From NCBI RefSeq assembly GCF_018476525.1, contig NZ_JAHCST010000007.1:124001-188000 (forward strand): a DNA stretch of 64,000 bases. The letters are read 5' to 3'. This document shows positions 1 through 64,000 of this stretch, piece after piece; position 1 is the first letter of the stretch; each line of letters begins with the position of its first letter. The notes under the pieces are model-generated. The model was not told the DNA's origin. It made no database searches and was given only the letters and a program-made list of their open reading frames with translations. Source of the DNA: Acrocarpospora catenulata. Lineage in GTDB: Bacteria; Actinomycetota; Actinomycetes; Streptosporangiales; Streptosporangiaceae. The position numbers and the translations under genes were made by a program.

Positions 1-1
1 C

Positions 2-169
2 TGCGCCACCACCACCTACGACCCGGTCACCTTGGACAAGGGCAAGGAACCCCTGCGCACCCTCGCCCGCCACCGCCGCTGGAACGGCAAGACCTGGTTC
101 GGCATCCGCCTGATCCCCCGAGCCCGCGGCGAACTACGACTCGGCGACCCAGTCACCGTCCTGGCCTGA
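2..169 (+). CDS. MOSC domain protein, C-terminal fragment
   Basis: The first 56 codons are the tail of a gene that begins before the window. The readable peptide contains CATTTYDP, KEPLRTLARHRR and a final LGDPVTVLA. This is the usual C-terminal pattern of MOSC domains, the sulfur-carrier module of molybdenum cofactor sulfurases and YiiM/MARC-type proteins. The Cys at residue 1 of the fragment sits where the family keeps its conserved, persulfide-associated Cys. The N-terminal beta-barrel domain is outside the window, so the subfamily and substrate cannot be given. Confidence 0.75.
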   Translation, partial: CATTTYDPVTLDKGKEPLRTLARHRRWNGKTWFGIRLIPRARGELRLGDPVTVLA

Positions 170-404
170 ACCACCCACCGACAGCCACGTGCGCCCCGGT
201 CTCCGTACCCGCCTGACCGCCCGGCGACAGCCGCGCTTTAACCGGCCGACAGCCGCCGCAGGGCTTACCGGACCTTCTGGGGGACCGAGGTCCGCCAGTA
301 CGGAGTGAGCTGCGGCACAATTTCGCACCTATTCTGAGCGCGCACGACGTCCCGCTAGAGGACGTCAGTGGTGAGGGGTCGTGCGGCACGGTTGCTGTAC
401 TTCG

Positions 405-418
405 CTGCTGTACAGCAG
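405..418. repeat. 14-bp perfect palindrome CTGCTGTACAGCAG
   Basis: CTGCTGTACAGCAG is a perfect palindrome 9 bp beyond the stop codon of the minus-strand gene at 427-807. A direct repeat of TTGCTGTAC lies just upstream at about 392. It could be a protein-binding site or a weak terminator stem. Its position in a gap between unrelated genes gives no firm role. Confidence 0.35.
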
Positions 419-426
419 TTGCGTCG

Positions 427-807
427 TCAAGCCTCGGCGCGCTGGGCAGCCATCGAAGCTTCATAGAGGTACCACCCATCGACTTCCCTGGTGCCGGGCT
501 CCGTGGGCAACTCTCCACACGCTGCTGCAATCTGAATCAGGCGGCGGACCGTCTTCGGCTCGTACAGGTTCAACCAGTCCCCTTCGGGGCCGGCAACCAC
601 GGTGCCAGCCTCGAAGTAGGTGTTGGAAATGAACCTGCCGGGGCCGGGCCGGAAGACGATCGACAAGCGAGAACGTGAGTCGTCTCGACGGAGCGACAGG
701 GTTAGACGACAGTTCTCATACCGGTCCCTGTCGAGCTTCCGACGCACCGACCAGAGCCAGACGGCGTCACCATCGACCAGGCGACGCAGCCTACGATCGT
801 TCTTCAT
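427..807 (-). CDS. Hypothetical protein, 126 aa
   Basis: This is an open frame starting at ATG 807 whose composition looks coding. It is rich in charged residues, with KNDRRLRRLVDGDAVWLWSVRRK near the N terminus and a Trp/Tyr-rich C-terminal half (GDWLNLYEPKTVRRLIQIAA). No signal peptide, membrane segment or catalytic motif is visible. Small proteins of this style, with an N-terminal VDG-x-x-W beta unit, are common near mobile DNA in actinomycetes. G+C is lower than in the core genes further right, which suggests acquired DNA. I do not recognise a function. Confidence 0.55.
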   Translation of the reverse strand: MKNDRRLRRLVDGDAVWLWSVRRKLDRDRYENCRLTLSLRRDDSRSRLSIVFRPGPGRFISNTYFEAGTVVAGPEGDWLNLYEPKTVRRLIQIAAACGELPTEPGTREVDGWYLYEASMAAQRAEA

Positions 808-1147
808 GCCTTCGCCCTGGTGTTGGAAACGAGCGGACTCCCTAGCGGGCGCAACACGTTGACGATAGACGCTTGTGCGGCTCCGCGCGAGAGAAGGCCC
901 AACTCGGGCGGGATGGGACGCAACCAGTCGGCCTGTAGGCCGGATACAAATTGCGCACGCTCCCTACCTGCACGGATTCGCCCTACACCATAGACGACCT
1001 GCGATAACGCTTTCATTCGTTGTCATCGCTTGCCAACGCTTTTCGGAGTCATGTGCCCCCAAAGTGCCCCGGCCCGTCAGGCATTCGCGAACCCTCAGAC
1101 CGCATATTGCGTGGCCGAGGTTACCTGCACTGAGCGATGCTGTACCG
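808..1147. other. 340-base stretch without a recognised gene
   Basis: The frame of the next gene stays open back to 875, but its upstream part (Arg/Pro/His-rich, no family pattern) reads like non-coding sequence. The minus-strand frames here are also unconvincing. The stretch is relatively A+T-rich around 1005-1045 and includes a short direct repeat (GTGCCCCC then GTGCCCC at 1051-1067). I see no RNA gene or terminator. Confidence 0.4.
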
Positions 1148-1711
1148 GTGTCATCGCCCCTGACCACGCTGGAGTATGAGCGTACGGTTGCTCTGTTGCG
1201 GGGCAGGCGTATCCAGAGGGTCATCTACTACCCCCTGATGGTCGGGGAGGACGGTTGCGAAGTCGAAGACTGGGATTTCGGGCCGTGGCACCAGCCGACC
1301 ATGGGCGTCGAGTTGTTCACCGACGACCGCGCTCGGTTCTCGGCCGTGTGGGGAAGCAGCTTCGAACACTACGGGCTTGAACTCTTCCCTGAGCCGATGA
1401 CCGCTCACCTGCTAAGAATCGGAGAACCAGGAGGCTCGGCGCAGGTGGATGTGACCGATCATGTGCGCTGGTCAACCCTGGTCGGCAGAAAGCTGACCTC
1501 CGTTGACATCGCCTGGGCCGAAGGCCCTAAGCCCGGCATCCGGGTGCCGGACGCCATCCGGTTGTGCTCGCGAGAGAGGGCAGTGTGGATCGCCGTCGGC
1601 CGGCCAGCGGACTATCCACCGAGCGGGGCCTACTACCTGGGCACCGACGATGTCATGGTGGTCTTCACCACCGAGTTCGCGGCCAAGGTGGGCATTCCCA
1701 ACACCCGCTGA
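1148..1711 (+). CDS. Hypothetical protein, 187 aa
   Basis: The plausible start is GTG 1148 (VSSPLTTLEYERTVALL), because protein-like composition begins there although the frame is open from 875. The sequence alternates acidic and aromatic stretches (EDWDFGPWHQPTMGVELFTDD, WGSSFEHYGLELFPEP) and ends with VMVVFTTEFAAKVGIP. It looks like a soluble mixed alpha/beta protein without signal peptide or membrane span. No enzymatic motif is recognised. Its setting, between an unknown gene and an integrase relic, suggests accessory DNA. Confidence 0.55.
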   Translation: MSSPLTTLEYERTVALLRGRRIQRVIYYPLMVGEDGCEVEDWDFGPWHQPTMGVELFTDDRARFSAVWGSSFEHYGLELFPEPMTAHLLRIGEPGGSAQVDVTDHVRWSTLVGRKLTSVDIAWAEGPKPGIRVPDAIRLCSRERAVWIAVGRPADYPPSGAYYLGTDDVMVVFTTEFAAKVGIPNTR

Positions 1712-2059
1712 TCGGAATGGCCGAGCCAGCAGCCGTCCATCTTCTAGCGGTTTCGCTGCTACCTGAACTTGATTGGGTGATGTCGGGGGCATCGCCCTGA
1801 CAGTAGTGCCGGTTCCTGTAGTTCTGGCTGGTTCAGAGATGCGCAGGGCGGGGGCTGACCGACGCCGGGAGGCCGGGCGGGAGCGCAGTCGGCTTCAGAC
1901 CACCGTGGAGCCACCTCGGACATAAGACCGAACAGTGGTGACCCCGTCTTTGGTCCTCCTCTGGTGCGAGGTCGGGTCGCTGATCACGACGCAGCGTTAC
2001 CTTCACCCCGATGCCCGGGCCTGTAAGCCGGCTTCTTCTCGCGATGGTCGGCGCGTCCC
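1712..2059. other. 348-base gap holding an integrase relic
   Basis: Apart from the 44-bp integrase-like segment annotated at 1974-2017, nothing is recognisable here. Several overlapping short frames exist on both strands, but none has family-like sequence. The gap ends at the stop codon of the minus-strand aldo/keto reductase. Confidence 0.45.
1974..2017 (+). pseudogene. Relic of a tyrosine integrase C terminus
   Basis: The segment translates as GSLITTQRYLHPDA. It matches the active-site Tyr region of the truncated integrase at 6636-7262 (GSLTTTQRYLHLDV) at 40 of 44 bases (compare 7191-7234). No other part of an integrase is detectable on either side, so this is a short fossil of a second, related element. 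It lies 42 bp past the 3' end of the aldo/keto reductase gene. Confidence 0.7.
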
Positions 2060-3076
2060 CTATCGCCCGGTGTCCATGCCATTGACGGGCATGAGGCCTG
2101 CGGACCTGGAGATCTCGTCGAGGTGGCCAACGGCCTCGGCGGGCAGGTCCAGGGCGAACCCGGTGAGGTTGCCATGAAACTGGTTGAGGGTGCGAGGGCC
2201 GATGATGACGGAGGTGACACCCGGCCGCCACCGCACCCAGGCCAGGGCTACGGCAGTCGGAGTGGTGTCCAGGTCGGCGGCGATCCTGACGACCTGGTCG
2301 GCGACCTCAAGGTTTGGCTCGTTGAGCAGGCCGTCGGCCCAGGCACGGGCCATCGGTAGCGTGGAGGCCCGCAGCCGCCCCATCCGCGTGTCGGCACCCG
2401 GGGCGGCCCCACGACGGTACCGGCCCGTCAACACTCCACCTCCAAGCGGAGACCAGACCAGCGTGCCCAAGCCGTGACGTTGGCAGGTCGGCAGAACCTC
2501 AGCTTCGATGCCGCGGGCCAGCAGGGAGTACTGCGACTGGAGGCTGACGAAAGGTACGGCGCCGAGGCGTTGAGCCGCCCACTGGGACTCCACGATCTGG
2601 GCCGCGGTGAAGTTCGAGCAGCCGAGGTAGCGAACCTTGCCGGAGCGGACGAAGCCGTCCAGGGTCACCATCGTCTCTTCGATGGGGGTCGAGTCGTCCC
2701 ATTGGTGGCACTGGTAGATGTCGACGTAGTCGGTGCCGAGCCGTCGCAGACTCGCCTCCAGCGCTCTCGTCAGGTGGGCCCTCGACAGTCCCCTGTCGTT
2801 CGGGCCCGGACCCTGTGGGAGGAACGCCTTAGTAGCCAGAACGACCGACTGGCGCCTGCCTTTGACGGCCCGGCCGACAATGCTTTCGGACTGGCCGCCG
2901 GTGTAACCGTCTGCGGTGTCGATGACGTTGCCGCCGGCGTCGAGGAAAGCGTCAATGATGCGGGCGGCCTCGGTCTCGTCGCAGTCGGCCACCGCGTCGG
3001 AGGTCCCGAAGTTCATGGTTCCCAGGCACACAGAGGAGATCTTGAGACCTGAACGGCCCAGCGTCGTGTACTCCAT
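2060..3076 (-). CDS. Aldo/keto reductase
   Basis: This is a full-length (338 aa) NAD(P)H-dependent aldo/keto reductase of the bacterial AKR/Tas-like type, expected to reduce aldehydes or ketones in the cytoplasm. The start MEYTTLGRSGLKIS is typical. The catalytic tetrad is visible as Asp53 and Tyr58 (VIDTADGY), Lys83 (LATKAF) and His124 (DIYQCHQWD). The GCSNF and SQYSLLARGIE blocks and the WSPLGGGVLTGRY motif are also present. It is divergent from the TetR gene at 3184 with about 107 bp between them, and that gap carries two TetR-type operators, so the reductase is probably repressed by its neighbour. The physiological substrate is unknown. Confidence 0.9.
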   Translation of the reverse strand: MEYTTLGRSGLKISSVCLGTMNFGTSDAVADCDETEAARIIDAFLDAGGNVIDTADGYTGGQSESIVGRAVKGRRQSVVLATKAFLPQGPGPNDRGLSRAHLTRALEASLRRLGTDYVDIYQCHQWDDSTPIEETMVTLDGFVRSGKVRYLGCSNFTAAQIVESQWAAQRLGAVPFVSLQSQYSLLARGIEAEVLPTCQRHGLGTLVWSPLGGGVLTGRYRRGAAPGADTRMGRLRASTLPMARAWADGLLNEPNLEVADQVVRIAADLDTTPTAVALAWVRWRPGVTSVIIGPRTLNQFHGNLTGFALDLPAEAVGHLDEISRSAGLMPVNGMDTGR

Positions 3077-3118
3077 AGCGAAGCCCTTCCAATGCCAGAA
3101 CGGGGAATCAGCTAGGAT

Positions 3119-3135
3119 CGGAACAACTGTTCCGG
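3119..3135. promoter_or_regulatory. TetR-type operator 1 (CGGAAC-N4-GTTCCGG)
   Basis: CGGAACAACTGTTCCGG contains the palindrome GGAACA-AC-TGTTCC. A second copy of the same pattern lies 38 bp away. Both are in the divergent promoter region of the reductase and TetR genes, the standard place for autoregulated TetR control. Confidence 0.75.
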
Positions 3136-3156
3136 TAACTTTGGATCGAGAACATA

Positions 3157-3173
3157 CGGAACATTCGTTCCGG
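3157..3173. promoter_or_regulatory. TetR-type operator 2 (CGGAAC-N4-GTTCCGG)
   Basis: CGGAACATTCGTTCCGG has the same arms, CGGAAC and GTTCCGG, as the site at 3119-3135, with only the 4-bp centre differing. It ends 10 bp before the GTG start of the TetR gene, so occupancy would also block the regulator's own expression. Confidence 0.75.
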
Positions 3174-3183
3174 TTGTCAACGT

Positions 3184-3765
3184 GTGAGCAGGGCGATGAC
3201 CAACGAGGGCAGGCAGTTACGCGCCGACGCGCGGCACAACCGGACGCGTGTACTGGAGGCGGCTGAAACGGTCCTAGCCCGTGACGGCCTGTCGGCCTCG
3301 ATGCGGACCATCGCCCAGCACGCTGGGGTGGGGTTGGGCACGATCTACCGGCACTTCCCCACGCAGGAGGCGCTCTACCAGGCCGTCATCATCGATCGCG
3401 CGCAGCGCCTGATCGCCGAGACGGACGCCTTGACGGACGCGGACGACCCCGGCGGGGCATTTTTCGAGTTCTTCACCCGGATCGTGGAGAACGCCACTCG
3501 GAACAAAACCCTCTCCGACGTGCTCACCAAGGCCGGTCTCGATCCCAAGGCCGACACGGCGGACGTCAGCCGGGACATGAGAGACGTCGTCGAGAGGCTA
3601 CTGGTCCGTGCCCAGAAGGCCGGCGCCGTCCGCGAGGACCTGCGCATGCCGGAGTTGCTGGCACTGCTCGGGGCCGCATGCCTGGCGGCGGAACGCAACC
3701 AGTGGGGCGATGAACTCCGAGCCCGGACGCTGGCAATCGTCTTCGACGGTCTGCGCCCCCGCTGA
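3184..3765 (+). CDS. TetR/AcrR family transcriptional regulator
   Basis: This 193-aa protein has the canonical TetR N-terminal helix-turn-helix: TRVLEAAETVLARDGLSASMRTIAQHAGVGLGTIYRHFPTQEAL at about residues 20-62. The rest is the all-helical ligand-binding half with no recognisable ligand motif. A GTG at 3184 and an ATG at 3196 are both possible starts. Two CGGAAC-N4-GTTCCGG palindromes just upstream are likely its own operators and would also control the divergent aldo/keto reductase, giving an inducible reductase/repressor pair. Confidence 0.9.
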   Translation: MSRAMTNEGRQLRADARHNRTRVLEAAETVLARDGLSASMRTIAQHAGVGLGTIYRHFPTQEALYQAVIIDRAQRLIAETDALTDADDPGGAFFEFFTRIVENATRNKTLSDVLTKAGLDPKADTADVSRDMRDVVERLLVRAQKAGAVREDLRMPELLALLGAACLAAERNQWGDELRARTLAIVFDGLRPR

Positions 3766-3778
3766 CCGCCACTCCAAG

Positions 3779-3807
3779 AGCGGCACAGGCACTCGGGTGC
3801 CACCGCT
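3779..3807 (+). terminator. Stem-loop after the TetR gene
   Basis: The inner stem GGCAC/GTGCC (3788-3792 and 3797-3801, loop TCGG) is extended by AGCGG (3779-3783) pairing with CCGCT (3803-3807) across a small bulge. It begins 14 bp after the TetR stop codon. There is no T-run, as is usual for actinomycete terminators. Confidence 0.5.
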
Positions 3808-3914
3808 GCTTGACCACCGGTCATGCAGCGCCACCAGGCCGGACACAAGATGATCGTGGTCCCTGTGACGCCGAAAGGGCCGACCCGATGTCTCGGATCA
3901 GCCCTCTGAGCTAC

Positions 3915-3949
3915 GTCGGGACGACAGGATTTGAACCTGCGACCCCTTG
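3915..3949. repeat. Att site: duplicated tRNA-Pro 3' end (distal)
   Basis: These 35 bases are identical to 7409-7443, which hold the 3' end, T-arm and part of the anticodon arm of the intact tRNA-Pro gene. After 3949 the copies diverge. A tRNA 3' fragment repeated directly on the far side of integrase-bearing DNA is the hallmark of tyrosine-integrase insertion into a tRNA gene, so this is the distal attachment site of the 3.95-7.41 kb island. Confidence 0.85.
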
Positions 3950-4044
3950 CCCCCAGGCAACCGCGACAGGTCATCGAACTGGCCGCACAGGCGGTCTACC
4001 TGCCGGAATCGTCCAGCAACAGCCACAAGTGTCGCTGGTCGTTC

Positions 4045-5247
4045 ATGGGCGTCGTCACGCAGTTGGTCACCCAGATGTTCGCAGATGCCAGAAATCTAGC
4101 AAATCACCCTGAACTGTCAGTGGCGTTGCGTACGCTCCCAAACGTGGACGATCTCTTAAGGGAAGCTCTGGAGTTACAGGCATGGTGGTCTTCACAGAAC
4201 ACCCCCCAGATGCAGCGTCGCGGCCGCATCATCCGCACTGAGCTTGCAACCCTGCTCCGGGAGCACTCCAGTCAGATGGCCGCCGCCATGCGCATCCCCT
4301 TGCAGGACCTGGGCGTGCAAGGGAAGGACGGTACAGGACTGAAAACCGAGATCCCCTGGACAAGAGTCCACTCCCGCGAGCGCTCGCCGAGTGCCACCAT
4401 CGGTTGGTACGTGGTCTATCTCTTCAGCGCCAAGGGCGATCGGGTCTATCTATCGCTCAACCAGGGGACCACCGTTTGGAACGGCGGAGAGTTCGTTCCA
4501 AGAGCCCCGGAGGAGCTGAGGGCGCGGGTAGAGTGGGCGCGGCCTCTTATCCATCAAGAGATTGCTGGACGCGATGACTTGAAAGACCAGATTAACCTTG
4601 ACGCCCTCAAAAGCCACCTAGGGCGGGGCTATGAGGCTGGAAATGTGCTGGCCATCGAGTACGAGCGTTCCAACATTCCGAGCCCAGACTTGCTTATCCG
4701 AGACCTCGTCTTTATGGCCGGTCTTCTTGGCGTTCTGTATCGAACCGAAGAATCAGTACCACATGTTCCAGGAAACTTGGCACCCGAGATCATCGAGATT
4801 CAGGAAGTCGCAGCCTTAACGGCTGGCCGGCGGAGTTCGATGCCTATGGGACAGGGGTTCCGGCTAACCACCGACGAAAAGCGCGCCGTAGAACGGCATA
4901 GCGTACGGATGGCCAGTGACTATTTCGCCGCGCAAGGATGGTCGGTAAAGGACGTAGGGGATAAAGAATCTTACGACCTACTCCTGACTAAGGGCGCACA
5001 GCAACTACACGCCGAAGTAAAAGGTACGACCTCAAGTGGCACACAGGTTGTGCTGACTCGTTCTGAAGTCGAGACGCAACGGCGACTTGCTCCCCATAAC
5101 GCGTTGGTCGTCGTGCATTCCATCGATCTGGACCGCAAGGCAGATCCTCCGTGTGCAAGTGGTGGAGTCCTGCAATGTGTTTCTCCATGGGATATAGCCG
5201 ACGATGATCTACTCGTCGTCTCGTACTTTTACCAGACAGGCTTGTAA
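4045..5247 (+). CDS. MrcB-N/DUF3883 predicted modification-dependent nuclease
   Basis: The frame is open from 3931, but its first codons are translated tRNA sequence, so I place the start at ATG 4045 (400 aa); ATG 4075 is an alternative. The middle part (TIGWYVVYLFSAKGDRVYLSLNQGTT, about residues 110-140) resembles the MrcB N-terminal domain (DUF3578), which reads modified DNA in McrBC-type systems. The C-terminal quarter is DUF3883-like with a PD-(D/E)xK arrangement: Asp near 310 (SYDLLL) and Glu-x-Lys near 324-326 (HAEVKGTT). There is no GTPase domain and no methylase nearby. G+C is clearly lower than in the flanking genes and the gene lies inside the tRNA island. Defence by cutting modified DNA is inferred. 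Confidence 0.7.
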   Translation: MGVVTQLVTQMFADARNLANHPELSVALRTLPNVDDLLREALELQAWWSSQNTPQMQRRGRIIRTELATLLREHSSQMAAAMRIPLQDLGVQGKDGTGLKTEIPWTRVHSRERSPSATIGWYVVYLFSAKGDRVYLSLNQGTTVWNGGEFVPRAPEELRARVEWARPLIHQEIAGRDDLKDQINLDALKSHLGRGYEAGNVLAIEYERSNIPSPDLLIRDLVFMAGLLGVLYRTEESVPHVPGNLAPEIIEIQEVAALTAGRRSSMPMGQGFRLTTDEKRAVERHSVRMASDYFAAQGWSVKDVGDKESYDLLLTKGAQQLHAEVKGTTSSGTQVVLTRSEVETQRRLAPHNALVVVHSIDLDRKADPPCASGGVLQCVSPWDIADDDLLVVSYFYQTGL

Positions 5248-5373
5248 GCGAATCAAGCCCACGCTTGCCGATTCCCTGAGCCGCACTCTTCCCCTGTCCT
5301 GATCTTCCCGGCCGCTGTCGACCCGGCCCAGAGGGGCAGTAGGCTAGCGACGGAAGATCAAGCCTGGCTTCGT

Positions 5374-6084
5374 ATGTACATGTTCCCGGTGGAGTTCAGC
5401 CGCGTCGTGCCCGCCTCAGGCAACCTGGCCGTCTGCGGGCAGCAGTTCTGGCTCGGCACCCACCGGGCCGGTCTGACGCTCACGCTGCGGGCCGATACTG
5501 GCACCGTCGAACTGCTGGCCGCCGGGGCCCGAATCAAGAAGGTGCCGTCTCGACTCACCATCCAGCATCTGCGGCAGTTGATCGCCGGGGGCGGCACCCG
5601 TATCCAGCCCGCGCCCGGACCGGCCCGTCCCGGCGCTGACGGGGCGGTCGAGGTGGAGCGGACCGTCAACGCCTCCGATCTGGTCTCCCTCGGTGGCCGG
5701 CAATATCCGGTCGGCTCCCCTTTCGCCGGACGCCGGCTGACCGTCCGCCTCGATGGCGCCGTGCTGCACCTGAGTGACGGTTCCACGCTGCTGCGCACCC
5801 TGCCCAACCCGCTCACCGGTGATGAGGCGGCCCGCCTGCGCGATGCGCGCCCCGGCCAGCCGCCGAACCGGTGCGGGTGCAGCGGCGGGTCAGCAGCCGC
5901 GGCTGGATCGCCATCGCCGGGCAGCGCATCGGCGTCGGGGATCGGTCATGCTGGAGCGACCGTGACCGTCGAGGAGGCCGACGGGATCTTCCGCATCACC
6001 TGCGCCGGCCAGGTCATCGCCGAGGTAGCTCGCACCACCACCCAAACGATCGCCCGGTTCAAAGTCCGCAAACCCCAGCGCTAA
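5374..6084 (+). pseudogene. IS481-type transposase relic (C-terminal region, frameshifted)
   Basis: The frame begins VVPASGNLAVCGQQFWLG and ends VTVEEADGIFRI...TQTIARFKVRKPQ. This matches, from memory, the beta-rich C-terminal tail of actinobacterial IS481-type transposases, with the repeated VERTVNA-x-x-LVSLGGRQYPVG unit. The DDE catalytic part that should precede it is absent. Between about 5868 and 5938 the family-like sequence (VRVQRRVSSRGWIAIAGQRIGVG) lies in another frame, then returns to the first, so two compensating indels have scrambled about 24 residues. I read this as a dead insertion-sequence fragment carried in the island. Confidence 0.65.
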
Positions 6085-6118
6085 CCGGAAGATCGCATCA
6101 GCGGGTAGAACTGCGTGC

Positions 6119-6604
6119 ATGGATCCGGTGAAGCTGCAGCAGGCTCTGGACGATGTCTTCGACCAGGCCCTGCTCCGCCACGGCTTCACGGACTACATGC
6201 GCGACTACCAGCTCGTGATCCACGCGACCGCCGACCCTCGAAGCGGGATCGCGCCGGCGACGCTGCGCTACCTGTTCCGCTACTGCGTGCAGGCCGACTG
6301 CACAACAACCGTGTCGGCCGACATATGGCGCGAGTCCATCGATGATCGGCTCATCACCTACCAAACCGGCGTCGACCTCGACGGATACGTCTGGGGCGTC
6401 AACTGGCAGCTGCTTTATCCCGGGGCCACGCTCGTCACCGACTCGCCGACCGCCGAGAACTGGGCCGCAGCTGTCGGCATCGAGTTCCACGAGGTCCGGA
6501 TCCAGACCAACGCCCACGATCTGACCCTGGTCTTCTCCGACCTGCAGATCGAAGAACTCCCGTCCGAATGGCAGGGACCGGACCACAAGTTTCCGATTCA
6601 ATAG
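6119..6604 (+). CDS. YxiG-like domain protein
   Basis: This is a 161-aa soluble protein starting MDPVKLQQALDDVFDQALLRHGFTDYMRDYQLVIHATADP. It has the internal block LRYLFRYCVQADCTTTVSADIW and the C-terminal HEVRIQTNAHDLTLVFSDLQI. The pattern is that of the small YxiG-like family found in actinomycetes and in Bacillus subtilis, whose function is unknown (family placed from memory). The frame is intact and spans the family's usual length, so it may be the second functional cargo gene of the island. It begins 34 bp after the transposase relic, with only a weak ribosome binding site visible. Confidence 0.7.
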   Translation: MDPVKLQQALDDVFDQALLRHGFTDYMRDYQLVIHATADPRSGIAPATLRYLFRYCVQADCTTTVSADIWRESIDDRLITYQTGVDLDGYVWGVNWQLLYPGATLVTDSPTAENWAAAVGIEFHEVRIQTNAHDLTLVFSDLQIEELPSEWQGPDHKFPIQ

Positions 6605-6635
6605 GCGTCGGAGAACGACAGATCATCTAGCCGGA

Positions 6636-7262
6636 GTGTCACCCGCCTCCCGAGCCGAATCTGTCGCACGGGTCCTGAGGCCTGACACAGATGAGATGCA
6701 CGCCGTCATGGTCCCTGACAGCGGGCAGCCCTCCATGCAGTGCATCGAGTACTCGGACAGCGACGTGGCCATCTTCGCGGCCTGCACCGCAGCACGGATC
6801 GGCGAGGTCTCCGGAGTGCGGGTCCGCGACATCAACCCCGACACCTGGATCTGGACAGTGCGCTGGCAGACCACACCCGGCCCTGGCGAGCTCATGGACA
6901 AAGGCACCAGAGGCAAGCCTGCCCGGAAGGTGCCGCTGATCGTCGAGGTTCGCGACCTGGTCGCCCGGCGCCTGGAACTGCTCGGCTCCAACCCGGATGC
7001 CCGTCTGTTCACCGGTCCTCAAGGCGGACGCATCAGCACCGCGGTGCTGCGCGATGCCACCCATTGGGATGGGGTGGTGACCAAGCTGGGGTACGAGCAC
7101 CTGCGGGGTCACGATCTCCGTCACACCGGGCTGACCTGGATGGCCGATGCTGGTGTACCGGTGCACGTGTTACGCAAGATCGCGGATCACGGGTCGCTGA
7201 CCACGACACAGCGTTACCTTCACCTCGATGTCCGATCGCTGACCGATTCCGGACTGCGCTGA
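6636..7262 (+). pseudogene. Tyrosine integrase, N-terminally truncated
   Basis: Only the catalytic domain of a phage/AICE-type tyrosine recombinase remains. The active-site set is complete: Arg54 (AARIGE), a Lys in DKGTRGKPARK (about 89-98), His159/Arg162 (HDLRHT), His185 and Tyr194 (TQRYLH). The arm- and core-binding domains (about 180 residues) are missing. Family-like tail sequence (ALSAHLAAGVRQLVP) continues in another frame to 7339, so a single-base indel near 7250 also cuts the C terminus. The gene ends about 150 bp from the intact tRNA-Pro att site, the normal position for the integrase. It is probably inactive. Confidence 0.8.
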
Positions 7263-7408
7263 GCGCTCACCTGGCAGCCGGCGTTCGCCAGCTGGTCCCC
7301 GCGTGGTCCCCAAATGGGATCCGCACAGTGAGTCAATGATCGTGGTCGAAAATGACAAACGACCCACCTCCCAGGGCTTTCGCCCTGGCCGACAGGTCGT
7401 GATGATCT

Positions 7409-7483
<75 letters not shown>

Positions 7484-7567
7484 TTGCCCTTGCGGGCGTG
7501 ATTAACCTTAGCGCAGATTCGGGGCTGGTGCGCACGGGGTTATGGCTGCGGGCCTAGGGTGGCGATC

Positions 7568-7993
7568 ATGGGACGGAAGGCTCGGGTCGATCATGAGGAG
7601 CTTGCGCGGCTGGTGGGGCGGGGGTGGTCCAATGCGGAGTTGGCGGGGCATTTTGGGGTGACTGAGTCGGGGATTCTGCAGGCCAAGCGGGCTGCGGGGT
7701 TGTCGAAGCCAATGAGCGATCATCGTTCGGCGTTGCCGTGGAAGTTGAGGCGGGAGCACAGTCAGACGGGGCCGGCTACCAATTTGAGGAATCTGTCGGC
7801 GGTGGCGCAGGGGCGGGCGATTCCTAAGGAGAAGCTGAACACGGCGTTGCGGTGGGCGTCTCGGCTGGCGGAGCGGGGGCTGGACATCGCGTACGAGCCC
7901 GAGAAGGGGTTCTACGAGGTGACGGCTGGGGAGTCGTCGCATGTCGAGAAGATGTTGGCGGCCGCCCAAGAAGTTCTCGACAGGGAGGAGTGA
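7568..7993 (+). CDS. Small helix-turn-helix protein, unknown role
   Basis: This 141-aa protein begins MGRKARVDHEELARLVGRGWSNAELAGHFGVTESGILQAKRAAGL, a compact helix-turn-helix like those of small phage-type regulators and sigma-factor region 4. The rest (NTALRWASRLAERGLDIAYEPEKGFYEV) forms helices with no known motif. ATG 7568 is preferred over GTG 7559 because the first three residues add nothing recognisable. It lies just outside the tRNA-Pro gene. It could be a chromosomal gene or a leftover of an earlier insertion. DNA binding is likely; the target is unknown. Confidence 0.65.
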   Translation: MGRKARVDHEELARLVGRGWSNAELAGHFGVTESGILQAKRAAGLSKPMSDHRSALPWKLRREHSQTGPATNLRNLSAVAQGRAIPKEKLNTALRWASRLAERGLDIAYEPEKGFYEVTAGESSHVEKMLAAAQEVLDREE

Positions 7994-8047
7994 CGGGGGC
8001 GAGCGTGGCTGTTGTGTGGACGAGTTCATTCTCTTAACGTTGAGTGC

Positions 8048-8653
8048 ATGCTTATTCATCCGTGGGATGCCGGGAACGAGGCCGAGTCGCTGGCGTTCGT
8101 GCGGGAGCAGGGGTTTGGGCAGTTGATTGCGGGTGGGCGGGGGCGGGATGTTCCGGTTGTGGTGCCCACGCAGTTTCTGATGGTTGGGGATCGGCGGGTG
8201 GTGTTGCATCTGGCCCGGCCGAATCCGGTGTGGAAGGCCATCGAGGAGAATTCGGTCGTTCTGTTGTCGGTGGCGGGTGATTGGGCGTACGTGCCGGGGG
8301 CGTGGAAGGTGCTGCCGGGCGAGGGAGATCCGGCGGCCGGGATCCCCACGACGTACTACGCGGCGGTTCAGCTTGTCTGCCGGGCGCGGGTGGTGACCGA
8401 GGCTGACGAGAAGGCGGAGATCCTGCGGTTGCAGGTTGGCGCGGTGGACGCGGGACTGGTGGATCCGGGTGAGCATGCGCGGCGGTTCTCCAGCATTCTG
8501 GGGCTGGAGTTGACCGTGCTCGAAGTCAACGGCAAGTTCAAGTACGGCGGCAATGTGGACGCCGCGCATCGGGCGTACGTGGCAGAGCGGCTGGCGGAAC
8601 GCGACGGACCTGGTGACACCGCCGCGATCAGTCACCTCCAGCGCCGCCCTTAG
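8048..8653 (+). CDS. FMN-binding negative transcriptional regulator (PaiB-like)
   Basis: ATG 8048 (MLIHPWDAGNEAESLAFVREQGFGQL) gives a 201-aa protein of the FMN-binding split-barrel PaiB family. Conserved blocks are VPTQFLMVGDRRVVLHLARPNPVWKAIEEN, LLSVAGDWAYVPGAWK, GIPTTYYAAVQL and KFKYGGNVDAAHR. PaiB of Bacillus is described as a repressor of sporulation and protease genes, but many homologues may simply be flavin-dependent enzymes. No DNA-binding motif is visible here. Standing alone, its role cannot be narrowed. Confidence 0.85.
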   Translation: MLIHPWDAGNEAESLAFVREQGFGQLIAGGRGRDVPVVVPTQFLMVGDRRVVLHLARPNPVWKAIEENSVVLLSVAGDWAYVPGAWKVLPGEGDPAAGIPTTYYAAVQLVCRARVVTEADEKAEILRLQVGAVDAGLVDPGEHARRFSSILGLELTVLEVNGKFKYGGNVDAAHRAYVAERLAERDGPGDTAAISHLQRRP

Positions 8654-8785
8654 CCCGACGATCTCGTCTCCGATGCCGCTGTCAGCGCAATCCCGTCTCC
8701 AGCGGCCACCCCTAGCCCAACCCCGTCTCCAGCGCTGCTCCTGGCCGAACCTCGTTCTACCTGGTCCTCGGGAGCGGCCGGAGGG

Positions 8786-9085
8786 TCAGCTTGGTGGGTC
8801 GCGTCGGATGATCGGATGGGTGTGCGTGCGGACGTCATCCTCGTGTACGTGCCGATGCGCCTCCGCCGGGTCGACCGTGTACATGAGGTCGGGTTCGACC
8901 GTTTCCACGGACTCCTCCAGCGGAGTACGGCGCGTGTAGAGCCAGGTGAGGAACGCCCCGACGGCTCCCACGCCCATCAGTATCCAGCCGATCATCTGCA
9001 GGTCGATGCCCGGCACATCCCATTTCACGGCGAACGCCAGCACCGCGCCGACCGCGATGAAGGCGAGACTGGCTCCGAAGCCCAT
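8786..9085 (-). CDS. DUF6458 family membrane protein
   Basis: This 99-aa protein has two membrane segments in its first half (ASLAFIAVGAVLAFAV and MIGWILMGVGAVGAFLTWLY) separated by the short loop KWDVPGIDLQ. A charged, His-rich tail follows (EAHRHVHEDDVRTHTHP). The glycine-rich helices and the GIDLQMIGWILM motif match the actinobacterial DUF6458 family, whose function is unknown. It is divergent from the membrane/envelope cluster starting at 9200. The His-rich tail could bind metal, which is speculative. Confidence 0.8.
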   Translation of the reverse strand: MGFGASLAFIAVGAVLAFAVKWDVPGIDLQMIGWILMGVGAVGAFLTWLYTRRTPLEESVETVEPDLMYTVDPAEAHRHVHEDDVRTHTHPIIRRDPPS

Positions 9086-9199
9086 GGCGTACCTCCTTTG
9101 ACTGGTGGTCTGCCGCTCTACCCCGGAGAACGTGGATTACGCCCGGATTTCGAGGGCAGTGCGGAGGGACAACTCGCCAGATAACCCCCGGAGGCAGAC

Positions 9200-9781
9200 A
9201 TGAGTGCCATCGCTTGGGTGGCGGTCGTCGTGGTCGCGGTGGTGGCGCTGGGCGCAGTCGGCTACTTCGTCGTGACCCAGAATCGCCGCCGTCATCTTCA
9301 GGACCGGTTCGGCCCGGAGTACGACCGTGCCCTCCAGCAGAACGACACCCGCCGTGAGGCCGAGCAGGACCTGCTCGCCCGTGAGGCCCGGGTGGCGGAA
9401 CTGGACATCCGTCCGCTTGAGGCCGAGGCGCGGGAGACGTACGCCAAGAAGTGGAGAGAGGTCCAGGAGCGGTTCGTGGACGCGCCCGGGTACACGGTCA
9501 CCGAGGCGGACGCGCTGGTCACGGCGGTCATGGCGGATCGCGGCTACCCGACGGAGGAGTTCGAGGAGCGGGTGAGCGTGCTCTCGGTGGGCCATGCGGC
9601 CACCCTCGACCGGTACCGCGAGGCGCACGGGATCAGCGCCCGGGCCGCCCGCCAAGAGGCCGGTACGGAGGAACTCCGCCAGGCGATGGTCCACTACCGC
9701 GCGCTCTTCGAGGAACTGCTCACGGATTCCCCGCGCCCGACACCACGCCCGACACCGCACCCGAAGGAGGCCGATCGCTGA
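9200..9781 (+). CDS. Membrane-anchored hypothetical protein (paralogue 1)
   Basis: This 193-aa protein has one N-terminal membrane span (AWVAVVVVAVVALGAVGYFVV, about residues 5-25) followed by a charged helical region and a Pro/Thr-rich tail. The core reads KKWREVQERFVDAPGYTVTEADALV ... LRQAMVHYRALFEELL. It shares this pattern with the next gene (WRDIKAGFVDDPRDSVAKAD ... LRLALREYHELFARL). A ribosome binding site (GGAGG) lies 8 bp upstream. Its stop overlaps the next start by 1 base (TGATG), so the two are translationally coupled. The domain is recurrent in actinomycetes but has no known role. Confidence 0.8.
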   Translation: MSAIAWVAVVVVAVVALGAVGYFVVTQNRRRHLQDRFGPEYDRALQQNDTRREAEQDLLAREARVAELDIRPLEAEARETYAKKWREVQERFVDAPGYTVTEADALVTAVMADRGYPTEEFEERVSVLSVGHAATLDRYREAHGISARAARQEAGTEELRQAMVHYRALFEELLTDSPRPTPRPTPHPKEADR

Positions 9782-10332
9782 TGGAGCGCAACCCGTACAC
9801 CTCGCCCTACGACACCAGAACCGAGTACGACCCCGACCAGCAGGTGGAACAGCCGGTGCCCGAATCGCCGGAGCCGCTGGCGGAGGAGGCCCGCCGCGAG
9901 GACGCCCTCGTCGCCGGCCGCGCCGAGACTCCAGGAAGCCCCGAGGCGGAAACCGACCCCGACAATGAACCCCTCGACAACCGGGACGCGTTGGCGGACC
10001 CCCACCCGGATCCGGCGCACGACATCCTCGCGGCCGAAGCCGACACGATCATCCCGGAACAGCGCACCCCGGAGCAGGGCTATCCCCCGGCGGACGCCGT
10101 ACCGGTGGAGGATTTCGAGGCCCGGTGGCGGGACATCAAGGCCGGTTTCGTGGACGATCCGCGCGACTCGGTGGCCAAGGCCGACACGATGCTCGACGAG
10201 GCGGTCAGCGCGCTGGCCGCGCGGCGTCAGGCGTTGCTGGACGGCTGGAAGAACAACGACGAGAACGACACCGAGCAGCTCCGGCTCGCGCTGCGCGAGT
10301 ACCACGAGCTGTTCGCCCGGCTGAAGGGATAA
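9781..10332 (+). CDS. Soluble hypothetical protein (paralogue 2)
   Basis: The start ATG 9781 overlaps the previous stop (TGATG). The first 110 residues are an acidic, Pro/Glu-rich, probably disordered region (NPYTSPYDTRTEYDPDQQVEQPVPE). The C-terminal 70 residues are helical and repeat the pattern of paralogue 1: W-x-x-I/V-x-x-x-FVD-x-P ... AD ... LR-x-A-x-x-x-Y-x-x-LF. No signal or membrane segment is seen. The pair probably arose by duplication, one copy keeping a membrane anchor and the other an acidic tether. Function unknown. Confidence 0.8.
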   Translation: MERNPYTSPYDTRTEYDPDQQVEQPVPESPEPLAEEARREDALVAGRAETPGSPEAETDPDNEPLDNRDALADPHPDPAHDILAAEADTIIPEQRTPEQGYPPADAVPVEDFEARWRDIKAGFVDDPRDSVAKADTMLDEAVSALAARRQALLDGWKNNDENDTEQLRLALREYHELFARLKG

Positions 10333-10337
10333 CTGAC

Positions 10338-10526
10338 ATGCTCGCGATCGCGGCGGCCGTCGTATTCGGCATCGCCTTCCTGCTCGACCTGCTCGACGCC
10401 AGCATCGGCATCGGCATCACCGCACTGGTCGCGCTCGGCCTCTGCCTGCTCGCCCTGCACCAGGGCGGGATCGGTACGGCCGGCATGAACAGCTGGCGGG
10501 GCTACCGCGGCCGCGTCCGGAGGTGA
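10338..10526 (+). CDS. Small hydrophobic membrane protein, 62 aa
   Basis: ATG 10338 opens a 62-codon frame, MLAIAAAVVFGIAFLLDLLDASIGIGITALVALGLCLLALHQ, giving two hydrophobic helices, followed by a short basic tail (NSWRGYRGRVRR). It follows the preceding gene by 5 bp and its stop overlaps the GTG of the CBS gene, so it belongs to the same operon. Such small two-helix proteins occur widely in actinomycetes without assigned function. Confidence 0.65.
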   Translation: MLAIAAAVVFGIAFLLDLLDASIGIGITALVALGLCLLALHQGGIGTAGMNSWRGYRGRVRR

Positions 10527-10948
10527 GCCCGGTGCAGACGGTACGGGACGTGATGACCGCCCGCCCGACCACGCTGCCGGTGGACGCGCCGATTATCAAG
10601 GCCGCCCGGCTCATGCGCGACCAGGGGATCGGCGACGTGCTGGTCACCAAGGAGGGCCGCCTCTGCGGCCTGGTCACCGACCGGGACATCGTGGTCCGGG
10701 CGGTGGCCGAGGGCCGCGACATCGGGATCACCCCGGTGGGCGCGCTCTGCAGCGCCCACCTGGTGACGGTACGGCCGGACCAGAACGCCGACGAGGTGGT
10801 CCGGCTGATGCGGGAACGGGCGATCCGCCGGATCCCGGTGGTCGAGGACGACCGGCCGGTCGGCATCGTCAGCCTGGGCGACATGGCGCTGGAGCGGGAC
10901 CCGGACTCGGCCCTCTCGGACATCAGCTCCGCTCCCCCAAACGGCTAA
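10523..10948 (+). CDS. CBS-domain-pair protein
   Basis: This 141-aa protein consists of two CBS motifs: VRDVMTARPTTLPVDAPIIKAARLMRDQGIGDVLVTKEGRLCGLVTDRDIV at the N-terminal half, and LVTVRPDQNADEVVRLMRERAIRRIPVVEDDRPVGIVSLGDMA at the C-terminal half. Stand-alone CBS pairs bind adenine nucleotides and act as energy or stress sensors. GTG 10523 overlaps the previous stop by 3 bases, and the gene ends the four-gene operon that begins at 9200. A paralogous CBS protein is at 45107. The partner it controls is unknown. Confidence 0.88.
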   Translation: MSPVQTVRDVMTARPTTLPVDAPIIKAARLMRDQGIGDVLVTKEGRLCGLVTDRDIVVRAVAEGRDIGITPVGALCSAHLVTVRPDQNADEVVRLMRERAIRRIPVVEDDRPVGIVSLGDMALERDPDSALSDISSAPPNG

Positions 10949-10963
10949 GCCAAAATGCAAACA

Positions 10964-10995
10964 GTGCCGCGTGACCCGCCGAGGCCACGCGGCAC
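10964..10995 (+). terminator. GC-rich stem-loop after the CBS operon
   Basis: Perfect 10-bp arms GTGCCGCGTG (10964-10973) and CACGCGGCAC (10986-10995) enclose a 12-nt loop, 15 bp after the CBS stop codon. There is no T-run, as is common for actinomycete terminators. Confidence 0.65.
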
Positions 10996-11013
10996 CACCA
11001 TGTCCGGAAATAT

Positions 11014-11144
11014 CCGGAAGAAGGAATGCCCCCGGAAGAAGAAACGTCCCCGAAGAAGGTGTCCCCGAAGAAGAAACGTCCCCGAAGAAGGTGTCCCGGA
11101 AGAAGAAACGTCCCGGAAGAGGGAATGCCCCGGAAGAGGGAATC
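11014..11144. repeat. Short-period tandem repeat (15/17-bp units)
   Basis: About eight imperfect units begin with CGGAAGAA or CCGAAGAA and alternate between endings AAACGTCCC and GGTGTCCC, which makes a higher-order period near 32 bp. The last two units vary to GAGGGAATG and GAGGGAATC. On the minus strand the repeat encodes Phe/Leu/Ser/Gly-rich peptide, so it is most likely non-coding slippage-prone DNA. Confidence 0.8.
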
Positions 11145-11258
11145 ACGGGCCGCGATCGACTCCAGGTCGACCTGGTCGACCACCTTCTCGTAGTCGCCGA
11201 TCACCCCTTCCGGCACCGTCAGGCCCTGGTCGGCCTGTGCCTTCAGGACCGCTGAATG

Positions 11259-11672
11259 TCAGAGCGGGAAACGCATGACCACAGTGGTTCCCCCGGACCC
11301 CGCCGACACCTGAAGGGACTCGCTGAGCCGCCGCGCCACCCACAACCCCATGCCGCTGGTCGCGTTCTCCCGCGGCGGACGCTGCCCGGGCACCCCGTCC
11401 GGCACCCAGTGCCGCCCCTCGTCGTGCACGTCCACCATCAGCGCCCCCGAGTCGTACCAGACCCGCAACCGCGCCTTGGCCGCGCCGTGCGTCACCGCGT
11501 TCGTGGTGACCTCGTTCAACGCGACCAGGAAATCCCCCAGGCGCTCCTCGGACATTCCCCCGCGACGAGCCAGGGCAGCGGCGAACTCCCGCACGTCCGG
11601 AAGGTCGGCCAAGGAGAACGTGATCTCCCTGCCGCCCCCTCGCGCGGCCGGCGCGGCGCCGTCCTCGTTCAC
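11259..11672 (-). CDS. RsbW-like anti-sigma factor / ATP-binding protein
   Basis: This 137-aa GHKL-type ATP-binding protein has the N-box ALNEVTTNAVTHGAA and the G-box NATSGMGLWVARRLS, typical of the serine-kinase anti-sigma factors that hold SigB/SigF-type sigma factors. It is expected to bind a sigma factor or phosphorylate an STAS antagonist. The start is GTG 11672. It lies about 100 bp downstream of, and on the same strand as, the SigF-like gene at 11770-12525, its natural partner. The STAS antagonist at 12713 and the PP2C-like protein at 13808 complete a partner-switching set. Confidence 0.85.
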   Translation of the reverse strand: MNEDGAAPAARGGGREITFSLADLPDVREFAAALARRGGMSEERLGDFLVALNEVTTNAVTHGAAKARLRVWYDSGALMVDVHDEGRHWVPDGVPGQRPPRENATSGMGLWVARRLSESLQVSAGSGGTTVVMRFPL

Positions 11673-11769
11673 CCGCTAACGCCTCCCAGTCCTGGCGACC
11701 CACCGATGAAGATACCCCGGGATATCGCCCAAAGCGGGCCGATGCCCCGGGGATCACCGCAGATCACGC

Positions 11770-12525
11770 TCAACTCAGCTCCGCCCTGAGCTGGTCGAGC
11801 ACCTTGCGCAGGATGCGTGAGACGTGCATCTGCGAGATGTCGAACTCGGCGGCTATCTCGGCCTGCGTCATGTTCCCATAGAACCTCAGGAGCAGGATGG
11901 TCTTCTCCCGCTCGGGCAGTTCGTCGATCAGCGGTTTCACCGCCTCCCGGTCCACCAGCACGGAGAGGCTGTCGTCGCTGTCGGGGATCACGTCCCCGAG
12001 CGCGGCCGCGTCGTCGTCCGCGCCGAGCGGCGCGTCCAGCGAGAGGGTGCTGTAGGCGGCGGAGGCGTCCAGCGTCAGGATCATGTCCTCCTCGGACAGG
12101 CCCATGCGCTCGGCGAGCTCCGGCACCTTGGGCGAACGCCCCAGCTCCTGGGTCATGTCGGCGACCAGCCGGTTCAGCTCCGACCGCCGCTCCTGGTAGA
12201 GCCGGGGCACCCGGACCGCCCAGGTACGGTCCCGGAAGTGCCGCTTGACCTCCCCGGTCATGGTGACCATGGCGTAGCCGCGGAAGCTGTGCCCGAGGTC
12301 GGGGTCGAAGCCGTTGATGGCCTTCATCAGGCCGACGTACGCGGCCTGGAGCAGGTCCTCCATGGGTTCGCCGCGGTGCAGGTAGCGACGGGCGATGTCG
12401 CGGGCCATCGGGCGGTGCATCTCGACGACGAGTTCCCGGAGGCGGGTGCGCCGCTCGGTGCTGATGGCGGGGTCGGCCAGTTCGGCGAGCAGGTCCTCGG
12501 CGGTCGGTTCGCAGACGGTTTCCAT
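11770..12525 (-). CDS. RNA polymerase sigma factor, SigB/SigF/SigG type
   Basis: This 251-aa group 3 sigma factor has region 2 (RRYLHRGEPMEDLLQAAYVGLMKAINGFDPDLGHSFRGYAMVTMTGEVKRHFRDRTW, about residues 45-105). Region 3 (VPRLYQERRSELNRLVADMTQELGRSP...ELAERMG) follows, and then region 4 with a helix-turn-helix (MTQAEIAAEFDISQMHVSRILRKVLDQLR). The HFRDRTWAVRVPR junction is diagnostic of the SigB/SigF group used in stress and development. It would be held by the RsbW-like protein encoded just downstream and released by the STAS antagonist encoded divergently. Confidence 0.93.
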   Translation of the reverse strand: METVCEPTAEDLLAELADPAISTERRTRLRELVVEMHRPMARDIARRYLHRGEPMEDLLQAAYVGLMKAINGFDPDLGHSFRGYAMVTMTGEVKRHFRDRTWAVRVPRLYQERRSELNRLVADMTQELGRSPKVPELAERMGLSEEDMILTLDASAAYSTLSLDAPLGADDDAAALGDVIPDSDDSLSVLVDREAVKPLIDELPEREKTILLLRFYGNMTQAEIAAEFDISQMHVSRILRKVLDQLRAELS

Positions 12526-12712
12526 CTACGCAATCCCCTCATGTACGTTGCGGGGTCGCGCCGGGGAACCTGGCTGATGCCATGCAGAAGGCGCGCCTCG
12601 CTCACGATTCGAGACGAAGCCCTCTGCTGGACCTCTCGCGCCATGATGCCCCACATTCGGGAGTTTCACCACCCTCGCTATAACAGTAAGGTTGCGGCGA
12701 AGGAGGAACACG

Positions 12713-13063
12713 GTGGCCAACCTCACCATGCACTCGACCGCTGCCGAGGGCATCGTGGTGATCCATATTGACGGGATCCTCGACGCCACCACCCGGGAGC
12801 AGTTCTCCGAGTACCTGGACACCGCGGCCGAGGATCACGGGCCCGACATGGTGCTCGACCTGGGCGGGGTCTCGTTCATGGACTCCCGGGCGCTCGGCCT
12901 GATCGTGCACCACTGGCAGCGCTCGATCGAGGCCGGCGGGCACTTCGCGCTGATCTCGGTGCAGTACCCGAACTCGAAGGTGATGTGGGTGACCGGCCTG
13001 TCCCAGCGGCTCCCGCTCTACGACACCCTGGAGGAGGCGCTGGCCGCCTTCGCCACCAGTTGA
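12713..13063 (+). CDS. STAS-domain anti-sigma factor antagonist
   Basis: GTG 12713 follows an excellent ribosome binding site (AAGGAGGA) and gives a 116-aa RsbV/SpoIIAA-like protein. The signature phosphorylation loop is LGGVSFMDSRALGLIVHHW with Ser58 as the predicted phospho-acceptor. In partner switching, the unphosphorylated form sequesters the RsbW-like kinase and frees the sigma factor. It is divergent from the sigma gene by 187 bp, with the GAF-ANTAR gene convergent 4 bp after its stop. Confidence 0.9.
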   Translation: MANLTMHSTAAEGIVVIHIDGILDATTREQFSEYLDTAAEDHGPDMVLDLGGVSFMDSRALGLIVHHWQRSIEAGGHFALISVQYPNSKVMWVTGLSQRLPLYDTLEEALAAFATS

Positions 13064-13067
13064 GCGG

Positions 13068-13772
13068 CTACTTCGCGTTCTTCTGCTGGTGTTCGGTGAC
13101 CAGAAGTTTGGCCAGGTCGGCCACTTTGACCTGGTGGTGCTGGGAGATCCGGCGCAGCTCGTCGAAGGCCTCCTCGGCCGAGCAGCCGCTGGCCTGCATG
13201 ATGATGCCCTTGGCCTGGTCGATCAGGGCCCGCCCCGCCATCGCCTCCTGGAGCTGCGCGGCCCCGGTGAGCACGTCGTCGAACTCCCAGATGTTGGCCA
13301 GCGCCACCGTGACGTGCTCGCGCAGCAGCTCGGTCAGGGCGGTGTGGCCGGCGAAGGCGCCGGGGCGCACGCCGTACAGGCCGATGATAGCGACGGCGCC
13401 GTCGGCCTGGACGGGGAGGACCAGCACGGACCGCACGCCGTGCCGCACGGCGGCCGCCGCGTACCGGGGCCAGCGCCGGTCGCGCATCACGTCGGCGACC
13501 AGGACAGGGCGGCCGGTGGCGTACGCCTCCCGGGAGGGGCCTTCGCGCAGTTCGCGCTCGCGGTCGATGATCGCGATGAGCTCGCTGTGTGAGGCGGCCG
13601 AGAGCACCCGTTCCTCCAGCCAGAGCTGTGCGGTGCCGCCCGCGCAGCCGGGAACCCCGCGGGCGATGGCCTCGGTAACTCCGCGCAGTACGCTCTCGCA
13701 GGACGCCCCTTCACGCACCCGGCCGAGGGCGGCGAGATCCCGGGCCAGAATGGATGTCACAGGGGTGCCCAT
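13068..13772 (-). CDS. GAF and ANTAR domain protein
   Basis: The 234-aa protein has a GAF sensor domain (about residues 20-160: SRELRE...RPVLVADVMRDRRWPRYAAAAVRHGVRSVLVLPVQ) followed by an ANTAR RNA-binding domain (LQEAMAGRALIDQAKGIIMQASGCSAEEAFDELRRIS). ANTAR proteins bind paired hairpins in nascent RNA and prevent termination. This architecture is common in actinomycetes and in Mycobacterium (Rv1626/EutV relatives). The start ATG 13772 is 35 bp from the divergent PP2C-like gene. The GAF ligand is unknown. Confidence 0.9.
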   Translation of the reverse strand: MGTPVTSILARDLAALGRVREGASCESVLRGVTEAIARGVPGCAGGTAQLWLEERVLSAASHSELIAIIDRERELREGPSREAYATGRPVLVADVMRDRRWPRYAAAAVRHGVRSVLVLPVQADGAVAIIGLYGVRPGAFAGHTALTELLREHVTVALANIWEFDDVLTGAAQLQEAMAGRALIDQAKGIIMQASGCSAEEAFDELRRISQHHQVKVADLAKLLVTEHQQKNAK

Positions 13773-13807
13773 GCCCCTAGTGTGCCGGTTAATCCCCGAA
13801 GGAGTAC

Positions 13808-15598
13808 ATGTCCGTGACCGATCCGCCGGCGCTTGAGCAACGGCTCGCCGAGTTCGCCGACCGGGTCGCCGCGCTGCCGGACAGCCCGGAGTTGGCGGCG
13901 GCCGAGGACCTGGTCAGGGAGGCGCTGGCCGAGCTGGGCCGGGCCCGGCGGCGGCGGGACGGCGGGCCGCAGCGCGAGCAGAAGCTGCTCCGCCAGCTCT
14001 TCCGCACGCTCCCGGTGCCGGTGATCGTCATGGACCCCGGTGGCACCGTCCGGCGCATCAACAACGAGACCTCCCGGCTGCTCGGCAGCCCGGCCGGGTA
14101 TCTGATCGGCCGCGCCTTCCCGCTGCTCATCGAGTCCTCCCGGCGGGCGGCGTTCCGGTCCCGGCTGAACGCGGCGCTGCGCAGCGAGGAAAGCGCCGTC
14201 TTCGAGACCCGGCTGGCCCACCAGGGGCGCACCCACACGGTGCGGCTGGTGCTCAGCCGGTTGCGCATGCCGGGCGAGCCGCAGGAGATGGTGGCGGCGG
14301 TGGCGCTGCCCACAGAGGTGCAGCTGCCCGAGACGCGTGACCAGGCGGGCCCGCAGGACGAGTCGCTGTTCCTGGCCGCCGCGCAGCGGCACGAGCTGCT
14401 GTCCCGGCTGACCCGGCTGCTGCTGGACGAGGAGAGCCTGCGCGAGCCGGTGGCGCTGATCCGGGCGGCCCGGCTGCTGGCCGCCGAGACCGCGGACTGG
14501 GTGATCGCCGACGTGGTCCGGGCGGGGGTGCCGAGCCGGGCGGCGGTGATCGCGCCGAGCAGCCACCCGGTGGCGAGGCTGCACCGGGAGATCGAGGGGC
14601 TGCCCCCGTCGGCCGCGCCGATCGTGGCGCACGTGCTGGCCACCCGGAGCGGGATCATCCACGAGATGCTGACCGACGAGACCCTGCTCGGCGGGGACCT
14701 GCTCACCCGGATGGGGGCCGGTTCGCTGGTGTCGGTCCCGATCCGCACCGACGACGAGATGAGCGGCGTGCTCACCCTGGTACGGCACCGCGACCGTGCC
14801 CCGTTCGGGCTGGCCGACCTGGGCCTGCTGGAGGAGATCGGCGGCCACCTGGGCCTGGCCCTGCGCGCCCAGCGCACCTTCCAGCGCAGTTCCAACGCGG
14901 CCGACGCGCTGCGCAGCGGGGTGCTCCCCCGCACCCTCCCGGACGTCCAGGGCTTCGAGACCGCGGCGGTCTACCACCCGGGCTCGGGCATGCGGGCCAT
15001 CGGCGGAGAGTTCTACGACGTCTTCCCGATGCCGGGCGGCTGGGGTTTCGTGATCGGCAGCGCGGCAGGCCGAGGCGAGGAGGCTGCCTCGGTCACCTCG
15101 CTGGTGCGCGGCGGCGTCCGGGTGCTGAGCGCCATGGAGCGCGACCCCGGCATGGTCCTGCGCAAGGTCAACGACGCCCTCCTGGCCCAGCACACGGGCC
15201 TGTTCGTGATGGCCGCGGCGGGTTTCGTCCGCGGCAGGAAGATCCGGCTGGCCTCCGCGGGACACCACCCGGCCGCCCTGCTCACCCCGGACGGCGGGGT
15301 GCGGTTCACCGACGGCGGCGGGGTGCCGCTGGGCTTCGAGGAGGGCGCGGAACCGGCCACCGAGGAGCTGGTGCCGGCGGTCGGGGAGACGCTGGTGCTC
15401 TACTCGGACGGCCTGGTCGGCTCGCGGAGCGCGGCAGGGGTCAGCTATGGCGAGGGCCGGTTGACCGAGGTGCTGGCCCGGTGCGCGAGCCAGGCCCCGG
15501 CGGCGGTGGTGAAGGCGATCGAGGAGGACCACCGGGCGTTCACCGGGGACCGGGTGATCGACGAGATCACGGTGCTCACCCTGCGCCGGTCCCGATGA
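13808..15598 (+). CDS. PAS-GAF-SpoIIE/PP2C protein, degenerate phosphatase motifs
   Basis: The 596-aa protein has an N-terminal helical segment and a PAS domain (about 65-165: LFRTLPVPVIVMDPGGTVRRINNE). A GAF-like domain (about 190-370) and a C-terminal SpoIIE/RsbU-type PP2C domain (about 375-596) follow. Active members of the family carry GGDWYD and GDVxGHG metal motifs. Here they read GGEFYDVF and VIGSAAGRG, so one metal-binding Asp is Ser. LYSDGLV and DEITVLTLR are retained. The start ATG 13808 follows GAAGGAG. It probably controls the local STAS antagonist, either with weak activity or as a sensory pseudophosphatase. Confidence 0.88.
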   Translation: MSVTDPPALEQRLAEFADRVAALPDSPELAAAEDLVREALAELGRARRRRDGGPQREQKLLRQLFRTLPVPVIVMDPGGTVRRINNETSRLLGSPAGYLIGRAFPLLIESSRRAAFRSRLNAALRSEESAVFETRLAHQGRTHTVRLVLSRLRMPGEPQEMVAAVALPTEVQLPETRDQAGPQDESLFLAAAQRHELLSRLTRLLLDEESLREPVALIRAARLLAAETADWVIADVVRAGVPSRAAVIAPSSHPVARLHREIEGLPPSAAPIVAHVLATRSGIIHEMLTDETLLGGDLLTRMGAGSLVSVPIRTDDEMSGVLTLVRHRDRAPFGLADLGLLEEIGGHLGLALRAQRTFQRSSNAADALRSGVLPRTLPDVQGFETAAVYHPGSGMRAIGGEFYDVFPMPGGWGFVIGSAAGRGEEAASVTSLVRGGVRVLSAMERDPGMVLRKVNDALLAQHTGLFVMAAAGFVRGRKIRLASAGHHPAALLTPDGGVRFTDGGGVPLGFEEGAEPATEELVPAVGETLVLYSDGLVGSRSAAGVSYGEGRLTEVLARCASQAPAAVVKAIEEDHRAFTGDRVIDEITVLTLRRSR

Positions 15599-15666
15599 TC
15601 TGGGAAGTTTTTCCGCGGATTGTGTTTAGATCTCCCGGCTGTACGGTAGACAGGGTTCTGTAGCTC

Positions 15667-15693
15667 GTGCCTAAGACGCAGGCACACCTTTTT
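15667..15693 (+). terminator. Stem-loop with T-run before the glycosyltransferase
   Basis: The stem GTGCCT (15667-15672) pairs with AGGCAC (15680-15685) around a 7-nt loop and is followed by ACC and five T residues. It lies 69 bp after the PP2C stop and 29 bp before the next start, so it could terminate the upstream gene or attenuate the downstream one. Confidence 0.55.
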
Positions 15694-15721
15694 CATCGCG
15701 CTTTCCGCCATGAGGTGTGCC

Positions 15722-16783
15722 ATGCATATCGCCATTGTCTCCACGCACGTGCTGTCCAGTGACACCCCCGCCATCGCCCGTGAGCTGGGCCGGGGTCACA
15801 GCGTCACCGTCTACACCCGTACCAACTCCGCCATCAAGGCCAGCTCCGCCATCAAGGGCGTGACCGTGGAGCAGGTGCCCGCCGGGCCCGCCGAGGAGCT
15901 CTCGGAGAACGACCTGTTGCCGTACATCTCGGACTTCAGTGACGGGCTCAAGCGGTGCTGGCGGAAGGACCGGCCGGATGTGATCCACGCGCACTCCTGG
16001 ACCAGCGGGCTGGCCGCGATCGCCGGTTCCGACGGGCTCGGCGTGCCGGTCACCCAGACCTTCCACCATGGGGACGCCCCGTCGGCGCCGGTGCAGCGGT
16101 TGGAGCGGGCGATCGGGCGGCGGGCCCGGGCGGTGATCGCGGCCTGCGCCGGGGAGGAGTCGGAGCTGATCCGGATGGGCGTGCCGCGCCGGAACATCGC
16201 GGTGGTGCCGAGCGGGGTGGACGTGGCGCGGTTCCGCCGCCAGGGGCCGGCGTTCCCGCGCGGCGAGCAGGCCCGGCTGCTGCACATCGGCCACCAGGGG
16301 GCGGGCCTCGCGATCATGGCGCTGGCCGGGGTCCCCGGCGCCGAGCTGGTGGTGGCGGGCGGCGACGAGCCCGCCGTGGCCCGGCTGCGCATGCTGGCCG
16401 GGGACAAGGGGGTGGCGGACCGGGTGGACCTGCTCGGGCCGGTGCCGCACGAGTCGATGCCGAAGCTGATCCGCAGCGCCGACGTGGCGCTCTCGCTGGC
16501 GCCGTCCGCGCCGACCGGGATGGCCGCGCTGGAGGCGATGGCCTGCGGCGTGCCGGTGATCGTGTCGGCCACCGGCGCCCACCTGGACTCGGTGGTGCAC
16601 GGCGTCACCGGCTTCCACGTGCGGCGGCCCGGCGAGGTGGCGGTGCGGGTGCGCCAGCTGCTTGGCGACCAGACGCTCCGCACCGCGCTCGGCTTCGCCG
16701 GCGCCGACCGGGCCCGGTCCCGCTACTCACTGGAGCGGATCAGCCAGGAGCTGATCCGGGTGTACGAGAACGTCTGTGCGTGA
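15722..16783 (+). CDS. Glycosyltransferase family 4 protein
   Basis: ATG 15722 (MHIAIVSTHVLSSDTPAIAREL) follows GAGGTG and gives a 353-aa GT-B fold protein. The donor-binding half carries VVPSGVDVARFRR, LLGPVPHESMPKLIRSADVALSLAPSAPTGMAALEAMACGVPVIVSATGAHLDSVVHGVTGFHV, the E-x7-E region typical of GT4 retaining enzymes. It is likely a cytoplasmic enzyme that adds a sugar to a lipid, metabolite or polymer. There is no sugar-biosynthesis neighbour to suggest an acceptor. It ends 4 bp from the convergent PucR-type gene. Confidence 0.88.
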   Translation: MHIAIVSTHVLSSDTPAIARELGRGHSVTVYTRTNSAIKASSAIKGVTVEQVPAGPAEELSENDLLPYISDFSDGLKRCWRKDRPDVIHAHSWTSGLAAIAGSDGLGVPVTQTFHHGDAPSAPVQRLERAIGRRARAVIAACAGEESELIRMGVPRRNIAVVPSGVDVARFRRQGPAFPRGEQARLLHIGHQGAGLAIMALAGVPGAELVVAGGDEPAVARLRMLAGDKGVADRVDLLGPVPHESMPKLIRSADVALSLAPSAPTGMAALEAMACGVPVIVSATGAHLDSVVHGVTGFHVRRPGEVAVRVRQLLGDQTLRTALGFAGADRARSRYSLERISQELIRVYENVCA

Positions 16784-16787
16784 CCCT

Positions 16788-17810
16788 TTACAGGTGGGCC
16801 GCCTTCAGCGACAGATGGAGCAGAAGGCGGCTCTCGCCTTTTCCGAGGTCGAGGCCGGTCAGCTCGGCGGCCCGGCCGAGGCGGTAGTAGAGGGTCTGGC
16901 GGTGCACGCCGAGCTCGGCGGCGGCCTCCTGGACGTGGCCGCCGTGGTCCAGGTAGCACTCCACGGTGGCGGCCAGCTCGCCCAGCGGGGCCGACTCGGC
17001 CGCCAGCTCGGCCAGCTCGCTGTGCGGGAGGCGGACCAGGTAGCGGTAGACGCCGAGTTCGGTCCAGTACGCGACCGGCAGGCGGCGGGCCTCGGCGACC
17101 CGGAGCGCGCCCAGCGCCTCCCGCCAGCTCTCCCAGGCGTCCTCGGCATCCTGGCGGGGGGCGCCGACGCCGATGGCGGTGCCGTACAGGCCGTGCAGGC
17201 GGGTGGCCAGGTCGCGGGTCAGGGCGGCGGGGGCCAGGAAGGCGGGGTGGGCCAGGGACAGGTCGGTGCGGACCTCGTGCGGGAGGGTCCAGAGGGCGGC
17301 GACCTGGCCGGGTGCGGCCTTGACCGCGAGCGCGACCAGCGGGCCCGCCAGGGCGGAGACGTCGGCGGCGGCGCGGGTTTCCGGGTTGGCGGAGAACAGG
17401 TCGCCCAGCGGGGTCTGGCGGGTGCGGGTCTGTCTGGCCAGTTCGGCGGCGGCCCGGGCGACCAGCGGGGCGACCGCGGCCAGGCGGTCGTCGGTGAGGT
17501 CGCCGGAGTCGAGCAGCCAGAGGTAGCCGTAGGTGACGCCCCCGTGCCGGAGTGGCACGCAGACCCGGCCCAGCAGGTCGCCCAGCGGGGGGATGCGCAC
17601 GGGTCCCTCGGCGGTGGCGATGCCGTACGCCTCGAAGTGGGCGCGGGTGGCCGGGGTGGCGCGGCGGCGGAGGATGACCTCCTCGCGGACCGCGTCGATG
17701 TGGCCGCTCTGCGCGCCGTACGCGATCAGCTGGAAGGACCGGTCCTCCAGGGTCACCGAGGCGTCCAGCAGCCGGGCGATCTCATCGACGAGCTCCTGCA
17801 CGTGACCCAT
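16788..17810 (-). CDS. PucR-family regulator, probable proline-catabolism regulator
   Basis: The start ATG 17810 (MGHVQELVDEIARLLDASVTLED) gives 340 aa. The N-terminal half resembles the GAF-like sensory part of PucR/CdaR-type activators. The C terminus carries the PucR helix-turn-helix (GHVQEAAAELGVHRQTLYYRLGRAAELTGLDL). It is divergent from the proline dehydrogenase gene with 75 bp between starts. This arrangement matches the PutR-proline dehydrogenase pairs of actinomycetes, in which PutR activates proline use. The inducer is presumed to be proline. Confidence 0.85.
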   Translation of the reverse strand: MGHVQELVDEIARLLDASVTLEDRSFQLIAYGAQSGHIDAVREEVILRRRATPATRAHFEAYGIATAEGPVRIPPLGDLLGRVCVPLRHGGVTYGYLWLLDSGDLTDDRLAAVAPLVARAAAELARQTRTRQTPLGDLFSANPETRAAADVSALAGPLVALAVKAAPGQVAALWTLPHEVRTDLSLAHPAFLAPAALTRDLATRLHGLYGTAIGVGAPRQDAEDAWESWREALGALRVAEARRLPVAYWTELGVYRYLVRLPHSELAELAAESAPLGELAATVECYLDHGGHVQEAAAELGVHRQTLYYRLGRAAELTGLDLGKGESRLLLHLSLKAAHL

Positions 17811-17885
17811 TATTGAGCATCTGTCTGAATACCCTTGGCCGGATGTCCGTGGAACGCCGCTGAAGTGCCGTTTTACGCTGAATTC

Positions 17886-18797
17886 ATGGTCGGTGGCGTG
17901 TTTTTGGCGGCTTCTCGGAACCGGGTGGCCCGGCGCGTGGTCTCTCGTTCTCCGCTCACCCGGCGGGTGGTGGACCGGTTCGTCGCGGGCGAGCAGCCCA
18001 TCGACGCCGTCACTGCGACCCGGCGGCTCGCCGACGCGGGGCTCATGGTCACCATCGACCACCTGGGCGAGGAGGTCAGGGACACCGCGGCGGCCGTGCA
18101 GACGGTCAAGGCGTACGTGGGACTGCTGGAGGCCCTGCGCCCGCTGGAGTTCGGAGACCGGGCCGAGGTGTCGGTGAAGCTGTCGGCGGTCGGGCAGCGG
18201 CTGGACGGCGCGATGGCGCTGGACCACGCGCGGCGGATCTGCGAGGCGGCGCGGGAGAACGGGTCCACGGTCACGTTGGACATGGAGGACCACACCACGG
18301 TCGACGCCACGCTGGAGGTGTTGCGCGCGCTCCGGACCGACTTTCCGGACACCGGGGTGGCGTTGCAGTCCTACCTGTTCCGCACCGAGGCCGACTGCGT
18401 CGACCTGCGCGACTCCCGGGTGCGGCTGGTGAAAGGCGCCTACCGCGAACCCGCCTCGGTGGCGTACCGGCGCAAGAGCGAGGTGGACCTGGCGTACGTG
18501 CGGTGCCTGCGACTGCTGATGGCCGGGGACGGCTACCCGATGGTGGCCACCCACGACGACCGGATGATCGCGATCGCCGAACTCCTGGCCGACCGGCACG
18601 AACGGAGCCGGGACAGCTACGAGTTCCAGATGCTGTACGGCATCCGCGCCGACAAACAGCGGGCGCTGGCCGCCTCCGGCGCCAACGTGCGCGTCTACGT
18701 GCCCTACGGCGACGACTGGTACGGCTACTTCATGCGCCGCCTGGCCGAGCGCCCGGCCAATGTCGCCTTTTTCCTGCGTTCCCTTGGGAGTAAGTGA
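17886..18797 (+). CDS. Proline dehydrogenase (monofunctional)
   Basis: This FAD-dependent enzyme oxidises L-proline to pyrroline-5-carboxylate. ATG 17886 (MVGGVFLAASRNRVARRVV) gives 303 aa, the size of the stand-alone Gram-positive type. Diagnostic blocks are VTIDHLGEEV, VSVKLSAVGQ, TLDMEDHT, LVKGAYREPASVAY and VRVYVPYGDDWYGYFMRRLAERPAN, the last with the conserved RRLAERPAN substrate-binding motif. The stop overlaps the next ATG (TGATG), coupling it to the dehydrogenase for the second step. It is probably activated by the divergent PucR-type regulator. Confidence 0.95.
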   Translation: MVGGVFLAASRNRVARRVVSRSPLTRRVVDRFVAGEQPIDAVTATRRLADAGLMVTIDHLGEEVRDTAAAVQTVKAYVGLLEALRPLEFGDRAEVSVKLSAVGQRLDGAMALDHARRICEAARENGSTVTLDMEDHTTVDATLEVLRALRTDFPDTGVALQSYLFRTEADCVDLRDSRVRLVKGAYREPASVAYRRKSEVDLAYVRCLRLLMAGDGYPMVATHDDRMIAIAELLADRHERSRDSYEFQMLYGIRADKQRALAASGANVRVYVPYGDDWYGYFMRRLAERPANVAFFLRSLGSK

Positions 18798-20479
18798 TGG
18801 ATTCCGTGTCGAACGTGCCCGTACCCGCCAACGAGCCGGTGCAGGGCTACGCCCCCGGCAGCGCCGAGCGGGCCGCGCTGGAGTCGCGGATCAAGGAATT
18901 GGTGGCGGCGGGCCCCGAGCTCACCATGACCATCGGCGGGCAGCGCCGGATGGGTGGCGGGGCTCTCATCGACGTGGTCCAGCCGCACAACCACCAGGCC
19001 GTACTCGGTCGTACGGCTGACGCCACCGCCGCCGACGTGTCCGCGGCCGTCGAGGCGGCGCTGGCGGCGGCCCCGGCCTGGCGGGCGCTGTCCTTCGACG
19101 ACCGGGCGGCCGTCTTCCTGAAGGCGGCCGACCTGCTCTCGGGCCCCTGGCGGACGACCCTGAACGGCGCCACCATCCTCGGGCAGTCCAAGTCGGCCCA
19201 GCAGGCGGAGATCGACGCGGCCTGCGAGCTGATCGACTTCCTGCGGTTCAACGTGGCGTTCGCGCGGCAGCTCCTCACCGAGCAGCCGACCTCCTCGCCC
19301 GGGGTGTGGAACCGGATGGAGTACCGGCCGCTGGAAGGGTTCGTACTGGCCATCACGCCGTTCAACTTCACGGCGATCGCCGGGAACCTGCCCGCCTCGG
19401 CGGCGCTGATGGGGAACGTGGTGGTCTGGAAGCCGTCACCCACGCAGCAGTTCGCGGCGCACTTCACTATGCGGTTGCTGGAGGCGGCGGGGCTGCCGCC
19501 CGGGGTGATCAACATGGTCACCGGTAACGGGCAGGCCGTCTCCGAGGTCGCGCTCCGCCACCCCGAGCTGGCGGGCGTCCACTTCACCGGGTCGACCGCG
19601 ACCTTCCAGCACCTGTGGTCGACGGTGGGATCCAACATCGCCGGCTACCGGAGCTACCCGCGCCTGGTCGGCGAGACCGGCGGCAAGGACTTCGTGGTCG
19701 CCCATCCCTCCGCCGACCCGGCCGCGCTGCTGACGGCGCTGGTCCGCGGCGCCTTCGAGTACCAGGGTCAGAAGTGCTCCGCGGCGTCCCGCGCCTACAT
19801 TCCCCGCTCGCTCTGGGGAACCTTCCGCGACCAACTGGTCGGCACGGCCGAATCCCTCACCGTGGGCGACGTCTCCGCGGACCTGTCCACCTTCCTCGGC
19901 GCCGTCATCGACGCCCGCGCCTTCGCCAAGCACCAGGCCGCCATCAACCGCGCCCGCGCCACCTCCGGCATCGACGTGCTCACCGGCTCCTACGATGATT
20001 CGACCGGCTACTTCGTCCGACCGACCGTCCTGGTCTCCGACGACCCCACCGACGAGATCTTCACCAAGGAGTACTTCGGCCCCATCCTGGCCGTCCACGT
20101 CTACGACGACCCCGCCTACGACACCGTCCTGGACCAGTTGGATGCCGCCACCCCCTACGCCCTGACCGGCTCCATCATCGCCCAGGACCGCCACGCCATC
20201 ACCGCCGCCACCGACCGCCTCCGCTTCACGGCCGGCAACTTCTACATCAACGACAAACCCACCGGCGCCGTGGTCGGCCAGCAGCCTTTCGGCGGCGCCC
20301 GCTCCTCCGGCACCAACGACAAGGCCGGCTCCATCTTCAACCTCATCCGCTGGACCAGCCCCCGAACCATCAAGGAAACCTTCACCCCACCGGTGGTCCA
20401 GGCCCCCTACCGCGGCGACATCCCCCAGTCCGGCTGGCTCGCCCCTGATTTGGACGACCTCACTCGTACAGATCACTGA
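18797..20479 (+). CDS. pruA: L-glutamate gamma-semialdehyde (P5C) dehydrogenase
   Basis: This 560-aa NAD-dependent aldehyde dehydrogenase performs the second step of proline catabolism, oxidising glutamate semialdehyde to glutamate. The catalytic Cys is in AFEYQGQKCSAASRAY and the general-base Glu in YPRLVGETGGKDF. The N-terminal extension and the C-terminal GAVVGQQPFGGARSSGTNDKAGS match the P5C dehydrogenase subfamily. I start it at ATG 18797, overlapping the proline dehydrogenase stop, rather than at GTG 18794. Its 3' end overlaps the convergent ATPase gene by 20 bp. Confidence 0.95.
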   Translation: MDSVSNVPVPANEPVQGYAPGSAERAALESRIKELVAAGPELTMTIGGQRRMGGGALIDVVQPHNHQAVLGRTADATAADVSAAVEAALAAAPAWRALSFDDRAAVFLKAADLLSGPWRTTLNGATILGQSKSAQQAEIDAACELIDFLRFNVAFARQLLTEQPTSSPGVWNRMEYRPLEGFVLAITPFNFTAIAGNLPASAALMGNVVVWKPSPTQQFAAHFTMRLLEAAGLPPGVINMVTGNGQAVSEVALRHPELAGVHFTGSTATFQHLWSTVGSNIAGYRSYPRLVGETGGKDFVVAHPSADPAALLTALVRGAFEYQGQKCSAASRAYIPRSLWGTFRDQLVGTAESLTVGDVSADLSTFLGAVIDARAFAKHQAAINRARATSGIDVLTGSYDDSTGYFVRPTVLVSDDPTDEIFTKEYFGPILAVHVYDDPAYDTVLDQLDAATPYALTGSIIAQDRHAITAATDRLRFTAGNFYINDKPTGAVVGQQPFGGARSSGTNDKAGSIFNLIRWTSPRTIKETFTPPVVQAPYRGDIPQSGWLAPDLDDLTRTDH

Positions 20480-21920
20480 GCCCGACCAGGTCGACCTCCC
20501 CGCGGTCGCGGGCCGCGAGGAGGTCCGGGGTGAACCCGGCGGCGGAGAAACACACCAACCGGGTGGCGGAGGTGTCGTAACGGTCGTTCGCCGTGACGAG
20601 CTGGGAGATGTGCCGGAGCCGGTCGAGGTGGCCCTGGCCCATGGTGTCACCCCACTTGACCTCGCCGATGGCCAGCAGCGGGGCTCTGCCGCCGTCGGCG
20701 GCGCCGACCGCCACGACGTCGAGCTCGTGGGTGCCGCGCTGGGCGGGGTCGTTGACGGTTCCGGCGGTGACCTGGGCGGGCCACCCGCCGAACCGGTCCT
20801 CGGCGAAGTGCAGCGTCCAGTCCCGGCAGACGCGCTCGAAGTGCGGGCCGACCACGTTGCCGGTGAACCGCTGTTCGGCGCGCTGCCAGATCCGGGCGGT
20901 GGCGGTGGCGCGCATGAGCTGGGGCCAGAACGGCCGCATGATCGCGTGGTAGAAGGTGACCAGCGGCTCCTTGATCCGGAAGTCGGTGCGGTTGCCGCGG
21001 AAGGCGTCGTTCTCGCGGATGATCAGTCCGGCGTCCTCCAGGACGGTCAGCGGGTGATGCAGGTCGTTGCTCTTCCGCCCGACATATCCGGCTATGCCGC
21101 CTCGTCCGGTGTTGCCGTCGGCGATCGCACCGAGCACCGAATGGTAGAGAGCGCCGTCCCGGAGATCCGGCTCCTCGGCGAGCAGATACCTGGCCTCCAG
21201 GAACATCGGGCTGCCCGGTGACAACACCGCACGCACCACCCAGTCGTCGAAGTCGGCCAGATCGCGTGGGGTGTCGTACCTGATCATCTCGGTCCGGTAC
21301 GCGGGAGTGCCGCCCACGATGGCGTGCACGAGCAGCGCCAGCCGTGGGTCCTCGATCTCCCAGAACCGCCGGGCCAGCCGGAAGTCCAGCGTGTCCACAG
21401 GCAGATCCAGCGAGGCCCGGCCGCGCAGCGGCGCGTTCCCCGACAGCAACCGCCCCATGAACGACATGGCGGAACCGCAGAGCAGCAGGCGGGTCCTGGA
21501 GGTGGTCCGCTCCTCCCGGCGGGGCGCGTACGCCGCCTGGATGATGGACGGCAGTGCGGGATGCGCCCGGACCAGGTAGGGAAACTCATCGATCACCACC
21601 GGAACCGGCCGATCCCGGCCGAGGGAGAGCAGTGCGTCGATCGCCGCCGCCCAGTTGGGCAGGGTGATCGGCACCACCGGATCGAGGAAGCGGGTGAGCG
21701 CCTCCCCCAGCGACGCTAGCGACTCGGCATCCGTAGCCTCCTGCGCCGAGAAATAGAACCCGCCGGCCTCCTGGCAGAGCGACTCCAGCAGAAAACTCTT
21801 CCCCTGCCGCCGCCGCCCGGACACCACACCAAGCGTCGCCCCAGGCTGCGCATCCTCCGCGAATCTAGCCAGGGCCGCCCATTCTCGATCCCGGTCGAAC
21901 ATGTCGGACGGCTTCCGCAC
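20460..21920 (-). CDS. Archaeal-type ATPase with DUF234 nuclease-like domain
   Basis: I place the start at GTG 21920, 4 bp after AGGAGG; ATG 21902 is an alternative. The protein (486 aa) has a Walker A motif GVVSGRRRQGKSFLLE, a Walker B-like PVPVVIDEFPYL and a sensor region TRLLLCGSAMSFMG, as in the MNS/STAND-like archaeal ATPases. After a winged-helix part (GYVGRKSNDLHHPLTVLEDAGLI) it ends in a DUF234 domain with a PD-(D/E)xK-like pattern (THELDVVAVG ... LAIGEVKWGDTM). The biochemical role of the family is poorly known. A 35-bp palindrome immediately precedes its ribosome binding site. Confidence 0.88.
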   Translation of the reverse strand: MRKPSDMFDRDREWAALARFAEDAQPGATLGVVSGRRRQGKSFLLESLCQEAGGFYFSAQEATDAESLASLGEALTRFLDPVVPITLPNWAAAIDALLSLGRDRPVPVVIDEFPYLVRAHPALPSIIQAAYAPRREERTTSRTRLLLCGSAMSFMGRLLSGNAPLRGRASLDLPVDTLDFRLARRFWEIEDPRLALLVHAIVGGTPAYRTEMIRYDTPRDLADFDDWVVRAVLSPGSPMFLEARYLLAEEPDLRDGALYHSVLGAIADGNTGRGGIAGYVGRKSNDLHHPLTVLEDAGLIIRENDAFRGNRTDFRIKEPLVTFYHAIMRPFWPQLMRATATARIWQRAEQRFTGNVVGPHFERVCRDWTLHFAEDRFGGWPAQVTAGTVNDPAQRGTHELDVVAVGAADGGRAPLLAIGEVKWGDTMGQGHLDRLRHISQLVTANDRYDTSATRLVCFSAAGFTPDLLAARDRGEVDLVGLSDLYE

Positions 21921-21930
21921 CCAGCCTCCT

Positions 21931-21965
21931 GTGAGAAGTGTAGTTCTCATAACTGTACTTCTCAC
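21931..21965. promoter_or_regulatory. 35-bp near-perfect palindrome upstream of the ATPase
   Basis: The outer arms GTGAGAAGT (21931-21939) and ACTTCTCAC (21957-21965) enclose inner arms AGTT (21942-21945) and AACT (21951-21954). It abuts the ribosome binding site of the ATPase gene and would overlap its promoter. It is most simply an operator for a dimeric or tetrameric repressor, possibly the ATPase product or an unlinked protein. Confidence 0.65.
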
Positions 21966-21980
21966 AGGAGCGCCCGGTCG

Positions 21981-22562
21981 TCAGGAGGGTGCGAGGCGGT
22001 TCAAGGCGCTCAGTTCTGCGGTGCGAGTTTGGGCGATGGCAGCGGCGAGGGTGTGGGTGGCGGGGTCGGTGCCGGCCTTTGTTTCGGAGTTGGCGAGGAG
22101 GAGGACCTGTTTGAGGTGGTCGCGGAGGTGGGTGATGAGGAGGCGTTCGAAGGGGCGGCCTTTGATGGGTTTTATGAGGGTTAGGTCGGCCTTGGTGACC
22201 ATGCCGGGCATGTCGTGGCCCTCGTGGGGGTTGAGGTGGGCGACGCCGGCGCGGGTGAGGATTTCCTGGAGGGCAGGGAGTTCGTCGCGGTGGGCCGCCC
22301 CGACCTGGGCGGCCAGGCGGGCCAGGTCGGGGTCGGTGACTCGGTCGGGGGCCCAGTCCAGGAGGGTGAGCAGGCCCTCGCTCATCGGGACCATGAGCTG
22401 GGCCCAGGCGATGTCGGTGGCGTTGAGGGTGCCGACGGACAGGTCGGCGTTGAGGGCGGCGGCGGTCGCCACGGTCGACGGTGTGGCGGCGCCGGGCGGG
22501 GCGGGGGCGGCGCAGGCGGTCGCGAGGAAGGACAGGGTGAGCAGGGTGGTGCGGAGGCTCAT
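21981..22562 (-). CDS. DUF305-like secreted protein
   Basis: The 193-aa protein starts MSLRTTLLTLSFLATACAAPAPPG, a signal sequence with a lipobox-like ATAC, so it is probably exported and perhaps lipid-anchored. The mature part fits the DUF305 layout (HRDELPALQEILTRAGVAHLNPHEGHDMPGMVTKADL ... FERLLITHLRDHLKQVLLLANSE). However, the first HH pair typical of the family (MIPHH) reads MVPMS here. The family is ferritin-like and often linked to metal or copper stress, but the role is not established. It lies 39 bp downstream of the DUF1996 gene on the same strand. Confidence 0.75.
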   Translation of the reverse strand: MSLRTTLLTLSFLATACAAPAPPGAATPSTVATAAALNADLSVGTLNATDIAWAQLMVPMSEGLLTLLDWAPDRVTDPDLARLAAQVGAAHRDELPALQEILTRAGVAHLNPHEGHDMPGMVTKADLTLIKPIKGRPFERLLITHLRDHLKQVLLLANSETKAGTDPATHTLAAAIAQTRTAELSALNRLAPS

Positions 22563-22601
22563 TGGTGGGTTGTCCTTCCTCGCGGGTGTGCCGTCAGGGG
22601 A

Positions 22602-23894
22602 TCACGGGGTGCCGTTGGCGCCGCACTTGATGATCGGGCGGATGCAGTCGCGGACCCGCCGTTCCATCTCGGCGACCGGCCAGGCGTTGAAGAAGTCGCC
22701 GTGCATCGTGTAGCCGGGCCCGGAGGCGAGGCGGAAGGTGGCCGGGCTGCCGTTCACCGGGTAGCGGAGCACCTGGCGGAGCTTGGGCACCGGTACGGGG
22801 TGGGTGGCGGGGCAGTCGCCGTTGACCGGGTAGGCCATGTGGCTCTTGTGGTCGGGCGAGTCCAGCGACGTCCCGTTCCAGCACTGCGGGAAGTCCAGGT
22901 ACGACTCCAGCATGGTCCCCGCCGGGCAGGTCACGAAGTCCTTGCTGGGCGCCACCTGCCCGGCGTGCAGGCAGGACCAGCGGGCGGTGGAACTGGCGTC
23001 GGGCCCGGTCGCCTTGGCGTTGCCCGCCACGATGCGCAGCCCCAGCGGGATCGGCTGGGTCCGGGCGATCACGTCGTCCCGTACGCCTTCGCCCAGGTAG
23101 TAGAAGGTGGTTCCGGTCGGTTCGACGGGCACGTTGTTGACGTACAGGGTGGGCACCCAGTACGAGGACAGGTCGACCGACGGGTTGCAGTTGCTGGGCG
23201 CGTTCTGCAGGTCGGTCAGGGTGGTGTAGGCGTTGGTGATCGTGCTGCCGAAGAAGCTGTGCATGTGCGAGCCACCGGGCAGGTTGGGCGCGACGATCGG
23301 GTCGTCGGGCAGCCGGTGACTGAACGGGCAGTCGGCCAGGAACTCGGCGACCCGGACGATCGGGCCGCCGCCTCCGCCGTTGTCCGGCCCGTAGACCTGG
23401 AACTCCCAGAGCGACACGCCGTACGCGGTGGCCTTGGCGGTGGCGTTGATCCGGACGTACCGGCCGTTGCCGGTGACGTTGTAGGTCTGGTTGCCGCCGG
23501 TGCCGTTGGTCACCGTCTGGATGGTGGTCCAGGTGTTGCCGTCGTTGGAGGTCTGGATGGTGAAGGCGGTGGCGTACGCGGCCTCCCAGTTGAGCTGGAC
23601 CTGGCCGATGGCCTGGGCGGAGCCGAGGTCGACCCGGAGCCACTGGGGCACCGAGAAGGCGCTGGACCAGCGGGTGCCGAGGTTGCCGTCGACGGCGGCG
23701 CCGGCGGGGAATCCGGCGTTCTCCACCGAGGAGGCCAGGGTGGGACGGCCCTGGGAGAGCAGCGCCCCGGCCGCCGCCGCGGGCTGGGCGGTGGTGACCA
23801 GCGAGCTGACGAGCAGGGCGACGAGGGCGGCGAACAGGGCGGCCAGGCGTAAGCGGGTCCTGCCCCATACGCGGGCGCGGGAGGACATGGTCAT
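22602..23894 (-). CDS. Secreted protein with discoidin (CBM32-like) and DUF1996 domains
   Basis: The start ATG 23894 (or 23888) opens onto a Sec signal, RLRLAALFAALVALLVSSLVTTAQPAAAAG. An F5/8 type C (discoidin) domain follows (SQGRPTLASSVENAGFPAGAAVDGNLGTRWSS ... VSLWEFQVYG), then a GGGGG linker. The rest is a DUF1996 domain (LADCPFSHRLPDDPIVAPNLPGGSHMHSFFGSTITNAYTTL ... GDCPATHPVPVPKLRQVLRYPV). DUF1996 proteins are secreted, with unknown activity, and occur in fungi and actinomycetes. The discoidin domain suggests binding to polysaccharide. Two LacI-type operators upstream suggest carbohydrate-responsive expression. Confidence 0.88.
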   Translation of the reverse strand: MTMSSRARVWGRTRLRLAALFAALVALLVSSLVTTAQPAAAAGALLSQGRPTLASSVENAGFPAGAAVDGNLGTRWSSAFSVPQWLRVDLGSAQAIGQVQLNWEAAYATAFTIQTSNDGNTWTTIQTVTNGTGGNQTYNVTGNGRYVRINATAKATAYGVSLWEFQVYGPDNGGGGGPIVRVAEFLADCPFSHRLPDDPIVAPNLPGGSHMHSFFGSTITNAYTTLTDLQNAPSNCNPSVDLSSYWVPTLYVNNVPVEPTGTTFYYLGEGVRDDVIARTQPIPLGLRIVAGNAKATGPDASSTARWSCLHAGQVAPSKDFVTCPAGTMLESYLDFPQCWNGTSLDSPDHKSHMAYPVNGDCPATHPVPVPKLRQVLRYPVNGSPATFRLASGPGYTMHGDFFNAWPVAEMERRVRDCIRPIIKCGANGTP

Positions 23895-23996
23895 GCGGGA
23901 CTCCAGGCGTGAGCGGACGGCCACGGGGACACACGCGGGTCGCCGCCGCGTGCCGGACCCGAGGACATCCTCGGGAAAGGCGGTGTGCGTGCTTCG

Positions 23997-24008
23997 GGGA
24001 GCGCTCCC
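23997..24008. promoter_or_regulatory. LacI-type operator GGGAGCGCTCCC
   Basis: This perfect 12-bp palindrome is centred on the CG step typical of LacI/GalR operators. It matches the core of the Streptomyces CebR consensus (TGGGAGCGCTCCCA). It lies about 100 bp upstream of the DUF1996 gene start. Confidence 0.7.
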
Positions 24009-24051
24009 TGCACGCAGAATGTCACCTGAGGCGATAGGGCATGTCAAGGGT

Positions 24052-24063
24052 CCGGTTAACCGG
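24052..24063. repeat. Perfect palindrome CCGGTTAACCGG
   Basis: This 12-bp palindrome lies between two LacI-type sites upstream of the DUF1996 gene. It could be a further operator; no regulator can be assigned. Confidence 0.4.
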
Positions 24064-24107
24064 CATGTAACGTAAGAGACCGGTTGGCACGCTCCAAGCG
24101 AAGGTTC

Positions 24108-24121
24108 GGAGAGCGCTCTCC
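24108..24121. promoter_or_regulatory. LacI-type operator GGAGAGCGCTCTCC
   Basis: This perfect 14-bp palindrome shares the GAGCGCTC core with the site at 23997-24008, about 110 bp away. The pair may allow looping by a tetrameric LacI-family repressor. Confidence 0.65.
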
Positions 24122-24269
24122 CAAGCCGGTCAATCCCCTACTGAACTGCGCAAATGCCGCATCTGGGCATCCTGATTTTTCCTACTTCAATCAAGCTCTT
24201 AAAAATCTTGACCACCAGCTCCCAGGGCAGCCTGTCGCAAGCCTTACCCAGGGAGCGTTTTCTTCTTGA

Positions 24270-25013
24270 TCACTTACTGGCGCGGGCCTCGCGTTCCGCG
24301 GCGTCGAGGGCCTCGGCCTCCTCGGGGGTGGGCGCGGTGCCGCCCAGATGCGCGGGCTGCCACCAGACGCCCTCGGGAATCTCCGGATAGCTCCGCTGCG
24401 CCTTGTCCACCATCTCGCTCAGGCGGCGGCGCAACTCGACCGTGTGCGCCTCCATGTCCTCGCCCCGCTTGGGGTACATCGGCTCCCCGACCAGGATCGA
24501 GACCGGGATGTTCCGCTGGGTCAGCCGGCGCTTGCGCCCCTTGGTCCAGAGCCGCTGGGTGCCCCAGAGCGCGATCGGGATCATCGGCGCGTTGGTGGCC
24601 GCCGCCATCCGCACCGCGCCGTTCTTGATCTCCTTGACCGTGAACGAGCGGCTGATCGTGGCCTCCGCGAAGACCCCGACCACCTCGCCCGCCTTCAACG
24701 CCCGCAGCGCCGCCACGTACGCCCCCGCACCCTCCGCGCGGTCCACCGGGATGTGGTGCATGCCCCGCATCAGCGGCCCGGAGATCCGGTTGTCGAAGAC
24801 CTCCTTCTTCGCCATGAACCGGACCAGCCGCCGCGACGGGTTGGCAGCCAGGCCGGCGAAGATGAAGTCGAGGTAGCTGATGTGGTTGCTCACCAGCACG
24901 GCCCCCCCGCTCGCCGGGACATGCTCGGACCCCTCGATGTGGATCCGCGTGCCAAGCACCTTGAAAAGGGTCTTGAGGGCCCCGATGACCGGGGGGTACA
25001 CGATCTCAGCCAT
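24270..25013 (-). CDS. 1-acyl-sn-glycerol-3-phosphate acyltransferase (PlsC-like)
   Basis: The 247-aa protein has the acyltransferase motifs NHISYLDF (the catalytic H-x4-D), FMAKKEVF, VGVFAEATISRSF (in place of the usual FPEGTRS) and MIPIALWGTQ. It transfers an acyl chain to lysophosphatidate or a related acceptor at the membrane. The FAEATIS block is a variant seen in actinomycete homologues, so the exact acceptor is uncertain. The C-terminal tail is rich in Glu/Ala. It is 18 bp downstream of the ThDP enzyme gene, possibly in the same transcript. Confidence 0.88.
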   Translation of the reverse strand: MAEIVYPPVIGALKTLFKVLGTRIHIEGSEHVPASGGAVLVSNHISYLDFIFAGLAANPSRRLVRFMAKKEVFDNRISGPLMRGMHHIPVDRAEGAGAYVAALRALKAGEVVGVFAEATISRSFTVKEIKNGAVRMAAATNAPMIPIALWGTQRLWTKGRKRRLTQRNIPVSILVGEPMYPKRGEDMEAHTVELRRRLSEMVDKAQRSYPEIPEGVWWQPAHLGGTAPTPEEAEALDAAEREARASK

Positions 25014-25031
25014 GCTGGAAACCGTAACAGT

Positions 25032-26645
25032 TCACTGCCCCCGGAACGCCTCCTCCAGCCACCACGAACCGCGGTCGGCGGCGACTTTCGCGTCGACCAC
25101 CAGGGGAAGCTCCCGCGGCCCGGCCAGCCACTCCGCCACCCCGGCGAGATCCTCCCCGGACCGTACGGTCACCGCCGCGCACCCGAAACCCCGCGCGATG
25201 GCCGCCAGGTCGGCGGGCGGGAAGGTGACGGTGTCCAACGGGTACCCGTCGGGCCCGAAGTGGTGCACCTCGGCGCCGTACGCCTCGTCGTCGTAGACCA
25301 CGACGACCAGGGGCAGACCGAGCCGTACGGCGGTCTCCAGCTCGGCCACGCCCATCAGCAGCCCGCCGTCGCCGACGGCCGCCACCGGGAGGCGGTCGGG
25401 ACGGGCCAGCGCGGCGCCGATCGCGGTGGCCAGGCCGAGCCCGATCGACTGGAACGCCTGGGTGAACACGAACCCCTGCTCGTCGGGGACATCCATAAAC
25501 ATCGCCGGATATCCCATGAAATTTCCGGAATCGGTGGCGATGAGGCGGTCGGCGGGGAGCAGGTCGTCGAGGGCGATGGAGAGGGTACGGGGGTCGATTC
25601 GCCCGTCCTTTCCCCAGTCGTCGTAGGGGACGTCCCGCCACCGGCGCTCTCGGTCGATGCGGGCGGCGAGCTCGGGCGAACGGTAGCCCGCCGCGGCCGC
25701 CACCCCTGCGAGCGCGAGTCGCGCGACCTCGGCCACGTCGCCGACTACCCCCTGCGCGGGCCGGTGGGCGCCGATCGCGTCCGCGTCCAGGTCCACCTGG
25801 AGCACGGTGGCGTCCGGCCCGATCAGGGTGCCGTGCCGCATCGTCCACATGTTGAGCGCGCACCCCCACCCCACGATCAGATCCGCGCCCCGGATCAGCT
25901 CGGCCGCCAGCGGTGTCGCGAATCCCCCGCTCACGTCCAGATCCCAGGCGTTCCCCCGGAACAGCCCTTTCGCCACGGCCGAGGTGGCCAGCAGCGCCCC
26001 GGTACGCTCCGCCAGCGCCTCCAGCTCCCGCCGCGCCGCCCGCGCCCCCCGTCCGGCCACGAACACCGGCCGCCGCGCGACCTCCAGCGCCGACACCAGC
26101 ACATCGAGCCCGGCCACGGGCACTCGTTCCGGCGCGCCGAGATCAAGTCCGGATATTTCCGGAGCGGCTTCCCCATGCACGTCGAGCGGCAGGTTGAGCA
26201 GCACCGTCCGGCGTTCGTGCAAGGCCGTCCGGTACGCCCTGAGGGTGTCCGCCACCGCGTCCGCCCCCGAGGAGACCCGCATCGGCACCGCCCCCACGGC
26301 CGCCGCCAGCCCCGCCTGGTCCACGTAGAAGTTCGAGCGCGGCGAGGTCACCTCCCCCGCCAGCAGCACCAGCGGCGTACGGCTCTTGGCCGCCTCGGCC
26401 AGCCCGGTCATCGCGTTGGTCAGCCCAGGCCCCTGGTGCACGCTCACCACCCCGACCTCGCCGCCCACCCGGGCGTACCCGTCGGCCATGGTCACCGCGC
26501 CCGCTTCGTGCCGGGCCGCGACGAACCGCGCCCCGCCCGCCACCAGCGCGTTGGTCACATGGAAGTTGCCGCTTCCCACCACCCCGAACGCGGTACGCAC
26601 GCCGAGCCGGGCCAGCGTGCGGCCGACGGCCTCGGCTGCGTTCAC
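25032..26645 (-). CDS. Thiamine-diphosphate-dependent enzyme (acetolactate synthase-like)
   Basis: The start GTG 26645 (VNAAEAVGRTLARLGVRTAFGVVGSGN) overlaps the preceding stop by 4 bases (GTGA) and gives 537 aa. The three-domain ThDP fold is complete. The N-terminal pyrimidine domain has the catalytic Glu in RHEAGAVTMADGYAR, the central domain has RPVFVAGRGARAARRELEALAERTGALL, and the C-terminal PP domain has AVGDGGLLMGVAELETAVRLGLPLVVVVYDDEAYG (GDG...N-like motif). It is related to acetolactate synthase, benzoylformate decarboxylase and similar lyases. The substrate is not clear. Coupling to a kynurenine formamidase-like hydrolase suggests a joint pathway. Confidence 0.88.
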   Translation of the reverse strand: MNAAEAVGRTLARLGVRTAFGVVGSGNFHVTNALVAGGARFVAARHEAGAVTMADGYARVGGEVGVVSVHQGPGLTNAMTGLAEAAKSRTPLVLLAGEVTSPRSNFYVDQAGLAAAVGAVPMRVSSGADAVADTLRAYRTALHERRTVLLNLPLDVHGEAAPEISGLDLGAPERVPVAGLDVLVSALEVARRPVFVAGRGARAARRELEALAERTGALLATSAVAKGLFRGNAWDLDVSGGFATPLAAELIRGADLIVGWGCALNMWTMRHGTLIGPDATVLQVDLDADAIGAHRPAQGVVGDVAEVARLALAGVAAAAGYRSPELAARIDRERRWRDVPYDDWGKDGRIDPRTLSIALDDLLPADRLIATDSGNFMGYPAMFMDVPDEQGFVFTQAFQSIGLGLATAIGAALARPDRLPVAAVGDGGLLMGVAELETAVRLGLPLVVVVYDDEAYGAEVHHFGPDGYPLDTVTFPPADLAAIARGFGCAAVTVRSGEDLAGVAEWLAGPRELPLVVDAKVAADRGSWWLEEAFRGQ

Positions 26646-27415
26646 CGTTCGACCAGGGCCAGCACTCGCAGCGGGCTGCCCGAGCCCCCGGCGATGGGCA
26701 GCGGCGGCGCGACCACCACCGACCCGGTGACCGGCAGCCGGTCGAGGTTGCGCAGCTGGGTCAGGCCGTACTTGCCGGCCCCGAGCAGGAAGGTGTGGCA
26801 GGGGAAGGCGGGGTCGAAGGAGTGCGCGGCGCCCGCGTCGGTGCCCACGGTCTCCACGCCGACCCCGGCGATGGAGGTCTGCTCGGCCAGGTAGCGCGCG
26901 CACTCCACGGAGATGCCGGGGGTGTGCGGGCCCGTCTCGTTGGCGTTGAGGAAGGCGCCCTGGTCATGGGCGTAGGCGTCCCAGCCGGTGCGGTAGAGCA
27001 GCCAGCCGCCCTCGGGGAGCGGGCCGTGCTCCTTCTCCCAGGCGGTGACGTGGTCGATCTCCAGGAGGAAGTCGGGGTCGGCGGCCGCCTCGGCGGCGAA
27101 GTCCAGCACCACGGCCGGGGCCAGGAATTTCGACGGCGGCACCTGGGAGACGTCCTCGCCGTCCCTGGCGGTGATCCAGTGGATGGGGGCGTCGAAGTGG
27201 GTGCCGGTGTGCTCGCCGGTGGCGATGTTGTTCCAGTACCAGCCGGGGCCGCGCTCGTCGTACTTGCTGATCTCCTGGAGGCTGAACGGGACGGTGTTTC
27301 CGAACGGCTCGGGCAGCTTCAGGATCGGCGTCGACTCCGCCAGCGGCGCGGTCAGGTCGATCACCTCGATGGTTCCGCCCCGGATGCCCGCCACCAGCTC
27401 CCGCAGCACCGACAT
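26642..27415 (-). CDS. Cyclase/kynurenine formamidase-like hydrolase
   Basis: The 257-aa protein belongs to the metal-dependent cyclase family. The signature metal motif is HTGTHFDAPIHW (H-x-GTH-x-D-x-P-x-H), supported by IEVIDLTAPLAESTPIL at the N terminus and GVGVETVGTDAGAAHSFDPAFPCHTFLLGAGKYGLTQL near the C terminus. Members hydrolyse N-formylkynurenine, isatin or cyclic amides and esters. It overlaps the ThDP enzyme gene downstream by 4 bases. The nearest promoter region is shared with the divergent glycerol facilitator operon. The substrate is unknown. Confidence 0.88.
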   Translation of the reverse strand: MSVLRELVAGIRGGTIEVIDLTAPLAESTPILKLPEPFGNTVPFSLQEISKYDERGPGWYWNNIATGEHTGTHFDAPIHWITARDGEDVSQVPPSKFLAPAVVLDFAAEAAADPDFLLEIDHVTAWEKEHGPLPEGGWLLYRTGWDAYAHDQGAFLNANETGPHTPGISVECARYLAEQTSIAGVGVETVGTDAGAAHSFDPAFPCHTFLLGAGKYGLTQLRNLDRLPVTGSVVVAPPLPIAGGSGSPLRVLALVER

Positions 27416-27527
27416 GGTCCTACCTCCTGCTCATCGACTGGCACCGATCTTCCTACAGGCCGTACGGCCCGGTATAGCCCGACGCCTTGACGGCACGGTC
27501 CCCCCGATTTAACGTCAATGAAATCTG

Positions 27528-27551
27528 ATTCGACAATGTCGAACAACGTTC
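27528..27551. promoter_or_regulatory. Probable IclR operator before the dha operon
   Basis: The core TTCGACAATGTCGAA (27529-27543) is a perfect palindrome around AAT. With flanks, the 24-bp site matches the site at 31491-31514, next to the IclR gene, at 20 of 24 positions. It lies 15 bp upstream of the facilitator start codon, a repressing position. Confidence 0.75.
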
Positions 27552-27566
27552 AAGCTGGACGGTGCC

Positions 27567-28331
27567 ATGAACGACTCCCCCACCACCCCCCAGAAGCTCC
27601 TCGCCGAGTTCCTGGGCACCGCCTTCCTCGTCTACGTCGGAGCAGGCTCGGCCGCCGCCACCGGCGTCATCGGCGCGGGCTCGGGCGTGCCCTTCTCGAT
27701 GGCCCAGCTGGGCGTCATCAGCTTCGCGTTCATGCTGGTCATCGTGGGCACGGTGTACGCCATCGGCCACATCTCCGGCGGCCACATCAACCCGGCCGTG
27801 ACCCTCGCCCTGGCCGCCACCGGCCGCTTCCCCTGGCGCGAGGTGCCCGGCTACATCGTGGCCCAGGTCGCCGGGGCGGTCACCGGCGCGCTGGCCATCT
27901 TCGTCACCCTCGGCGCCGACGCCGCCAAGGCGGCCGGCGGCGGCGTCACCTCGTACGCGGCGGAGACCGGTTTCCTGCGCGGCAGCCTGATCGAGGCCAT
28001 CGGCACCTTCATGCTGGTCTTCGTGATCTTCGGGGTGATCGACCGGCGGGCCACCCCCGGCTGGGCGCCCATGGCGATCGGCTCCATCGTCTTCGCGATC
28101 ATCATCATCGTCGGCCCGGCCACCGGCGCGGCCATCAACCCCGCCCGGTACGTCGGCCCCTTCCTGATCACCGCCGCGTTCGGCGGCACGGTCGGCTGGG
28201 ACCAGCTGCCCGCCTATCTGATCGGGGATTTCGCCGGTGGGCTGCTGGGCGCGCTGGCCTATCTTGGGCTTGCCGTCACCCGGAACAGGGCAGAGGTTCA
28301 GAGCACCACTCCAGTGAGGACGGCACCGTGA
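27567..28331 (+). CDS. MIP-family channel (glycerol facilitator/aquaporin)
   Basis: The 254-aa membrane protein has six predicted helices and both channel motifs: SGGHINPAVTLAL (first NPA) and GAAINPARYVGPF (second NPA-like, NPAR). It starts MNDSPTTPQKLLAEFLGTAFLVYVGAGSA. It conducts small neutral solutes across the inner membrane. Overlap of its stop with the DhaK start (GTGA) indicates glycerol or dihydroxyacetone as the likely cargo. It is the first gene of a five-gene operon controlled by a probable IclR site just upstream. Confidence 0.9.
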   Translation: MNDSPTTPQKLLAEFLGTAFLVYVGAGSAAATGVIGAGSGVPFSMAQLGVISFAFMLVIVGTVYAIGHISGGHINPAVTLALAATGRFPWREVPGYIVAQVAGAVTGALAIFVTLGADAAKAAGGGVTSYAAETGFLRGSLIEAIGTFMLVFVIFGVIDRRATPGWAPMAIGSIVFAIIIIVGPATGAAINPARYVGPFLITAAFGGTVGWDQLPAYLIGDFAGGLLGALAYLGLAVTRNRAEVQSTTPVRTAP

Positions 28332-29320
28332 AGAAGCTCATCAACAACGTCGACTCCGTGGTCACCGACGCGCTCACCGGGCTGGCCGCCGCGCACCCGG
28401 CGCTCCGCGTGGACGTCGAGAACAAGATCGTGTTCCGCGCGGCGGGCCCCCGGCCAGGGAAGGTCGGCCTGGTCTCCGGCGGCGGCTCCGGCCACGAGCC
28501 CCTGCACGGCGGCTTCGTCGGGTACGGCATGCTCGACGCCGCCTGCCCCGGCGAGGTCTTCACCTCCCCCGTGCCCGACCAGATGATCGAGGCCACCAAG
28601 GGTGTGGACGGCGGCGCCGGGGTGCTGCACATCGTGAAGAACTACACCGGGGACGTGCTCAACTTCGAGATGGCCGCCGAGCTCTGCGGGGACGAGGGGG
28701 TCGAGGTCGTCAGCGTGCTGGTCAACGACGACGTGGCGGTGCGCGACTCGCTCTACACGGCCGGTCGCCGGGGCACCGGCGCGACCCTGTTCGTGGAGAA
28801 GATCGCCGGGGCGCTGGCCGAGACGGGCGCGCCGCTGGGCGAGGTGGCCCGGGTGGCCCGCGAGGTCAACGAGCGCAGCCGCTCCTTCGGCGTGGCACTG
28901 TCGGCCTGTACGGTCCCGGCGGCCGGCAAGCCCACCTTCGAGCTGGGCGAATCCGAGATCGAGCTGGGCATCGGCATCCACGGTGAGCCGGGGCGGACCC
29001 GGGCGGCGCACGGGCCGGCGCGGGAGCTCGTCCGGGTGGCGATGGACGCCATCCATGAGGACCTGCCGCTCTCCGGGGAGGTGCTGGTGCTGGTCAACGG
29101 CATGGGCGGGACGCCGTTGCTGGAGCTGTACATCGCGTTCGCCGAGGTGGCGGCCTATCTTCGGGAGAAGGGGGCCAGTCCGGCGCGGGTGCTGGTGGGT
29201 AACTACGTGACCAGCCTGGACATGCAGGGCTTCTCGGTCACCACATGCGCGCTGACCGAGGAGCTCACGCGGCTGTGGGACGCGCCGGTGGAGACCCCCG
29301 CGCTGCGCTGGGGCCGCTGA
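28328..29320 (+). CDS. dhaK: Dihydroxyacetone kinase subunit DhaK
   Basis: This 330-aa subunit covalently binds dihydroxyacetone for phosphorylation. His218 (GIGIHGEPGRTR) is the residue that forms the hemiaminal bond with the substrate. Other landmarks are MKKLINNVDSVVTDALTGLAAAHP at the N terminus, VSGGGSGHEPLHGGFVGYGMLDAACPGEVFTSP, HIVKNYTGDVLNFEMAAE and VNGMGGTPLLELYI. GTG 28328 overlaps the channel stop by 4 bases. DhaL and DhaM follow, defining the PTS-dependent form of the kinase. Confidence 0.96.
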   Translation: MKKLINNVDSVVTDALTGLAAAHPALRVDVENKIVFRAAGPRPGKVGLVSGGGSGHEPLHGGFVGYGMLDAACPGEVFTSPVPDQMIEATKGVDGGAGVLHIVKNYTGDVLNFEMAAELCGDEGVEVVSVLVNDDVAVRDSLYTAGRRGTGATLFVEKIAGALAETGAPLGEVARVAREVNERSRSFGVALSACTVPAAGKPTFELGESEIELGIGIHGEPGRTRAAHGPARELVRVAMDAIHEDLPLSGEVLVLVNGMGGTPLLELYIAFAEVAAYLREKGASPARVLVGNYVTSLDMQGFSVTTCALTEELTRLWDAPVETPALRWGR

Positions 29321-29339
29321 CGACCGCTGACGACCGCTC

Positions 29340-29369
29340 GGGCTGCCGGGTACCCCCACCCGGCAGCCC
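29340..29369 (+). terminator. Strong stem-loop between dhaK and dhaL
   Basis: Perfect 12-bp arms GGGCTGCCGGGT (29340-29351) and ACCCGGCAGCCC (29358-29369) enclose a 6-nt loop, followed by CTTTG. It starts 19 bp after the dhaK stop. Lying inside an operon, it may reduce read-through or protect the upstream mRNA. A small palindrome AAATA-TCGG-TATTT follows at 29380-29393. Confidence 0.65.
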
Positions 29370-29408
29370 CTTTGTCCCGAAATATCGGTATTTAGTGGGA
29401 GAGATCTG

Positions 29409-30034
<626 letters not shown>

Positions 30035-30035
<1 letters not shown>

Positions 30036-30418
30036 TGGTCGGGATCGTGCTCATCTCCCACAGCGCGCCACTCGCCGAGGAGGTCGCCGAACTCGCGTGC
30101 CAGATCGGCGGGCGGGAGGCCCCCATCGCGGCCGCCGGAGGCACCGACGACGGCGGGCTCGGCACCAGCATCACCAAGGTCGCCGACGCCGTCGCGGCCG
30201 TCGACCGCGGCCAGGGCGTGGTTCTGCTCTTCGACCTCGGCAGCGCCGTCCTGACCGCCAAGACCTACCTGGACGAACACCCCCACGCCGGAGTGCACCT
30301 GGCCGACGCCCCCTTCGTCGAGGGCGCCATCGCCGCCCTGGTCGCCTCCGCCGCCGGTGCCAACGCCAAGGCCGTCACCGCGGCCGCCGAGGAGGCCCGT
30401 GTTGTCGGCAAGCTCTGA
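30035..30418 (+). CDS. dhaM: PTS-dependent dihydroxyacetone phosphotransferase subunit DhaM
   Basis: The 127-aa protein is a mannose-type EIIA domain. It begins MVGIVLISHSAPLAEEVAEL, with His9 as the phospho-acceptor, and contains DDGGLGTSITKVADAV and VVLLFDLGSAVLTAKTYLDEHP. It passes phosphate from HPr to ADP bound on DhaL. It has only the EIIA domain, unlike the three-domain DhaM of Escherichia coli, so HPr must come from the next gene or elsewhere. The 3' end overlaps the start of the HPr gene. Confidence 0.93.
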
Positions 30419-30737
30419 CTCCCCCGCCCAGACAGTCCAGACACAGGCCGCCGGGCCGGACGAGCCTGGGAGCCCACCGGTTCAGGCGACGGCCACCGTC
30501 ACCCTCACCGAAGACCTGCACGCCCGCCCCGCCGCCACCCTGGTCCGCGCCGCCGCCCGCTTCACCGCCACCGTCACCATCGCCACCCCCACCCGCCAGG
30601 CCGACGCCCGGAGCATGCTCGCGGTGATCGCCCTGACCGCCGTGAAGGGCCAGACCATCACCTTCCACGCCGACGGCCCGGACGCCGAGCCCGCCCTGGC
30701 GGCCCTCACCGCCGCCCTGACCACACCTCAGGAATAG
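30399..30737 (+). CDS. HPr-like phosphocarrier protein
   Basis: GTG 30399, after GAGGAGG, gives a 112-aa protein overlapping the dhaM 3' end. The C-terminal 88 residues are an HPr domain with the phosphorylation site DLHARPAATLVRAA (His41) and the regulatory Ser region ARSMLAVIALTAVKGQTITFHADGPD. About 25 extra N-terminal residues (Ser/Pro/Gln-rich) precede it. It should relay phosphate from enzyme I to DhaM. No enzyme I gene lies in the window. The gene overlaps the convergent IclR gene by 10 bp. Confidence 0.9.
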   Translation: MLSASSDSPAQTVQTQAAGPDEPGSPPVQATATVTLTEDLHARPAATLVRAAARFTATVTIATPTRQADARSMLAVIALTAVKGQTITFHADGPDAEPALAALTAALTTPQE

Positions 30738-31489
30738 AGGGAGTTGCTCCGCGGGGCCCCCAGGTCGCGGGAGAGCGCACGCGCGGACTCCCGCACCGCC
30801 AACAGAAGATCGTTGCGCCGGGTGCCCAGCAGGCGCTCCGACGGGCCGACCACCCCGATCGCCCCCGCGACCGCCCCGCCCCGGGTGAACACCGGCGCCG
30901 CGATCCCCGCATCCCCCAGCGCCGCCTCCTGGTCCTCCACCGCCATCCCCGTCCGCCGCACCGCGGTCAGCGCCTCCTCCAGGTCAGCCCGGCTGGTCCG
31001 GGTCTGCCCGGTCAACGGCTCCAGCTCCTCGGCCAGCAACTCCTCCAGCCGGGGATGGTAGGCCGCGATCGCGTGCCCCAGCGCACACGCGTGCCACGGA
31101 ATCGCCGCCCCCACCTCAAGGATCTGCACCATGTCGTCCGGCCGGAACACATGGTGCAACACGATCACCCGCGACCCCGACAAGGTCGCCACCCACACCG
31201 ACTCATTGGCCCGCTGCGCCAGCGAATCCGCCCACAACAGACTCCGCGCCCGCAACTCCGACCCGTCCAGATACGCGTTCCCGAGTTGCAGCACCGCCGC
31301 CCCCAGCGCGTACTTCCCGGTCTCCGCGTCCTGCACCACCAGCTCGTGCCGCTCCAGCGTCCGCAACAGCCCGTGCACCGTAGGCTTCGCCAACCCCACC
31401 CGCTCCGCGATCTCGGTAACCCCCAGCCGCGGCGCCCCCGCCCCCAGCACCCGAAGTATCAACGCCGCCCGCTCAACAGACTGGATCAC
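30728..31489 (-). CDS. IclR-family transcriptional regulator
   Basis: GTG 31489 (VIQSVERAALILRVLG) gives a 253-aa regulator. A winged helix-turn-helix (LGVTEIAERVGLAKPTVHGLLRTLERHELVVQD) is followed by the GAF-like IclR effector domain (VGAAIPWHACALGHAIAAYHP ... GIAAPVFTRGGAVAGAIGVVGPSERL). It resembles the glycerol-operon regulators of actinomycetes such as GylR. A 24-bp site immediately upstream of its start matches one upstream of the facilitator-dhaKLM operon, so it probably controls both. The effector is likely glycerol-3-phosphate or dihydroxyacetone (inference). Confidence 0.9.
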   Translation of the reverse strand: MIQSVERAALILRVLGAGAPRLGVTEIAERVGLAKPTVHGLLRTLERHELVVQDAETGKYALGAAVLQLGNAYLDGSELRARSLLWADSLAQRANESVWVATLSGSRVIVLHHVFRPDDMVQILEVGAAIPWHACALGHAIAAYHPRLEELLAEELEPLTGQTRTSRADLEEALTAVRRTGMAVEDQEAALGDAGIAAPVFTRGGAVAGAIGVVGPSERLLGTRRNDLLLAVRESARALSRDLGAPRSNSLYS

Positions 31490-31490
31490 A

Positions 31491-31514
31491 ATTCGATTAT
31501 GCCGAACAAGGTTC
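31491..31514. promoter_or_regulatory. Probable IclR autoregulatory operator
   Basis: The core TTCGATTATGCCGAA (31492-31506) is an imperfect palindrome that matches TTCGACAATGTCGAA upstream of the dha operon, with four mismatches over 24 bp including flanks. It starts 2 bp beyond the first base of the IclR start codon. Confidence 0.7.
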
Positions 31515-31533
31515 GCCTGATCGAAACGTCGGC

Positions 31534-32343
31534 TCAGCCGTGCACGCCCAGCGTGAATCCGCCGTCGATGAGCAGGTCGGTGCCGGTCACCCAGGACGCC
31601 TCCGGCGAGGCCAGGTAGAGGTAGGCGTCCGCGATGTCCTGCCCCTCCCCCAGCCTGCCCACCGCCGCCGCCTTCGCCGCCGCCGCGTACGCGGCGTCCG
31701 GGTCGTCCTGGCTGTCGAAGAAGGCGCGGAGCGCGGGGGTCAGCACGTTCCCCGGCACCACGCAGTTCACCCTGATGCCGTACGGCGCGCCCTCCAGGGC
31801 GAGCGACTTGGTGAGCATCACGATGCCCGCCTTGGCCACGGAGTAGGCGGTCAGGCCCGGCATCGCCCACCGGCCCGCCACCGACGAGGCGTTCAGGATC
31901 ACTCCGCCGCCGTTCTCCCGCATCACCGGCCAGACGGCCTTGGCGACCAGGTAGGCCGACTTGAGATTGAGGTCGAGCTGCCGGTCCCACTCCTGCTCGG
32001 GGGAGTCCATGGTGAACCCGGCTCCGCCACCCGCGTTGTTGACCAGCACGGAGACCGGCCCGAGTAGCCGCACGGCCTCCGCCACGAAGGCGGTGACGGA
32101 CGCCGACGACAGCACGTCGCCGGCGAGGCCGACCGCCTCGCCGCCGTCGGCGCGGATCGCCCCGGCCGTCTCCTCGGCGGTGGCCTGGTCGAGGTCCACC
32201 GCCGCGACCTTGGCCCCCGCCGCCGCGAAACGGAACGCGGTCTCCTGGCCGATGCCACGCCCCGCGCCGGTGACCAGCGCCACCTGACCGGCGAATCGCG
32301 GGCCACCGCTTCCCGCGCGGCCGGTCTGTTCCACCGATGCCAT
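31534..32343 (-). CDS. Short-chain dehydrogenase/reductase
   Basis: The 269-aa classical SDR has the NAD(P)-binding motif LVTGAGRGIGQETA, the structural NNAG motif (VLVNNAGGGAG) and the catalytic Ser and Tyr-x3-Lys (NASSVAGRW, TAYSVAKAG). It ends SWVTGTDLLIDGGFTLGVHG. AVDLDQA after beta-2 suggests NAD preference. It is the left-most gene of the catabolic locus, separated by 107 bp from the acyl-CoA dehydrogenase pair, with its own operator-like site upstream (32384-32399). The substrate is probably a hydroxyacyl-CoA or alcohol intermediate. Confidence 0.9.
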   Translation of the reverse strand: MASVEQTGRAGSGGPRFAGQVALVTGAGRGIGQETAFRFAAAGAKVAAVDLDQATAEETAGAIRADGGEAVGLAGDVLSSASVTAFVAEAVRLLGPVSVLVNNAGGGAGFTMDSPEQEWDRQLDLNLKSAYLVAKAVWPVMRENGGGVILNASSVAGRWAMPGLTAYSVAKAGIVMLTKSLALEGAPYGIRVNCVVPGNVLTPALRAFFDSQDDPDAAYAAAAKAAAVGRLGEGQDIADAYLYLASPEASWVTGTDLLIDGGFTLGVHG

Positions 32344-32383
32344 AACGGTTTCCTCCTGGTACGTACGACGCGTTGGCTAGAAT

Positions 32384-32399
32384 CCAACCGATCGGTAGG
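32384..32399. promoter_or_regulatory. Operator-like palindrome CCAACCGATCGGTAGG
   Basis: This 16-bp palindrome has one mismatch pair around a perfect ACCGATCGGT core (32387-32396). It lies 41 bp upstream of the SDR start. The ACCGATCGGT style is common for TetR-type repressors of acyl-CoA catabolism genes. It differs in spacing from the CTACCAA sites further right. Confidence 0.6.
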
Positions 32400-32450
32400 T
32401 AGAGTCAAGATTGCGGGGCAGGCCCGCCGTCCGCGTCAGGAGTCCGGCCA

Positions 32451-33329
32451 TCAGAGCCCGACACCCCGGACGAGCTCCCGCAGGGTCAGCACATGCCGCA
32501 GAAAGAAGTGGATGCCCATCTCCCAGGTGAACCCCATCCCGCCGTGCACCTGGATGGCGGTCTGCAGCACGCCGATCGAGGAGTCGACGGCGAAGCGCAC
32601 CGGCCGCGCGGTGTCGGCCGGTGCCGCGACCGCCCAGAGCAGCGCGCTCTCGGCCAGTTCCACCTGCTCGTGCGCCCGGGCCAACCGGTGCTTGACGGCC
32701 TGGAAGCTGCCGATCGGACGGTCGAACTGGTGCCGGTCCCGCGCGTACCCGACCGAGTCGCGGAGAGTCCGCCGCGCGCAGCCGACCGCCTCGGCCGCCC
32801 ACACGACCGCCTGCTCGCGGGCCGCCTCGGCGGAGAACGCGCTGCGCAGGTCGGTCTCGGCGAGCCGGAGGGTGGGCGCGAAGCCGTCCCGGGCCGCGAC
32901 GGCGGGCGGTGCCACCCGATCCTCGCCCGCACCCAGTCCGAGCGCCAGGACCACCTCCGGTTCGCCCAGGTACGGGGCGAGGAACCGGCCGGGGGGTCGC
33001 CCGGGGGCGGCCACGGACACGGTCACCGGACCGGTACGCTCCCGAGCGGCCGCCGACCAGCGCTTGGCCAGGATGGTCGGCAGCAGCGGCAGCGGCACAC
33101 AGAACTCGCCCCAGGTCTGCGCGATCTCGACGAGATCGCGCAGCGAGGCCGCGCCGTCCCCGGGCACCCCGACCAGGTCCCAGCCGCCGTCGCCGACCAC
33201 CGACCACGGCAGGGGGGCGCCGTCGGCGTACTCGGCGACGGGCAGCACCCCCACCGCTCTGGCCGCCAGCTCGCGCAGCGCCGTCGCGGCGACGACGCCG
33301 ACCTCTCCGGCCAGGATGTTCACGCTCAT
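32451..33329 (-). CDS. Acyl-CoA dehydrogenase, small subunit type
   Basis: ATG 33329 overlaps the stop of the preceding gene (ATGA) and gives 292 aa, shorter than a full acyl-CoA dehydrogenase (about 380). The recognisable part is the C-terminal helical domain: VGYARDRHQFDRPIGSFQAVKHRLARAHEQVELAESA and VLQTAIQVHGGMGFTWEMGIHFFLRHVL. Its N-terminal domains are reduced. Such short partners pair with a larger one to form alpha2beta2 dehydrogenases in steroid side-chain degradation. The coupled neighbour makes this likely here too. Confidence 0.88.
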   Translation of the reverse strand: MSVNILAGEVGVVAATALRELAARAVGVLPVAEYADGAPLPWSVVGDGGWDLVGVPGDGAASLRDLVEIAQTWGEFCVPLPLLPTILAKRWSAAARERTGPVTVSVAAPGRPPGRFLAPYLGEPEVVLALGLGAGEDRVAPPAVAARDGFAPTLRLAETDLRSAFSAEAAREQAVVWAAEAVGCARRTLRDSVGYARDRHQFDRPIGSFQAVKHRLARAHEQVELAESALLWAVAAPADTARPVRFAVDSSIGVLQTAIQVHGGMGFTWEMGIHFFLRHVLTLRELVRGVGL

Positions 33330-34486
33330 CGCGGCAGCCCCAGAATCCGATCGCCGATGACGTTCCGCTGGATCTCGTTGGATCCCGAGTAGATGCTCGT
33401 CGCCCTGGTCTCCAGATACTGGTTGCGCCAGTGCGCGTGGTGGTCCGGGCAGGCGGCGCCCAGGCCGTACTCGGCGATCTCCTGCCAGAGTTCGCTCCAG
33501 GTGACCTTGAGCACCGACGCGGCGGCCGCGGACCTGGCCTGGTCCTCCTGGTAGGCCACGGTCTTGGAGATCTGCCAGCGCACCAGCTCCAGGCGGGTGT
33601 CGAAGTCGGCGACGGGCGAGCAGGTCCCGGCGCGCCCGGCACAGCAGGCGATGAGCCGGTCCAGGTCGCCGCGCATCTCGACGTACCTGGTGACGCCCTC
33701 GACGGCGCCCCGCTCGTGGTTGAGCACGCCCATCGCGACGCGCCACCCCTCGCCCTCGGGGCCGAGCCGGTCCTCCTCGGCGACGAAGGCGTTCTCGAAG
33801 AAGACCTCGGAGAAGTGCGAGGCGCCGGAGATCTGCCGGATAGGGCTGGCGGTGACCCCGGGCTGGTCCATGTCGACCAGGAACATGGTCAGGTTCCGGT
33901 AGCGCGGGGCCTCGGGGTCCGACTTCGCCAGCAGCAGGCACTTGCGTGCCTTGTCCGCGAAGCTGGTCCACACCTTCTGGCCGCGGACGAGGTAGCCGCC
34001 GGGGACGGCTCGGGCCACCGTGGACACGCTGGCCAGGTCCGACCCGGCGCCGGGCTCGGAGAAGCCCTGGCACCACACGTGGTCGCCACGGAGGATCGGC
34101 GGCAGGTACCTGGCCCGCTGCGCCTGCGTACCGTCGGCGATGAGCGCAGGGGCGACGAGGATCTTGCCGATCCGCCCGAAGCCCTCGGGGGCGTGCGCCC
34201 GGGCGGCCAGTTCGTGGAAGGCGACCTCCTCGCGCAGCCCGAGTCCCTGACCGCCGTACTCGGCCGGGAGGGAGATCCCGGCGAAGCCGCCGCGGAAGAG
34301 CCGGCGGTCCCATTCCAGCCGGATCTCGTCGATCTCCGCCTCGCTCAGGGCGCCGCGCTCCGCCTTCCAGCGCTCCGGGACGCTCCGGCCGAGCCACTGC
34401 TCGGCCCTGAGCCGGAACGCGTCCGCCGCGCCTGTCGCCGCTGTGGTGGTCACCGCTCGGTCACCCCGACCCTGTTCTGTGCGCAT
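33326..34486 (-). CDS. Acyl-CoA dehydrogenase, large subunit type
   Basis: The 386-aa flavoprotein has the FAD and substrate motifs CQGFSEPGAGSDLASVST and VRGQKVWTSFADKA, and the end TSIYSGSNEIQRNVIGDRILGLPR. In medium-chain enzymes the catalytic Glu is in YEGT; here that position is Ser (IYSGS). A Glu in NHERGAVEG may serve instead, as in isovaleryl-CoA and FadE26-type enzymes. The start ATG 34486 is 7 bp after the transporter permease gene, and the stop overlaps the small-subunit start. Together they likely form a heteromeric dehydrogenase. Confidence 0.9.
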   Translation of the reverse strand: MRTEQGRGDRAVTTTAATGAADAFRLRAEQWLGRSVPERWKAERGALSEAEIDEIRLEWDRRLFRGGFAGISLPAEYGGQGLGLREEVAFHELAARAHAPEGFGRIGKILVAPALIADGTQAQRARYLPPILRGDHVWCQGFSEPGAGSDLASVSTVARAVPGGYLVRGQKVWTSFADKARKCLLLAKSDPEAPRYRNLTMFLVDMDQPGVTASPIRQISGASHFSEVFFENAFVAEEDRLGPEGEGWRVAMGVLNHERGAVEGVTRYVEMRGDLDRLIACCAGRAGTCSPVADFDTRLELVRWQISKTVAYQEDQARSAAAASVLKVTWSELWQEIAEYGLGAACPDHHAHWRNQYLETRATSIYSGSNEIQRNVIGDRILGLPR

Positions 34487-34493
34487 CGCGGAC

Positions 34494-35561
34494 CTACCGG
34501 CTGCCGGAGCGGACGAGACGGCGGCCGCGCCGGCGCAGGCCCTCGGAGAGGGCCACGGCCGCGGCGAGGACGAAGCCGTTGAAGATCGGCTTGACCCCGG
34601 CGGAGAGCCCGAGGACGTCGATCCCGTTCTGGGCGAAGGCGACCAGGAAGGTGGCGATGATCGTGCCGACCACGGTGAACTTTCCGTCGGAGAGGATCGA
34701 GGAGCCCAGGAACGCGGCGGCGTAGGCCGGTAGCAGCAGCCCCGGGCCGGTGGTCGGGTCCGCCGAGCCGAACCGGGCGGTCATGATCACGCCGCCGATC
34801 GCCGCGACGGTGCCCGCGGTCACCAGGGCCCACATGGTCATCCGGCCCACGTTGACCCCGGCCAGCCTGGCCGCCTCCGGATTGGCGCCGACCGCGTACC
34901 AGAAGCGTCCGAGCACGGTGTGGCGGGTCAGCCCCCAGCCGAGGAAGAGCAGTGCGCCCGCGTAGAAGACCGGTAGCGGGACGTGCAGGATCTCGAACTT
35001 GCCCGGGGTGGTGAGGGCCTCGGGGATGCCGTTGTAGATGATCTGGTTGTTCGCGTAGATCAGCGCGACGCCGCCGATCGCGCTCGCGCTGGCCAGCGTG
35101 GCGATGAACGCGTTGATGTTGAGCTTCGTCACGAGCAGGCCGTTCACCAGACCGGCCAGGGCGCCGATCACCACGGTCAGCAGGATCGCCGGGATCACCG
35201 GGAGCTGCTGGATCGAGGTGAACCCGGCCACCAGGGTCGCGGCGAGACCCGCGACCGCCCCGACGGACAGGTCGAACTGACCCGCGATCAGCGTGATCGT
35301 CGCGGCCGCCGCCACGAACGCCAGGTGCGCGTTCTGACCCAGGGTGAGGATGACATTGTCGACCGAGAGGAACACGCTTCCCTTGATCGCGGCGACCACG
35401 AGGAAGAAGACCAGAAAGAAGCCCAGCGTGGCGAAGCGCTGGATGTCCACGCCGCGCCCGGCGGCTCTCCGGGCGGGCGCGCCACCCGGGGAGCCCGCGG
35501 GAGCGCCGGACTCCGCCGCGGACGCGGTCGCCACGAAGGAGGAGCCGTTGTCGTTCGCCAT
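34494..35561 (-). CDS. ABC transporter permease (RbsC-like)
   Basis: The 355-aa protein has a disordered N terminus (about 40 residues, Ala/Gly/Ser-rich). It then has eight or more membrane helices with the BPD_transp_2 pattern: ITLIAGQFDLSVGAVAGLAATLVAG and GLVNGLLVTKLNINAFIATLASASAIGG. The ARFGSADPTTGPGLLLPAYAAAFLGSSI block is diagnostic of ribose/autoinducer-2-type importers. ATG 35561 overlaps the ATPase stop by one base. Despite the sugar-type family, the neighbours are acyl-CoA and amidohydrolase enzymes, so the cargo may not be a sugar. Confidence 0.92.
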   Translation of the reverse strand: MANDNGSSFVATASAAESGAPAGSPGGAPARRAAGRGVDIQRFATLGFFLVFFLVVAAIKGSVFLSVDNVILTLGQNAHLAFVAAAATITLIAGQFDLSVGAVAGLAATLVAGFTSIQQLPVIPAILLTVVIGALAGLVNGLLVTKLNINAFIATLASASAIGGVALIYANNQIIYNGIPEALTTPGKFEILHVPLPVFYAGALLFLGWGLTRHTVLGRFWYAVGANPEAARLAGVNVGRMTMWALVTAGTVAAIGGVIMTARFGSADPTTGPGLLLPAYAAAFLGSSILSDGKFTVVGTIIATFLVAFAQNGIDVLGLSAGVKPIFNGFVLAAAVALSEGLRRRGRRLVRSGSR

Positions 35562-36997
35562 CAGTCGACCTCTTCCAGGATCTGCTCGGCCGTGATCTCG
35601 GTGCGGTGCCGCAGCCGCGTCACCCGCGCGCCGTCCTCCACCACGCCGACGCGGTCGGAGACGGCGAGCACGTCGTCGACGTCGATCGTGATGACCACCA
35701 CGGCGGCACCAGCTTCACGGACGTCCTGAATGAATCGGTAGATCGTGTGGCGGGTTCTGATGTCGACGCCACGGGTCGGCTCGCAGAGCACGTAGCAGTC
35801 GGGCCGGGTGAGCGCCGCGCGGGCCATCAGCACCTTCTGCTGGTTGCCGCCGCTGAGCCCGGTCACCCCGGCCGAGGGATCGGGCGGCTGTACGTCGAGG
35901 ACCGCCATCTGCCCGTCGACCAGGTCCCGTTCCCGGCGCCTGCTGACGAAACCGGCCCGGGAGATCCCCCTGAGCTGCGTCAGGATCATGTTCTGCGCCA
36001 CGGTCAGCCCGGGGAAGACGCCCTGCTGCTGACAGTTCTCGGGGACGAAGGCCACCCGGCCGGGGCCGCCGCCGGCCGCGACGATCTCCAGGCGACCCGC
36101 CTCGACCGCCGTCCGCCCGGCGATCACGTGGCCGAGCGCGTACGGGTTGGCGGACAGCGGGCCGATCAGGCCGACCACCTCGCCGTGGCGGACCTCCAGG
36201 TTCACCGGTCCGACGCCGGCGGCGCGGACGTCGGTGAGGCGGATCGCCGGAGGGCCGTCCCGGTGACGGCCGCCGGCGACCGCGGCATCGGGCCGGTCGG
36301 TGGCCGCCATGAGGGTGTGCAGTTCGGTCAGCGAGGGGGTGGCGCCCTCGAAGACCACCCGGCCGTCCCGCATTACGGTCACCTCGTCGCAGTACTCCAC
36401 GACCTCGTGGAGCCGGTGGGTCACCACCAGGACGGCGCCGCCGCCCTCGGCGAAACGCCGTACCTCCTGGTAGAGCCAGGCGCTCTCGCGGCGGGTCAGC
36501 GCCGCGGACGACTCGTCGAGGACCATGACGTCGGCCTCGGTGCCGAACAGGCGCGCCACCGCCACCATGGTCTTCTCGCCGAGGCTGAGCTCGCTGAGTG
36601 GACGGTCGGGGTCGACGTCGAGGTTCACCCGGCTCAGACTCGCGCGGGCCGCGGCGCGCTCGGCCCGGTGGTTGATCAGGCCACCGCGCCGGGTGAGGCC
36701 GCCGCGGCCCATGTTCAGGTTGTCCCGCACGGTGAGCGCGTCGACCAGGCCGAGGTTCTGGTGGATGAACCCGATCCGCCCCGGCGCGCCCGGCCGCCTG
36801 CCCCGGGTGCGCACCGAGCCGCTGTCGGCCCGGTACACCCCCGAGAGAATCTTGATGACTGTGGACTTGCCGGCGCCGTTGGGCCCCAGCAGGGCGTGCA
36901 GGCGGCCGGCCCTGAGCCGGAAGTCCAGCCCGCGCACCACCTCGGTGCCGCCGAAGGACTTGGTGACCTTCGACATGTCGACCAGCACGTCGGACAT
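35561..36997 (-). CDS. ABC transporter ATP-binding protein (RbsA-like, two domains)
   Basis: The 478-aa protein is a tandem ATPase. Domain 1 has Walker A LLGPNGAGKSTVIK, a signature LSELSLGEKTMVAVAR and Walker B VMVLDESSAALT. Domain 2 has a degenerate Walker A (GLIGPLSANPYALG, no Lys), signature VTGLSGGNQQKVLMAR and Walker B YVLCEPTRGVD. Asymmetric pairs like this are normal for ribose/galactose-type importers. It starts at ATG 36997 after AGGAGGTGG, 33 bp from the binding-protein gene. Confidence 0.93.
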   Translation of the reverse strand: MSDVLVDMSKVTKSFGGTEVVRGLDFRLRAGRLHALLGPNGAGKSTVIKILSGVYRADSGSVRTRGRRPGAPGRIGFIHQNLGLVDALTVRDNLNMGRGGLTRRGGLINHRAERAAARASLSRVNLDVDPDRPLSELSLGEKTMVAVARLFGTEADVMVLDESSAALTRRESAWLYQEVRRFAEGGGAVLVVTHRLHEVVEYCDEVTVMRDGRVVFEGATPSLTELHTLMAATDRPDAAVAGGRHRDGPPAIRLTDVRAAGVGPVNLEVRHGEVVGLIGPLSANPYALGHVIAGRTAVEAGRLEIVAAGGGPGRVAFVPENCQQQGVFPGLTVAQNMILTQLRGISRAGFVSRRRERDLVDGQMAVLDVQPPDPSAGVTGLSGGNQQKVLMARAALTRPDCYVLCEPTRGVDIRTRHTIYRFIQDVREAGAAVVVITIDVDDVLAVSDRVGVVEDGARVTRLRHRTEITAEQILEEVD

Positions 36998-37030
36998 GGC
37001 CTTCCACCTCCTGGTCAGTGATCGGAAGGG

Positions 37031-38161
37031 CTAGAACTTGCCCCAGAGCTTCCCGTAGAAGCCGGCGAAGTCGAAGGTGCCCGGCTCGGTGCCCTCGGCG
37101 GGCGCGTTGTCCTTGGTGATGGACTGGACCTGGAGCTGAACGTTCTGGCCCGGCTGGCCGGCCAGCACCCTGACCATCTGGTCGACGGCGGCCCAGCCGG
37201 CCCAGGAGAGCGGGGTGACCACGCACAGCGTCTCGCTCTGACCCTTGCGGATGAGCGCCAGGTTCTCGGCGTTGCAGTCGAAGCTGGTGATCTGGACCTC
37301 GGACCGCCCGGTGGCGGAGAGCGCCTGGTCCACACCGGAGACCTGCGAGTCGGACGGCGGGACGAGGTAGCCGACCTCGCCCTTGGGGAGCCGCTGCAGG
37401 ATGCTGGTGGCCATGGTCCGCGCGGAGGCGATGATGTCGCCGCTCTGGCCGAGCTGTTCGGCGAACACGACCGAGCAGCCGGAGCAGGTCTTGAGTTCCT
37501 GCTTGAGCGCGTCATGCCGGAGCACCACCGGCGGCGCGGTCTGGTTCTCCATGATCGCGACCTTGCCGGCGCCCTTGCTGTTCATGATGATGTAGTCGGC
37601 GACGAGCTTGCCCTGGAGCGCGTAGTCGGCGTCGACGTTGGCCACCGAGGGGTTAGGCACGGGGGCCTGGGCCGGGTTGGCGCAGATCATGCAGACCACC
37701 GGGATGTTGGCGGCCTTGGCCTTCTCCAGGGCGGCGGGGACGGTGGCGTCGGCCGCGACGATGTTGATGATCCCGTCGACCTTCTGGTTGATGAGCTGCA
37801 GGTCGCCGTTGGACCAGTCCTGCGGGTTGAGCTTGCCGTCGACCACGACCGGGGTCCAGCCGAGCAACTCGACGGCCTTCTTGGCCTGGTCGGCCATGAG
37901 CGCGCAGGCCGGCGCGGTCTGGCCGCACGACAGGACGCCGATCGTCTTGCCGCCCTGCGGCGGCGTGACCGGGGTGGCGTCCGTGGGCGGCGTCAGGGGC
38001 TCGAGCGACTTCTGGAAGGCCGCGGTCGCCTCCGCGACGCCGACGGCGTCGGCGCCGCCCGTGGTGGTGCTCACGGCTGACGTGTCGCCGCCTCCCGCGG
38101 AACAACCGGCGATCACCATCACCATCGCGGCCGCCGTGACGACGAGGAAGGTTCGTCTCAT
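37031..38161 (-). CDS. ABC transporter substrate-binding lipoprotein
   Basis: The start ATG 38161 follows GGAAGGAAG. The signal MRRTFLVVTAAAMVMVIAGC ends in a lipobox with Cys20, so the protein is lipid-anchored outside the membrane. The mature part is a periplasmic-binding type I fold (KTIGVLSCGQTAPACALMADQAKKAVELLGW ... NQKVDGIINIVAADATVPAALEKAKAANIPVVCMI). It contains an unusual number of Cys residues in the ligand half. A CTACCAA-type operator lies about 90 bp upstream, so it probably begins a transcript running to the dehydrogenases. Confidence 0.92.
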   Translation of the reverse strand: MRRTFLVVTAAAMVMVIAGCSAGGGDTSAVSTTTGGADAVGVAEATAAFQKSLEPLTPPTDATPVTPPQGGKTIGVLSCGQTAPACALMADQAKKAVELLGWTPVVVDGKLNPQDWSNGDLQLINQKVDGIINIVAADATVPAALEKAKAANIPVVCMICANPAQAPVPNPSVANVDADYALQGKLVADYIIMNSKGAGKVAIMENQTAPPVVLRHDALKQELKTCSGCSVVFAEQLGQSGDIIASARTMATSILQRLPKGEVGYLVPPSDSQVSGVDQALSATGRSEVQITSFDCNAENLALIRKGQSETLCVVTPLSWAGWAAVDQMVRVLAGQPGQNVQLQVQSITKDNAPAEGTEPGTFDFAGFYGKLWGKF

Positions 38162-38252
38162 TCTGAACTTCCTTCCGATCACCCGCTTGGGCTGTGCCCG
38201 GCGGGAGTCTTGCTGGGGGTACGGCTCCGCCTGGAGCCGATAGGTCGGATTT

Positions 38253-38270
38253 CTACCAAACGAATGGTTG
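38253..38270. promoter_or_regulatory. CTACCAA-type operator (site B)
   Basis: CTACCAAACGAATGGTTG has the ACCA...TGGT inverted halves. It shares the pattern CTACCAAWCG with sites at 40787-40804 and 40925-40942. It is upstream of the substrate-binding protein gene. Confidence 0.7.
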
Positions 38271-38370
38271 ATTTCACAAGAGAGCAGATGGAAACCCGGC
38301 CGTCACCGATTGATAACGGGACACATGGTGATGGATCGTTCCAAAACCAGCGGAGAACATACGGCGGCGG

Positions 38371-38406
38371 CCCGGGCTCGGCGGGCGCGGGCCTGCCGAG
38401 CCCGGG
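38371..38406 (-). terminator. Strong stem-loop after the SDR gene
   Basis: Perfect 12-bp arms CCCGGGCTCGGC (38371-38382) and GCCGAGCCCGGG (38395-38406) enclose a 12-nt loop, 18 bp beyond the stop of the minus-strand SDR. It ends the amidohydrolase-DUF59-SDR transcript before the transporter promoter. Confidence 0.7.
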
Positions 38407-38424
38407 GCATATCCCCCGACACCC

Positions 38425-39261
38425 CTACAGCTTGATGTGGTTGCCCGCGTCCACCGGCAGGACCGTGCCGGTCACGTAGCGGGCGGCGGGGCTGGAGATC
38501 CACACCACCGCGTTGGCCACGTCCTCGGCCTCGATGACCGAGATCGGCAGCAGGTGCAGGCCGCGCAGCGCCTCCAGCATCGCCTCCCGGGACTCGGACT
38601 GCCCGCCGGTGAACAGGCTGGTGTAGAAGGAGTTCCTGGTCATCGGGGTGTCGACGGCGGTCGGGCAGACGGCGTTCGAGCGGATGTTCGCCGGGCCGTA
38701 CTCGGCGGCGACGGCGCGCATCAGGCCGACGATCCCGTGCTTGGCCGTGACGTAGTGGGAGAAGTTGGCGATGCCGCCCAGCGCGGCCCCCGACGCCACG
38801 AACGTCACCGCGCCCGAGCCGCGGTCGAGCAGCGCCGGCACGGCGGCGCGCACGGTGTTCCAGGCCCCGGTGAGGTTCACCGCGATGAGGTCGGACCACT
38901 GCTGCTCGGACAGCTCGTGGGTGGGCACCCCGCCGGACAGGATCCCGGCGTTCGGCACGACCACGTCCAGTCCGCCCAGATGCTCCACCGCCGCGGCCAC
39001 GCCTCGCCTGAGCTGGTCGATGTCACGGACGTCGGCGGCCACCGCGTGGCACCGCACCCCGTGCTTCTCCACCAGGGCCCGGGTCTCCTCCAGGTCGTCG
39101 CCGGTGGCCCCGGCGTACGGGACGCCGTCCACCGACCGGGCGATGTCGGCGATCAGCACGTCGGCTCCGGCCGCCCCGAAGGCCGCCGCGATGGCGCGCC
39201 CGTTGCCGCGGGCCGCACCGGTGACGAGGGCTACCTTGCCCGCCAACGATGGGGTTGTCAT
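38425..39261 (-). CDS. Mycofactocin-coupled-type SDR
   Basis: The 278-aa protein starts MTTPSLAGKVALVTGAARGNGRAIAAAFGAAGADVLIAD. It has the insert SVDGVPYAGATGDDLEETRALVEKHG that marks the mycofactocin-system SDR family (TIGR03971), whose members hold NAD(H) tightly and exchange electrons with mycofactocin. The catalytic Tyr/Lys is in SHYVTAKHG and the NAG motif is VVPNAGILSGG. It is likely an alcohol dehydrogenase-type step. No mycofactocin biosynthesis genes lie in the window. It is 32 bp downstream of the DUF59 gene. Confidence 0.8.
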   Translation of the reverse strand: MTTPSLAGKVALVTGAARGNGRAIAAAFGAAGADVLIADIARSVDGVPYAGATGDDLEETRALVEKHGVRCHAVAADVRDIDQLRRGVAAAVEHLGGLDVVVPNAGILSGGVPTHELSEQQWSDLIAVNLTGAWNTVRAAVPALLDRGSGAVTFVASGAALGGIANFSHYVTAKHGIVGLMRAVAAEYGPANIRSNAVCPTAVDTPMTRNSFYTSLFTGGQSESREAMLEALRGLHLLPISVIEAEDVANAVVWISSPAARYVTGTVLPVDAGNHIKL

Positions 39262-39293
39262 ATGGTTCTCCTCCAGATGAGTGCCTGGGAGCT

Positions 39294-39650
39294 TCAGCCG
39301 CCGTACCGGTCGAGCAGCGCGAGGCGGCGGCGTTCCCGCACGTCCGCACGGATCATGCTGGGATCCCAGGTCATCCCGGTGTCGTGCGTCACGGTGACCG
39401 TGCGCACACCCTCCACGGGGGCCACGAACCGTTCGATCTCGGTGGCCAGGAACCCGATCATGAGGCAGGACGGCGAGGTGAGGCGGAGCCGTACCACGAC
39501 GTCGCCGTCCTGGCCGATCTCGATGTCCTCCAGCAGCCCCATCTCGTCCAGGTTCATCGGGAAGACGGAGGCGAGGCTGCAGGGGTCCTTCACGCGCGCG
39601 AGCCCGTCCCTGATCGCGCGCTCCAGCGAGCCCGCGTCCACCGCGCCCAT
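39294..39650 (-). CDS. DUF59/MIP18-like iron-sulfur assembly protein
   Basis: The 118-aa protein matches the DUF59/PaaD/SufT-like family. It has IRDGLARVKDPCSLASVFPMNLDEMGLLEDIEI, a VRLRLTSPSCLMIGFLATEIERFV block with the conserved T-x-P-x-C motif, and VTHDTGMTWDPSMI, where the usual ending is x-P-x-W. The family helps load iron-sulfur clusters onto target enzymes. It sits 3 bp after the amidohydrolase stop, so it probably serves an enzyme of this pathway. No iron-sulfur oxygenase is encoded nearby, so the client is unknown. Confidence 0.8.
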   Translation of the reverse strand: MGAVDAGSLERAIRDGLARVKDPCSLASVFPMNLDEMGLLEDIEIGQDGDVVVRLRLTSPSCLMIGFLATEIERFVAPVEGVRTVTVTHDTGMTWDPSMIRADVRERRRLALLDRYGG

Positions 39651-39653
39651 CGC

Positions 39654-40751
39654 TCAGCCCACCACCAGGTCGGCCACCGAGGTGGTCGAGTACGGCGAGG
39701 CGTCCCGGGCCGAGGCCCCGGTGTCGAACTCGTCGCCCTTGATCCCGGCTTTGAGCGCCTCGACGTCCAGCCCGTGCGCCCGCGCGTAGTTGAGCCCGAG
39801 CATGTTGGCCTTGTCCCGGTCGGTGATCTGCGGGATCGGGCCGAACAGCCCGTAGTTCTCCAGCAGGTCCTCGGGGAAGGTGAAATCCTCGAACATGTCC
39901 AGGCAGGGACGGGGGTGGTACTGCATGGTGCCGGTCGCCCAGTAGAGCTTCTCCATCACCGGGGCGCCGCCCACGTGCAGCAGCCCGAGCAGGATCTTGG
40001 CGAAGGTGCGCGGCTGGTTGGCCAGGATGATGTTCAGGCTCTCCATGGTCACCGTGACGTTGGTGTGCCGGGCGAGCAGCCAGGAGGTCTCCTCGGTGAA
40101 GGCCGCGCCGCCGTGCACGATCTGGAATTCCAGCTCGGGGAACGCGTCCGCCGCGCCGTCCACGTCGACCGGGTCGAAGGAGTGCTGGGTCGGGGCGGGC
40201 CCGAGCGGGATCGCCTTGTGCACCGCGACGACCTTGATGCCGAGTTCGGCGGCCCGCTCGTAGAGCGGGAAGGCGATCTTGGGGTCGTCCATCCGCCATG
40301 AGCCCGCGCGGTCGCCCACCCAGCTGGTCGGGTAGAGCTTGAGGCCGATGGGGTTGAGCAGTTCCGCCTGCCGTTCCAGGTCCTCGAACGCCTTCTTGCC
40401 CATGAGCGGGTCCACCGCCGCGTAGGACGCGATGAACCGCTGCGGATACCGCCGGAGCGCGTCCACGCCCTTCTCCACGCCGGAGAGGCCGTCCTTGTAC
40501 GCGAAGATCGGTGTCGGGTGGAAGACCGCGACGTCGGTGTCGCTCTCCCGGAAGAACATGGCCGCGGTGTCGGCCATGTCCCAGTCGCGGAACGTGGCCT
40601 CGGGCGCCAGCCGGTAGCCCTCGGGAGCGGCGCTGATGACCCCGTAGATCATGTCCGTTATCGGACGGGCGTGTTTGGGGAAGGCGAAGTTGTCCTCGGT
40701 GAGGTTGAATGCGTGGGCGACCGCGTCGATTACGAATTTGCCGTTGAGCAT
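39654..40751 (-). CDS. Amidohydrolase-family protein with altered metal motifs
   Basis: ATG 40751 (MLNGKFVIDAVAHAFN) gives 365 aa of the amidohydrolase-2 (ACMSD-like) family. Landmarks are FHPTPIFAY, IGLKLYPTSWVGD, IKVVAVHKAIPLG and FQIVHGGAAF. The N-terminal H-x-H pair reads VAHAF (one His). The usual Asp near the end (G-x-D-x-P-H) is replaced in YWATGTMQYHP. It may bind its metal differently or act without the full site. It is the first gene of its transcript, 36 bp downstream of a perfect CTACCAATCGATTGGT operator. It might decarboxylate or hydrolyse the pathway substrate. Confidence 0.85.
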   Translation of the reverse strand: MLNGKFVIDAVAHAFNLTEDNFAFPKHARPITDMIYGVISAAPEGYRLAPEATFRDWDMADTAAMFFRESDTDVAVFHPTPIFAYKDGLSGVEKGVDALRRYPQRFIASYAAVDPLMGKKAFEDLERQAELLNPIGLKLYPTSWVGDRAGSWRMDDPKIAFPLYERAAELGIKVVAVHKAIPLGPAPTQHSFDPVDVDGAADAFPELEFQIVHGGAAFTEETSWLLARHTNVTVTMESLNIILANQPRTFAKILLGLLHVGGAPVMEKLYWATGTMQYHPRPCLDMFEDFTFPEDLLENYGLFGPIPQITDRDKANMLGLNYARAHGLDVEALKAGIKGDEFDTGASARDASPYSTTSVADLVVG

Positions 40752-40786
40752 GACCGGTCCTCTCAGGGCGGAGACTGGCGATTTGC

Positions 40787-40804
40787 CTACCAATCGATTG
40801 GTGA
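40787..40804. promoter_or_regulatory. CTACCAA-type operator (site C)
   Basis: CTACCAATCGATTGGTGA contains the perfect 14-bp palindrome ACCAATCGATTGGT (40789-40802). It lies 36 bp upstream of the amidohydrolase start and is the best copy of the shared motif. Confidence 0.8.
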
Positions 40805-40924
40805 GGCTAGACGTCGTGTTACAGCATCGTCAACAGTTTTCGGGGCGGACACCAGGACGATCTGGGTGCCGCCGATGATCGCGACGCGTTCATTCCGCCG
40901 GTCTCACCATGACCCGGACATTAT

Positions 40925-40942
40925 CAGCCGAACGTTTGGTAG
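40925..40942. promoter_or_regulatory. CTACCAA-type operator (site D)
   Basis: The minus strand reads CTACCAAACGTTCGGCTG, matching sites B and C in its first ten positions except for the W base and keeping an inverted half. It is about 120 bp from site C and could support cooperative binding or a second promoter. Confidence 0.6.
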
Positions 40943-41128
40943 ACAATGGCACTTCACGAACGCCCTCCACGACCGGTGCGCTGTTGGAAACAACGCAGCT
41001 CAGGGCCGGTTTCCGGGCATGCGAAAGCCGTGGTCCCGCGCACTGCGCGCGACCACGGCGTGCGAACAGCTCAGGGCGCCAGGCCACACCCGCCGCAGAT
41101 GGTCAGCACCTACGGCCACCCCGGGTGG

Positions 41129-41383
41129 TTACTTGTGGCGGAAGTAGACGAAGAGACGGCCGTGGTTCTTGGCGTCCTTGTCGATGCGGTGGTACAGGGC
41201 CTTGATGTGCTTCTGGTCGAGGAAGCGGAGGACGCGCTTCTTGAGCTGGCCGGAGCCCTTGCCGGGGATGATCTCTACCTCGGTGGCCTTCTTCTGGATG
41301 GCCTCCTGGATGATCGCGTTGAGCGCGCGGTCGATCTGGTCGCCCTTGTTGAAGACGTCATGGAGATCGAGCTTGAGCTTCAT
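41129..41383 (-). CDS. Smr-domain protein
   Basis: ATG 41383 (MKLKLDLHDVFNKGDQIDRALNAIIQEAI) gives 84 aa, a stand-alone Smr domain. The motifs LDLHD at the N terminus and VEIIPGKGSGQLKKRVLRFL (the GKGSG loop) are typical. Smr domains nick or bind branched DNA or RNA; the small free-standing forms are less studied. ATG 41404 would add seven non-conserved residues. It is monocistronic. Confidence 0.85.
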   Translation of the reverse strand: MKLKLDLHDVFNKGDQIDRALNAIIQEAIQKKATEVEIIPGKGSGQLKKRVLRFLDQKHIKALYHRIDKDAKNHGRLFVYFRHK

Positions 41384-41698
41384 GGGCTTGAGTCTAGGAG
41401 CCAAGCCCGCCGTGCCGGAGGCGCGGTCATTGACACAGTCAAGTCCGCCGATCCGAAGGATTGGGCGATGGCACTGTCCAAAATAGGCACGGTGCCCGGC
41501 AATGCGGTATCTAGCGGCGGAAATTGTGGCTAGTTAGACTCCCTGTCAGATCGGGGGTCCCGCGTGGGACAACCGGTTGTCGTCAACCAAACCGGGGAGG
41601 GTTGAGTCTCTTCCGCGCGCCCTCATGGCGCCTCCCGGGGGTGGCGCGACGCCTCTTGCTGTGCGGTGACGAGTCCCGCAGCCCCAAATGGAGGTGTC
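41384..41698. other. 315-base gap with leader hairpins
   Basis: No gene is convincing here. The right half forms the probable 5' leader of the secreted protease, with two adjacent perfect hairpins at 41557-41588. I see no match to a known riboswitch. Confidence 0.45.
41557..41588 (+). promoter_or_regulatory. Two tandem hairpins in the protease leader
   Basis: Hairpin 1 is GTCCC/GGGAC (41557-41561 and 41566-41570, loop GCGT). Hairpin 2 is GGTTG/CAACC (41575-41579 and 41584-41588, loop TCGT). They are 111 bp upstream of the GTG start. They may be RNA elements that affect translation or stability. Confidence 0.4.
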
Positions 41699-44600
41699 GT
41701 GTCAAGGAAGCCACGCTTGAGGCACTTACGCCTGACCTCGACCATGGCCGTGCTCGGCCTGGTCGCGGCGGTGGTGCCGGCGGGATCGGCGATCGCCGAT
41801 CCAACCCCGTCCCCCACTCCCTCGCTGACCGCCACCGCGCTCACCAACCCGGAGCGCATGGTCGGCGCCAAGTCCACCAGCGGCCAGCTCGCCAAGAGCG
41901 ATGAGGCCCTGCTCCGGTCGCAGTCCTCGGCGCCGGTGAACGTGGTGGTCAAGCTGGACTATGACTCACTGGCCGCGTACAAAGGCGACGTGGCCGGACT
42001 GCCGGGCACCAGCCCCGACGTGACCGGCAAGGCGCTCGATCTGAAGAGCACCGCAGCCAAGAACTACCTGAAGCACATCGAAGGCATCGAGAACACCTTC
42101 CTGGGCGAGCTGTCCAAGCGCGTCTCCGGCGCCAAGGTGGGCCAGAAGCTGCGCACCGTGTACGGCGGCGTGGCGCTCACCGTGCCGGGCGACAAGGCGG
42201 CCGAACTGCTCCGGCTGCCGGGTGTGGCGGCCGTGCAGGCCGACCGCATGGAGAAGCCGCTCACCGACTCCAGCCCCGCCTTCATCGGCGCCCCGACCGT
42301 CTACAGCAAGCTGGGCGGCGCCGCCAACTCCGGCAAGGGCGTGATCGTCGGCATCCTGGACTCCGGCGCGTGGCCGGAGCACCCGTCGTTCGCCGCGGCC
42401 GGTTCCCTCCCGGCGCCTCCGGCGAAGGCCGACGGCACCCCCAGGACCTGTAACTTCGGTGACAACCCACTCACCCCGGCCACCGACGTGTTCGTCTGCA
42501 ACAACAAGCTGATCTCCGGCCAGCCGTTCATCGACACCTACAACGCGCTGGTGGGCGGCGAGGTCTACGCCGGCAGCGCCCGCGACTCCAACGGTCACGG
42601 CACGCACACCGCGACCACCTCGGCCGGTGCTCCGGTGGCCGACGCCAACCCGCTGGGCATCTCCCGCGGCCCCATCCAGGGCATCTCCCCCGCGTCGCAC
42701 GTGGCCGTCTACAAGGTCTGCGGCGCCGAGGGCTGCTTCCAGTCCGACTCGGTGGCGGCCGTGGCGCAGGCCATCCTGGACGGCGTGCGGGTGATCAACT
42801 TCTCCATCTCGGGCGGCTCCGACCCGTACAGCGACGCGGTCGAGCTGGCCTTCCTGGACGCGTACGCGGCGGGCATCTTCGTGTCCGCCTCCGCCGGCAA
42901 CTCCGGCCCGGGCGCGAGCACCACCGACCACCGCAGCCCGTGGGTGACCACGGTGGCCGCCTCCACCCAGACCCGCACCTACCAGTCCACCATCACCCTC
43001 ACCGGCGGGCCCACCCTCACCGGCTCGTCGATCACCCAGGGCATCGCCTCGCCGCTGCCGGTGGTGCTGGCCTCGGCGCCGCCGTACAGCAACGCGCTCT
43101 GCACGAACCCGGCGCCGCCCGGGCTGTTCACCGGGAAGATCGTCGCGTGTGAGCGCGGGCCCAACCGGGTGCTGAAGGGCTTCAACGTCCGGCAGGGCGG
43201 CGCGGCCGGGCTGATCCTGTACAACTCCACGTCGCTGGACATCATGACCGACAACCACTGGTTGCCGACGGTGCACATCGACAAGCCCCAGACCGACCAG
43301 TTGCTGGCACACCTGGCCGCCAACCCGGGGAGCACGGCCAAGTTCACCCAGGGCGCCAAGGCGACCTGGCAGGGTGACGCGATCACCACGTTCTCCTCGC
43401 GCGGCCCCGGCGGCGACTTCCTCAAGCCGGACGTGACGGCCCCCGGCCTGCACATCCTGGCCGGGCACACGCCGACGCCGGAATCCCCGCTGGAGGGCCC
43501 GCCGGGCAACCTCTACCAGGTCATCGCGGGCACCTCGATGTCCTCCCCGCATGTGGCGGGCGCGGCGGCCCTGCTGTTCGCGCTGCACCCGGACTGGACG
43601 CCGGGCCAGGTCAAGTCGGCCCTGGAGACCACGGCCACCACCAAGGTGACCAAGCAGGACCGGGTCACCCCGGCCGACCCGTTCGACTTCGGCGGCGGCC
43701 GCATCGACCTGACCAAGGCCGGGGACGCGGCGCTGGCCCTGGACGAGACGGCGGCGAAGTTCGCGGCCTCGGCCGGGGACCCGCTGAACCGGATCGACCT
43801 CAACATCCCGTCGGTGAACGCGCCCACCATGCCGGGCCTGATCACCGCCAAGCGCAAGGTCACCAACGTGACCAACAAGACGGTGACCTTCACCGCGACC
43901 GGCAAGACGGTGAGCGGGGCGACCATCGCGGTGCTGCCGCCGCTGTTCATCCTCCAGCCGGGCAAGTCGGCCAACCTGACCGTGGTCATCGCCGCGCCGG
44001 ACGTGCCCGAGGGGCAGTACTTCGGCCAGGTGGACCTCAAGCAGGTCGGCGGGAAGACCGAGCAGCACCTGCCGGTGGCGTTCTACCGCAAGCAGGGCGC
44101 GGTCCCGATCGAGCAGACCTGCGCGCCGACCACCATCGCGCGCAACACCGGCGAGTCCACCTGTACGGTCACCGTGCAGAACAACACCCTGCAGACCACC
44201 GACGTCACCGCGCTGAGCACGCTGGACAGCAAGCTCCGCCTGAACAGCGTGACCGGCGCCACCAAGGTGGGCACCCAGATCGCCACCGTGAAGAAGACGC
44301 TGCAGGGCCGCCAGCCGGACGCCCCGGCCATCGCGCCGGGCGCGCTGTTCGGCTACATCCCGCTGGACGCCTTCGGCATCGCGACCAACCCGGTCGGCGA
44401 CGAGGAGGCGCTGAACTTCAACGTGCCGCCGTTCCAGTACGCCGGGCGCACCTACAACCGGATCGGCTTCACCTCCAACGGATACGCGGTCGCGGGCGGC
44501 ACCACCGGCCAGGCCGACATCCAGTTCACCCCGCAGTCGCTGCCCGACGTGGCCCCGCCGAACGGGGTGCTGGCCCCGTTCTGGACGGACCTGAACGGCA

Positions 44601-45025
44601 CCGGCGCGCCGGGCATCCAGGTCGCCACCCTCACCGACGGCGTCGCCACCTGGATCGTCGCGGAGTGGAAGCTGAACCTGTACGGCACCACCGACCAGAA
44701 GGTGTTCCAGCTCTGGATCGGCATCAACGGCACCGAGGACGTCACCTTCGCCTACCCGGGCCCGATCGCCTACCCGGGTGACGCCTACGGCCTGACCGTG
44801 GGCGCGGAGAACTCCGAGGGCACGGCGGGCGGCCAGATCCCGGCCGGCACCGGGCCGTCGTCGGACTACCGGATCACCAGCACGCCGGGTGCCCCCGGCG
44901 GCTCCCTGACCTACACGATGAAGGTCAAGGGCGTCACCAAGGGCGTCGGCTCGATCACCACGGCGACCGACACCGATCAGGTGAAGGGCATCACCGTGGA
45001 AGTGGACAAGATCACCGTCCAGTAG
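41699..45025 (+). CDS. Secreted S8 (subtilisin-like) serine protease with PA domain
   Basis: GTG 41699 follows GGAGG and gives 1108 aa. After a Sec signal (LRLTSTMAVLGLVAAVVPAGSAIADP) comes an I9-like inhibitor prodomain (VNVVVKLDYDSL ... RLPGVAAVQADR). The S8 catalytic domain has Asp221 (GILDSGAW), His300 (NGHGTHTA) and Ser613 (GTSMSSPHVAGAAA). A PA domain (LFTGKIVACERGPNRVLKGFNVRQGGAAGLILYN) is inserted between His and Ser. The C-terminal 450 residues are beta-rich, Fn3-like modules (EQTCAPTTIARNTGESTCTVTV) and a NIDO-like segment. An exported endopeptidase for proteins in the medium is likely. Confidence 0.94.
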   Translation: MSRKPRLRHLRLTSTMAVLGLVAAVVPAGSAIADPTPSPTPSLTATALTNPERMVGAKSTSGQLAKSDEALLRSQSSAPVNVVVKLDYDSLAAYKGDVAGLPGTSPDVTGKALDLKSTAAKNYLKHIEGIENTFLGELSKRVSGAKVGQKLRTVYGGVALTVPGDKAAELLRLPGVAAVQADRMEKPLTDSSPAFIGAPTVYSKLGGAANSGKGVIVGILDSGAWPEHPSFAAAGSLPAPPAKADGTPRTCNFGDNPLTPATDVFVCNNKLISGQPFIDTYNALVGGEVYAGSARDSNGHGTHTATTSAGAPVADANPLGISRGPIQGISPASHVAVYKVCGAEGCFQSDSVAAVAQAILDGVRVINFSISGGSDPYSDAVELAFLDAYAAGIFVSASAGNSGPGASTTDHRSPWVTTVAASTQTRTYQSTITLTGGPTLTGSSITQGIASPLPVVLASAPPYSNALCTNPAPPGLFTGKIVACERGPNRVLKGFNVRQGGAAGLILYNSTSLDIMTDNHWLPTVHIDKPQTDQLLAHLAANPGSTAKFTQGAKATWQGDAITTFSSRGPGGDFLKPDVTAPGLHILAGHTPTPESPLEGPPGNLYQVIAGTSMSSPHVAGAAALLFALHPDWTPGQVKSALETTATTKVTKQDRVTPADPFDFGGGRIDLTKAGDAALALDETAAKFAASAGDPLNRIDLNIPSVNAPTMPGLITAKRKVTNVTNKTVTFTATGKTVSGATIAVLPPLFILQPGKSANLTVVIAAPDVPEGQYFGQVDLKQVGGKTEQHLPVAFYRKQGAVPIEQTCAPTTIARNTGESTCTVTVQNNTLQTTDVTALSTLDSKLRLNSVTGATKVGTQIATVKKTLQGRQPDAPAIAPGALFGYIPLDAFGIATNPVGDEEALNFNVPPFQYAGRTYNRIGFTSNGYAVAGGTTGQADIQFTPQSLPDVAPPNGVLAPFWTDLNGTGAPGIQVATLTDGVATWIVAEWKLNLYGTTDQKVFQLWIGINGTEDVTFAYPGPIAYPGDAYGLTVGAENSEGTAGGQIPAGTGPSSDYRITSTPGAPGGSLTYTMKVKGVTKGVGSITTATDTDQVKGITVEVDKITVQ

Positions 45026-45036
45026 CGGCACACGAC

Positions 45037-45070
45037 GAACGGGCCCGGCGGATCTTCGCCGGGCCCGTTC
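45037..45070. terminator. Strong terminator after the protease
   Basis: Perfect 14-bp arms GAACGGGCCCGGCG (45037-45050) and CGCCGGGCCCGTTC (45057-45070) enclose loop GATCTT, 11 bp after the stop. It may also serve the convergent CBS gene, whose stop is 37 bp beyond. Confidence 0.85.
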
Positions 45071-45106
45071 CACGTCTGGTTTCCGCCGCCTGGTGCCGCC
45101 GGGGGA

Positions 45107-45535
45107 TCAGCCCCGCAGGTATCCGACCAGGTGCTCCCGCTCGCTCTCCAGCTCCTCGATGGCGCTCTTCACCACATCGCCGATGCTGACGATGCCGATG
45201 AGCCGTCCGTCCCGCACCACGGGGACGTGCCTGATCCGATGGTTGGTCATGGTCTGGCGGAGGTCCTCGACGTTCGCGTCCGGCGCGACGGTGCGCACCT
45301 CGGACGTCATGATCGCGGAAACCGGCCCACCCAGGACATCCGCACCGCGCTGGTTCAGATGTCGTACGACGTCACGTTCCGAAACGATGCCCGCGATCGT
45401 GACTCCGTCCTCGGAGACCACCACCGCGCCGATGTTCCGCTCGGCCAGCACGCCGAGCAGTTCCGCGACCGTGGACTTCGGAGTCACGGTCACCACACCG
45501 GTTCCCTTGCCCTGCAAGATCGTACCGATGAGCAA
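45107..45535 (-). CDS. CBS-domain-pair protein
   Basis: I place the start at TTG 45535 (LLIGTILQGKGTGVVTVTP), 7 bp after AAAGGTGG, as in similar proteins; the frame is open to 45580. The 142-aa product is two CBS motifs: TVAELLGVLAERNIGAVVVSEDGVTIAGIVSERDVVRHL and VEDLRQTMTNHRIRHVPVVRDGRLIGIVSIGDVVKSAI. The RHVPVV-x-D-x-x-LIGIVSIGDVVK motif is typical of nucleotide-binding CBS regulators. The role is probably energy or stress sensing. Confidence 0.88.
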   Translation of the reverse strand: MLIGTILQGKGTGVVTVTPKSTVAELLGVLAERNIGAVVVSEDGVTIAGIVSERDVVRHLNQRGADVLGGPVSAIMTSEVRTVAPDANVEDLRQTMTNHRIRHVPVVRDGRLIGIVSIGDVVKSAIEELESEREHLVGYLRG

Positions 45536-45768
45536 TCGACACCACCTTTCTCGCCCGGGGGTTCCCTCGGGAATCCCCACACGGCGCGACAGCTAACCCG
45601 ACACCGGGGTAAAACCTGTCCCAACACGGAACATCCGCCGATCACACTCCGTCAAGGTGTGTGCGTGCCCTCTTCCCCACGATTCGGTAAAGTCACCGCG
45701 AATCCCCCGCCTTCCGGCTACCGCCCGTAGTTCACTTGATCGACATATACCTTCCCTAATCTGGGGTG

Positions 45769-46407
45769 ATGCGCGCCCCTCTGGCCGTCGCCGGTTACAC
45801 CGACGAGGTCCTTGACGCCGTCGGCGGCACGCTGACCGAGGTGGAGCACGAGCGTGCCGAGCGTTTCACCCGGAAACAGGACAAGCTCGACTTCATCGCG
45901 GCCCACCTCCTGGTCCGGTACTGCGCGGCCGAACTCCTTGGCGTACGGCCCTGCGTGCTGACCCTGGTGCAGCGGTGCGACCGGTGCGGGAAGGGCCACG
46001 GCCGCCCCGCCATCGCCGAGGCCCCGCAACTGTCGGTGAGCCTGGCGCACACCGCCGGGTACGTCTCGGCCGCCGCCGGGGCCGGCCGGGTCGGCGTGGA
46101 CGCCGAGCACGCCACCGCCGGGCAGGCCGACGAGAACCTGGTCTCGCTGGCCCTGACCCCCACCGAGGCCGGGCTGGTCGGGCTGGACAACCGGAAGCTG
46201 ATCCGCCAGTGGGTCCGCAAGGAGGCCCTGGTCAAGCGGGGTGAGCTGGCCCTGGACCGGCTGCGCGAGGTGGACCTGTCCAAGCTCCCTTTCGAGGGCC
46301 GCGCCCACCAGTGGGACGGGCGGCACCTGCTGGAGTGGACGGCCGGCACGGTGATGGCCACCGCAATCTTCGACGAGCCGGGTGAGCTGCGGTTACTCGG
46401 GGGCTGA
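45769..46407 (+). CDS. 4'-phosphopantetheinyl transferase superfamily protein
   Basis: ATG 45769 gives a 212-aa Sfp-like enzyme that would transfer phosphopantetheine from CoA to a Ser of carrier proteins. The two family motifs are present: GVDAEH (Mg-binding, GxDxE-like) and WVRKEALVKRGELALD (W-x-x-KEA-x-x-K). ISVSLAHT-like LSVSLAHTAGYVSAA precedes them. It is likely needed for polyketide, peptide or fatty-acid carrier activation. No carrier protein gene is nearby. Confidence 0.9.
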   Translation: MRAPLAVAGYTDEVLDAVGGTLTEVEHERAERFTRKQDKLDFIAAHLLVRYCAAELLGVRPCVLTLVQRCDRCGKGHGRPAIAEAPQLSVSLAHTAGYVSAAAGAGRVGVDAEHATAGQADENLVSLALTPTEAGLVGLDNRKLIRQWVRKEALVKRGELALDRLREVDLSKLPFEGRAHQWDGRHLLEWTAGTVMATAIFDEPGELRLLGG

Positions 46408-46453
46408 CCCCCGTGTGCGCGCGGCGGCCGTACCTGATCTTTATGCTGGAGGG

Positions 46454-46909
46454 GTGGCAGAACCCCGCTGGCTGAGCCCCCAAGAGCAGCGTGCCTGGCG
46501 CGCCCACCTGGCGGCGCACAGGCTCCTCACCCACCGGCTCGACCGCGACCTCCAGGAACACGGGCTCTCCTTCAACGACTACGAGATCCTGGTGAACCTG
46601 TCGGAGAGCCCGGAGCGGCGGATGCGGATGAGCGATCTGGCCGAGGCCACCATCCAGTCCCGCAGCCGCCTGTCCCACCAGATCTCCCGGATGGAGACGG
46701 CCGGCCTGGTCGTCAGGGAGAACTGCGAGGACGACCGGCGCGGCACGTTCGCGGTGCTCACCGAGCAAGGCTGGGACACCATCCAGCGGGTAGCGCCGGA
46801 GCACGTGGCCGGGGTGCGCCGCAACCTCATCGACCTGCTCAGCCCGGAGCAGGTGGCGGCGATGGAGGAGATCTACCGCCCGGTTATCGCGCTCCTGCAG
46901 GGCAAATAG
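46454..46909 (+). CDS. MarR-family transcriptional regulator
   Basis: GTG 46454 follows GGAGG and gives 151 aa. The winged helix-turn-helix is LVNLSESPERRMRMSDLAEATIQSRSRLSHQISRMETAGLVVRENCEDDRRGTFAVLTEQGWDTI, with the DDRRGTF wing of the MarR family. N- and C-terminal helices form the dimer interface. It lies just upstream of the LprG-MFS pair. The inverted repeat at 46917-47006 between them could be its binding region. Confidence 0.9.
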   Translation: MAEPRWLSPQEQRAWRAHLAAHRLLTHRLDRDLQEHGLSFNDYEILVNLSESPERRMRMSDLAEATIQSRSRLSHQISRMETAGLVVRENCEDDRRGTFAVLTEQGWDTIQRVAPEHVAGVRRNLIDLLSPEQVAAMEEIYRPVIALLQGK

Positions 46910-46916
46910 CGGGCAC

Positions 46917-47006
46917 TTAATGAAAAACCCGTCCCTTGACCAGCCACTTAGACGCCGACGAGAGTACTCACCGCTGTGGCTGTTCAGATCACGCCTTTTT
47001 CATTAA
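46917..47006. repeat. Long-range inverted repeat TTAATGAAAAA
   Basis: TTAATGAAAAA (46917-46927) and TTTTTCATTAA (46996-47006) are perfect 11-bp inverted copies, 68 bp apart. They sit between the MarR gene and the LprG-like gene, A+T-rich in an otherwise very G+C-rich region. Each could be half of a regulator region, or the pair could frame a terminator or promoter. Confidence 0.65.
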
Positions 47007-47018
47007 TACCATCGCCGG

Positions 47019-47645
47019 GTGAGACGAATCCTCTGGCTGGTGATGGCCGGACTGCTGGCGGCGTGCTCCTCCAGCGCTGAGTTGCCGTCCGGGCCCGACC
47101 TGTTGAAGCGCTCGGCCGCCGCGATGGCCGCGGTCAAGACCGTCGCCTTCACGCTGGCCACCGAGGGCAGCCCGCCGGTGCCGGTGCGGCGGGCCGAGGG
47201 TGACCTGACCCGGGAGGGCGACGCCAAGGGCTCGCTGCAGATCATGATCGGCGTCCTCCAGGAGTTCGAGTTCGTGCTGGTCGGCGACGCGGTCTACCTG
47301 AAGGGCCCGACCGGGGGCTTCCAGAAGTCGATGAGCCGCGCCCAGCTGGCCGCCATCTACGACCCGGGCACCATCATCCCCGGCGTGCCCGAACTGCTGG
47401 CCGCCGCCCAGAACCCCACCGTGCAGTCGGAGGAGTCCGGCGCGTACAAGGTGAGCGTTACCCTCCCGCCGGACCAGCTGAAGAAGGTCGTGCCCGGCGT
47501 CACCGAGGGCGTGCCCGGCACGCTGCTGATCGACAAGGCCACCAGCCGCCTGAGCCGCATCGACCTGACGCTCACCGGCGGCAAGGTGACGGTCACGCTG
47601 GCCGGCTACGACGCCCCCGTCGACATCGCCCCGCCCCCGGCGTGA
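47019..47645 (+). CDS. LprG/LppX-like lipoprotein
   Basis: GTG 47019 gives 208 aa with a signal and lipobox ([20 protein letters not shown]). The mature domain matches the LppX/LprAFG family, a half-barrel that holds acylated lipids: [53 protein letters not shown], and a C-terminal [26 protein letters not shown]. The next gene starts 1 bp after its stop and encodes an MFS transporter. This reproduces the lprG-Rv1410c (P55) operon of mycobacteria, which moves triacylated lipids to the outer envelope. Confidence 0.88.
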
Positions 47646-47646
47646 C

Positions 47647-49131
47647 GTGAGCAGGGCCCGCGGGATCACCCTCGGCGTCGGCGGCGCGGCCGTGCTGCTG
47701 GCCGCGCTGGACGCGTACGTGGTGGTGACCGTCCTGATCGACATCGCCGCCGACGTGGACGTGCCGGTCGGCCACCTGGAGCGGGCCACCCCGATCGTGA
47801 CCGGCTTCCTGCTCGGCTACGTGGCCGCGATGCCCTTGCTCGGCCGCCTCTCCGACCGATACGGCAGGCGCCCGCTGATCCAGGCCTGTCTGGCGGGCTT
47901 CGCGGCCGGATCCCTGATCACCGCGCTGGCCGAGTCCATCCCGGTCCTGGTGGCCGGGCGCACCCTCCAGGGCATCGCCGGCGGCGCCCTGCTGCCGATC
48001 ACCATGGCCCTGATCGGCGACCTGTGGGACGCCCGCGCCCGCCCGGTCGCGCTCGGCGTGGTGGGCGCCGCCCAGGAGCTCGGCAGCGTGCTCGGCCCCC
48101 TGTACGGCGCCGGGCTCGCCGCGCTCCAGGTCTCCCTGTTCGGCTGGGAACTGCACGGCTGGCGCACCATCTTCTGGGTGAACCTGCCGCTGACCCTGCT
48201 GGCGGCGGTCGTCGTCCACTACGGGGTGCCCGCGCGGCGTGAGCCGCCCGTACGGGGCGGTCTCGACGTGACCGGCGGGCTGCTGCTGGCGGTGGCCCTG
48301 GGCCTGCTGGTGGCCGGGCTGTACAACCCGGAACCGGACAAGGCGGTGCTGCCGCCCTGGGGGCTGCCCTGCGTGGTGGCGGGGTTCGCGGTGTTCGCCG
48401 GGTTCGTCGCCTGGGAGTTGCGCGCCCCGGTCCGGCTGCTGGACCTGTCGGGGGTACCCAAGCGCCCGCTGCTGGCCACGCTCGGGGTGAGCTTCGTAAC
48501 CGGCGCCGCGCTACTGGTGACCCTGGTGGACGTGCAACTGGTGGCGCAGACGCTGCTCGGCAAGGACCCGGTGGGCGGGGCGCTGGTGCTCACCCGGTTC
48601 CTGGTGGCGCTGGCGGTGGCCGCGCTGCTCGGCGGGCTGCTGGCCCGGCGGTTCGGGGAGCGGCCGGTGGCGGTCGCCGGGCTGGTGCTGGCCGCCGCCG
48701 GATATTTCAGGATCTGGCAGTGGCCGCTGGAGTTGGGGGCAGAGCTGACCCGGGTGGACGTGGACCTGGTCGTGGCCGGTCTCGGGCTCGGGCTGGTGAT
48801 CGCGCCGGTCTCCTCGGCGGTGCTGCGCAGCCTGCCCGCGCAGCGGCACGGGGTGGCCTCCGCCGCCGTGGTGGTGGCCCGGATGATGGGCATGCTGCTC
48901 GGCCTGGCCGGGGTGTCGGCCTGGGGCTTCCACCGGTTCCAGTCGCTCACCGCCCACCTGGACACGCCGCTGCCGTTCGGGATCCCGGCCGAGGAGTTCA
49001 CGCGGAAGCTCGCCGCGTACGAGGCGGCGGTGAAGGCGGCGCTGCACACCGAGTATTCGGAGATCTTCCTGCTCACCGCGGTGCTCTGCGCGGCCGGGGC
49101 GATTCTCGCGCTGGCCATGCCCGGAGATTGA
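47647..49131 (+). CDS. MFS transporter (P55/Rv1410c-like)
   Basis: The 494-aa protein has about 14 membrane helices and the MFS motif [17 protein letters not shown] between helices 2 and 3. It also has an Asp in helix 1 ([13 protein letters not shown]) and motif C-like [16 protein letters not shown]. Between helices 9 and 12 ([14 protein letters not shown] ... [18 protein letters not shown]) it resembles drug and lipid exporters. GTG 47647 is coupled to the LprG-like gene. An extended C-terminal segment ([28 protein letters not shown]) is present, as in P55-like pumps. Lipid or drug efflux is inferred. Confidence 0.88.
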
Positions 49132-49298
49132 GTAGAGGGGTGCTCAAGCCGGGCCGGCGCTGAACGGTCACCATCGGGACGTGCGGATTTCCCGGTCGAT
49201 TAGGGACAGTCGTCCCAGGCGGCCGGGACGCGGGATACCGCACTCTTGCCCGGTATGCCCCCGTCCCGGGGCTGACCGAACATAAATCAGGAGCCCCC

Positions 49299-49751
49299 AT
49301 GCGCAAGGTCTTCTTCGGGTTCGCCACCGTAATGCTCATCTCCGTGCTCGCCCAGTTCTACTTCGCCACCTTCGGGGCGTTCGAGCGCCCGGTTCCGGCT
49401 CCCGGCGCGGAGGACGCGGCGATCATGCCGCACATCATCAACGGCACCATGGTGCTCCCGGTGCTCTCCCTGCTGACCACGATCGTGGCCGCCGTCGCCA
49501 AGGCCGGCGCCCGGCTGATCTGGCTGTCCATCGCGCCACTCGGCCTGGTCATCGTGCAGCTGTTCGTGGTCTTCGAGATCGCCGGCCTGCTCGGCGCCGA
49601 CGAGAACAAGACCACCCCGGCCAGCCTGTACGTGCTCGGCTTCCACGCCCTGGTCGGCGTGGCCCTGCTGGGGGTCACCGTGCACCTGTTCCGCAAGTCC
49701 CGCGCCCTGGTCAAGGAGGGCGCCGCGAACCCGGTGACCGTGTCGGCGTGA
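49299..49751 (+). CDS. DUF6220 family membrane protein
   Basis: The 150-aa protein has four predicted membrane helices (FFGFATVMLISVLAQFYFATFGAF; IINGTMVLPVLSLLTTIVAAVA; LIWLSIAPLGLVIVQLFVVFEIAG; VLGFHALVGVALLGVTVHLF). A conserved His lies in PHIINGT and another in FHALVG. This matches the actinobacterial DUF6220 family of unknown function. Its stop overlaps the start of the multicopper oxidase gene (GTGA). Histidines placed like those of cytochrome b561-type proteins may bind a metal or heme, which is inferred. Confidence 0.8.
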   Translation: MRKVFFGFATVMLISVLAQFYFATFGAFERPVPAPGAEDAAIMPHIINGTMVLPVLSLLTTIVAAVAKAGARLIWLSIAPLGLVIVQLFVVFEIAGLLGADENKTTPASLYVLGFHALVGVALLGVTVHLFRKSRALVKEGAANPVTVSA

Positions 49752-51592
49752 GCACCGCCCTGCTGGCCGGCCTCGACCAGCTCCTGCTCATCCTGGCCGC
49801 CGCCGTCTGGGCGGCGGCGGCCGGGGTGTCCATCGCCCGGCGCGCCGGGAACCCGCTCGCCGTGGCACTGGTCGCCGCGGCGTTGCTGGTGACGGCGCTC
49901 CGGGTGCTCACCACGGTCCTGCTGGCCGGGTCCGGCTGGTGGTTCGTGGCCGAGAAGGTCCTGCTGGCGCTGCCGCTGCTGGTGGCGCCCGCCGTGGCCT
50001 CGGCGGCGGTGAGCCTGCCCGCGCTGATCCGGGGCGGGCCGGTGCCGCCGCCGCGGCTGCTCCCCCTCGCGCTGGCCGCGATCGGCGCGGTGGCGGGGGT
50101 CGCCTGCGCGATCGTGATCGGCTACCCGGTCACGGTCGCGGCGGCGGTCGTGCTGCTGCTCGCCGTCGGGGGCGCGTCCGCGCTGGCCTACCGGATCCTG
50201 GCGGGCCGCACCGGCGACCGGTGGCGGCTGGCCGGGACGGCGGTGCTGCTGCTGGCCGTGGCCTGGACGGCCTCGGCCGCCTTCGCCGGCACGCCGCTGC
50301 ACGCCGGACACGAGCAGACCGCCTCCGCCGGGCGGAGCGTCACCCAGTTCACCGGCGTGCGCGCGCCGGACGCCCGCAGGTTCACGCTCACCGCCCAGGC
50401 CCGCACGATCACCTTCCCGTCCGGCCGCGCCGTGGAGGCCTGGACCTTCAACGGCCAGTCCCCCGGCCCCACCCTCCGGGTCCGCCAGGGCGAGCACGTC
50501 GAGGTGACCCTCCGCAACGAACTGCCCGGCCAGCAGGCCGTCACCATTCACTGGCACGGGTACGACGTGCCCAGCGCCGAGGACGGGGTGCCCGGGGTGA
50601 CCCAGGACGCCGTCCTGCCCGGCGGCAGCCACGTGTACCGGTTCCAGGCCACCGATCCCGGGACGTACTGGTACCACAGCCACCAGAACTCCAGCGTCGC
50701 CGTCGCCAAGGGCCTGTTCGGCCTGCTCATCGTGGAACCCGCCGACGGTGACCACACGGTGGCCCTGCACTCCTTCGGCGCGGGAATGACCATGGCCGTG
50801 GACGACCAGCCCCCGTCGGACGCCCTGGTCAAGACCACCATCCCGCCCGGCAGCCCGGTACGGCTCCGCGTGGTCGACACCAACAGCCTCCCGATCGAAC
50901 TGGGCCTCACCGGGGTCGCCTACCGGCTGGCCGCCGTGGACGGAACCGACGTCCCCGGGGCCACCGAACTGAACGGCGGCCGGTTGCGCCTGGCGGCAGG
51001 GGGCAGGTACGACCTGACCTTCACCATGCCTTCCGGGCCGGTCTACCTGGACGTCCAGGGCCATCCCGGTCTGCTCGTCAACGGGGACACCCCGCCACCG
51101 GCGGCCACCGGGCCGACGCTGGACATCACCGCCTACGGCTCCCCCACCGCCACCCCCGGCCGGTACGACCAGGAGATCACCTGGGTGCTGGACCGCACCT
51201 TCGCCATGGTCGACGGCCTGCCCCGGCTGGCGTACACGGTCAACGGCAAGGGCTTCCCCAACATCCCCACCCCCCTCGTGCGGGAGGGCCAGCGGGTGCT
51301 GATCCGGGTGGTCAACCGGAGCGGCGACACCCATCCGATGCATCCGCACGGCCACCACGTCCAGGTCGTGTCCAAGAACGGCAGGCCCGCCAACGGGATC
51401 TGGATGGACACCTTCGACGTGCGCCCCGGCGAGGTCTGGGAGGTGGCCCTGACCGCCGACAACCCGGGGATGTGGATGTCGCACTGCCACGACCTGGCGC
51501 ACGCCGTCCAGGGGATGGAGTTCCACCTCGCCTACGAGGGGGTCACCAGCCCGTACGACCTGGGCGGGCCCGCTGGGAACCACCCCGCCTAA
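49748..51592 (+). CDS. Membrane-anchored multicopper oxidase
   Basis: The 614-aa protein begins with about six membrane helices (residues 1-175) and continues with a multicopper oxidase region. Copper motifs are TIHWHGYD, YWYHSHQNSS, HPMHPHGHHVQV and MWMSHCHDLAHAVQGMEFHL; the last contains the type 1 Cys flanked by type 2/3 His. Such enzymes oxidise metal ions or phenols with four-electron oxygen reduction, here outside the cell. GTG 49748 overlaps the DUF6220 stop. The 3' end overlaps the convergent response-regulator gene by 4 bp. Confidence 0.92.
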   Translation: MSTALLAGLDQLLLILAAAVWAAAAGVSIARRAGNPLAVALVAAALLVTALRVLTTVLLAGSGWWFVAEKVLLALPLLVAPAVASAAVSLPALIRGGPVPPPRLLPLALAAIGAVAGVACAIVIGYPVTVAAAVVLLLAVGGASALAYRILAGRTGDRWRLAGTAVLLLAVAWTASAAFAGTPLHAGHEQTASAGRSVTQFTGVRAPDARRFTLTAQARTITFPSGRAVEAWTFNGQSPGPTLRVRQGEHVEVTLRNELPGQQAVTIHWHGYDVPSAEDGVPGVTQDAVLPGGSHVYRFQATDPGTYWYHSHQNSSVAVAKGLFGLLIVEPADGDHTVALHSFGAGMTMAVDDQPPSDALVKTTIPPGSPVRLRVVDTNSLPIELGLTGVAYRLAAVDGTDVPGATELNGGRLRLAAGGRYDLTFTMPSGPVYLDVQGHPGLLVNGDTPPPAATGPTLDITAYGSPTATPGRYDQEITWVLDRTFAMVDGLPRLAYTVNGKGFPNIPTPLVREGQRVLIRVVNRSGDTHPMHPHGHHVQVVSKNGRPANGIWMDTFDVRPGEVWEVALTADNPGMWMSHCHDLAHAVQGMEFHLAYEGVTSPYDLGGPAGNHPA

Positions 51593-52236
51593 GAACGGAG
51601 GTAGGCCAGCACCGCAAGGACCCGGCGGTGCTGGTCGGTGTCGTCGGCGTACAGGTTGAGTTTCACGAAGATGCCCCGGATGTGCTTCTCGACCGCGCCC
51701 TCGGTGACCACCAGTTCGCGGGAGATGGCCGGGTTGGAGCGGCCCTCCGCCATCAGCGCCAGCACCTGCCGCTCGCGCGGGGTCAGCGAGGCCAGCGGGT
51801 CGTCGCGGCGGCGGCGGACCATCAGCTGCGCCACCACCTGAGGGTCGAATACGGTCCCGCCCCCGGCCACCCGGCGCAGGCCGGACATGAACTCCTCCAC
51901 GTCGACCACCCGGTCCTTCAGCAGGTAGCCGACGGCGCCCCTGGCGTCGGCCAGCAGGTCGTCGGCGTAGGAGACCTCGACGTACTGGGAGAGGATGAGC
52001 ACCGGAGCGCCCGGCACCTTCTGCCGGGCCGCCACCGCCGCCCGCAGGCCCTCGTCGGTGAAGCTGGGCGGCATGCGCACGTCCACCACCGACACGTCGG
52101 GCCGGTGCTCGGCGACCGCGGCCACCAGCTCATCGCCGGTGCCCACCGCCGCCACCACCTGACAGCCGAACTCCTCAAGCAGGCGGACCAGGCCTTCGCG
52201 GATGAGCACCGCGTCGTCCGCCACCACTACCCGCAC
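51589..52236 (-). CDS. NarL/LuxR-type response regulator
   Basis: The 215-aa protein (GTG start) has a receiver domain with phospho-acceptor Asp52 (SVVDVRMP), acidic DD near residues 7-8 and Lys107 (YLLKDR). A C-terminal LuxR helix-turn-helix follows (LTPRERQVLALMAEGRSNPAISRELVVTEGAVEKHIRGIFVKLNL). It overlaps the 3' end of the histidine kinase gene by 10 bp. Convergence with the multicopper oxidase gene hints at a link but does not prove it. Confidence 0.93.
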   Translation of the reverse strand: MRVVVADDAVLIREGLVRLLEEFGCQVVAAVGTGDELVAAVAEHRPDVSVVDVRMPPSFTDEGLRAAVAARQKVPGAPVLILSQYVEVSYADDLLADARGAVGYLLKDRVVDVEEFMSGLRRVAGGGTVFDPQVVAQLMVRRRRDDPLASLTPRERQVLALMAEGRSNPAISRELVVTEGAVEKHIRGIFVKLNLYADDTDQHRRVLAVLAYLRS

Positions 52237-53474
52237 GGCACCTCCGCCACGATCATCGTCGGCCCGCCCGCCGGGGAGCGCACCGCCAGCTCGCCGTCCA
52301 CCCCGCGCAGCCGGTCGGCCAGACCGGACAGGCCGTGTCCCTTGGCGACGTGCGCGCCGCCGACCCCATCATCGCCGATGGTGAGCAGCAGCGTGTCGTC
52401 CACCCGGACCAGGGTGACCGTACACAGGGTGGCCCGGCTGTGCTTGGCCACGTTGGTGAGCGCCTCAGCGGTGACGAAATAGACGGTGTTCTCCACCAGC
52501 GCCGGGAACCGCTCCTCGGTGCGCACGTCCAGCTCCACGGGGACGGTGCACCGCCCGGCCAGCGCGGCCAGCGCCGGGGCCAGGCCGCGGTCGGCCAGGA
52601 TCGGCGGCGCGATGCCCCGGGAGAGGGCGCGCAGCTCGTCCAGGGTCTCCCTGGTCGCCTTGATGGCCTGGCCGATGGTGGCGCTGGCGGCGCCGGCGTC
52701 CCGCTCCAGCTCCCGCTGGGCCCGGGACAGCTCCATGGCCAGGTGCACCAGCCGCTGCTGCGGCCCGTCGTGGATGTCCCGCTCCAGCCGGCGCAGCGCG
52801 TTGGCCTCGGCGTGCGCGGCCGCCTGCCGGCCCTCGGTCAGGTCGTCGATGCGCTCGCGCAGCTCGGCCACCCCGGTCAGCAGGCTCCTGCCCAGGCCGG
52901 CCTGGAGTACGGCCATGCCCCGGATCACCGGGTAGAGGGTGATCAGGAAGAGCAGACCCATCGTCACGTACCAGACGGAGTTGATCCCGTAGCCGTCGCC
53001 CAGGCCGAGCAGTTCGGGCAGCTCGGTGTTGCCGGGGATGCGGCTGGTGAGCCAGCCGTACAGGGGGTAGGTGATGCCGGCCACCGCCGCCGCCCACCAG
53101 GTGATCGCCACACAGAAGGTGGCCGTCGCGACCGGGAAGTTGACCAGGCCGTGCAGCACGTCCAGCCAGCCCTGACCGCTCATCAGCGGCTGGACGGACC
53201 GGCGCAGCCAGCCGGACTCCGGCGGCGGCTCCGGGTAGCGCGGGCGGGCCGCCTCGCGGCCGAGCACCCCGGACAGCCGGGCACGCTCCAGGTCGGCCAG
53301 GCCGCGGGCGGTCAGCAGGGTCAGGGCCAGGATGGGCACGCCCACCCAGATGACCACCAGGCTGGCACCGACCGACAGGCCGGTGACGAGCAGCACGAAG
53401 GAGATGATCCCCAGGGGGAAGCCGAGCAGGAGGTAGCCGGTGTCGGTTACCAGGCGGCGAGTCAGGGTTCTCAT
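52227..53474 (-). CDS. Sensor histidine kinase (HisKA_3 type)
   Basis: ATG 53474 (MRTLTRRLVTDTGYLLLGFPLGIISFVLL) gives 415 aa. The N-terminal half is a membrane sensor domain with four helices. The C-terminal half has HisKA_3 (RLERDIHDGPQQRLVHLAMELSRAQRELE, phosphorylated His) and a GHKL ATPase (FVTAEALTNVAKHSRATLCTV ... IGDDGVGGAHVAKGHGLSGLADRL). It pairs with the response regulator just downstream. The signal is unknown. Confidence 0.93.
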   Translation of the reverse strand: MRTLTRRLVTDTGYLLLGFPLGIISFVLLVTGLSVGASLVVIWVGVPILALTLLTARGLADLERARLSGVLGREAARPRYPEPPPESGWLRRSVQPLMSGQGWLDVLHGLVNFPVATATFCVAITWWAAAVAGITYPLYGWLTSRIPGNTELPELLGLGDGYGINSVWYVTMGLLFLITLYPVIRGMAVLQAGLGRSLLTGVAELRERIDDLTEGRQAAAHAEANALRRLERDIHDGPQQRLVHLAMELSRAQRELERDAGAASATIGQAIKATRETLDELRALSRGIAPPILADRGLAPALAALAGRCTVPVELDVRTEERFPALVENTVYFVTAEALTNVAKHSRATLCTVTLVRVDDTLLLTIGDDGVGGAHVAKGHGLSGLADRLRGVDGELAVRSPAGGPTMIVAEVPCG

Positions 53475-53545
53475 GGCTCTCAAACTAGGATTTTCGTTCC
53501 TTGCCAACGAGCCGGTCCACCGCCCAGCCAAAGGTAGGGCAGACC

Positions 53546-54955
53546 CTACTTCTTCTTCCGCTTCTCCCGGATCTTCATGCTCACCTCGATCGGCGAACCG
53601 GCGAACCCGAACTCCTCCCGCAGCCGGCGCTCGATGAACCGCCGGTAGGTCTCCTCCAGGAAGCCCGAGGTGAAGAGCACGAACTTGGGCGGCTCCACGG
53701 ACGCCTGGGTGGCGAACAGGATCTTGGGCTGCTTGCCGCCCCGAACCGGCGGCGGGGTGGCCTGCACCAGCTCGGTGAGGAACTGGTTGAGCCGCGCGGT
53801 CGGCACCCGGGTGCCCCACGACTCGATGGCCAGCTCCAGCGCCGGGACCAGCTTCTCCACGTGCCGCCCGGTGCGGGCGGAGATGTTCACCCGGAGCGCC
53901 CACGGCGTGCGCACCAGCTGCCGCTCGATCTCCTTCTCCAGGTAGTACCGGCGGTCCTCGTCCACCAGGTCCCACTTGTTGAAGGCCACCACCATGGCCC
54001 GGCCTGACTCGATGACCAGCGAGAGAATGCGCAGGTCCTGCTCGGTCAGCACCTCGGAGGCGTCGATCAGCACGATCGCCACCTCGGCCCGCTCCAGCGC
54101 GGCCCGGGTGCGCATGGCCGCGTAGAAGTCGGCGCCCTTCAGCTCCCGGTCCCGCCGCCGGATGCCGGCCGTGTCGATGAACCGCCAGGTCTTGCCGCCC
54201 AGCTCGACCAGCTCGTCCACCGGGTCCCTGGTGGTGCCCGCCATCGGGTCCACCAGCACCCGCTCCTCCCCGGCCACCCGGTTGAGCAGCGAGGACTTGC
54301 CCACGTTCGGCTTGCCGAGCAGGGCCACCCGGCGCGGGCCGCGCCGCTCGCCGAACGTCTGCGGCGGGGTCGCGGGCAGCGCGTCGAGCACCACGTCGAG
54401 CAGGTCGCCGCTGGCCCGGCCGTGCAGCGCGGAGACCGGGTACGGCTCGCCCAGGCCGAGCGACCAGAGCTCGCCCGCCTCCAGCTCCTGCATCTGGTTG
54501 TCCACCTTGTTGGCGGTCAGCACCACCGGCTTGCCGGAGCGGCGGAGCACCGCCCCGACCGCCTCGTCGGAGTCGGTGATGCCGACGCTGGCGTCCACCA
54601 CGAACATGATCACATCGGCCAGCTCGGCCGCGATCTGCGCCTGCTCGGCGATCTTCAGCGCCATGCCGGTGGCATCCGGATCCCAGCCGCCGGTGTCCAC
54701 CAGGGTGAACCGGCGGCCCCGCCAGTTGGCCTCGTAGGTCACCCGGTCCCTGGTCACGCCAGGCACGTCCTCCACGACCGCCTCCCGGCGGCCGATGATG
54801 CGGTTGACCAGAGTGGACTTGCCCACGTTCGGGCGGCCGACCACGGCCACCACCGGCAGCGGGCCAGAGTCCTGCTGTTCTGAGGTGGGCTCGCCTTCCA
54901 GTTCGTCGAGCTCGTCCTCGATCCAGCCGTCGTCGTCGTACTCCCCCGCGCTCAT
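53546..54955 (-). CDS. der: Ribosome-associated GTPase Der (EngA)
   Basis: ATG 54955 gives 469 aa with two G domains in tandem: [14 protein letters not shown] with DTGGWD and NKVD, then [14 protein letters not shown] with DTAGIRRR and NKWD. A C-terminal KH-like domain ([16 protein letters not shown] ... [30 protein letters not shown]-like) follows. It acts in 50S ribosomal subunit assembly. It lies 31 bp downstream of cmk, the usual actinobacterial order. An acidic N-terminal leader ([19 protein letters not shown]) is common in this phylum. Confidence 0.96.
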
Positions 54956-54986
54956 GATCGCGTGTTCCCTTTCACCGCGGCTGGAG

Positions 54987-55646
54987 TCAGCCGCGTTCCT
55001 TGACAAGTCTCAGCACCTCCGCGATGACCTCGTCGAGGGTCATCGGCGTGGTGTCCAGCTCCACCGCGTCGGCCGCCATGGCCAGCGGGTCGGTCTTCCT
55101 GGTCGAGTCGAGCGTGTCCCTGCGGGCCAGCTCGACCCGCTGGGCGGCCACCGTGGAGCCGGTCAGCTCGGCGTTGCGGCGCGTCGCGCGGGCCTCCTCG
55201 CTGGCCGTCAGATAGACCTTGACGGGCGCGTCCGGGGCCACCACGGTGCCGATGTCCCGGCCCTCCACCACGATGCCACCCGCGCCGATCAGCTCGCGCT
55301 GCAGGGCCACCAGGCGTTGCCGCACCTCGGGCACCGCGCTCACCGCCGACACCGCCCGGGTCACCTCCGCCGACCGGATCGGGCCGTCCGCCGGCTCGCC
55401 GTCCAGCCGCACGCCCGGCGCGTCGGGATCGGTGCTCATCTCCAGCCGGGGCTCGCCCGCGCGGGCGGCGATGGCGGCGGGGTCGGCCAGATCGACCTCG
55501 TGGGTCAGCATCCACCAGGTGACCGCCCGGTACATGGCCCCGGTGTCCAGGTACCGCAACCCCAGGGCACGGGCCACGCCGCGCGAGGCGCTCGACTTGC
55601 CCGACCCCGACGGCCCGTCCATCGCGACGACCAGACCCGACACCAC
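54987..55646 (-). CDS. cmk: (d)CMP kinase
   Basis: GTG 55646 ([29 protein letters not shown]) gives 219 aa, phosphorylating CMP and dCMP. Motifs are the P-loop [23 protein letters not shown] for nucleoside binding, and [30 protein letters not shown]. The frame is open further upstream to 55799, but that part lacks family sequence. It lies between tyrA and der in the conserved block. Confidence 0.94.
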
Positions 55647-55713
55647 GGCTCCCTTGCCCTTGAGTTTTCCGCTGCCCTTTGAGTTTTCCGCCACCCAAAG
55701 GTACCGGCAAACG

Positions 55714-56808
55714 CTAGGGAACCTGCCATCCGTGCTCGCGCAGCGCCGCCGCGAAGACCGCCGCCGCGGTCGGCTGCACCGACAGCTCCACGGCGCCAAG
55801 CGGCAGTCCCGGCACGTGCTCCAGGCGCACGTCCTCGATGCTCACCCCGACCTGCTCGGCCACCTGGAAGAGCCGGGCCAGCTCGCCCGGCCGGTCCCCG
55901 ATGACCACCTGCACCACCTCGTACCTACGGGCCGGGCCGCCGTGCTTGCCCGGAATGCGGCCGGTCCCGGCGGCCCCCCGGTGCAGCAGCTCGGTCACCG
56001 GCTCGATGGCGGCGCCTCCGGCGGCGAACTCGCGCAGCGCGCGGGCCGCCTCGGCCAGATCGTCCGCCACCGCCTCCAGGATGGCCGCCACCGGGCCCGC
56101 GTTGCCGGACAGGATGCCGGTCCACAGGCGCGGGTCGCTGGCCGCGATCCGGGTCACGTCCCGCACCCCCTGCCCCGACAGGCCCAGCGCCGTCTCCGAC
56201 GCCTCCGCCAGCCGGGCCGCCACCGCCGCCGAGGCCACGTGCGGCGCGTGCGAGATCACCGCCACCGCCTCGTCGTGCTCGGCCGCGTCCACGGTCACCG
56301 CGTTGGCCCCGCAGAGCGCCACCAGCTCCAGCACCGCCTGTACGGCCTCCGGCGCGCTCTCCGGGGCCGGGCAGAGCGCCCACGGCCGTCCCAGGAACAG
56401 GTCGGCCCTGGCCGCCCCCGGCCCCGAACGCTCCCGCCCGGCCAGCGGGTGCCCCGGCACGTACGTGGTCAGGTCGCAGCCGAGCTGCACGGCCTGGGCC
56501 AGCGGCAGCGCCTTGACGCTGGCCACGTCGGTGTACCAGCGGGCCGCGTCGTTCTTCTGCAGGCCGAGCAGCTCGTGTGCGACGAACTGCGGGGGCACCG
56601 CGATCACGGCCAGGTCCACCGGCCCGCGGTCCCCCGGGTGCCACTCCTCACCCGCGCCGAGCTCCCTGGCCAGCCGGAGCGCGCCGGGATCACGGTCGAC
56701 GAGGTAGACCCGAACCCCGCGGCGGCGCAGGGCCAGGGCGGCGGAGGTGCCGATCAGTCCGGTTCCGACGATGACAACGCTGGTGATGCCGCCCTGGTTC
56801 GGGGTCAT
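55714..56808 (-). CDS. tyrA: Prephenate dehydrogenase with ACT domain
   Basis: The 364-aa enzyme converts prephenate to 4-hydroxyphenylpyruvate for tyrosine synthesis. The NAD motif is VVIVGTGLIGTSAALALRRRG. Substrate residues lie in TDVASVKALPL, YVPGHPLAGRERSG and VISHAPHVASAAVA. A C-terminal ACT domain (EVVQVVIGDRPGELARLFQVAEQVGVSIEDVRLEHVPGLPLGAVELSV) is expected to bind an amino acid as a feedback signal. It lies 120 bp downstream of the chorismate mutase, so tyrosine synthesis genes are clustered. Confidence 0.94.
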   Translation of the reverse strand: MTPNQGGITSVVIVGTGLIGTSAALALRRRGVRVYLVDRDPGALRLARELGAGEEWHPGDRGPVDLAVIAVPPQFVAHELLGLQKNDAARWYTDVASVKALPLAQAVQLGCDLTTYVPGHPLAGRERSGPGAARADLFLGRPWALCPAPESAPEAVQAVLELVALCGANAVTVDAAEHDEAVAVISHAPHVASAAVAARLAEASETALGLSGQGVRDVTRIAASDPRLWTGILSGNAGPVAAILEAVADDLAEAARALREFAAGGAAIEPVTELLHRGAAGTGRIPGKHGGPARRYEVVQVVIGDRPGELARLFQVAEQVGVSIEDVRLEHVPGLPLGAVELSVQPTAAAVFAAALREHGWQVP

Positions 56809-56928
56809 GGTCCGGGGTTCCTCGGGATTCTTACCGTGCTCGTTCGGGTGCGATTTCCACTATGCGCCCTTGGCCCCGTCACATACCGGGCGGGCGAATT
56901 ACTGACTCGCTGACTGTTTTTTCCTTCG

Positions 56929-57288
56929 TTATTGCGCGATGTCCACCCGAAGGGCCACCGCGCCCCGGAGATAGACGTGCTGGATCTCCTGGCGCGGGCG
57001 GTCGGTGGCCACGTGGGCCATCAGCCGGACCACCCGCGGCAGCGCCCCCGGCACGTCGATCTCGCTGGCGCACAGCAACGGCACGTCGTGGAAGCCGAGC
57101 TTGCGCGCGGCCAGGGCGGGAAACTCGGCGGTCAGGTCGGGGGTGGCCGTGAAGATCACGCTGATGATCTCGTCGGTGGTGAGCCGGTTGCGCTCCATTA
57201 CCTCGCTGACGAGTTCTGTCGTGCCAGAGATGATCGCGTCACGGTCGTTGCCGTCCACCTGGATGGCCCCACGGATCGCCCGAACCAT
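56929..57288 (-). CDS. aroH: Chorismate mutase, AroH type
   Basis: The 119-aa protein is the beta-barrel (AroH) class of chorismate mutase: MVRAIRGAIQVDGNDRDAIISGTTELVSEVMERN, IISVIFTATPDLTAEFPALAARKLGFHDVPLLCASEIDVPGALPRVVRLMAHV, and HVYLRGAVALRVDI. Arg and Glu residues of the family's active site (RGAIQVD, LRGAVALR) are present. It makes prephenate for the next gene. It lies 34 bp downstream of rluB. Confidence 0.95.
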   Translation of the reverse strand: MVRAIRGAIQVDGNDRDAIISGTTELVSEVMERNRLTTDEIISVIFTATPDLTAEFPALAARKLGFHDVPLLCASEIDVPGALPRVVRLMAHVATDRPRQEIQHVYLRGAVALRVDIAQ

Positions 57289-57322
57289 TTTGTCCCCTTT
57301 AAGTGAATATCGTCGGGAAAGG

Positions 57323-59188
57323 CTACAGCTTTACCGCCGCGTAGAGCTCCCCCACTTCCTGAAGAGTCAGCGCCCGCACCGTACCGGGCTTCAACCGGCC
57401 CAGCTTCACCGGGCCGAACTCGATCCTGGCCAGATCGATCACGCGGTGCCCGGACTCCTCAAGCAGCCGGCGCACGATGTGCTTGCGGCCCTCGTGCAGG
57501 ACCACCTCCACCAGCGCCTGCTGGCCGTGCTCCTGGACGATGTGGAACTCGTCCACCTTGGCCAGGCCGTCCTCCAGCTCGATGCCCTTGCGGAGCACCC
57601 GGTGCAGGTCCCGGGAGACCGGGCCCGGCACCTTCGCCCAGTACTTCTTCTTCACCCCGTAGCTGGGGTGGGTCAGCCGGTGCGCCAGCTCGCCGTCGTT
57701 GGTGAGCAGCAGCAGACCCTCGGTCTCGGTGTCCAGGCGGCCGACGTGGAACAGGCGCGGGGCCAGCTCCTGGACGAAGTCCCGCAGGCAGCGGCGGCCC
57801 TCCGGGTCCTCCATGGTGCTGACCACGCCGATCGGCTTGTTCAGGGCGTAGTAGACCAGGTCGGGGGCGGTCGGGATGCGCTTGCCGTCCACGTGGATGA
57901 CCTGCTTGGCGGGGTCCACCCTGGCCCCGAACCGGCGCACCACCTGGCCGTCCACGGTGACCCGGCCGTCGCCGATCATGTCCTCGCAGGCGCGGCGGCT
58001 GGCCACGCCCGCCTGGGCGAGCACCTTCTGCAGCCGCTCGCCACCGGGGACCTCGGTGGTGTCACGCTCGTCGGTGTAGCCGGCGTCGTAGAAGTCCGGG
58101 TCGCGGCGCGGCTGGCGGGCGGACTTGAACGCTTCATCGGTCCCGCCAGGGCGCGCGGTACGGAAATCGCTGCGGGAGCTGTTACGTCCGAAACGGCCCC
58201 GGGAACCGCCGCCAAGGGTCTGGACGTCGCGGCGTGCGCCGCCCCGGTCGCCCCGGAAGCCGCCACGGTCATCGCCCGCCGGGCGGTCGTAGCGGGGACG
58301 GTCCTGACGGGGACGGTCCTGACGGGGACGGTCCTGGCCGGGACGGTCCTGGCGGGGGCGGTCCTGGCCGGGACGGCCGTAGTCGCGGTCACGGGAGCCC
58401 TCGCGGTTGCCCTCACGGTAGCCACGCGAGCCGCCGTCCCGGTCGTAGGAACGGTCGTTGGAGCGGCTGTCGCCGTAGCCACCGCGGCCGCCCTCCGGCC
58501 TGCCGTAGCGGGCGCGCGTCCCGCCGCCCTCGTTACGGCCCTCGCCGCGACCCTCACTGCGGCCCTCGTACCGCCGCTCGTTGCGGTCTTCGTACCGGCC
58601 CTCGTTCCGGTGCGGGCTGCGCTCCTCGCGCTCGGGGCGGGTGAACCGGCCCTGGGAACCGCGGCTGTCGTCGCCACGGCCGTAGCCGCGGTCCCGAGAG
58701 TCGGACCGGTTGTAGCCACGGTCCTGGGAGTCGGACCGGTTGTAACCGCGGTCCTGGGACTCGCCCCGGTTGTAGCCACGGTCTTGAGAGTCGCCCCGGT
58801 TGTAGCCGCGTGACTCGGAGCGGCCGTAGGAGCCCCGTACGTCCTCGCGGGAGCGGTCGCGCCCGTAACCGCCCCGGCCGCCGTCACGGGCGTCCCTGCG
58901 GCCGTAGGAGTCCCGGGAGGCGCCACGGTCGTCACGCGGGCCGTCGTAGGAGCGCTCGCGGGGGCCGTCGTAGGGGCGGCGGTCGGCGGAGCCTCGCTCG
59001 TCGCGTCGATCGCTCCGCTCGCGGGGGGCGGGCCGGCCGTACCCACCGCGGTTGCCACCGCTGTTACCGCCGCGGTTGCCGTCGCGGTCGGCGCGGAAGG
59101 AGGGACGGCCGTCGCGGCCGCCTCGGGGGGCGCCGCCGCTGCGGCCTCGACCGCGTCCATCACCGGACGGGGTGCTGTGCTTGTTCAC
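57323..59188 (-). CDS. rluB: 23S rRNA pseudouridine synthase RluB with long RG-rich N terminus
   Basis: The catalytic part (about residues 375-621) has an S4 RNA-binding domain (ERLQKVLAQAGVASRRACEDMIGDGRVTVDGQVVRRFG) and the pseudouridine synthase motif GRLDTETEGLLLLTNDG, with catalytic Asp near 482. The first 370 residues are a low-complexity Arg/Gly/Asp/Ser/Tyr-rich region with internal repeats (RGYNRSDSQD units; RPRQD/RPGQD units), probably disordered and RNA-binding. GTG 59188 overlaps the scpB stop (GTGA). The extension is far longer than typical. Confidence 0.93.
   Translation of the reverse strand: MNKHSTPSGDGRGRGRSGGAPRGGRDGRPSFRADRDGNRGGNSGGNRGGYGRPAPRERSDRRDERGSADRRPYDGPRERSYDGPRDDRGASRDSYGRRDARDGGRGGYGRDRSREDVRGSYGRSESRGYNRGDSQDRGYNRGESQDRGYNRSDSQDRGYNRSDSRDRGYGRGDDSRGSQGRFTRPEREERSPHRNEGRYEDRNERRYEGRSEGRGEGRNEGGGTRARYGRPEGGRGGYGDSRSNDRSYDRDGGSRGYREGNREGSRDRDYGRPGQDRPRQDRPGQDRPRQDRPRQDRPRYDRPAGDDRGGFRGDRGGARRDVQTLGGGSRGRFGRNSSRSDFRTARPGGTDEAFKSARQPRRDPDFYDAGYTDERDTTEVPGGERLQKVLAQAGVASRRACEDMIGDGRVTVDGQVVRRFGARVDPAKQVIHVDGKRIPTAPDLVYYALNKPIGVVSTMEDPEGRRCLRDFVQELAPRLFHVGRLDTETEGLLLLTNDGELAHRLTHPSYGVKKKYWAKVPGPVSRDLHRVLRKGIELEDGLAKVDEFHIVQEHGQQALVEVVLHEGRKHIVRRLLEESGHRVIDLARIEFGPVKLGRLKPGTVRALTLQEVGELYAAVKL
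58293..58376 (-). repeat. 15-bp coding repeats (RPxQD) in rluB
   Basis: Five to six imperfect 15-bp units encode RP-R/G-QD in the rluB N-terminal extension. They create a short-period repeat in the DNA. Confidence 0.75.
58679..58798 (-). repeat. Four 30-bp coding repeats (RGYNRxDSQD) in rluB
   Basis: Units start at 58679, 58709, 58739 and 58769, with consensus beginning GTTGTAGCCACGGTC on the plus strand. They encode RGYN-R-x-[DE]SQD on the minus strand. A partial fifth unit follows at 58799. Confidence 0.85.
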
Positions 59189-59814
59189 TTCGGTTGCTCC
59201 TCTAGGGTTTCCACGTCATCGGGAAGGAAGGGGGCCAGGGCGGGCAGCTCGTCGAGGTCCCGCAGCCCCAGTCGTTCAAGGAAGTAGCTGGTCGTCCGGT
59301 AGAGCACGGCCTGGCTCTCCGGGTCGGTCCCGGCCTCCTCGACAAGGCCGCGCGCGGCCAGCGTGCGCATCACGCCGTCGCTGTTGACACCGCGAATGGC
59401 CGCCACCCGGGCCCGGCTGACGGGCTGCCGGTAGGCGACCACGGCGAGGGTCTCCAGCGCGGCCTGGGTCAGCCGGGCCTGCTGGCCGTCCCGCACGAAG
59501 CGCTCCACCACCGGGGCGCACTCGGCGCGGGTGTAGAACCGCCAGCCACCGGCGACCTCTCTGAGGTCAAAACCCCGCCCGGCGGAGGTGTATTCCGCGG
59601 CCAGCTCGCGCAGGGTGGCCGCCACCTCGCTGGTCGGGCGCTCCAGCACCTGCGCCAGCGAGACTTCCGCCACCGGCTCGTCCACGACGAGCAGGATGGC
59701 CTCAAGCGCGGCCCGCAGGGCGGGTTCCGCCGAGCGCACTTCTGCGTCCGGTTCGGTGTCCAGCAGGCTTTCCGGCGCGCTTCTGCCGTCGATGTCGCCC
59801 CGCTGATCACCCAT
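59185..59814 (-). CDS. scpB: Segregation and condensation protein B
   Basis: ATG 59814 (MGDQRGDIDG) gives 209 aa. Two winged-helix domains are visible: ALEAILLVVDEPVAEVSLAQVLERPTSEVAATLRELAAEY and QARLTQAALETLAVVAYRQPVSRARVAAIRGVNSDGVMRTLAARGLVEEAG. The TLAVVAYRQP-x-SR motif is characteristic. It forms the ScpA-ScpB regulatory complex of SMC. Its start lies inside the 3' end of scpA (8-bp overlap), and its stop overlaps rluB. Confidence 0.94.
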   Translation of the reverse strand: MGDQRGDIDGRSAPESLLDTEPDAEVRSAEPALRAALEAILLVVDEPVAEVSLAQVLERPTSEVAATLRELAAEYTSAGRGFDLREVAGGWRFYTRAECAPVVERFVRDGQQARLTQAALETLAVVAYRQPVSRARVAAIRGVNSDGVMRTLAARGLVEEAGTDPESQAVLYRTTSYFLERLGLRDLDELPALAPFLPDDVETLEEQPK

Positions 59815-60691
59815 CGCCCGGCTCCTCACTGGCCTCATCCGGCAACTGCCCCGTTTGCCCCGTCTGAGGCTCTTGCTCCGCCTGCCCCGGCTTGGCGGCG
59901 CCCGCGTCGTAGTCGTCACCCACGGAGACGTCGCCGTCGCTGCTGCCGGTCCAGGTCACGTACAGATCCCCGAGCGGTTCCAGCTGCTCGAAGGAGACCG
60001 CGGCCTCCCGGAAGAGCTCCAGGGCGGCCAGGAAACGCGCCACCACCTCGAAGGTGCCCGCGCAGTCGGCGGTCAGCGAGCGGAAGGTGGCCCGCCCGGC
60101 CCGCCGCAGCCGCTCCACCAGGATAGCGGCCTGTTCGCGCACGCTGGCGAGCGGTTGGTACATGTGGGTGACCGAAACCGACGGCGGCGCCTTGGGTGTG
60201 AACGCCTTCATCGCGATCTTCGCCAGCTGCTCGGGCCCGATGCCGAGCACCAGCTCCGGCAGCAGGTTGGCGAAGGCCGGCTCCATCGGCACCACCCGGG
60301 GAAACCGCAGCGCCTCCTCGGCCATCCGCCCCGAGAACACCTTGGCCACCTCCTTGTACGCCCGGTACTGCAGCAACCGGGCGAACAGCAGGTCCCGCGC
60401 CTCCAGCAGGGCCAGATCTTCCTCGTCCTCGACCTCGCCGGTGGGCAGCAGCCGGGCCGCCTTCAGATCGAGCAGCGTGGCCGCGACCAGCAGGAAATGG
60501 CTGGTCTGATCAAGATCCCACTCCGGCCCCCTGGACCGGATGTAGGAGATGAACTCGTCGGTCACCTTGTGCAGGGAGACCTCGGTGATGTCCAGCTTGT
60601 GCTTGGCGATCAGCCCGAGCAACAGATCGAACGGACCCTCGAAGACCTCCAGGTGCACATGGAAGCCCTCGCTCGTCTCCGGTTCGCTCAC
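59807..60691 (-). CDS. scpA: Segregation and condensation protein A
   Basis: The 294-aa kleisin subunit has the family N terminus FHVHLEVFEGPFDLLLGLIAKHKLDITEVSLHKVTDEFI, the block FLLVAATLLDLKAARLLPTGE and a C-terminal winged helix (FLAALELFREAAVSFEQLEPLGDLYVTW). It bridges the SMC heads with ScpB. It lies 27 bp downstream of the ParA-like gene, as in many actinomycetes. Confidence 0.95.
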   Translation of the reverse strand: MSEPETSEGFHVHLEVFEGPFDLLLGLIAKHKLDITEVSLHKVTDEFISYIRSRGPEWDLDQTSHFLLVAATLLDLKAARLLPTGEVEDEEDLALLEARDLLFARLLQYRAYKEVAKVFSGRMAEEALRFPRVVPMEPAFANLLPELVLGIGPEQLAKIAMKAFTPKAPPSVSVTHMYQPLASVREQAAILVERLRRAGRATFRSLTADCAGTFEVVARFLAALELFREAAVSFEQLEPLGDLYVTWTGSSDGDVSVGDDYDAGAAKPGQAEQEPQTGQTGQLPDEASEEPGDG

Positions 60692-60718
60692 TCACCCATT
60701 GTGGCGCAGCCCACACAC

Positions 60719-61609
60719 TCAGACGCGCGCGGGCCAGCGGGCCAGCAGTTCCCTGGCGAGTTCGCGGTAGGCGGTGGCGCCCATCGAGCTGGGGTCGAAC
60801 TGGGTGATGGGCTCCCCGGCGAGGGTGGCGTCGGGGAAACGCACCGTGCGGTTGATGACGGTGTGGAAGACCTTGTCGCCGAAGCCCTGCATGATCGTTT
60901 GCAGGACCTCACGGGCGTGCAGGGTGCGGGGGTCGTACATGGTGGCCAGCAGGCCGTCGATCTCGAGGTTCTTGTTCAGCCGCTCCTGGACCTTGCCGAT
61001 CGACTCCATCAGCAGGGCCACCCCGCGTAACGCGAAGAACTCGCACTCCAGCGGGATCATCACACTGTGCGCGCAGGTGAGCGCGTTCACGGTGAGCAGG
61101 CCCAGGGACGGCTGGCAGTCGATCAGGCAGATGTCGTAGTACGGCAGCAGCGGCTCCAGGGCGCGCTGCAGCGCGTACTCCCTGGCCACCTCGTTGACCA
61201 GCCGGATCTCCGCGCCGGAGAGGAAGATGTTGCTGGGCAGCAGGTCCATGCCCTCGACGCTGGTGCCGAGGAGCACGTCCTCGGTGGTGATGTCCGGCTC
61301 CTCCATCAACAGGTCGTAGATGGTGCTCTCCAGCGGGCGGGGGTCGATGCCCAGGCCGACCGAGAGCGCGCCCTGCGGGTCGAAGTCCACCAGCAGCACC
61401 CGCTGGCCCACCTCGGCCAGCGCGGCGCCCAGGTTGATGGTGGTGGTCGTCTTGCCGACGCCGCCCTTCTGGTTGACCATGGCGACGATCCGGGCCGGGC
61501 CGTGCTCCTCCGGCGGGATCGGGTCGGGAAAGACCGGACGGGGACGGCCAGTGGGGCCCAGCGAGCCGGAGGTCCCCGCGGTCCACGTCGCGTCTGTGGT
61601 CGCAGTCAA
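60719..61609 (-). CDS. ParA-family ATPase
   Basis: A TTG at 61609 preceded by GGGAGG gives 296 aa. A 40-residue leader precedes the deviant Walker A motif MVNQKGGVGKTTTTINLGAALAEVGQRVLLVDFDPQGALS. Walker B-like DICLIDCQPSLGLLTVNAL and the block IPLECEFFALRGVALLMESI are typical of ParA/Soj proteins. It is the homologue always found upstream of scpA in actinomycetes and is distinct from the oriC-linked ParA. It probably aids nucleoid organisation. Confidence 0.92.
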   Translation of the reverse strand: MTATTDATWTAGTSGSLGPTGRPRPVFPDPIPPEEHGPARIVAMVNQKGGVGKTTTTINLGAALAEVGQRVLLVDFDPQGALSVGLGIDPRPLESTIYDLLMEEPDITTEDVLLGTSVEGMDLLPSNIFLSGAEIRLVNEVAREYALQRALEPLLPYYDICLIDCQPSLGLLTVNALTCAHSVMIPLECEFFALRGVALLMESIGKVQERLNKNLEIDGLLATMYDPRTLHAREVLQTIMQGFGDKVFHTVINRTVRFPDATLAGEPITQFDPSSMGATAYRELARELLARWPARV

Positions 61610-61718
61610 TTGAAGAACCTCCCTGACGGTCCCGAACCGCACTGAATTTAGAGGGTGGACACGTATGCGGCAAGGCGACGCGCCACGGGCGGGCAGAATA
61701 AGGACAAGCAGGTTGATC

Positions 61719-62627
61719 TTATCGCTGGGCCCGGGGGTGAGCGGCCGCGTAGACCTCACGTAGCCGGTCGACCGTGACCAAGGTGTACACCTGGGTGGTG
61801 GTCACCGAGGCATGGCCCAGTAGTTCCTGCACAACCCTAACGTCCGCGCCGCCATCCAGTAGGTGGGTTGCGAACGAATGGCGCAACATGTGCGGGGACA
61901 CCCCTGACAGACCCGCCCGTTCGGCCGCCGACTGGAGCACCTCCCAGGCCCCCTGCCGGGTCAGCCGGCCGCCCCGGGCGTTGAGGAACAGCGCGTGCGT
62001 GCCCCGGCCGTGGACGGCCAGGAACGGCCGGGCCCGGACCAGGTAGGCGTCCAGCGCCGACCGGGCGAACCGGCCCAGTGGCACGATCCTGGTCCTGCCC
62101 CCCTTGCCGCGCAGCCGCAGCTCGTCGGCGGGGCCGCCGCCGGTCACGTCGTCCACGGCCAGGCCGACGGCTTCGGAGATGCGCGCGCCGGTGCCGTACA
62201 GGACCTCGAGCAGGGCCCGGTTGCGCAGGGTCAGCGGCGCGTCGCCGGGCCCGGAGGCGGCGATCAGGCGCTCCACCTGCTCCACGGTGATCGCCTTGGG
62301 CAGCCGCCTGAGCTGGCGCGGGGGCCGTACCTCGTGGGCCGGGTCGTGGCCCGCCACCCCCTCGCGCAGCGCGAAACGGTGCAGGCCGCGGACGGCGGAG
62401 ACGGCCCGCGCGGCCGAGCTGGCGACCAGCGCGGGATGCTCCTCGTCGCCCTCCCTGAGCGAGGTCAGGAAGGCCACCACGTCGGACTCGGCCACCTGGG
62501 CGATCGAGGCCAGCCCGCGCGCCGCCAGATGGTCGACGTAACGCCGCAGGTCACGGCGGTAGGACGCGAGCGTGTTCGCGGACAGCCCCCGCTCCACCGC
62601 CAGATGGGAGAGGTAGCTGGACAGCAC
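61719..62627 (-). CDS. xerD: Site-specific tyrosine recombinase XerD
   Basis: The 302-aa protein has the SAM-like core-binding N domain ([30 protein letters not shown]). The catalytic residues are Arg ([13 protein letters not shown]), Lys ([14 protein letters not shown]), His-x2-Arg ([17 protein letters not shown]), His ([14 protein letters not shown]) and the terminal Tyr. It resolves chromosome dimers with XerC. It lies in the conserved order NUDIX-xerD-parA-scpA, starting at GTG 62627. Confidence 0.94.
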
Positions 62628-62660
62628 GGCCTCGGGCTCGTTCAGCGTCCCTCCCTCCGG

Positions 62661-63269
62661 TCAGGCCTCCGGCGCGTCAGCGGGCCGAAGGCCCGTGTAG
62701 CCGTTGGCGGAGGCGGCGTACGCGGCGAGAATACCGGCGATGGCGGGGGAATTGTGGATCATTCCCGCCAGCGCGCCTTGGACCGCCTGGTCCAGGGGAA
62801 CCCACTCCACCGGCATGTCGATCTCCTCGAACCGGTGCACGTAGTGGTTCTCCTCCGGCGGGATCTCGGTCACGTCCCGGGCCAGGAAGATCCGGATGCG
62901 CTCCTCGCTCATCCCGGGCGAGGTGTACAGGTCAAGCAGCGTGTGCCAGGTGGCCGCCCGGCACCCGGCCTCCTCGGCCAGTTCCCGGGCCGCGCACTCG
63001 GCCAGCGGCTCCCCCGGCACGTCCCGCAGCCCGGCCGGCAGCTCCCAGAGCTGGCGGCGCACCGGGTGGCGGTACTGGCGGATCATCAGCACCCGGCCGT
63101 CGCGGATCGCCACCACGGCCACCGAGCCGGGGTGGGCGACGTAGTCGCGGTCGGCCAGCTCGCCGTCCTTCATCCGGACGGTGTCGGTGACCACGGAGAT
63201 GACCCGGGCCGAGAAGCGCTCCCTGGAGGCGGTCACGTCCCAGGCGTCGTGCAGGTCCTGGATGGTCAC
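62661..63269 (-). CDS. NUDIX hydrolase (ADP-ribose pyrophosphatase-like)
   Basis: The 202-aa protein carries the Nudix box around [29 protein letters not shown] (REL-x-EE-x-G metal motif), preceded by [22 protein letters not shown], typical of ADP-sugar pyrophosphatases. The final [22 protein letters not shown] fits this subclass. It would hydrolyse ADP-ribose or a similar nucleotide-sugar. GTG 63269 overlaps the pyrG stop by 4 bases. Confidence 0.93.
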
Positions 63270-64000
63270 GAGGACTTCACCGCCTTGGCGTCGGCGCGGG
63301 CCTCGGCGAAATCCAGGGCGGCCGCGATGAGGCCCTTGAAGAGCGGGTGCGCCCTGGTCGGGCGGGAGCGGAACTCGGGGTGGGCCTGGGTGCCGACGAA
63401 GAACGGGTGGGCGTCCACGGCGAGCTCGGTGTACTCCACCAGGCGGCCGTCCGGGGAGAGGCCGGAGAAGACCACGCCGACCCGCTCCAGCCGCTCCCGG
63501 TAGGCGTTGTTCACCTCGTACCGGTGGCGGTGGCGCTCCTCGGCCCTGGGCTTGCCGTACAGCCTGCGGGCCAGGCTGCCGTCGGTGAGTTTGGCGGTGT
63601 ACAGGCCCAGCCGCATGGTGCCGCCCATGTCGCGGTCGCCGTTCACCACGTCCTGCTGGTCGGCCATGGTGGAGATGACCGGGTGCTTGGCGTCGGAGTC
63701 GAACTCGGCGCTGTTGGCGCCGTCCAGACCCGCCAGGTTCCGGGCGGCCTCGATGACCATGCCCTGCATGCCGAGGCAGATGCCCAGCAGCGGAACCTTC
63801 TGCTCCCTGGCGTGCCGGATCGCCCCGATCTTGCCCTCGATGCCGCGCACCCCGAAGCCGCCGGGGATGAGCACCCCGTCCACGCCGTCCAGCTCGCGGG
63901 CGGCGCCCTCGGGGGTGGCGCAGTCGTCGCTGGTCACCCAGCGGATGTTGACCCGCGCGTCGTTGGCGAACCCGCCCGCGCGCAGCGCCTCGGTGACCGA
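63266..64000 (-). CDS. pyrG: CTP synthase, C-terminal (glutaminase) part
   Basis: The frame runs off the window at 64000, so only the last 244 codons are seen. The glutamine amidotransferase domain is clear: [42 protein letters not shown] with the catalytic Cys in GICLGMQ, then [15 protein letters not shown], and [25 protein letters not shown] with the catalytic His and Glu. It makes CTP from UTP and glutamine. The 3' end overlaps the NUDIX gene by 4 bases. Confidence 0.96.

Follow-up and report, generated by a model that had tools for sequence, protein, structure and literature searches.

Can a modified-DNA reader of the McrB type work with a nuclease in a single polypeptide, with no GTPase motor between them? 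The question is raised by the gene at positions 4045-5247 of the forward strand in the stretch of Acrocarpospora catenulata DNA analysed here (64,000 nucleotides; hereafter the window). Its 400-residue product joins, as the original prediction had it, an MrcB_N domain (residues 64-226; Pfam E 1.2e-33, 116.7 bits, cut-off 25) to a NOV_C domain (residues 283-360; E 5.7e-9, 36.4 bits, cut-off 22.1). Both lie above the curated cut-offs, and no further Pfam domain was matched. Plasmid matches to the two parts are annotated, where annotated at all, as DUF3578 for the N-terminal and DUF3883 for the C-terminal part, DUF3883 being the same domain as NOV_C. The open frame is full length and retains all invariant residues of the family. 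The start codon is uncertain on sequence grounds, because many homologues begin near query residues 33-38, with GTG codons at 4120 and 4144 as possible alternatives.

The gene is also set apart from its surroundings, as had been claimed, by its G+C content of 56.9% against 70.2% for the window, the lowest among 1256 sliding windows of 1203 bp. In the host genome (10.29 Mb, 181 contigs) it is the only convincing copy, the next matches having E values of 0.34 and 0.47, and its product is the sole MrcB_N match. Neither the missing methylase partner nor the missing McrBC subunits of the original prediction turned up: the chain contains no AAA domain, and none of the eight neighbouring ORFs scanned gave a methylase or McrC-like match. 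PADLOC 2.0.0 returned for the window protein only weak Cas11-like matches (0.0012 and 0.0087) over a stretch of fewer than 50 residues, which we judged to be chance. A phmmer search against PDB sequences yielded only a chance N-methyltransferase match (E 0.56) and was uninformative, so that a fold search was needed.

An AlphaFold2 model was therefore built on an alignment of 37 sequences (A3), comprising the window protein and those 36 of 47 long-frame homologous loci that have an ATG or GTG start near the match. The model reached a pLDDT of 86.8 and a pTM of 0.64, with a weak stretch at residues 261-272 between the domains, and it bears out both predicted halves, an McrB-N-like N-terminal and a PD-(D/E)xK-like C-terminal one. 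The sole Foldseek match of the model below 0.001 was, for the reader domain (MrcB_N, DUF3578 or ADAM; positions 4234-4722, forward strand), E. coli McrB-N on DNA (3ssc_A, E 8.3e-4); 3ssd and Hjc resolvases came next in the list. VIA-align, used as a second look at Foldseek's list with rows within 1 Z counted as tied, superimposed E. coli McrB-N/DNA structures on residues 31-241 with Z up to 10.9 (6gce_A, an McrB-N complex; 142 residues, rmsd 3.6). Its top row was the DUF1054-like protein 2a8e (Z 11.3), tied with McrB-N; we know of no modified-base role for 2a8e, and since it has an McrB-N-like fold too, a matching fold is by itself no proof that 5mC is read. Both 2a8e and the DUF1054 protein 3mqz, which resemble the McrB-N-like half (model residues 31-244) with Z of 11.3 and 10.0, may on the basis of this model be unrecognised relatives of a modified-base reader.

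Profile comparison with E. coli McrB by sequence only is weak (hhalign probability 10.9%, E 0.0028). Two alignments nevertheless place T97, W105, Y122 and L126 of the window protein opposite McrB Y41, W49, Y64 and L68, of which W49 takes part in the base pocket. W105 (4357-4359), Y122 (4408-4410) and L126 (4420-4422), which delimit the predicted flipped-base pocket stretch at 4357-4422 on the forward strand, are identical in all 37 aligned members, and position 97 holds nine different residues among them. According to a study of the E. coli protein, Y64 and L68 touch the methyl group of the flipped methylcytosine and Y41 is not conserved (PMC3874153). Invariant contact residues combined with a free gap filler are the pattern expected of one chemistry read in varied sequence contexts.

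The nuclease half (NOV_C/DUF3883, residues 275-400, positions 4867-5244, forward strand) carries the motif D311...E324xK326 at 4975-5022. The original prediction had pointed to an Asp near residue 310 and a Glu/Lys pair near 324-326 as catalytic; D311 (4975-4977), E324 (5014-5016) and K326 (5020-5022) prove invariant in 37 of 37 aligned members, as they do, together with the pocket residues, in an alignment of twelve full-length sequences. Over residues 275-400 the nearest solved folds in VIA-align are the SPARDA nuclease XauSPARDA (Z 10.4) and the archaeal resolvase Hjc (1gef, Z 10.2), both of which have other partners and another biology; no Argonaute-like match was found in the ORFs scanned beside the window gene. 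The core also matches DpnI (4kyw, Z 8.4), a single-chain, m6A-dependent enzyme with a PD-(D/E)xK domain and a winged helix, from which the window protein differs by its reader and, we expect, by the modified base recognised.

The resemblance to SPARDA nuclease subunits (Z 8.4-10.4), thought to degrade DNA indiscriminately and so to kill or arrest the cell, would suit an abortive-infection effector, in which the reader senses modified phage DNA and the nuclease then destroys DNA without discrimination. The occurrence of the same nuclease core on other N-terminal parts (loci L079-L081 and L084-L086) would fit this too. We regard such a role as unlikely, however: Hjc and DpnI, which are precise cutters, match the nuclease half too, and no regulator- or antitoxin-like family recurs among the neighbours.

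Modification-dependent cutting, the reading that we prefer, draws its best evidence from what appears by sequence to be a reader exchange, a single case beside tRNA-Pro. In three loci, all from one genus (g46, Nocardiopsis included), the downstream genes are shared and a tRNA-Pro(CGG) stands 1.1-2.1 kb away from the nuclease gene. One of them, L067, a member of alignment A1, encodes an MrcB_N-DUF3883 protein; L070 (8046-9278) encodes a hybrid of RE_AspBHI_N (1.3e-50) and NOV_C; and L071 retains a broken nuclease part only. Identity between the DNA of L067 and L070 falls from 85.0% in the 1.1 kb nearest the tRNA to 80.8% in the 3 kb that follow and 73.3% beyond, and is 75.6% over 332 bp of the nuclease part. 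At the far flank, L070 and L071 share their sequence, whereas L067 had no match to L070 in the stretch compared, so that only the tRNA side supports placing L067 and L070 at one site. In a nuclease tree, L070 is nested in a MrcB_N-type clade (99/95), with two Nocardiopsis proteins of 74-75% identity as its nearest relatives (93/72). The N-terminal domain of AspBHI is described as an SRA-like reader that flips 5mC in the site 5'-YS(mC)NS-3' (PMC4499157). That one cutter should carry either of two unrelated modified-cytosine readers is difficult to account for if modified cytosine does not direct the cutting. The sensor half seems to be exchangeable.

Both folds, the invariant pocket, the lack of a partner and the AspBHI-type sister support the original prediction of a compact restriction factor that may be termed type IV-like, and from sequence and model the window protein is probably a compact bacterial defence enzyme. 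It combines three features of a type IV enzyme, namely a predicted reader, a predicted intact nuclease site and no methyltransferase partner among the neighbours scanned. We thus consider it likely that the protein is a single-polypeptide, NTP-independent, modification-dependent restriction nuclease. In such an enzyme, the McrB-type domain would flip a modified cytosine (5mC, 5hmC or N4mC) out of invading DNA into the W105/Y122/L126 pocket, with the sequence context perhaps influenced by the variable residue 97, and the PD-(D/E)xK domain (D311, E324, K326) would cut close by, probably once two subunits have paired. The enzyme would require neither a methylase nor a GTPase as partner, and its gene would spread on its own as cargo at tRNA 3' ends. 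Binding of modified cytosine, cutting, NTP independence, dimerisation and defence against phage or methylated foreign DNA are what we infer for it.

Is the gene conserved beyond its host? At 1e-5, the window protein found matches in 13 of 150 genomes of its family, 40 of 345 of its order and 28 of 394 of its class, many of them to a single domain. A search of genome contigs with the single protein gave no loci, whereas the alignment as query gave 56. These are spread over Actinobacteria (Actinomadura, Streptomyces, Nocardiopsis, Lentzea, Saccharothrix, Jiangella and others) and also include Rhizobium, Mesorhizobium, Brevundimonas, Sphingomonas, Comamonas and Stenotrophomonas. Both Pfam domains are present in all 37 members of A3, which come from Actinomycetota and Pseudomonadota. 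Since NCBIfam models matched none of these 37 and PADLOC gave no convincing match for the window protein, present defence annotation probably misses the family. The protein has no match among 50,697 phage records searched; 18 plasmid records match, none over 80% of the query, and viral contigs provided eight loci, five near full length. Three of the near-full-length homologues (L239-L241) lie on IMG/VR contigs of 51-67 kb.

Homologues in G287, G179, G088 and one of the two copies in G505 are broken by frameshifts or stops, and the integrase adjoining the window gene is N-terminally truncated, which could mean that the gene itself is a decayed or non-functional island passenger. We hold this to be very improbable, because the window gene is full length with every invariant residue kept, and 47 of the 56 loci have a single open frame across both domains, matching the query from residue 60 at the latest to at least residue 385. 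Furthermore, whole-gene dN/dS is below 1 (0.13-0.54) in all ten diverged pairs compared; these pairs share sequences, and dS exceeds 1.5 for L096/L099 and for L096 with the window gene. Two pairs, L098/L100 and L135/L149, were left out as too close; for the reader part of L135/L149 alone, dN/dS is 1.15, from very few changes.

Among 139 nearest-neighbour proteins of 36 loci, chosen by a simple script, no Pfam family occurred more than twice in the top 25 of 166 families listed, and the commonest PADLOC models (UvrD/GajB helicases, RTasHel and REase_II) likewise reached 2 of 139; by this test there is no obligate partner. Candidates were considered and dropped. An aldo/keto-reductase-like ORF (named by eye) was seen at only 3 of 18 loci, one of them the window; the remaining clusters in that set comprise two to four loci each, mostly of one genus. 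Among the 56 loci, clusters of up to ten reflect mostly Lentzea synteny, and the few cross-genus clusters cover three or four loci at varied distances.

Cytosine methylation bears on the target. At a threshold of 1e-15, a C5-cytosine methylase is found in 37 of 48 carrier genomes (the 47 genomes of the loci and the host's own), whereas in a sample of the class 187 of 388 genomes have one; the two sets are unmatched by taxon and genome size, and the carriers include Pseudomonadota and many large genomes. Avoidance of 5mC methylases was therefore rejected as a signature of carriers. The host genome by itself would agree with such avoidance: at the same threshold it has none, its only match covering 53 positions at 4.9e-4. 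A 5mC nuclease is expected to be dangerous to a host that makes 5mC, and these counts speak against the idea that most carriers have a 5mC nuclease free of context: since 5mC is not avoided genome-wide, the target must be limited by context or be another modification. The methylases do not refute our reading, because E. coli K-12 keeps Dcm alongside McrBC, the contexts of the two being different.

The same frequent methylases would also be compatible with a sequence- or structure-specific nuclease, type II-like or junction-resolving, to which the McrB-N-like domain would be merely an aid in DNA binding or base flipping. The nuclease half is indeed like Holliday-junction resolvases, and an archaeal survey treats DUF3883 as a group of presumed type II REases (PMC10609329). 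Yet no neighbour family, hence no methylase family, exceeds 2 of 139 nearest neighbours, the residues aligned with methyl-touching ones are invariant, and the other reader found next to tRNA-Pro(CGG) is of the AspBHI type, which reads 5mC. A nuclease of this sort appears to us quite unlikely, and we retain the modification-dependent enzyme as the working model.

How did the gene reach its present position? The original prediction placed it as lone cargo in a tRNA island. The island is real: a 35-bp copy of the tRNA-Pro 3' end at 3915-3949 exactly matches 7409-7443 within an intact tRNA-Pro(GGG) (7409-7483, reverse strand, ARAGORN), the target of integration, and 0.00 occurrences of the 30-base core of this repeat are expected in shuffled sequence. 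The two att repeats delimit a 3.5-kb element with the nuclease gene at the distal repeat and, at the tRNA, a tyrosine integrase remnant (6636-7262, forward strand, 208 residues; Phage_integrase 1.7e-17, profile positions 18-169 of 172) of which only the catalytic part is left. Between them lie an ORF with a Mu-transposase C-terminal-domain match (5374-6084, E 1.6e-8) and a YxiG-like ORF (6119-6604, E 1.7e-77), both on the forward strand and thought to be outside the system. As the island carries these three further ORFs, the nuclease gene is not strictly its sole cargo. The ORF at 5374-6084 stands alone, with the C-terminal domain of a Mu transposase only and no full transposase.

The tRNA-Pro(GGG) and the genes on its 5' side are kept in all five genomes of the genus, the host's included, and the 3' side varies. 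In two of the four congeners (G106 and G079), islands of ~8.9 and ~16.8 kb are bounded by a repeat of the tRNA end, and from this variation and these island sizes the site can be regarded as an integration hotspot. One congener island at the same tRNA-Pro contains a sequence (L171, 9194-9876) whose DNA is 74% identical to the integrase remnant of the window and which abuts its own att copy.

The association with tRNA genes extends to other lineages. Fifty of the 56 loci were scanned for tRNAs, and in 15 of these a tRNA lies within 500 bp of the nuclease gene. The controls were other predicted genes of these loci, lying over 3 kb away, of which 12 of 486 are as close to a tRNA (Fisher p 3e-10, relatedness ignored). 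By inspection, these 15 loci represent 7-8 distinct tRNA sites (Arg-CCG, Arg-ACG, Leu-UAA, Leu-GAG at one or two sites, Ala-GGC, Tyr and Thr), and the gene is on the 3' side of the tRNA in 14. The idea that att repeats surround every tRNA-adjacent copy did not hold. Of 28 loci (30 tRNAs) checked, the window among them, just three have repeats that span the gene, namely the window (35 bp), L123 (49 bp) and L106 (45 bp), so most tRNA-side copies have no visible att pair in the stretch examined; short repeats at L104 (13 bp) and L124 (17 bp) were judged to be chance.

The tRNA-Leu(UAA) site was compared in 24 Lentzea genomes. The nuclease gene adjoins the tRNA in eight, in three of which it lies alone in the 1388-1422 bp between the tRNA and the conserved next gene. 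The slot is empty in two genomes (217 and 373 bp), and in seven it holds other DNA, the nuclease gene being absent. In the remaining seven, the next gene lay outside the stretch reached, one contig ending after 605 bases. G712 and G714, which belong to these seven, carry the nuclease gene farther from the tRNA (loci L110 and L112); in G714, the tRNA 3' end recurs as a 50-bp copy ~17.5 kb from the tRNA and ~430 bp from the nuclease gene, as if a later island had integrated between the two. At this slot in G756 and G712 (L214 and L216), a 646-residue serine-recombinase-like ORF, named by eye, overlaps the end of the tRNA. In two Lentzea genomes lacking the gene, the gap is equally large, ~1.4 kb (L224, 540-1909; L234, 505-1907; coordinates oriented so that the tRNA reads forward), and each contains another small ORF, of 190 and 233 residues respectively, suggesting that the slot is a micro-hotspot for one-gene inserts.

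In terms of known systems, the window protein has in common with E. coli McrBC the reader fold and the aligned pocket residues W, Y and L, but differs in that its nuclease is of another family and resides in the same chain. An AAA+ GTPase in the chain and McrC among the eight ORFs scanned were looked for and not found, so it is not a member of McrBC; the AAA domain is found in E. coli McrB and in L082, where MrcB_N is joined to an AAA+ domain. In the AspBHI/LpnPI/MspJI family, the nuclease has a PD-(D/E)xK-type fold. The likeness lies in a single chain with an N-terminal modified-cytosine reader, described in the source cited above (PMC4499157), and a C-terminal cutter; in the window protein, by contrast, the reader is McrB-type rather than SRA-like and the nuclease is NOV_C/DUF3883. 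By analogy, the window protein would work like the AspBHI design equipped with McrB's reader. Other McrB homologues are reported to carry EVE in place of MrcB_N/DUF3578 (PMC7641849). DUF3883 itself has been termed a novel REase domain fused to an SNF2 helicase in restriction-modification operons (PMC3710099); that is a multi-gene system, and a McrB-type reader is unmentioned in the passage describing it. The literature searched, which mostly leaves out subscription papers, contained no description of an MrcB_N-DUF3883 fusion, and we make no claim to priority. An architecture-guided MDRE screen was reportedly carried out in 2019.

The McrB reader is known chiefly as the leading part of a large machine of two proteins driven by GTP. 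If our reading is true, the same reader is here coupled straight to a small nuclease, giving a simple motor-free finder of modified cytosine, and the natural swap of readers next to a single tRNA would illustrate how restriction is retargeted in bacteria. We tentatively extend this, as a proposal we find possible rather than likely, to a widespread and as yet unnamed class of one-gene, motor-free restriction enzymes that combine DUF3883 with exchangeable McrB- or AspBHI-type readers at tRNA 3' slots, in some lineages as bare single-gene inserts with neither an integrase nor an att duplication remaining.

Other combinations of these domains were seen in passing. NOV_C/DUF3883-type nucleases with long N-terminal regions are encoded at L079 (8734-9726), L080 (8598-9818), L081 (8059-9258), L084 (8590-10050), L085 (5254-6327) and L086 (8619-9554). 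Pfam at E 0.1 gave no match to the N-terminal regions of L079, L080, L084 and L086, and those of all six are candidate new readers or sensors. In L087 (8456-9532) and L091 (8175-9251), MrcB_N is followed by another C-terminal part with a D...ExK-like motif, recognised by eye, which in L087 has at most a weak Pfam match to XisH (0.042).
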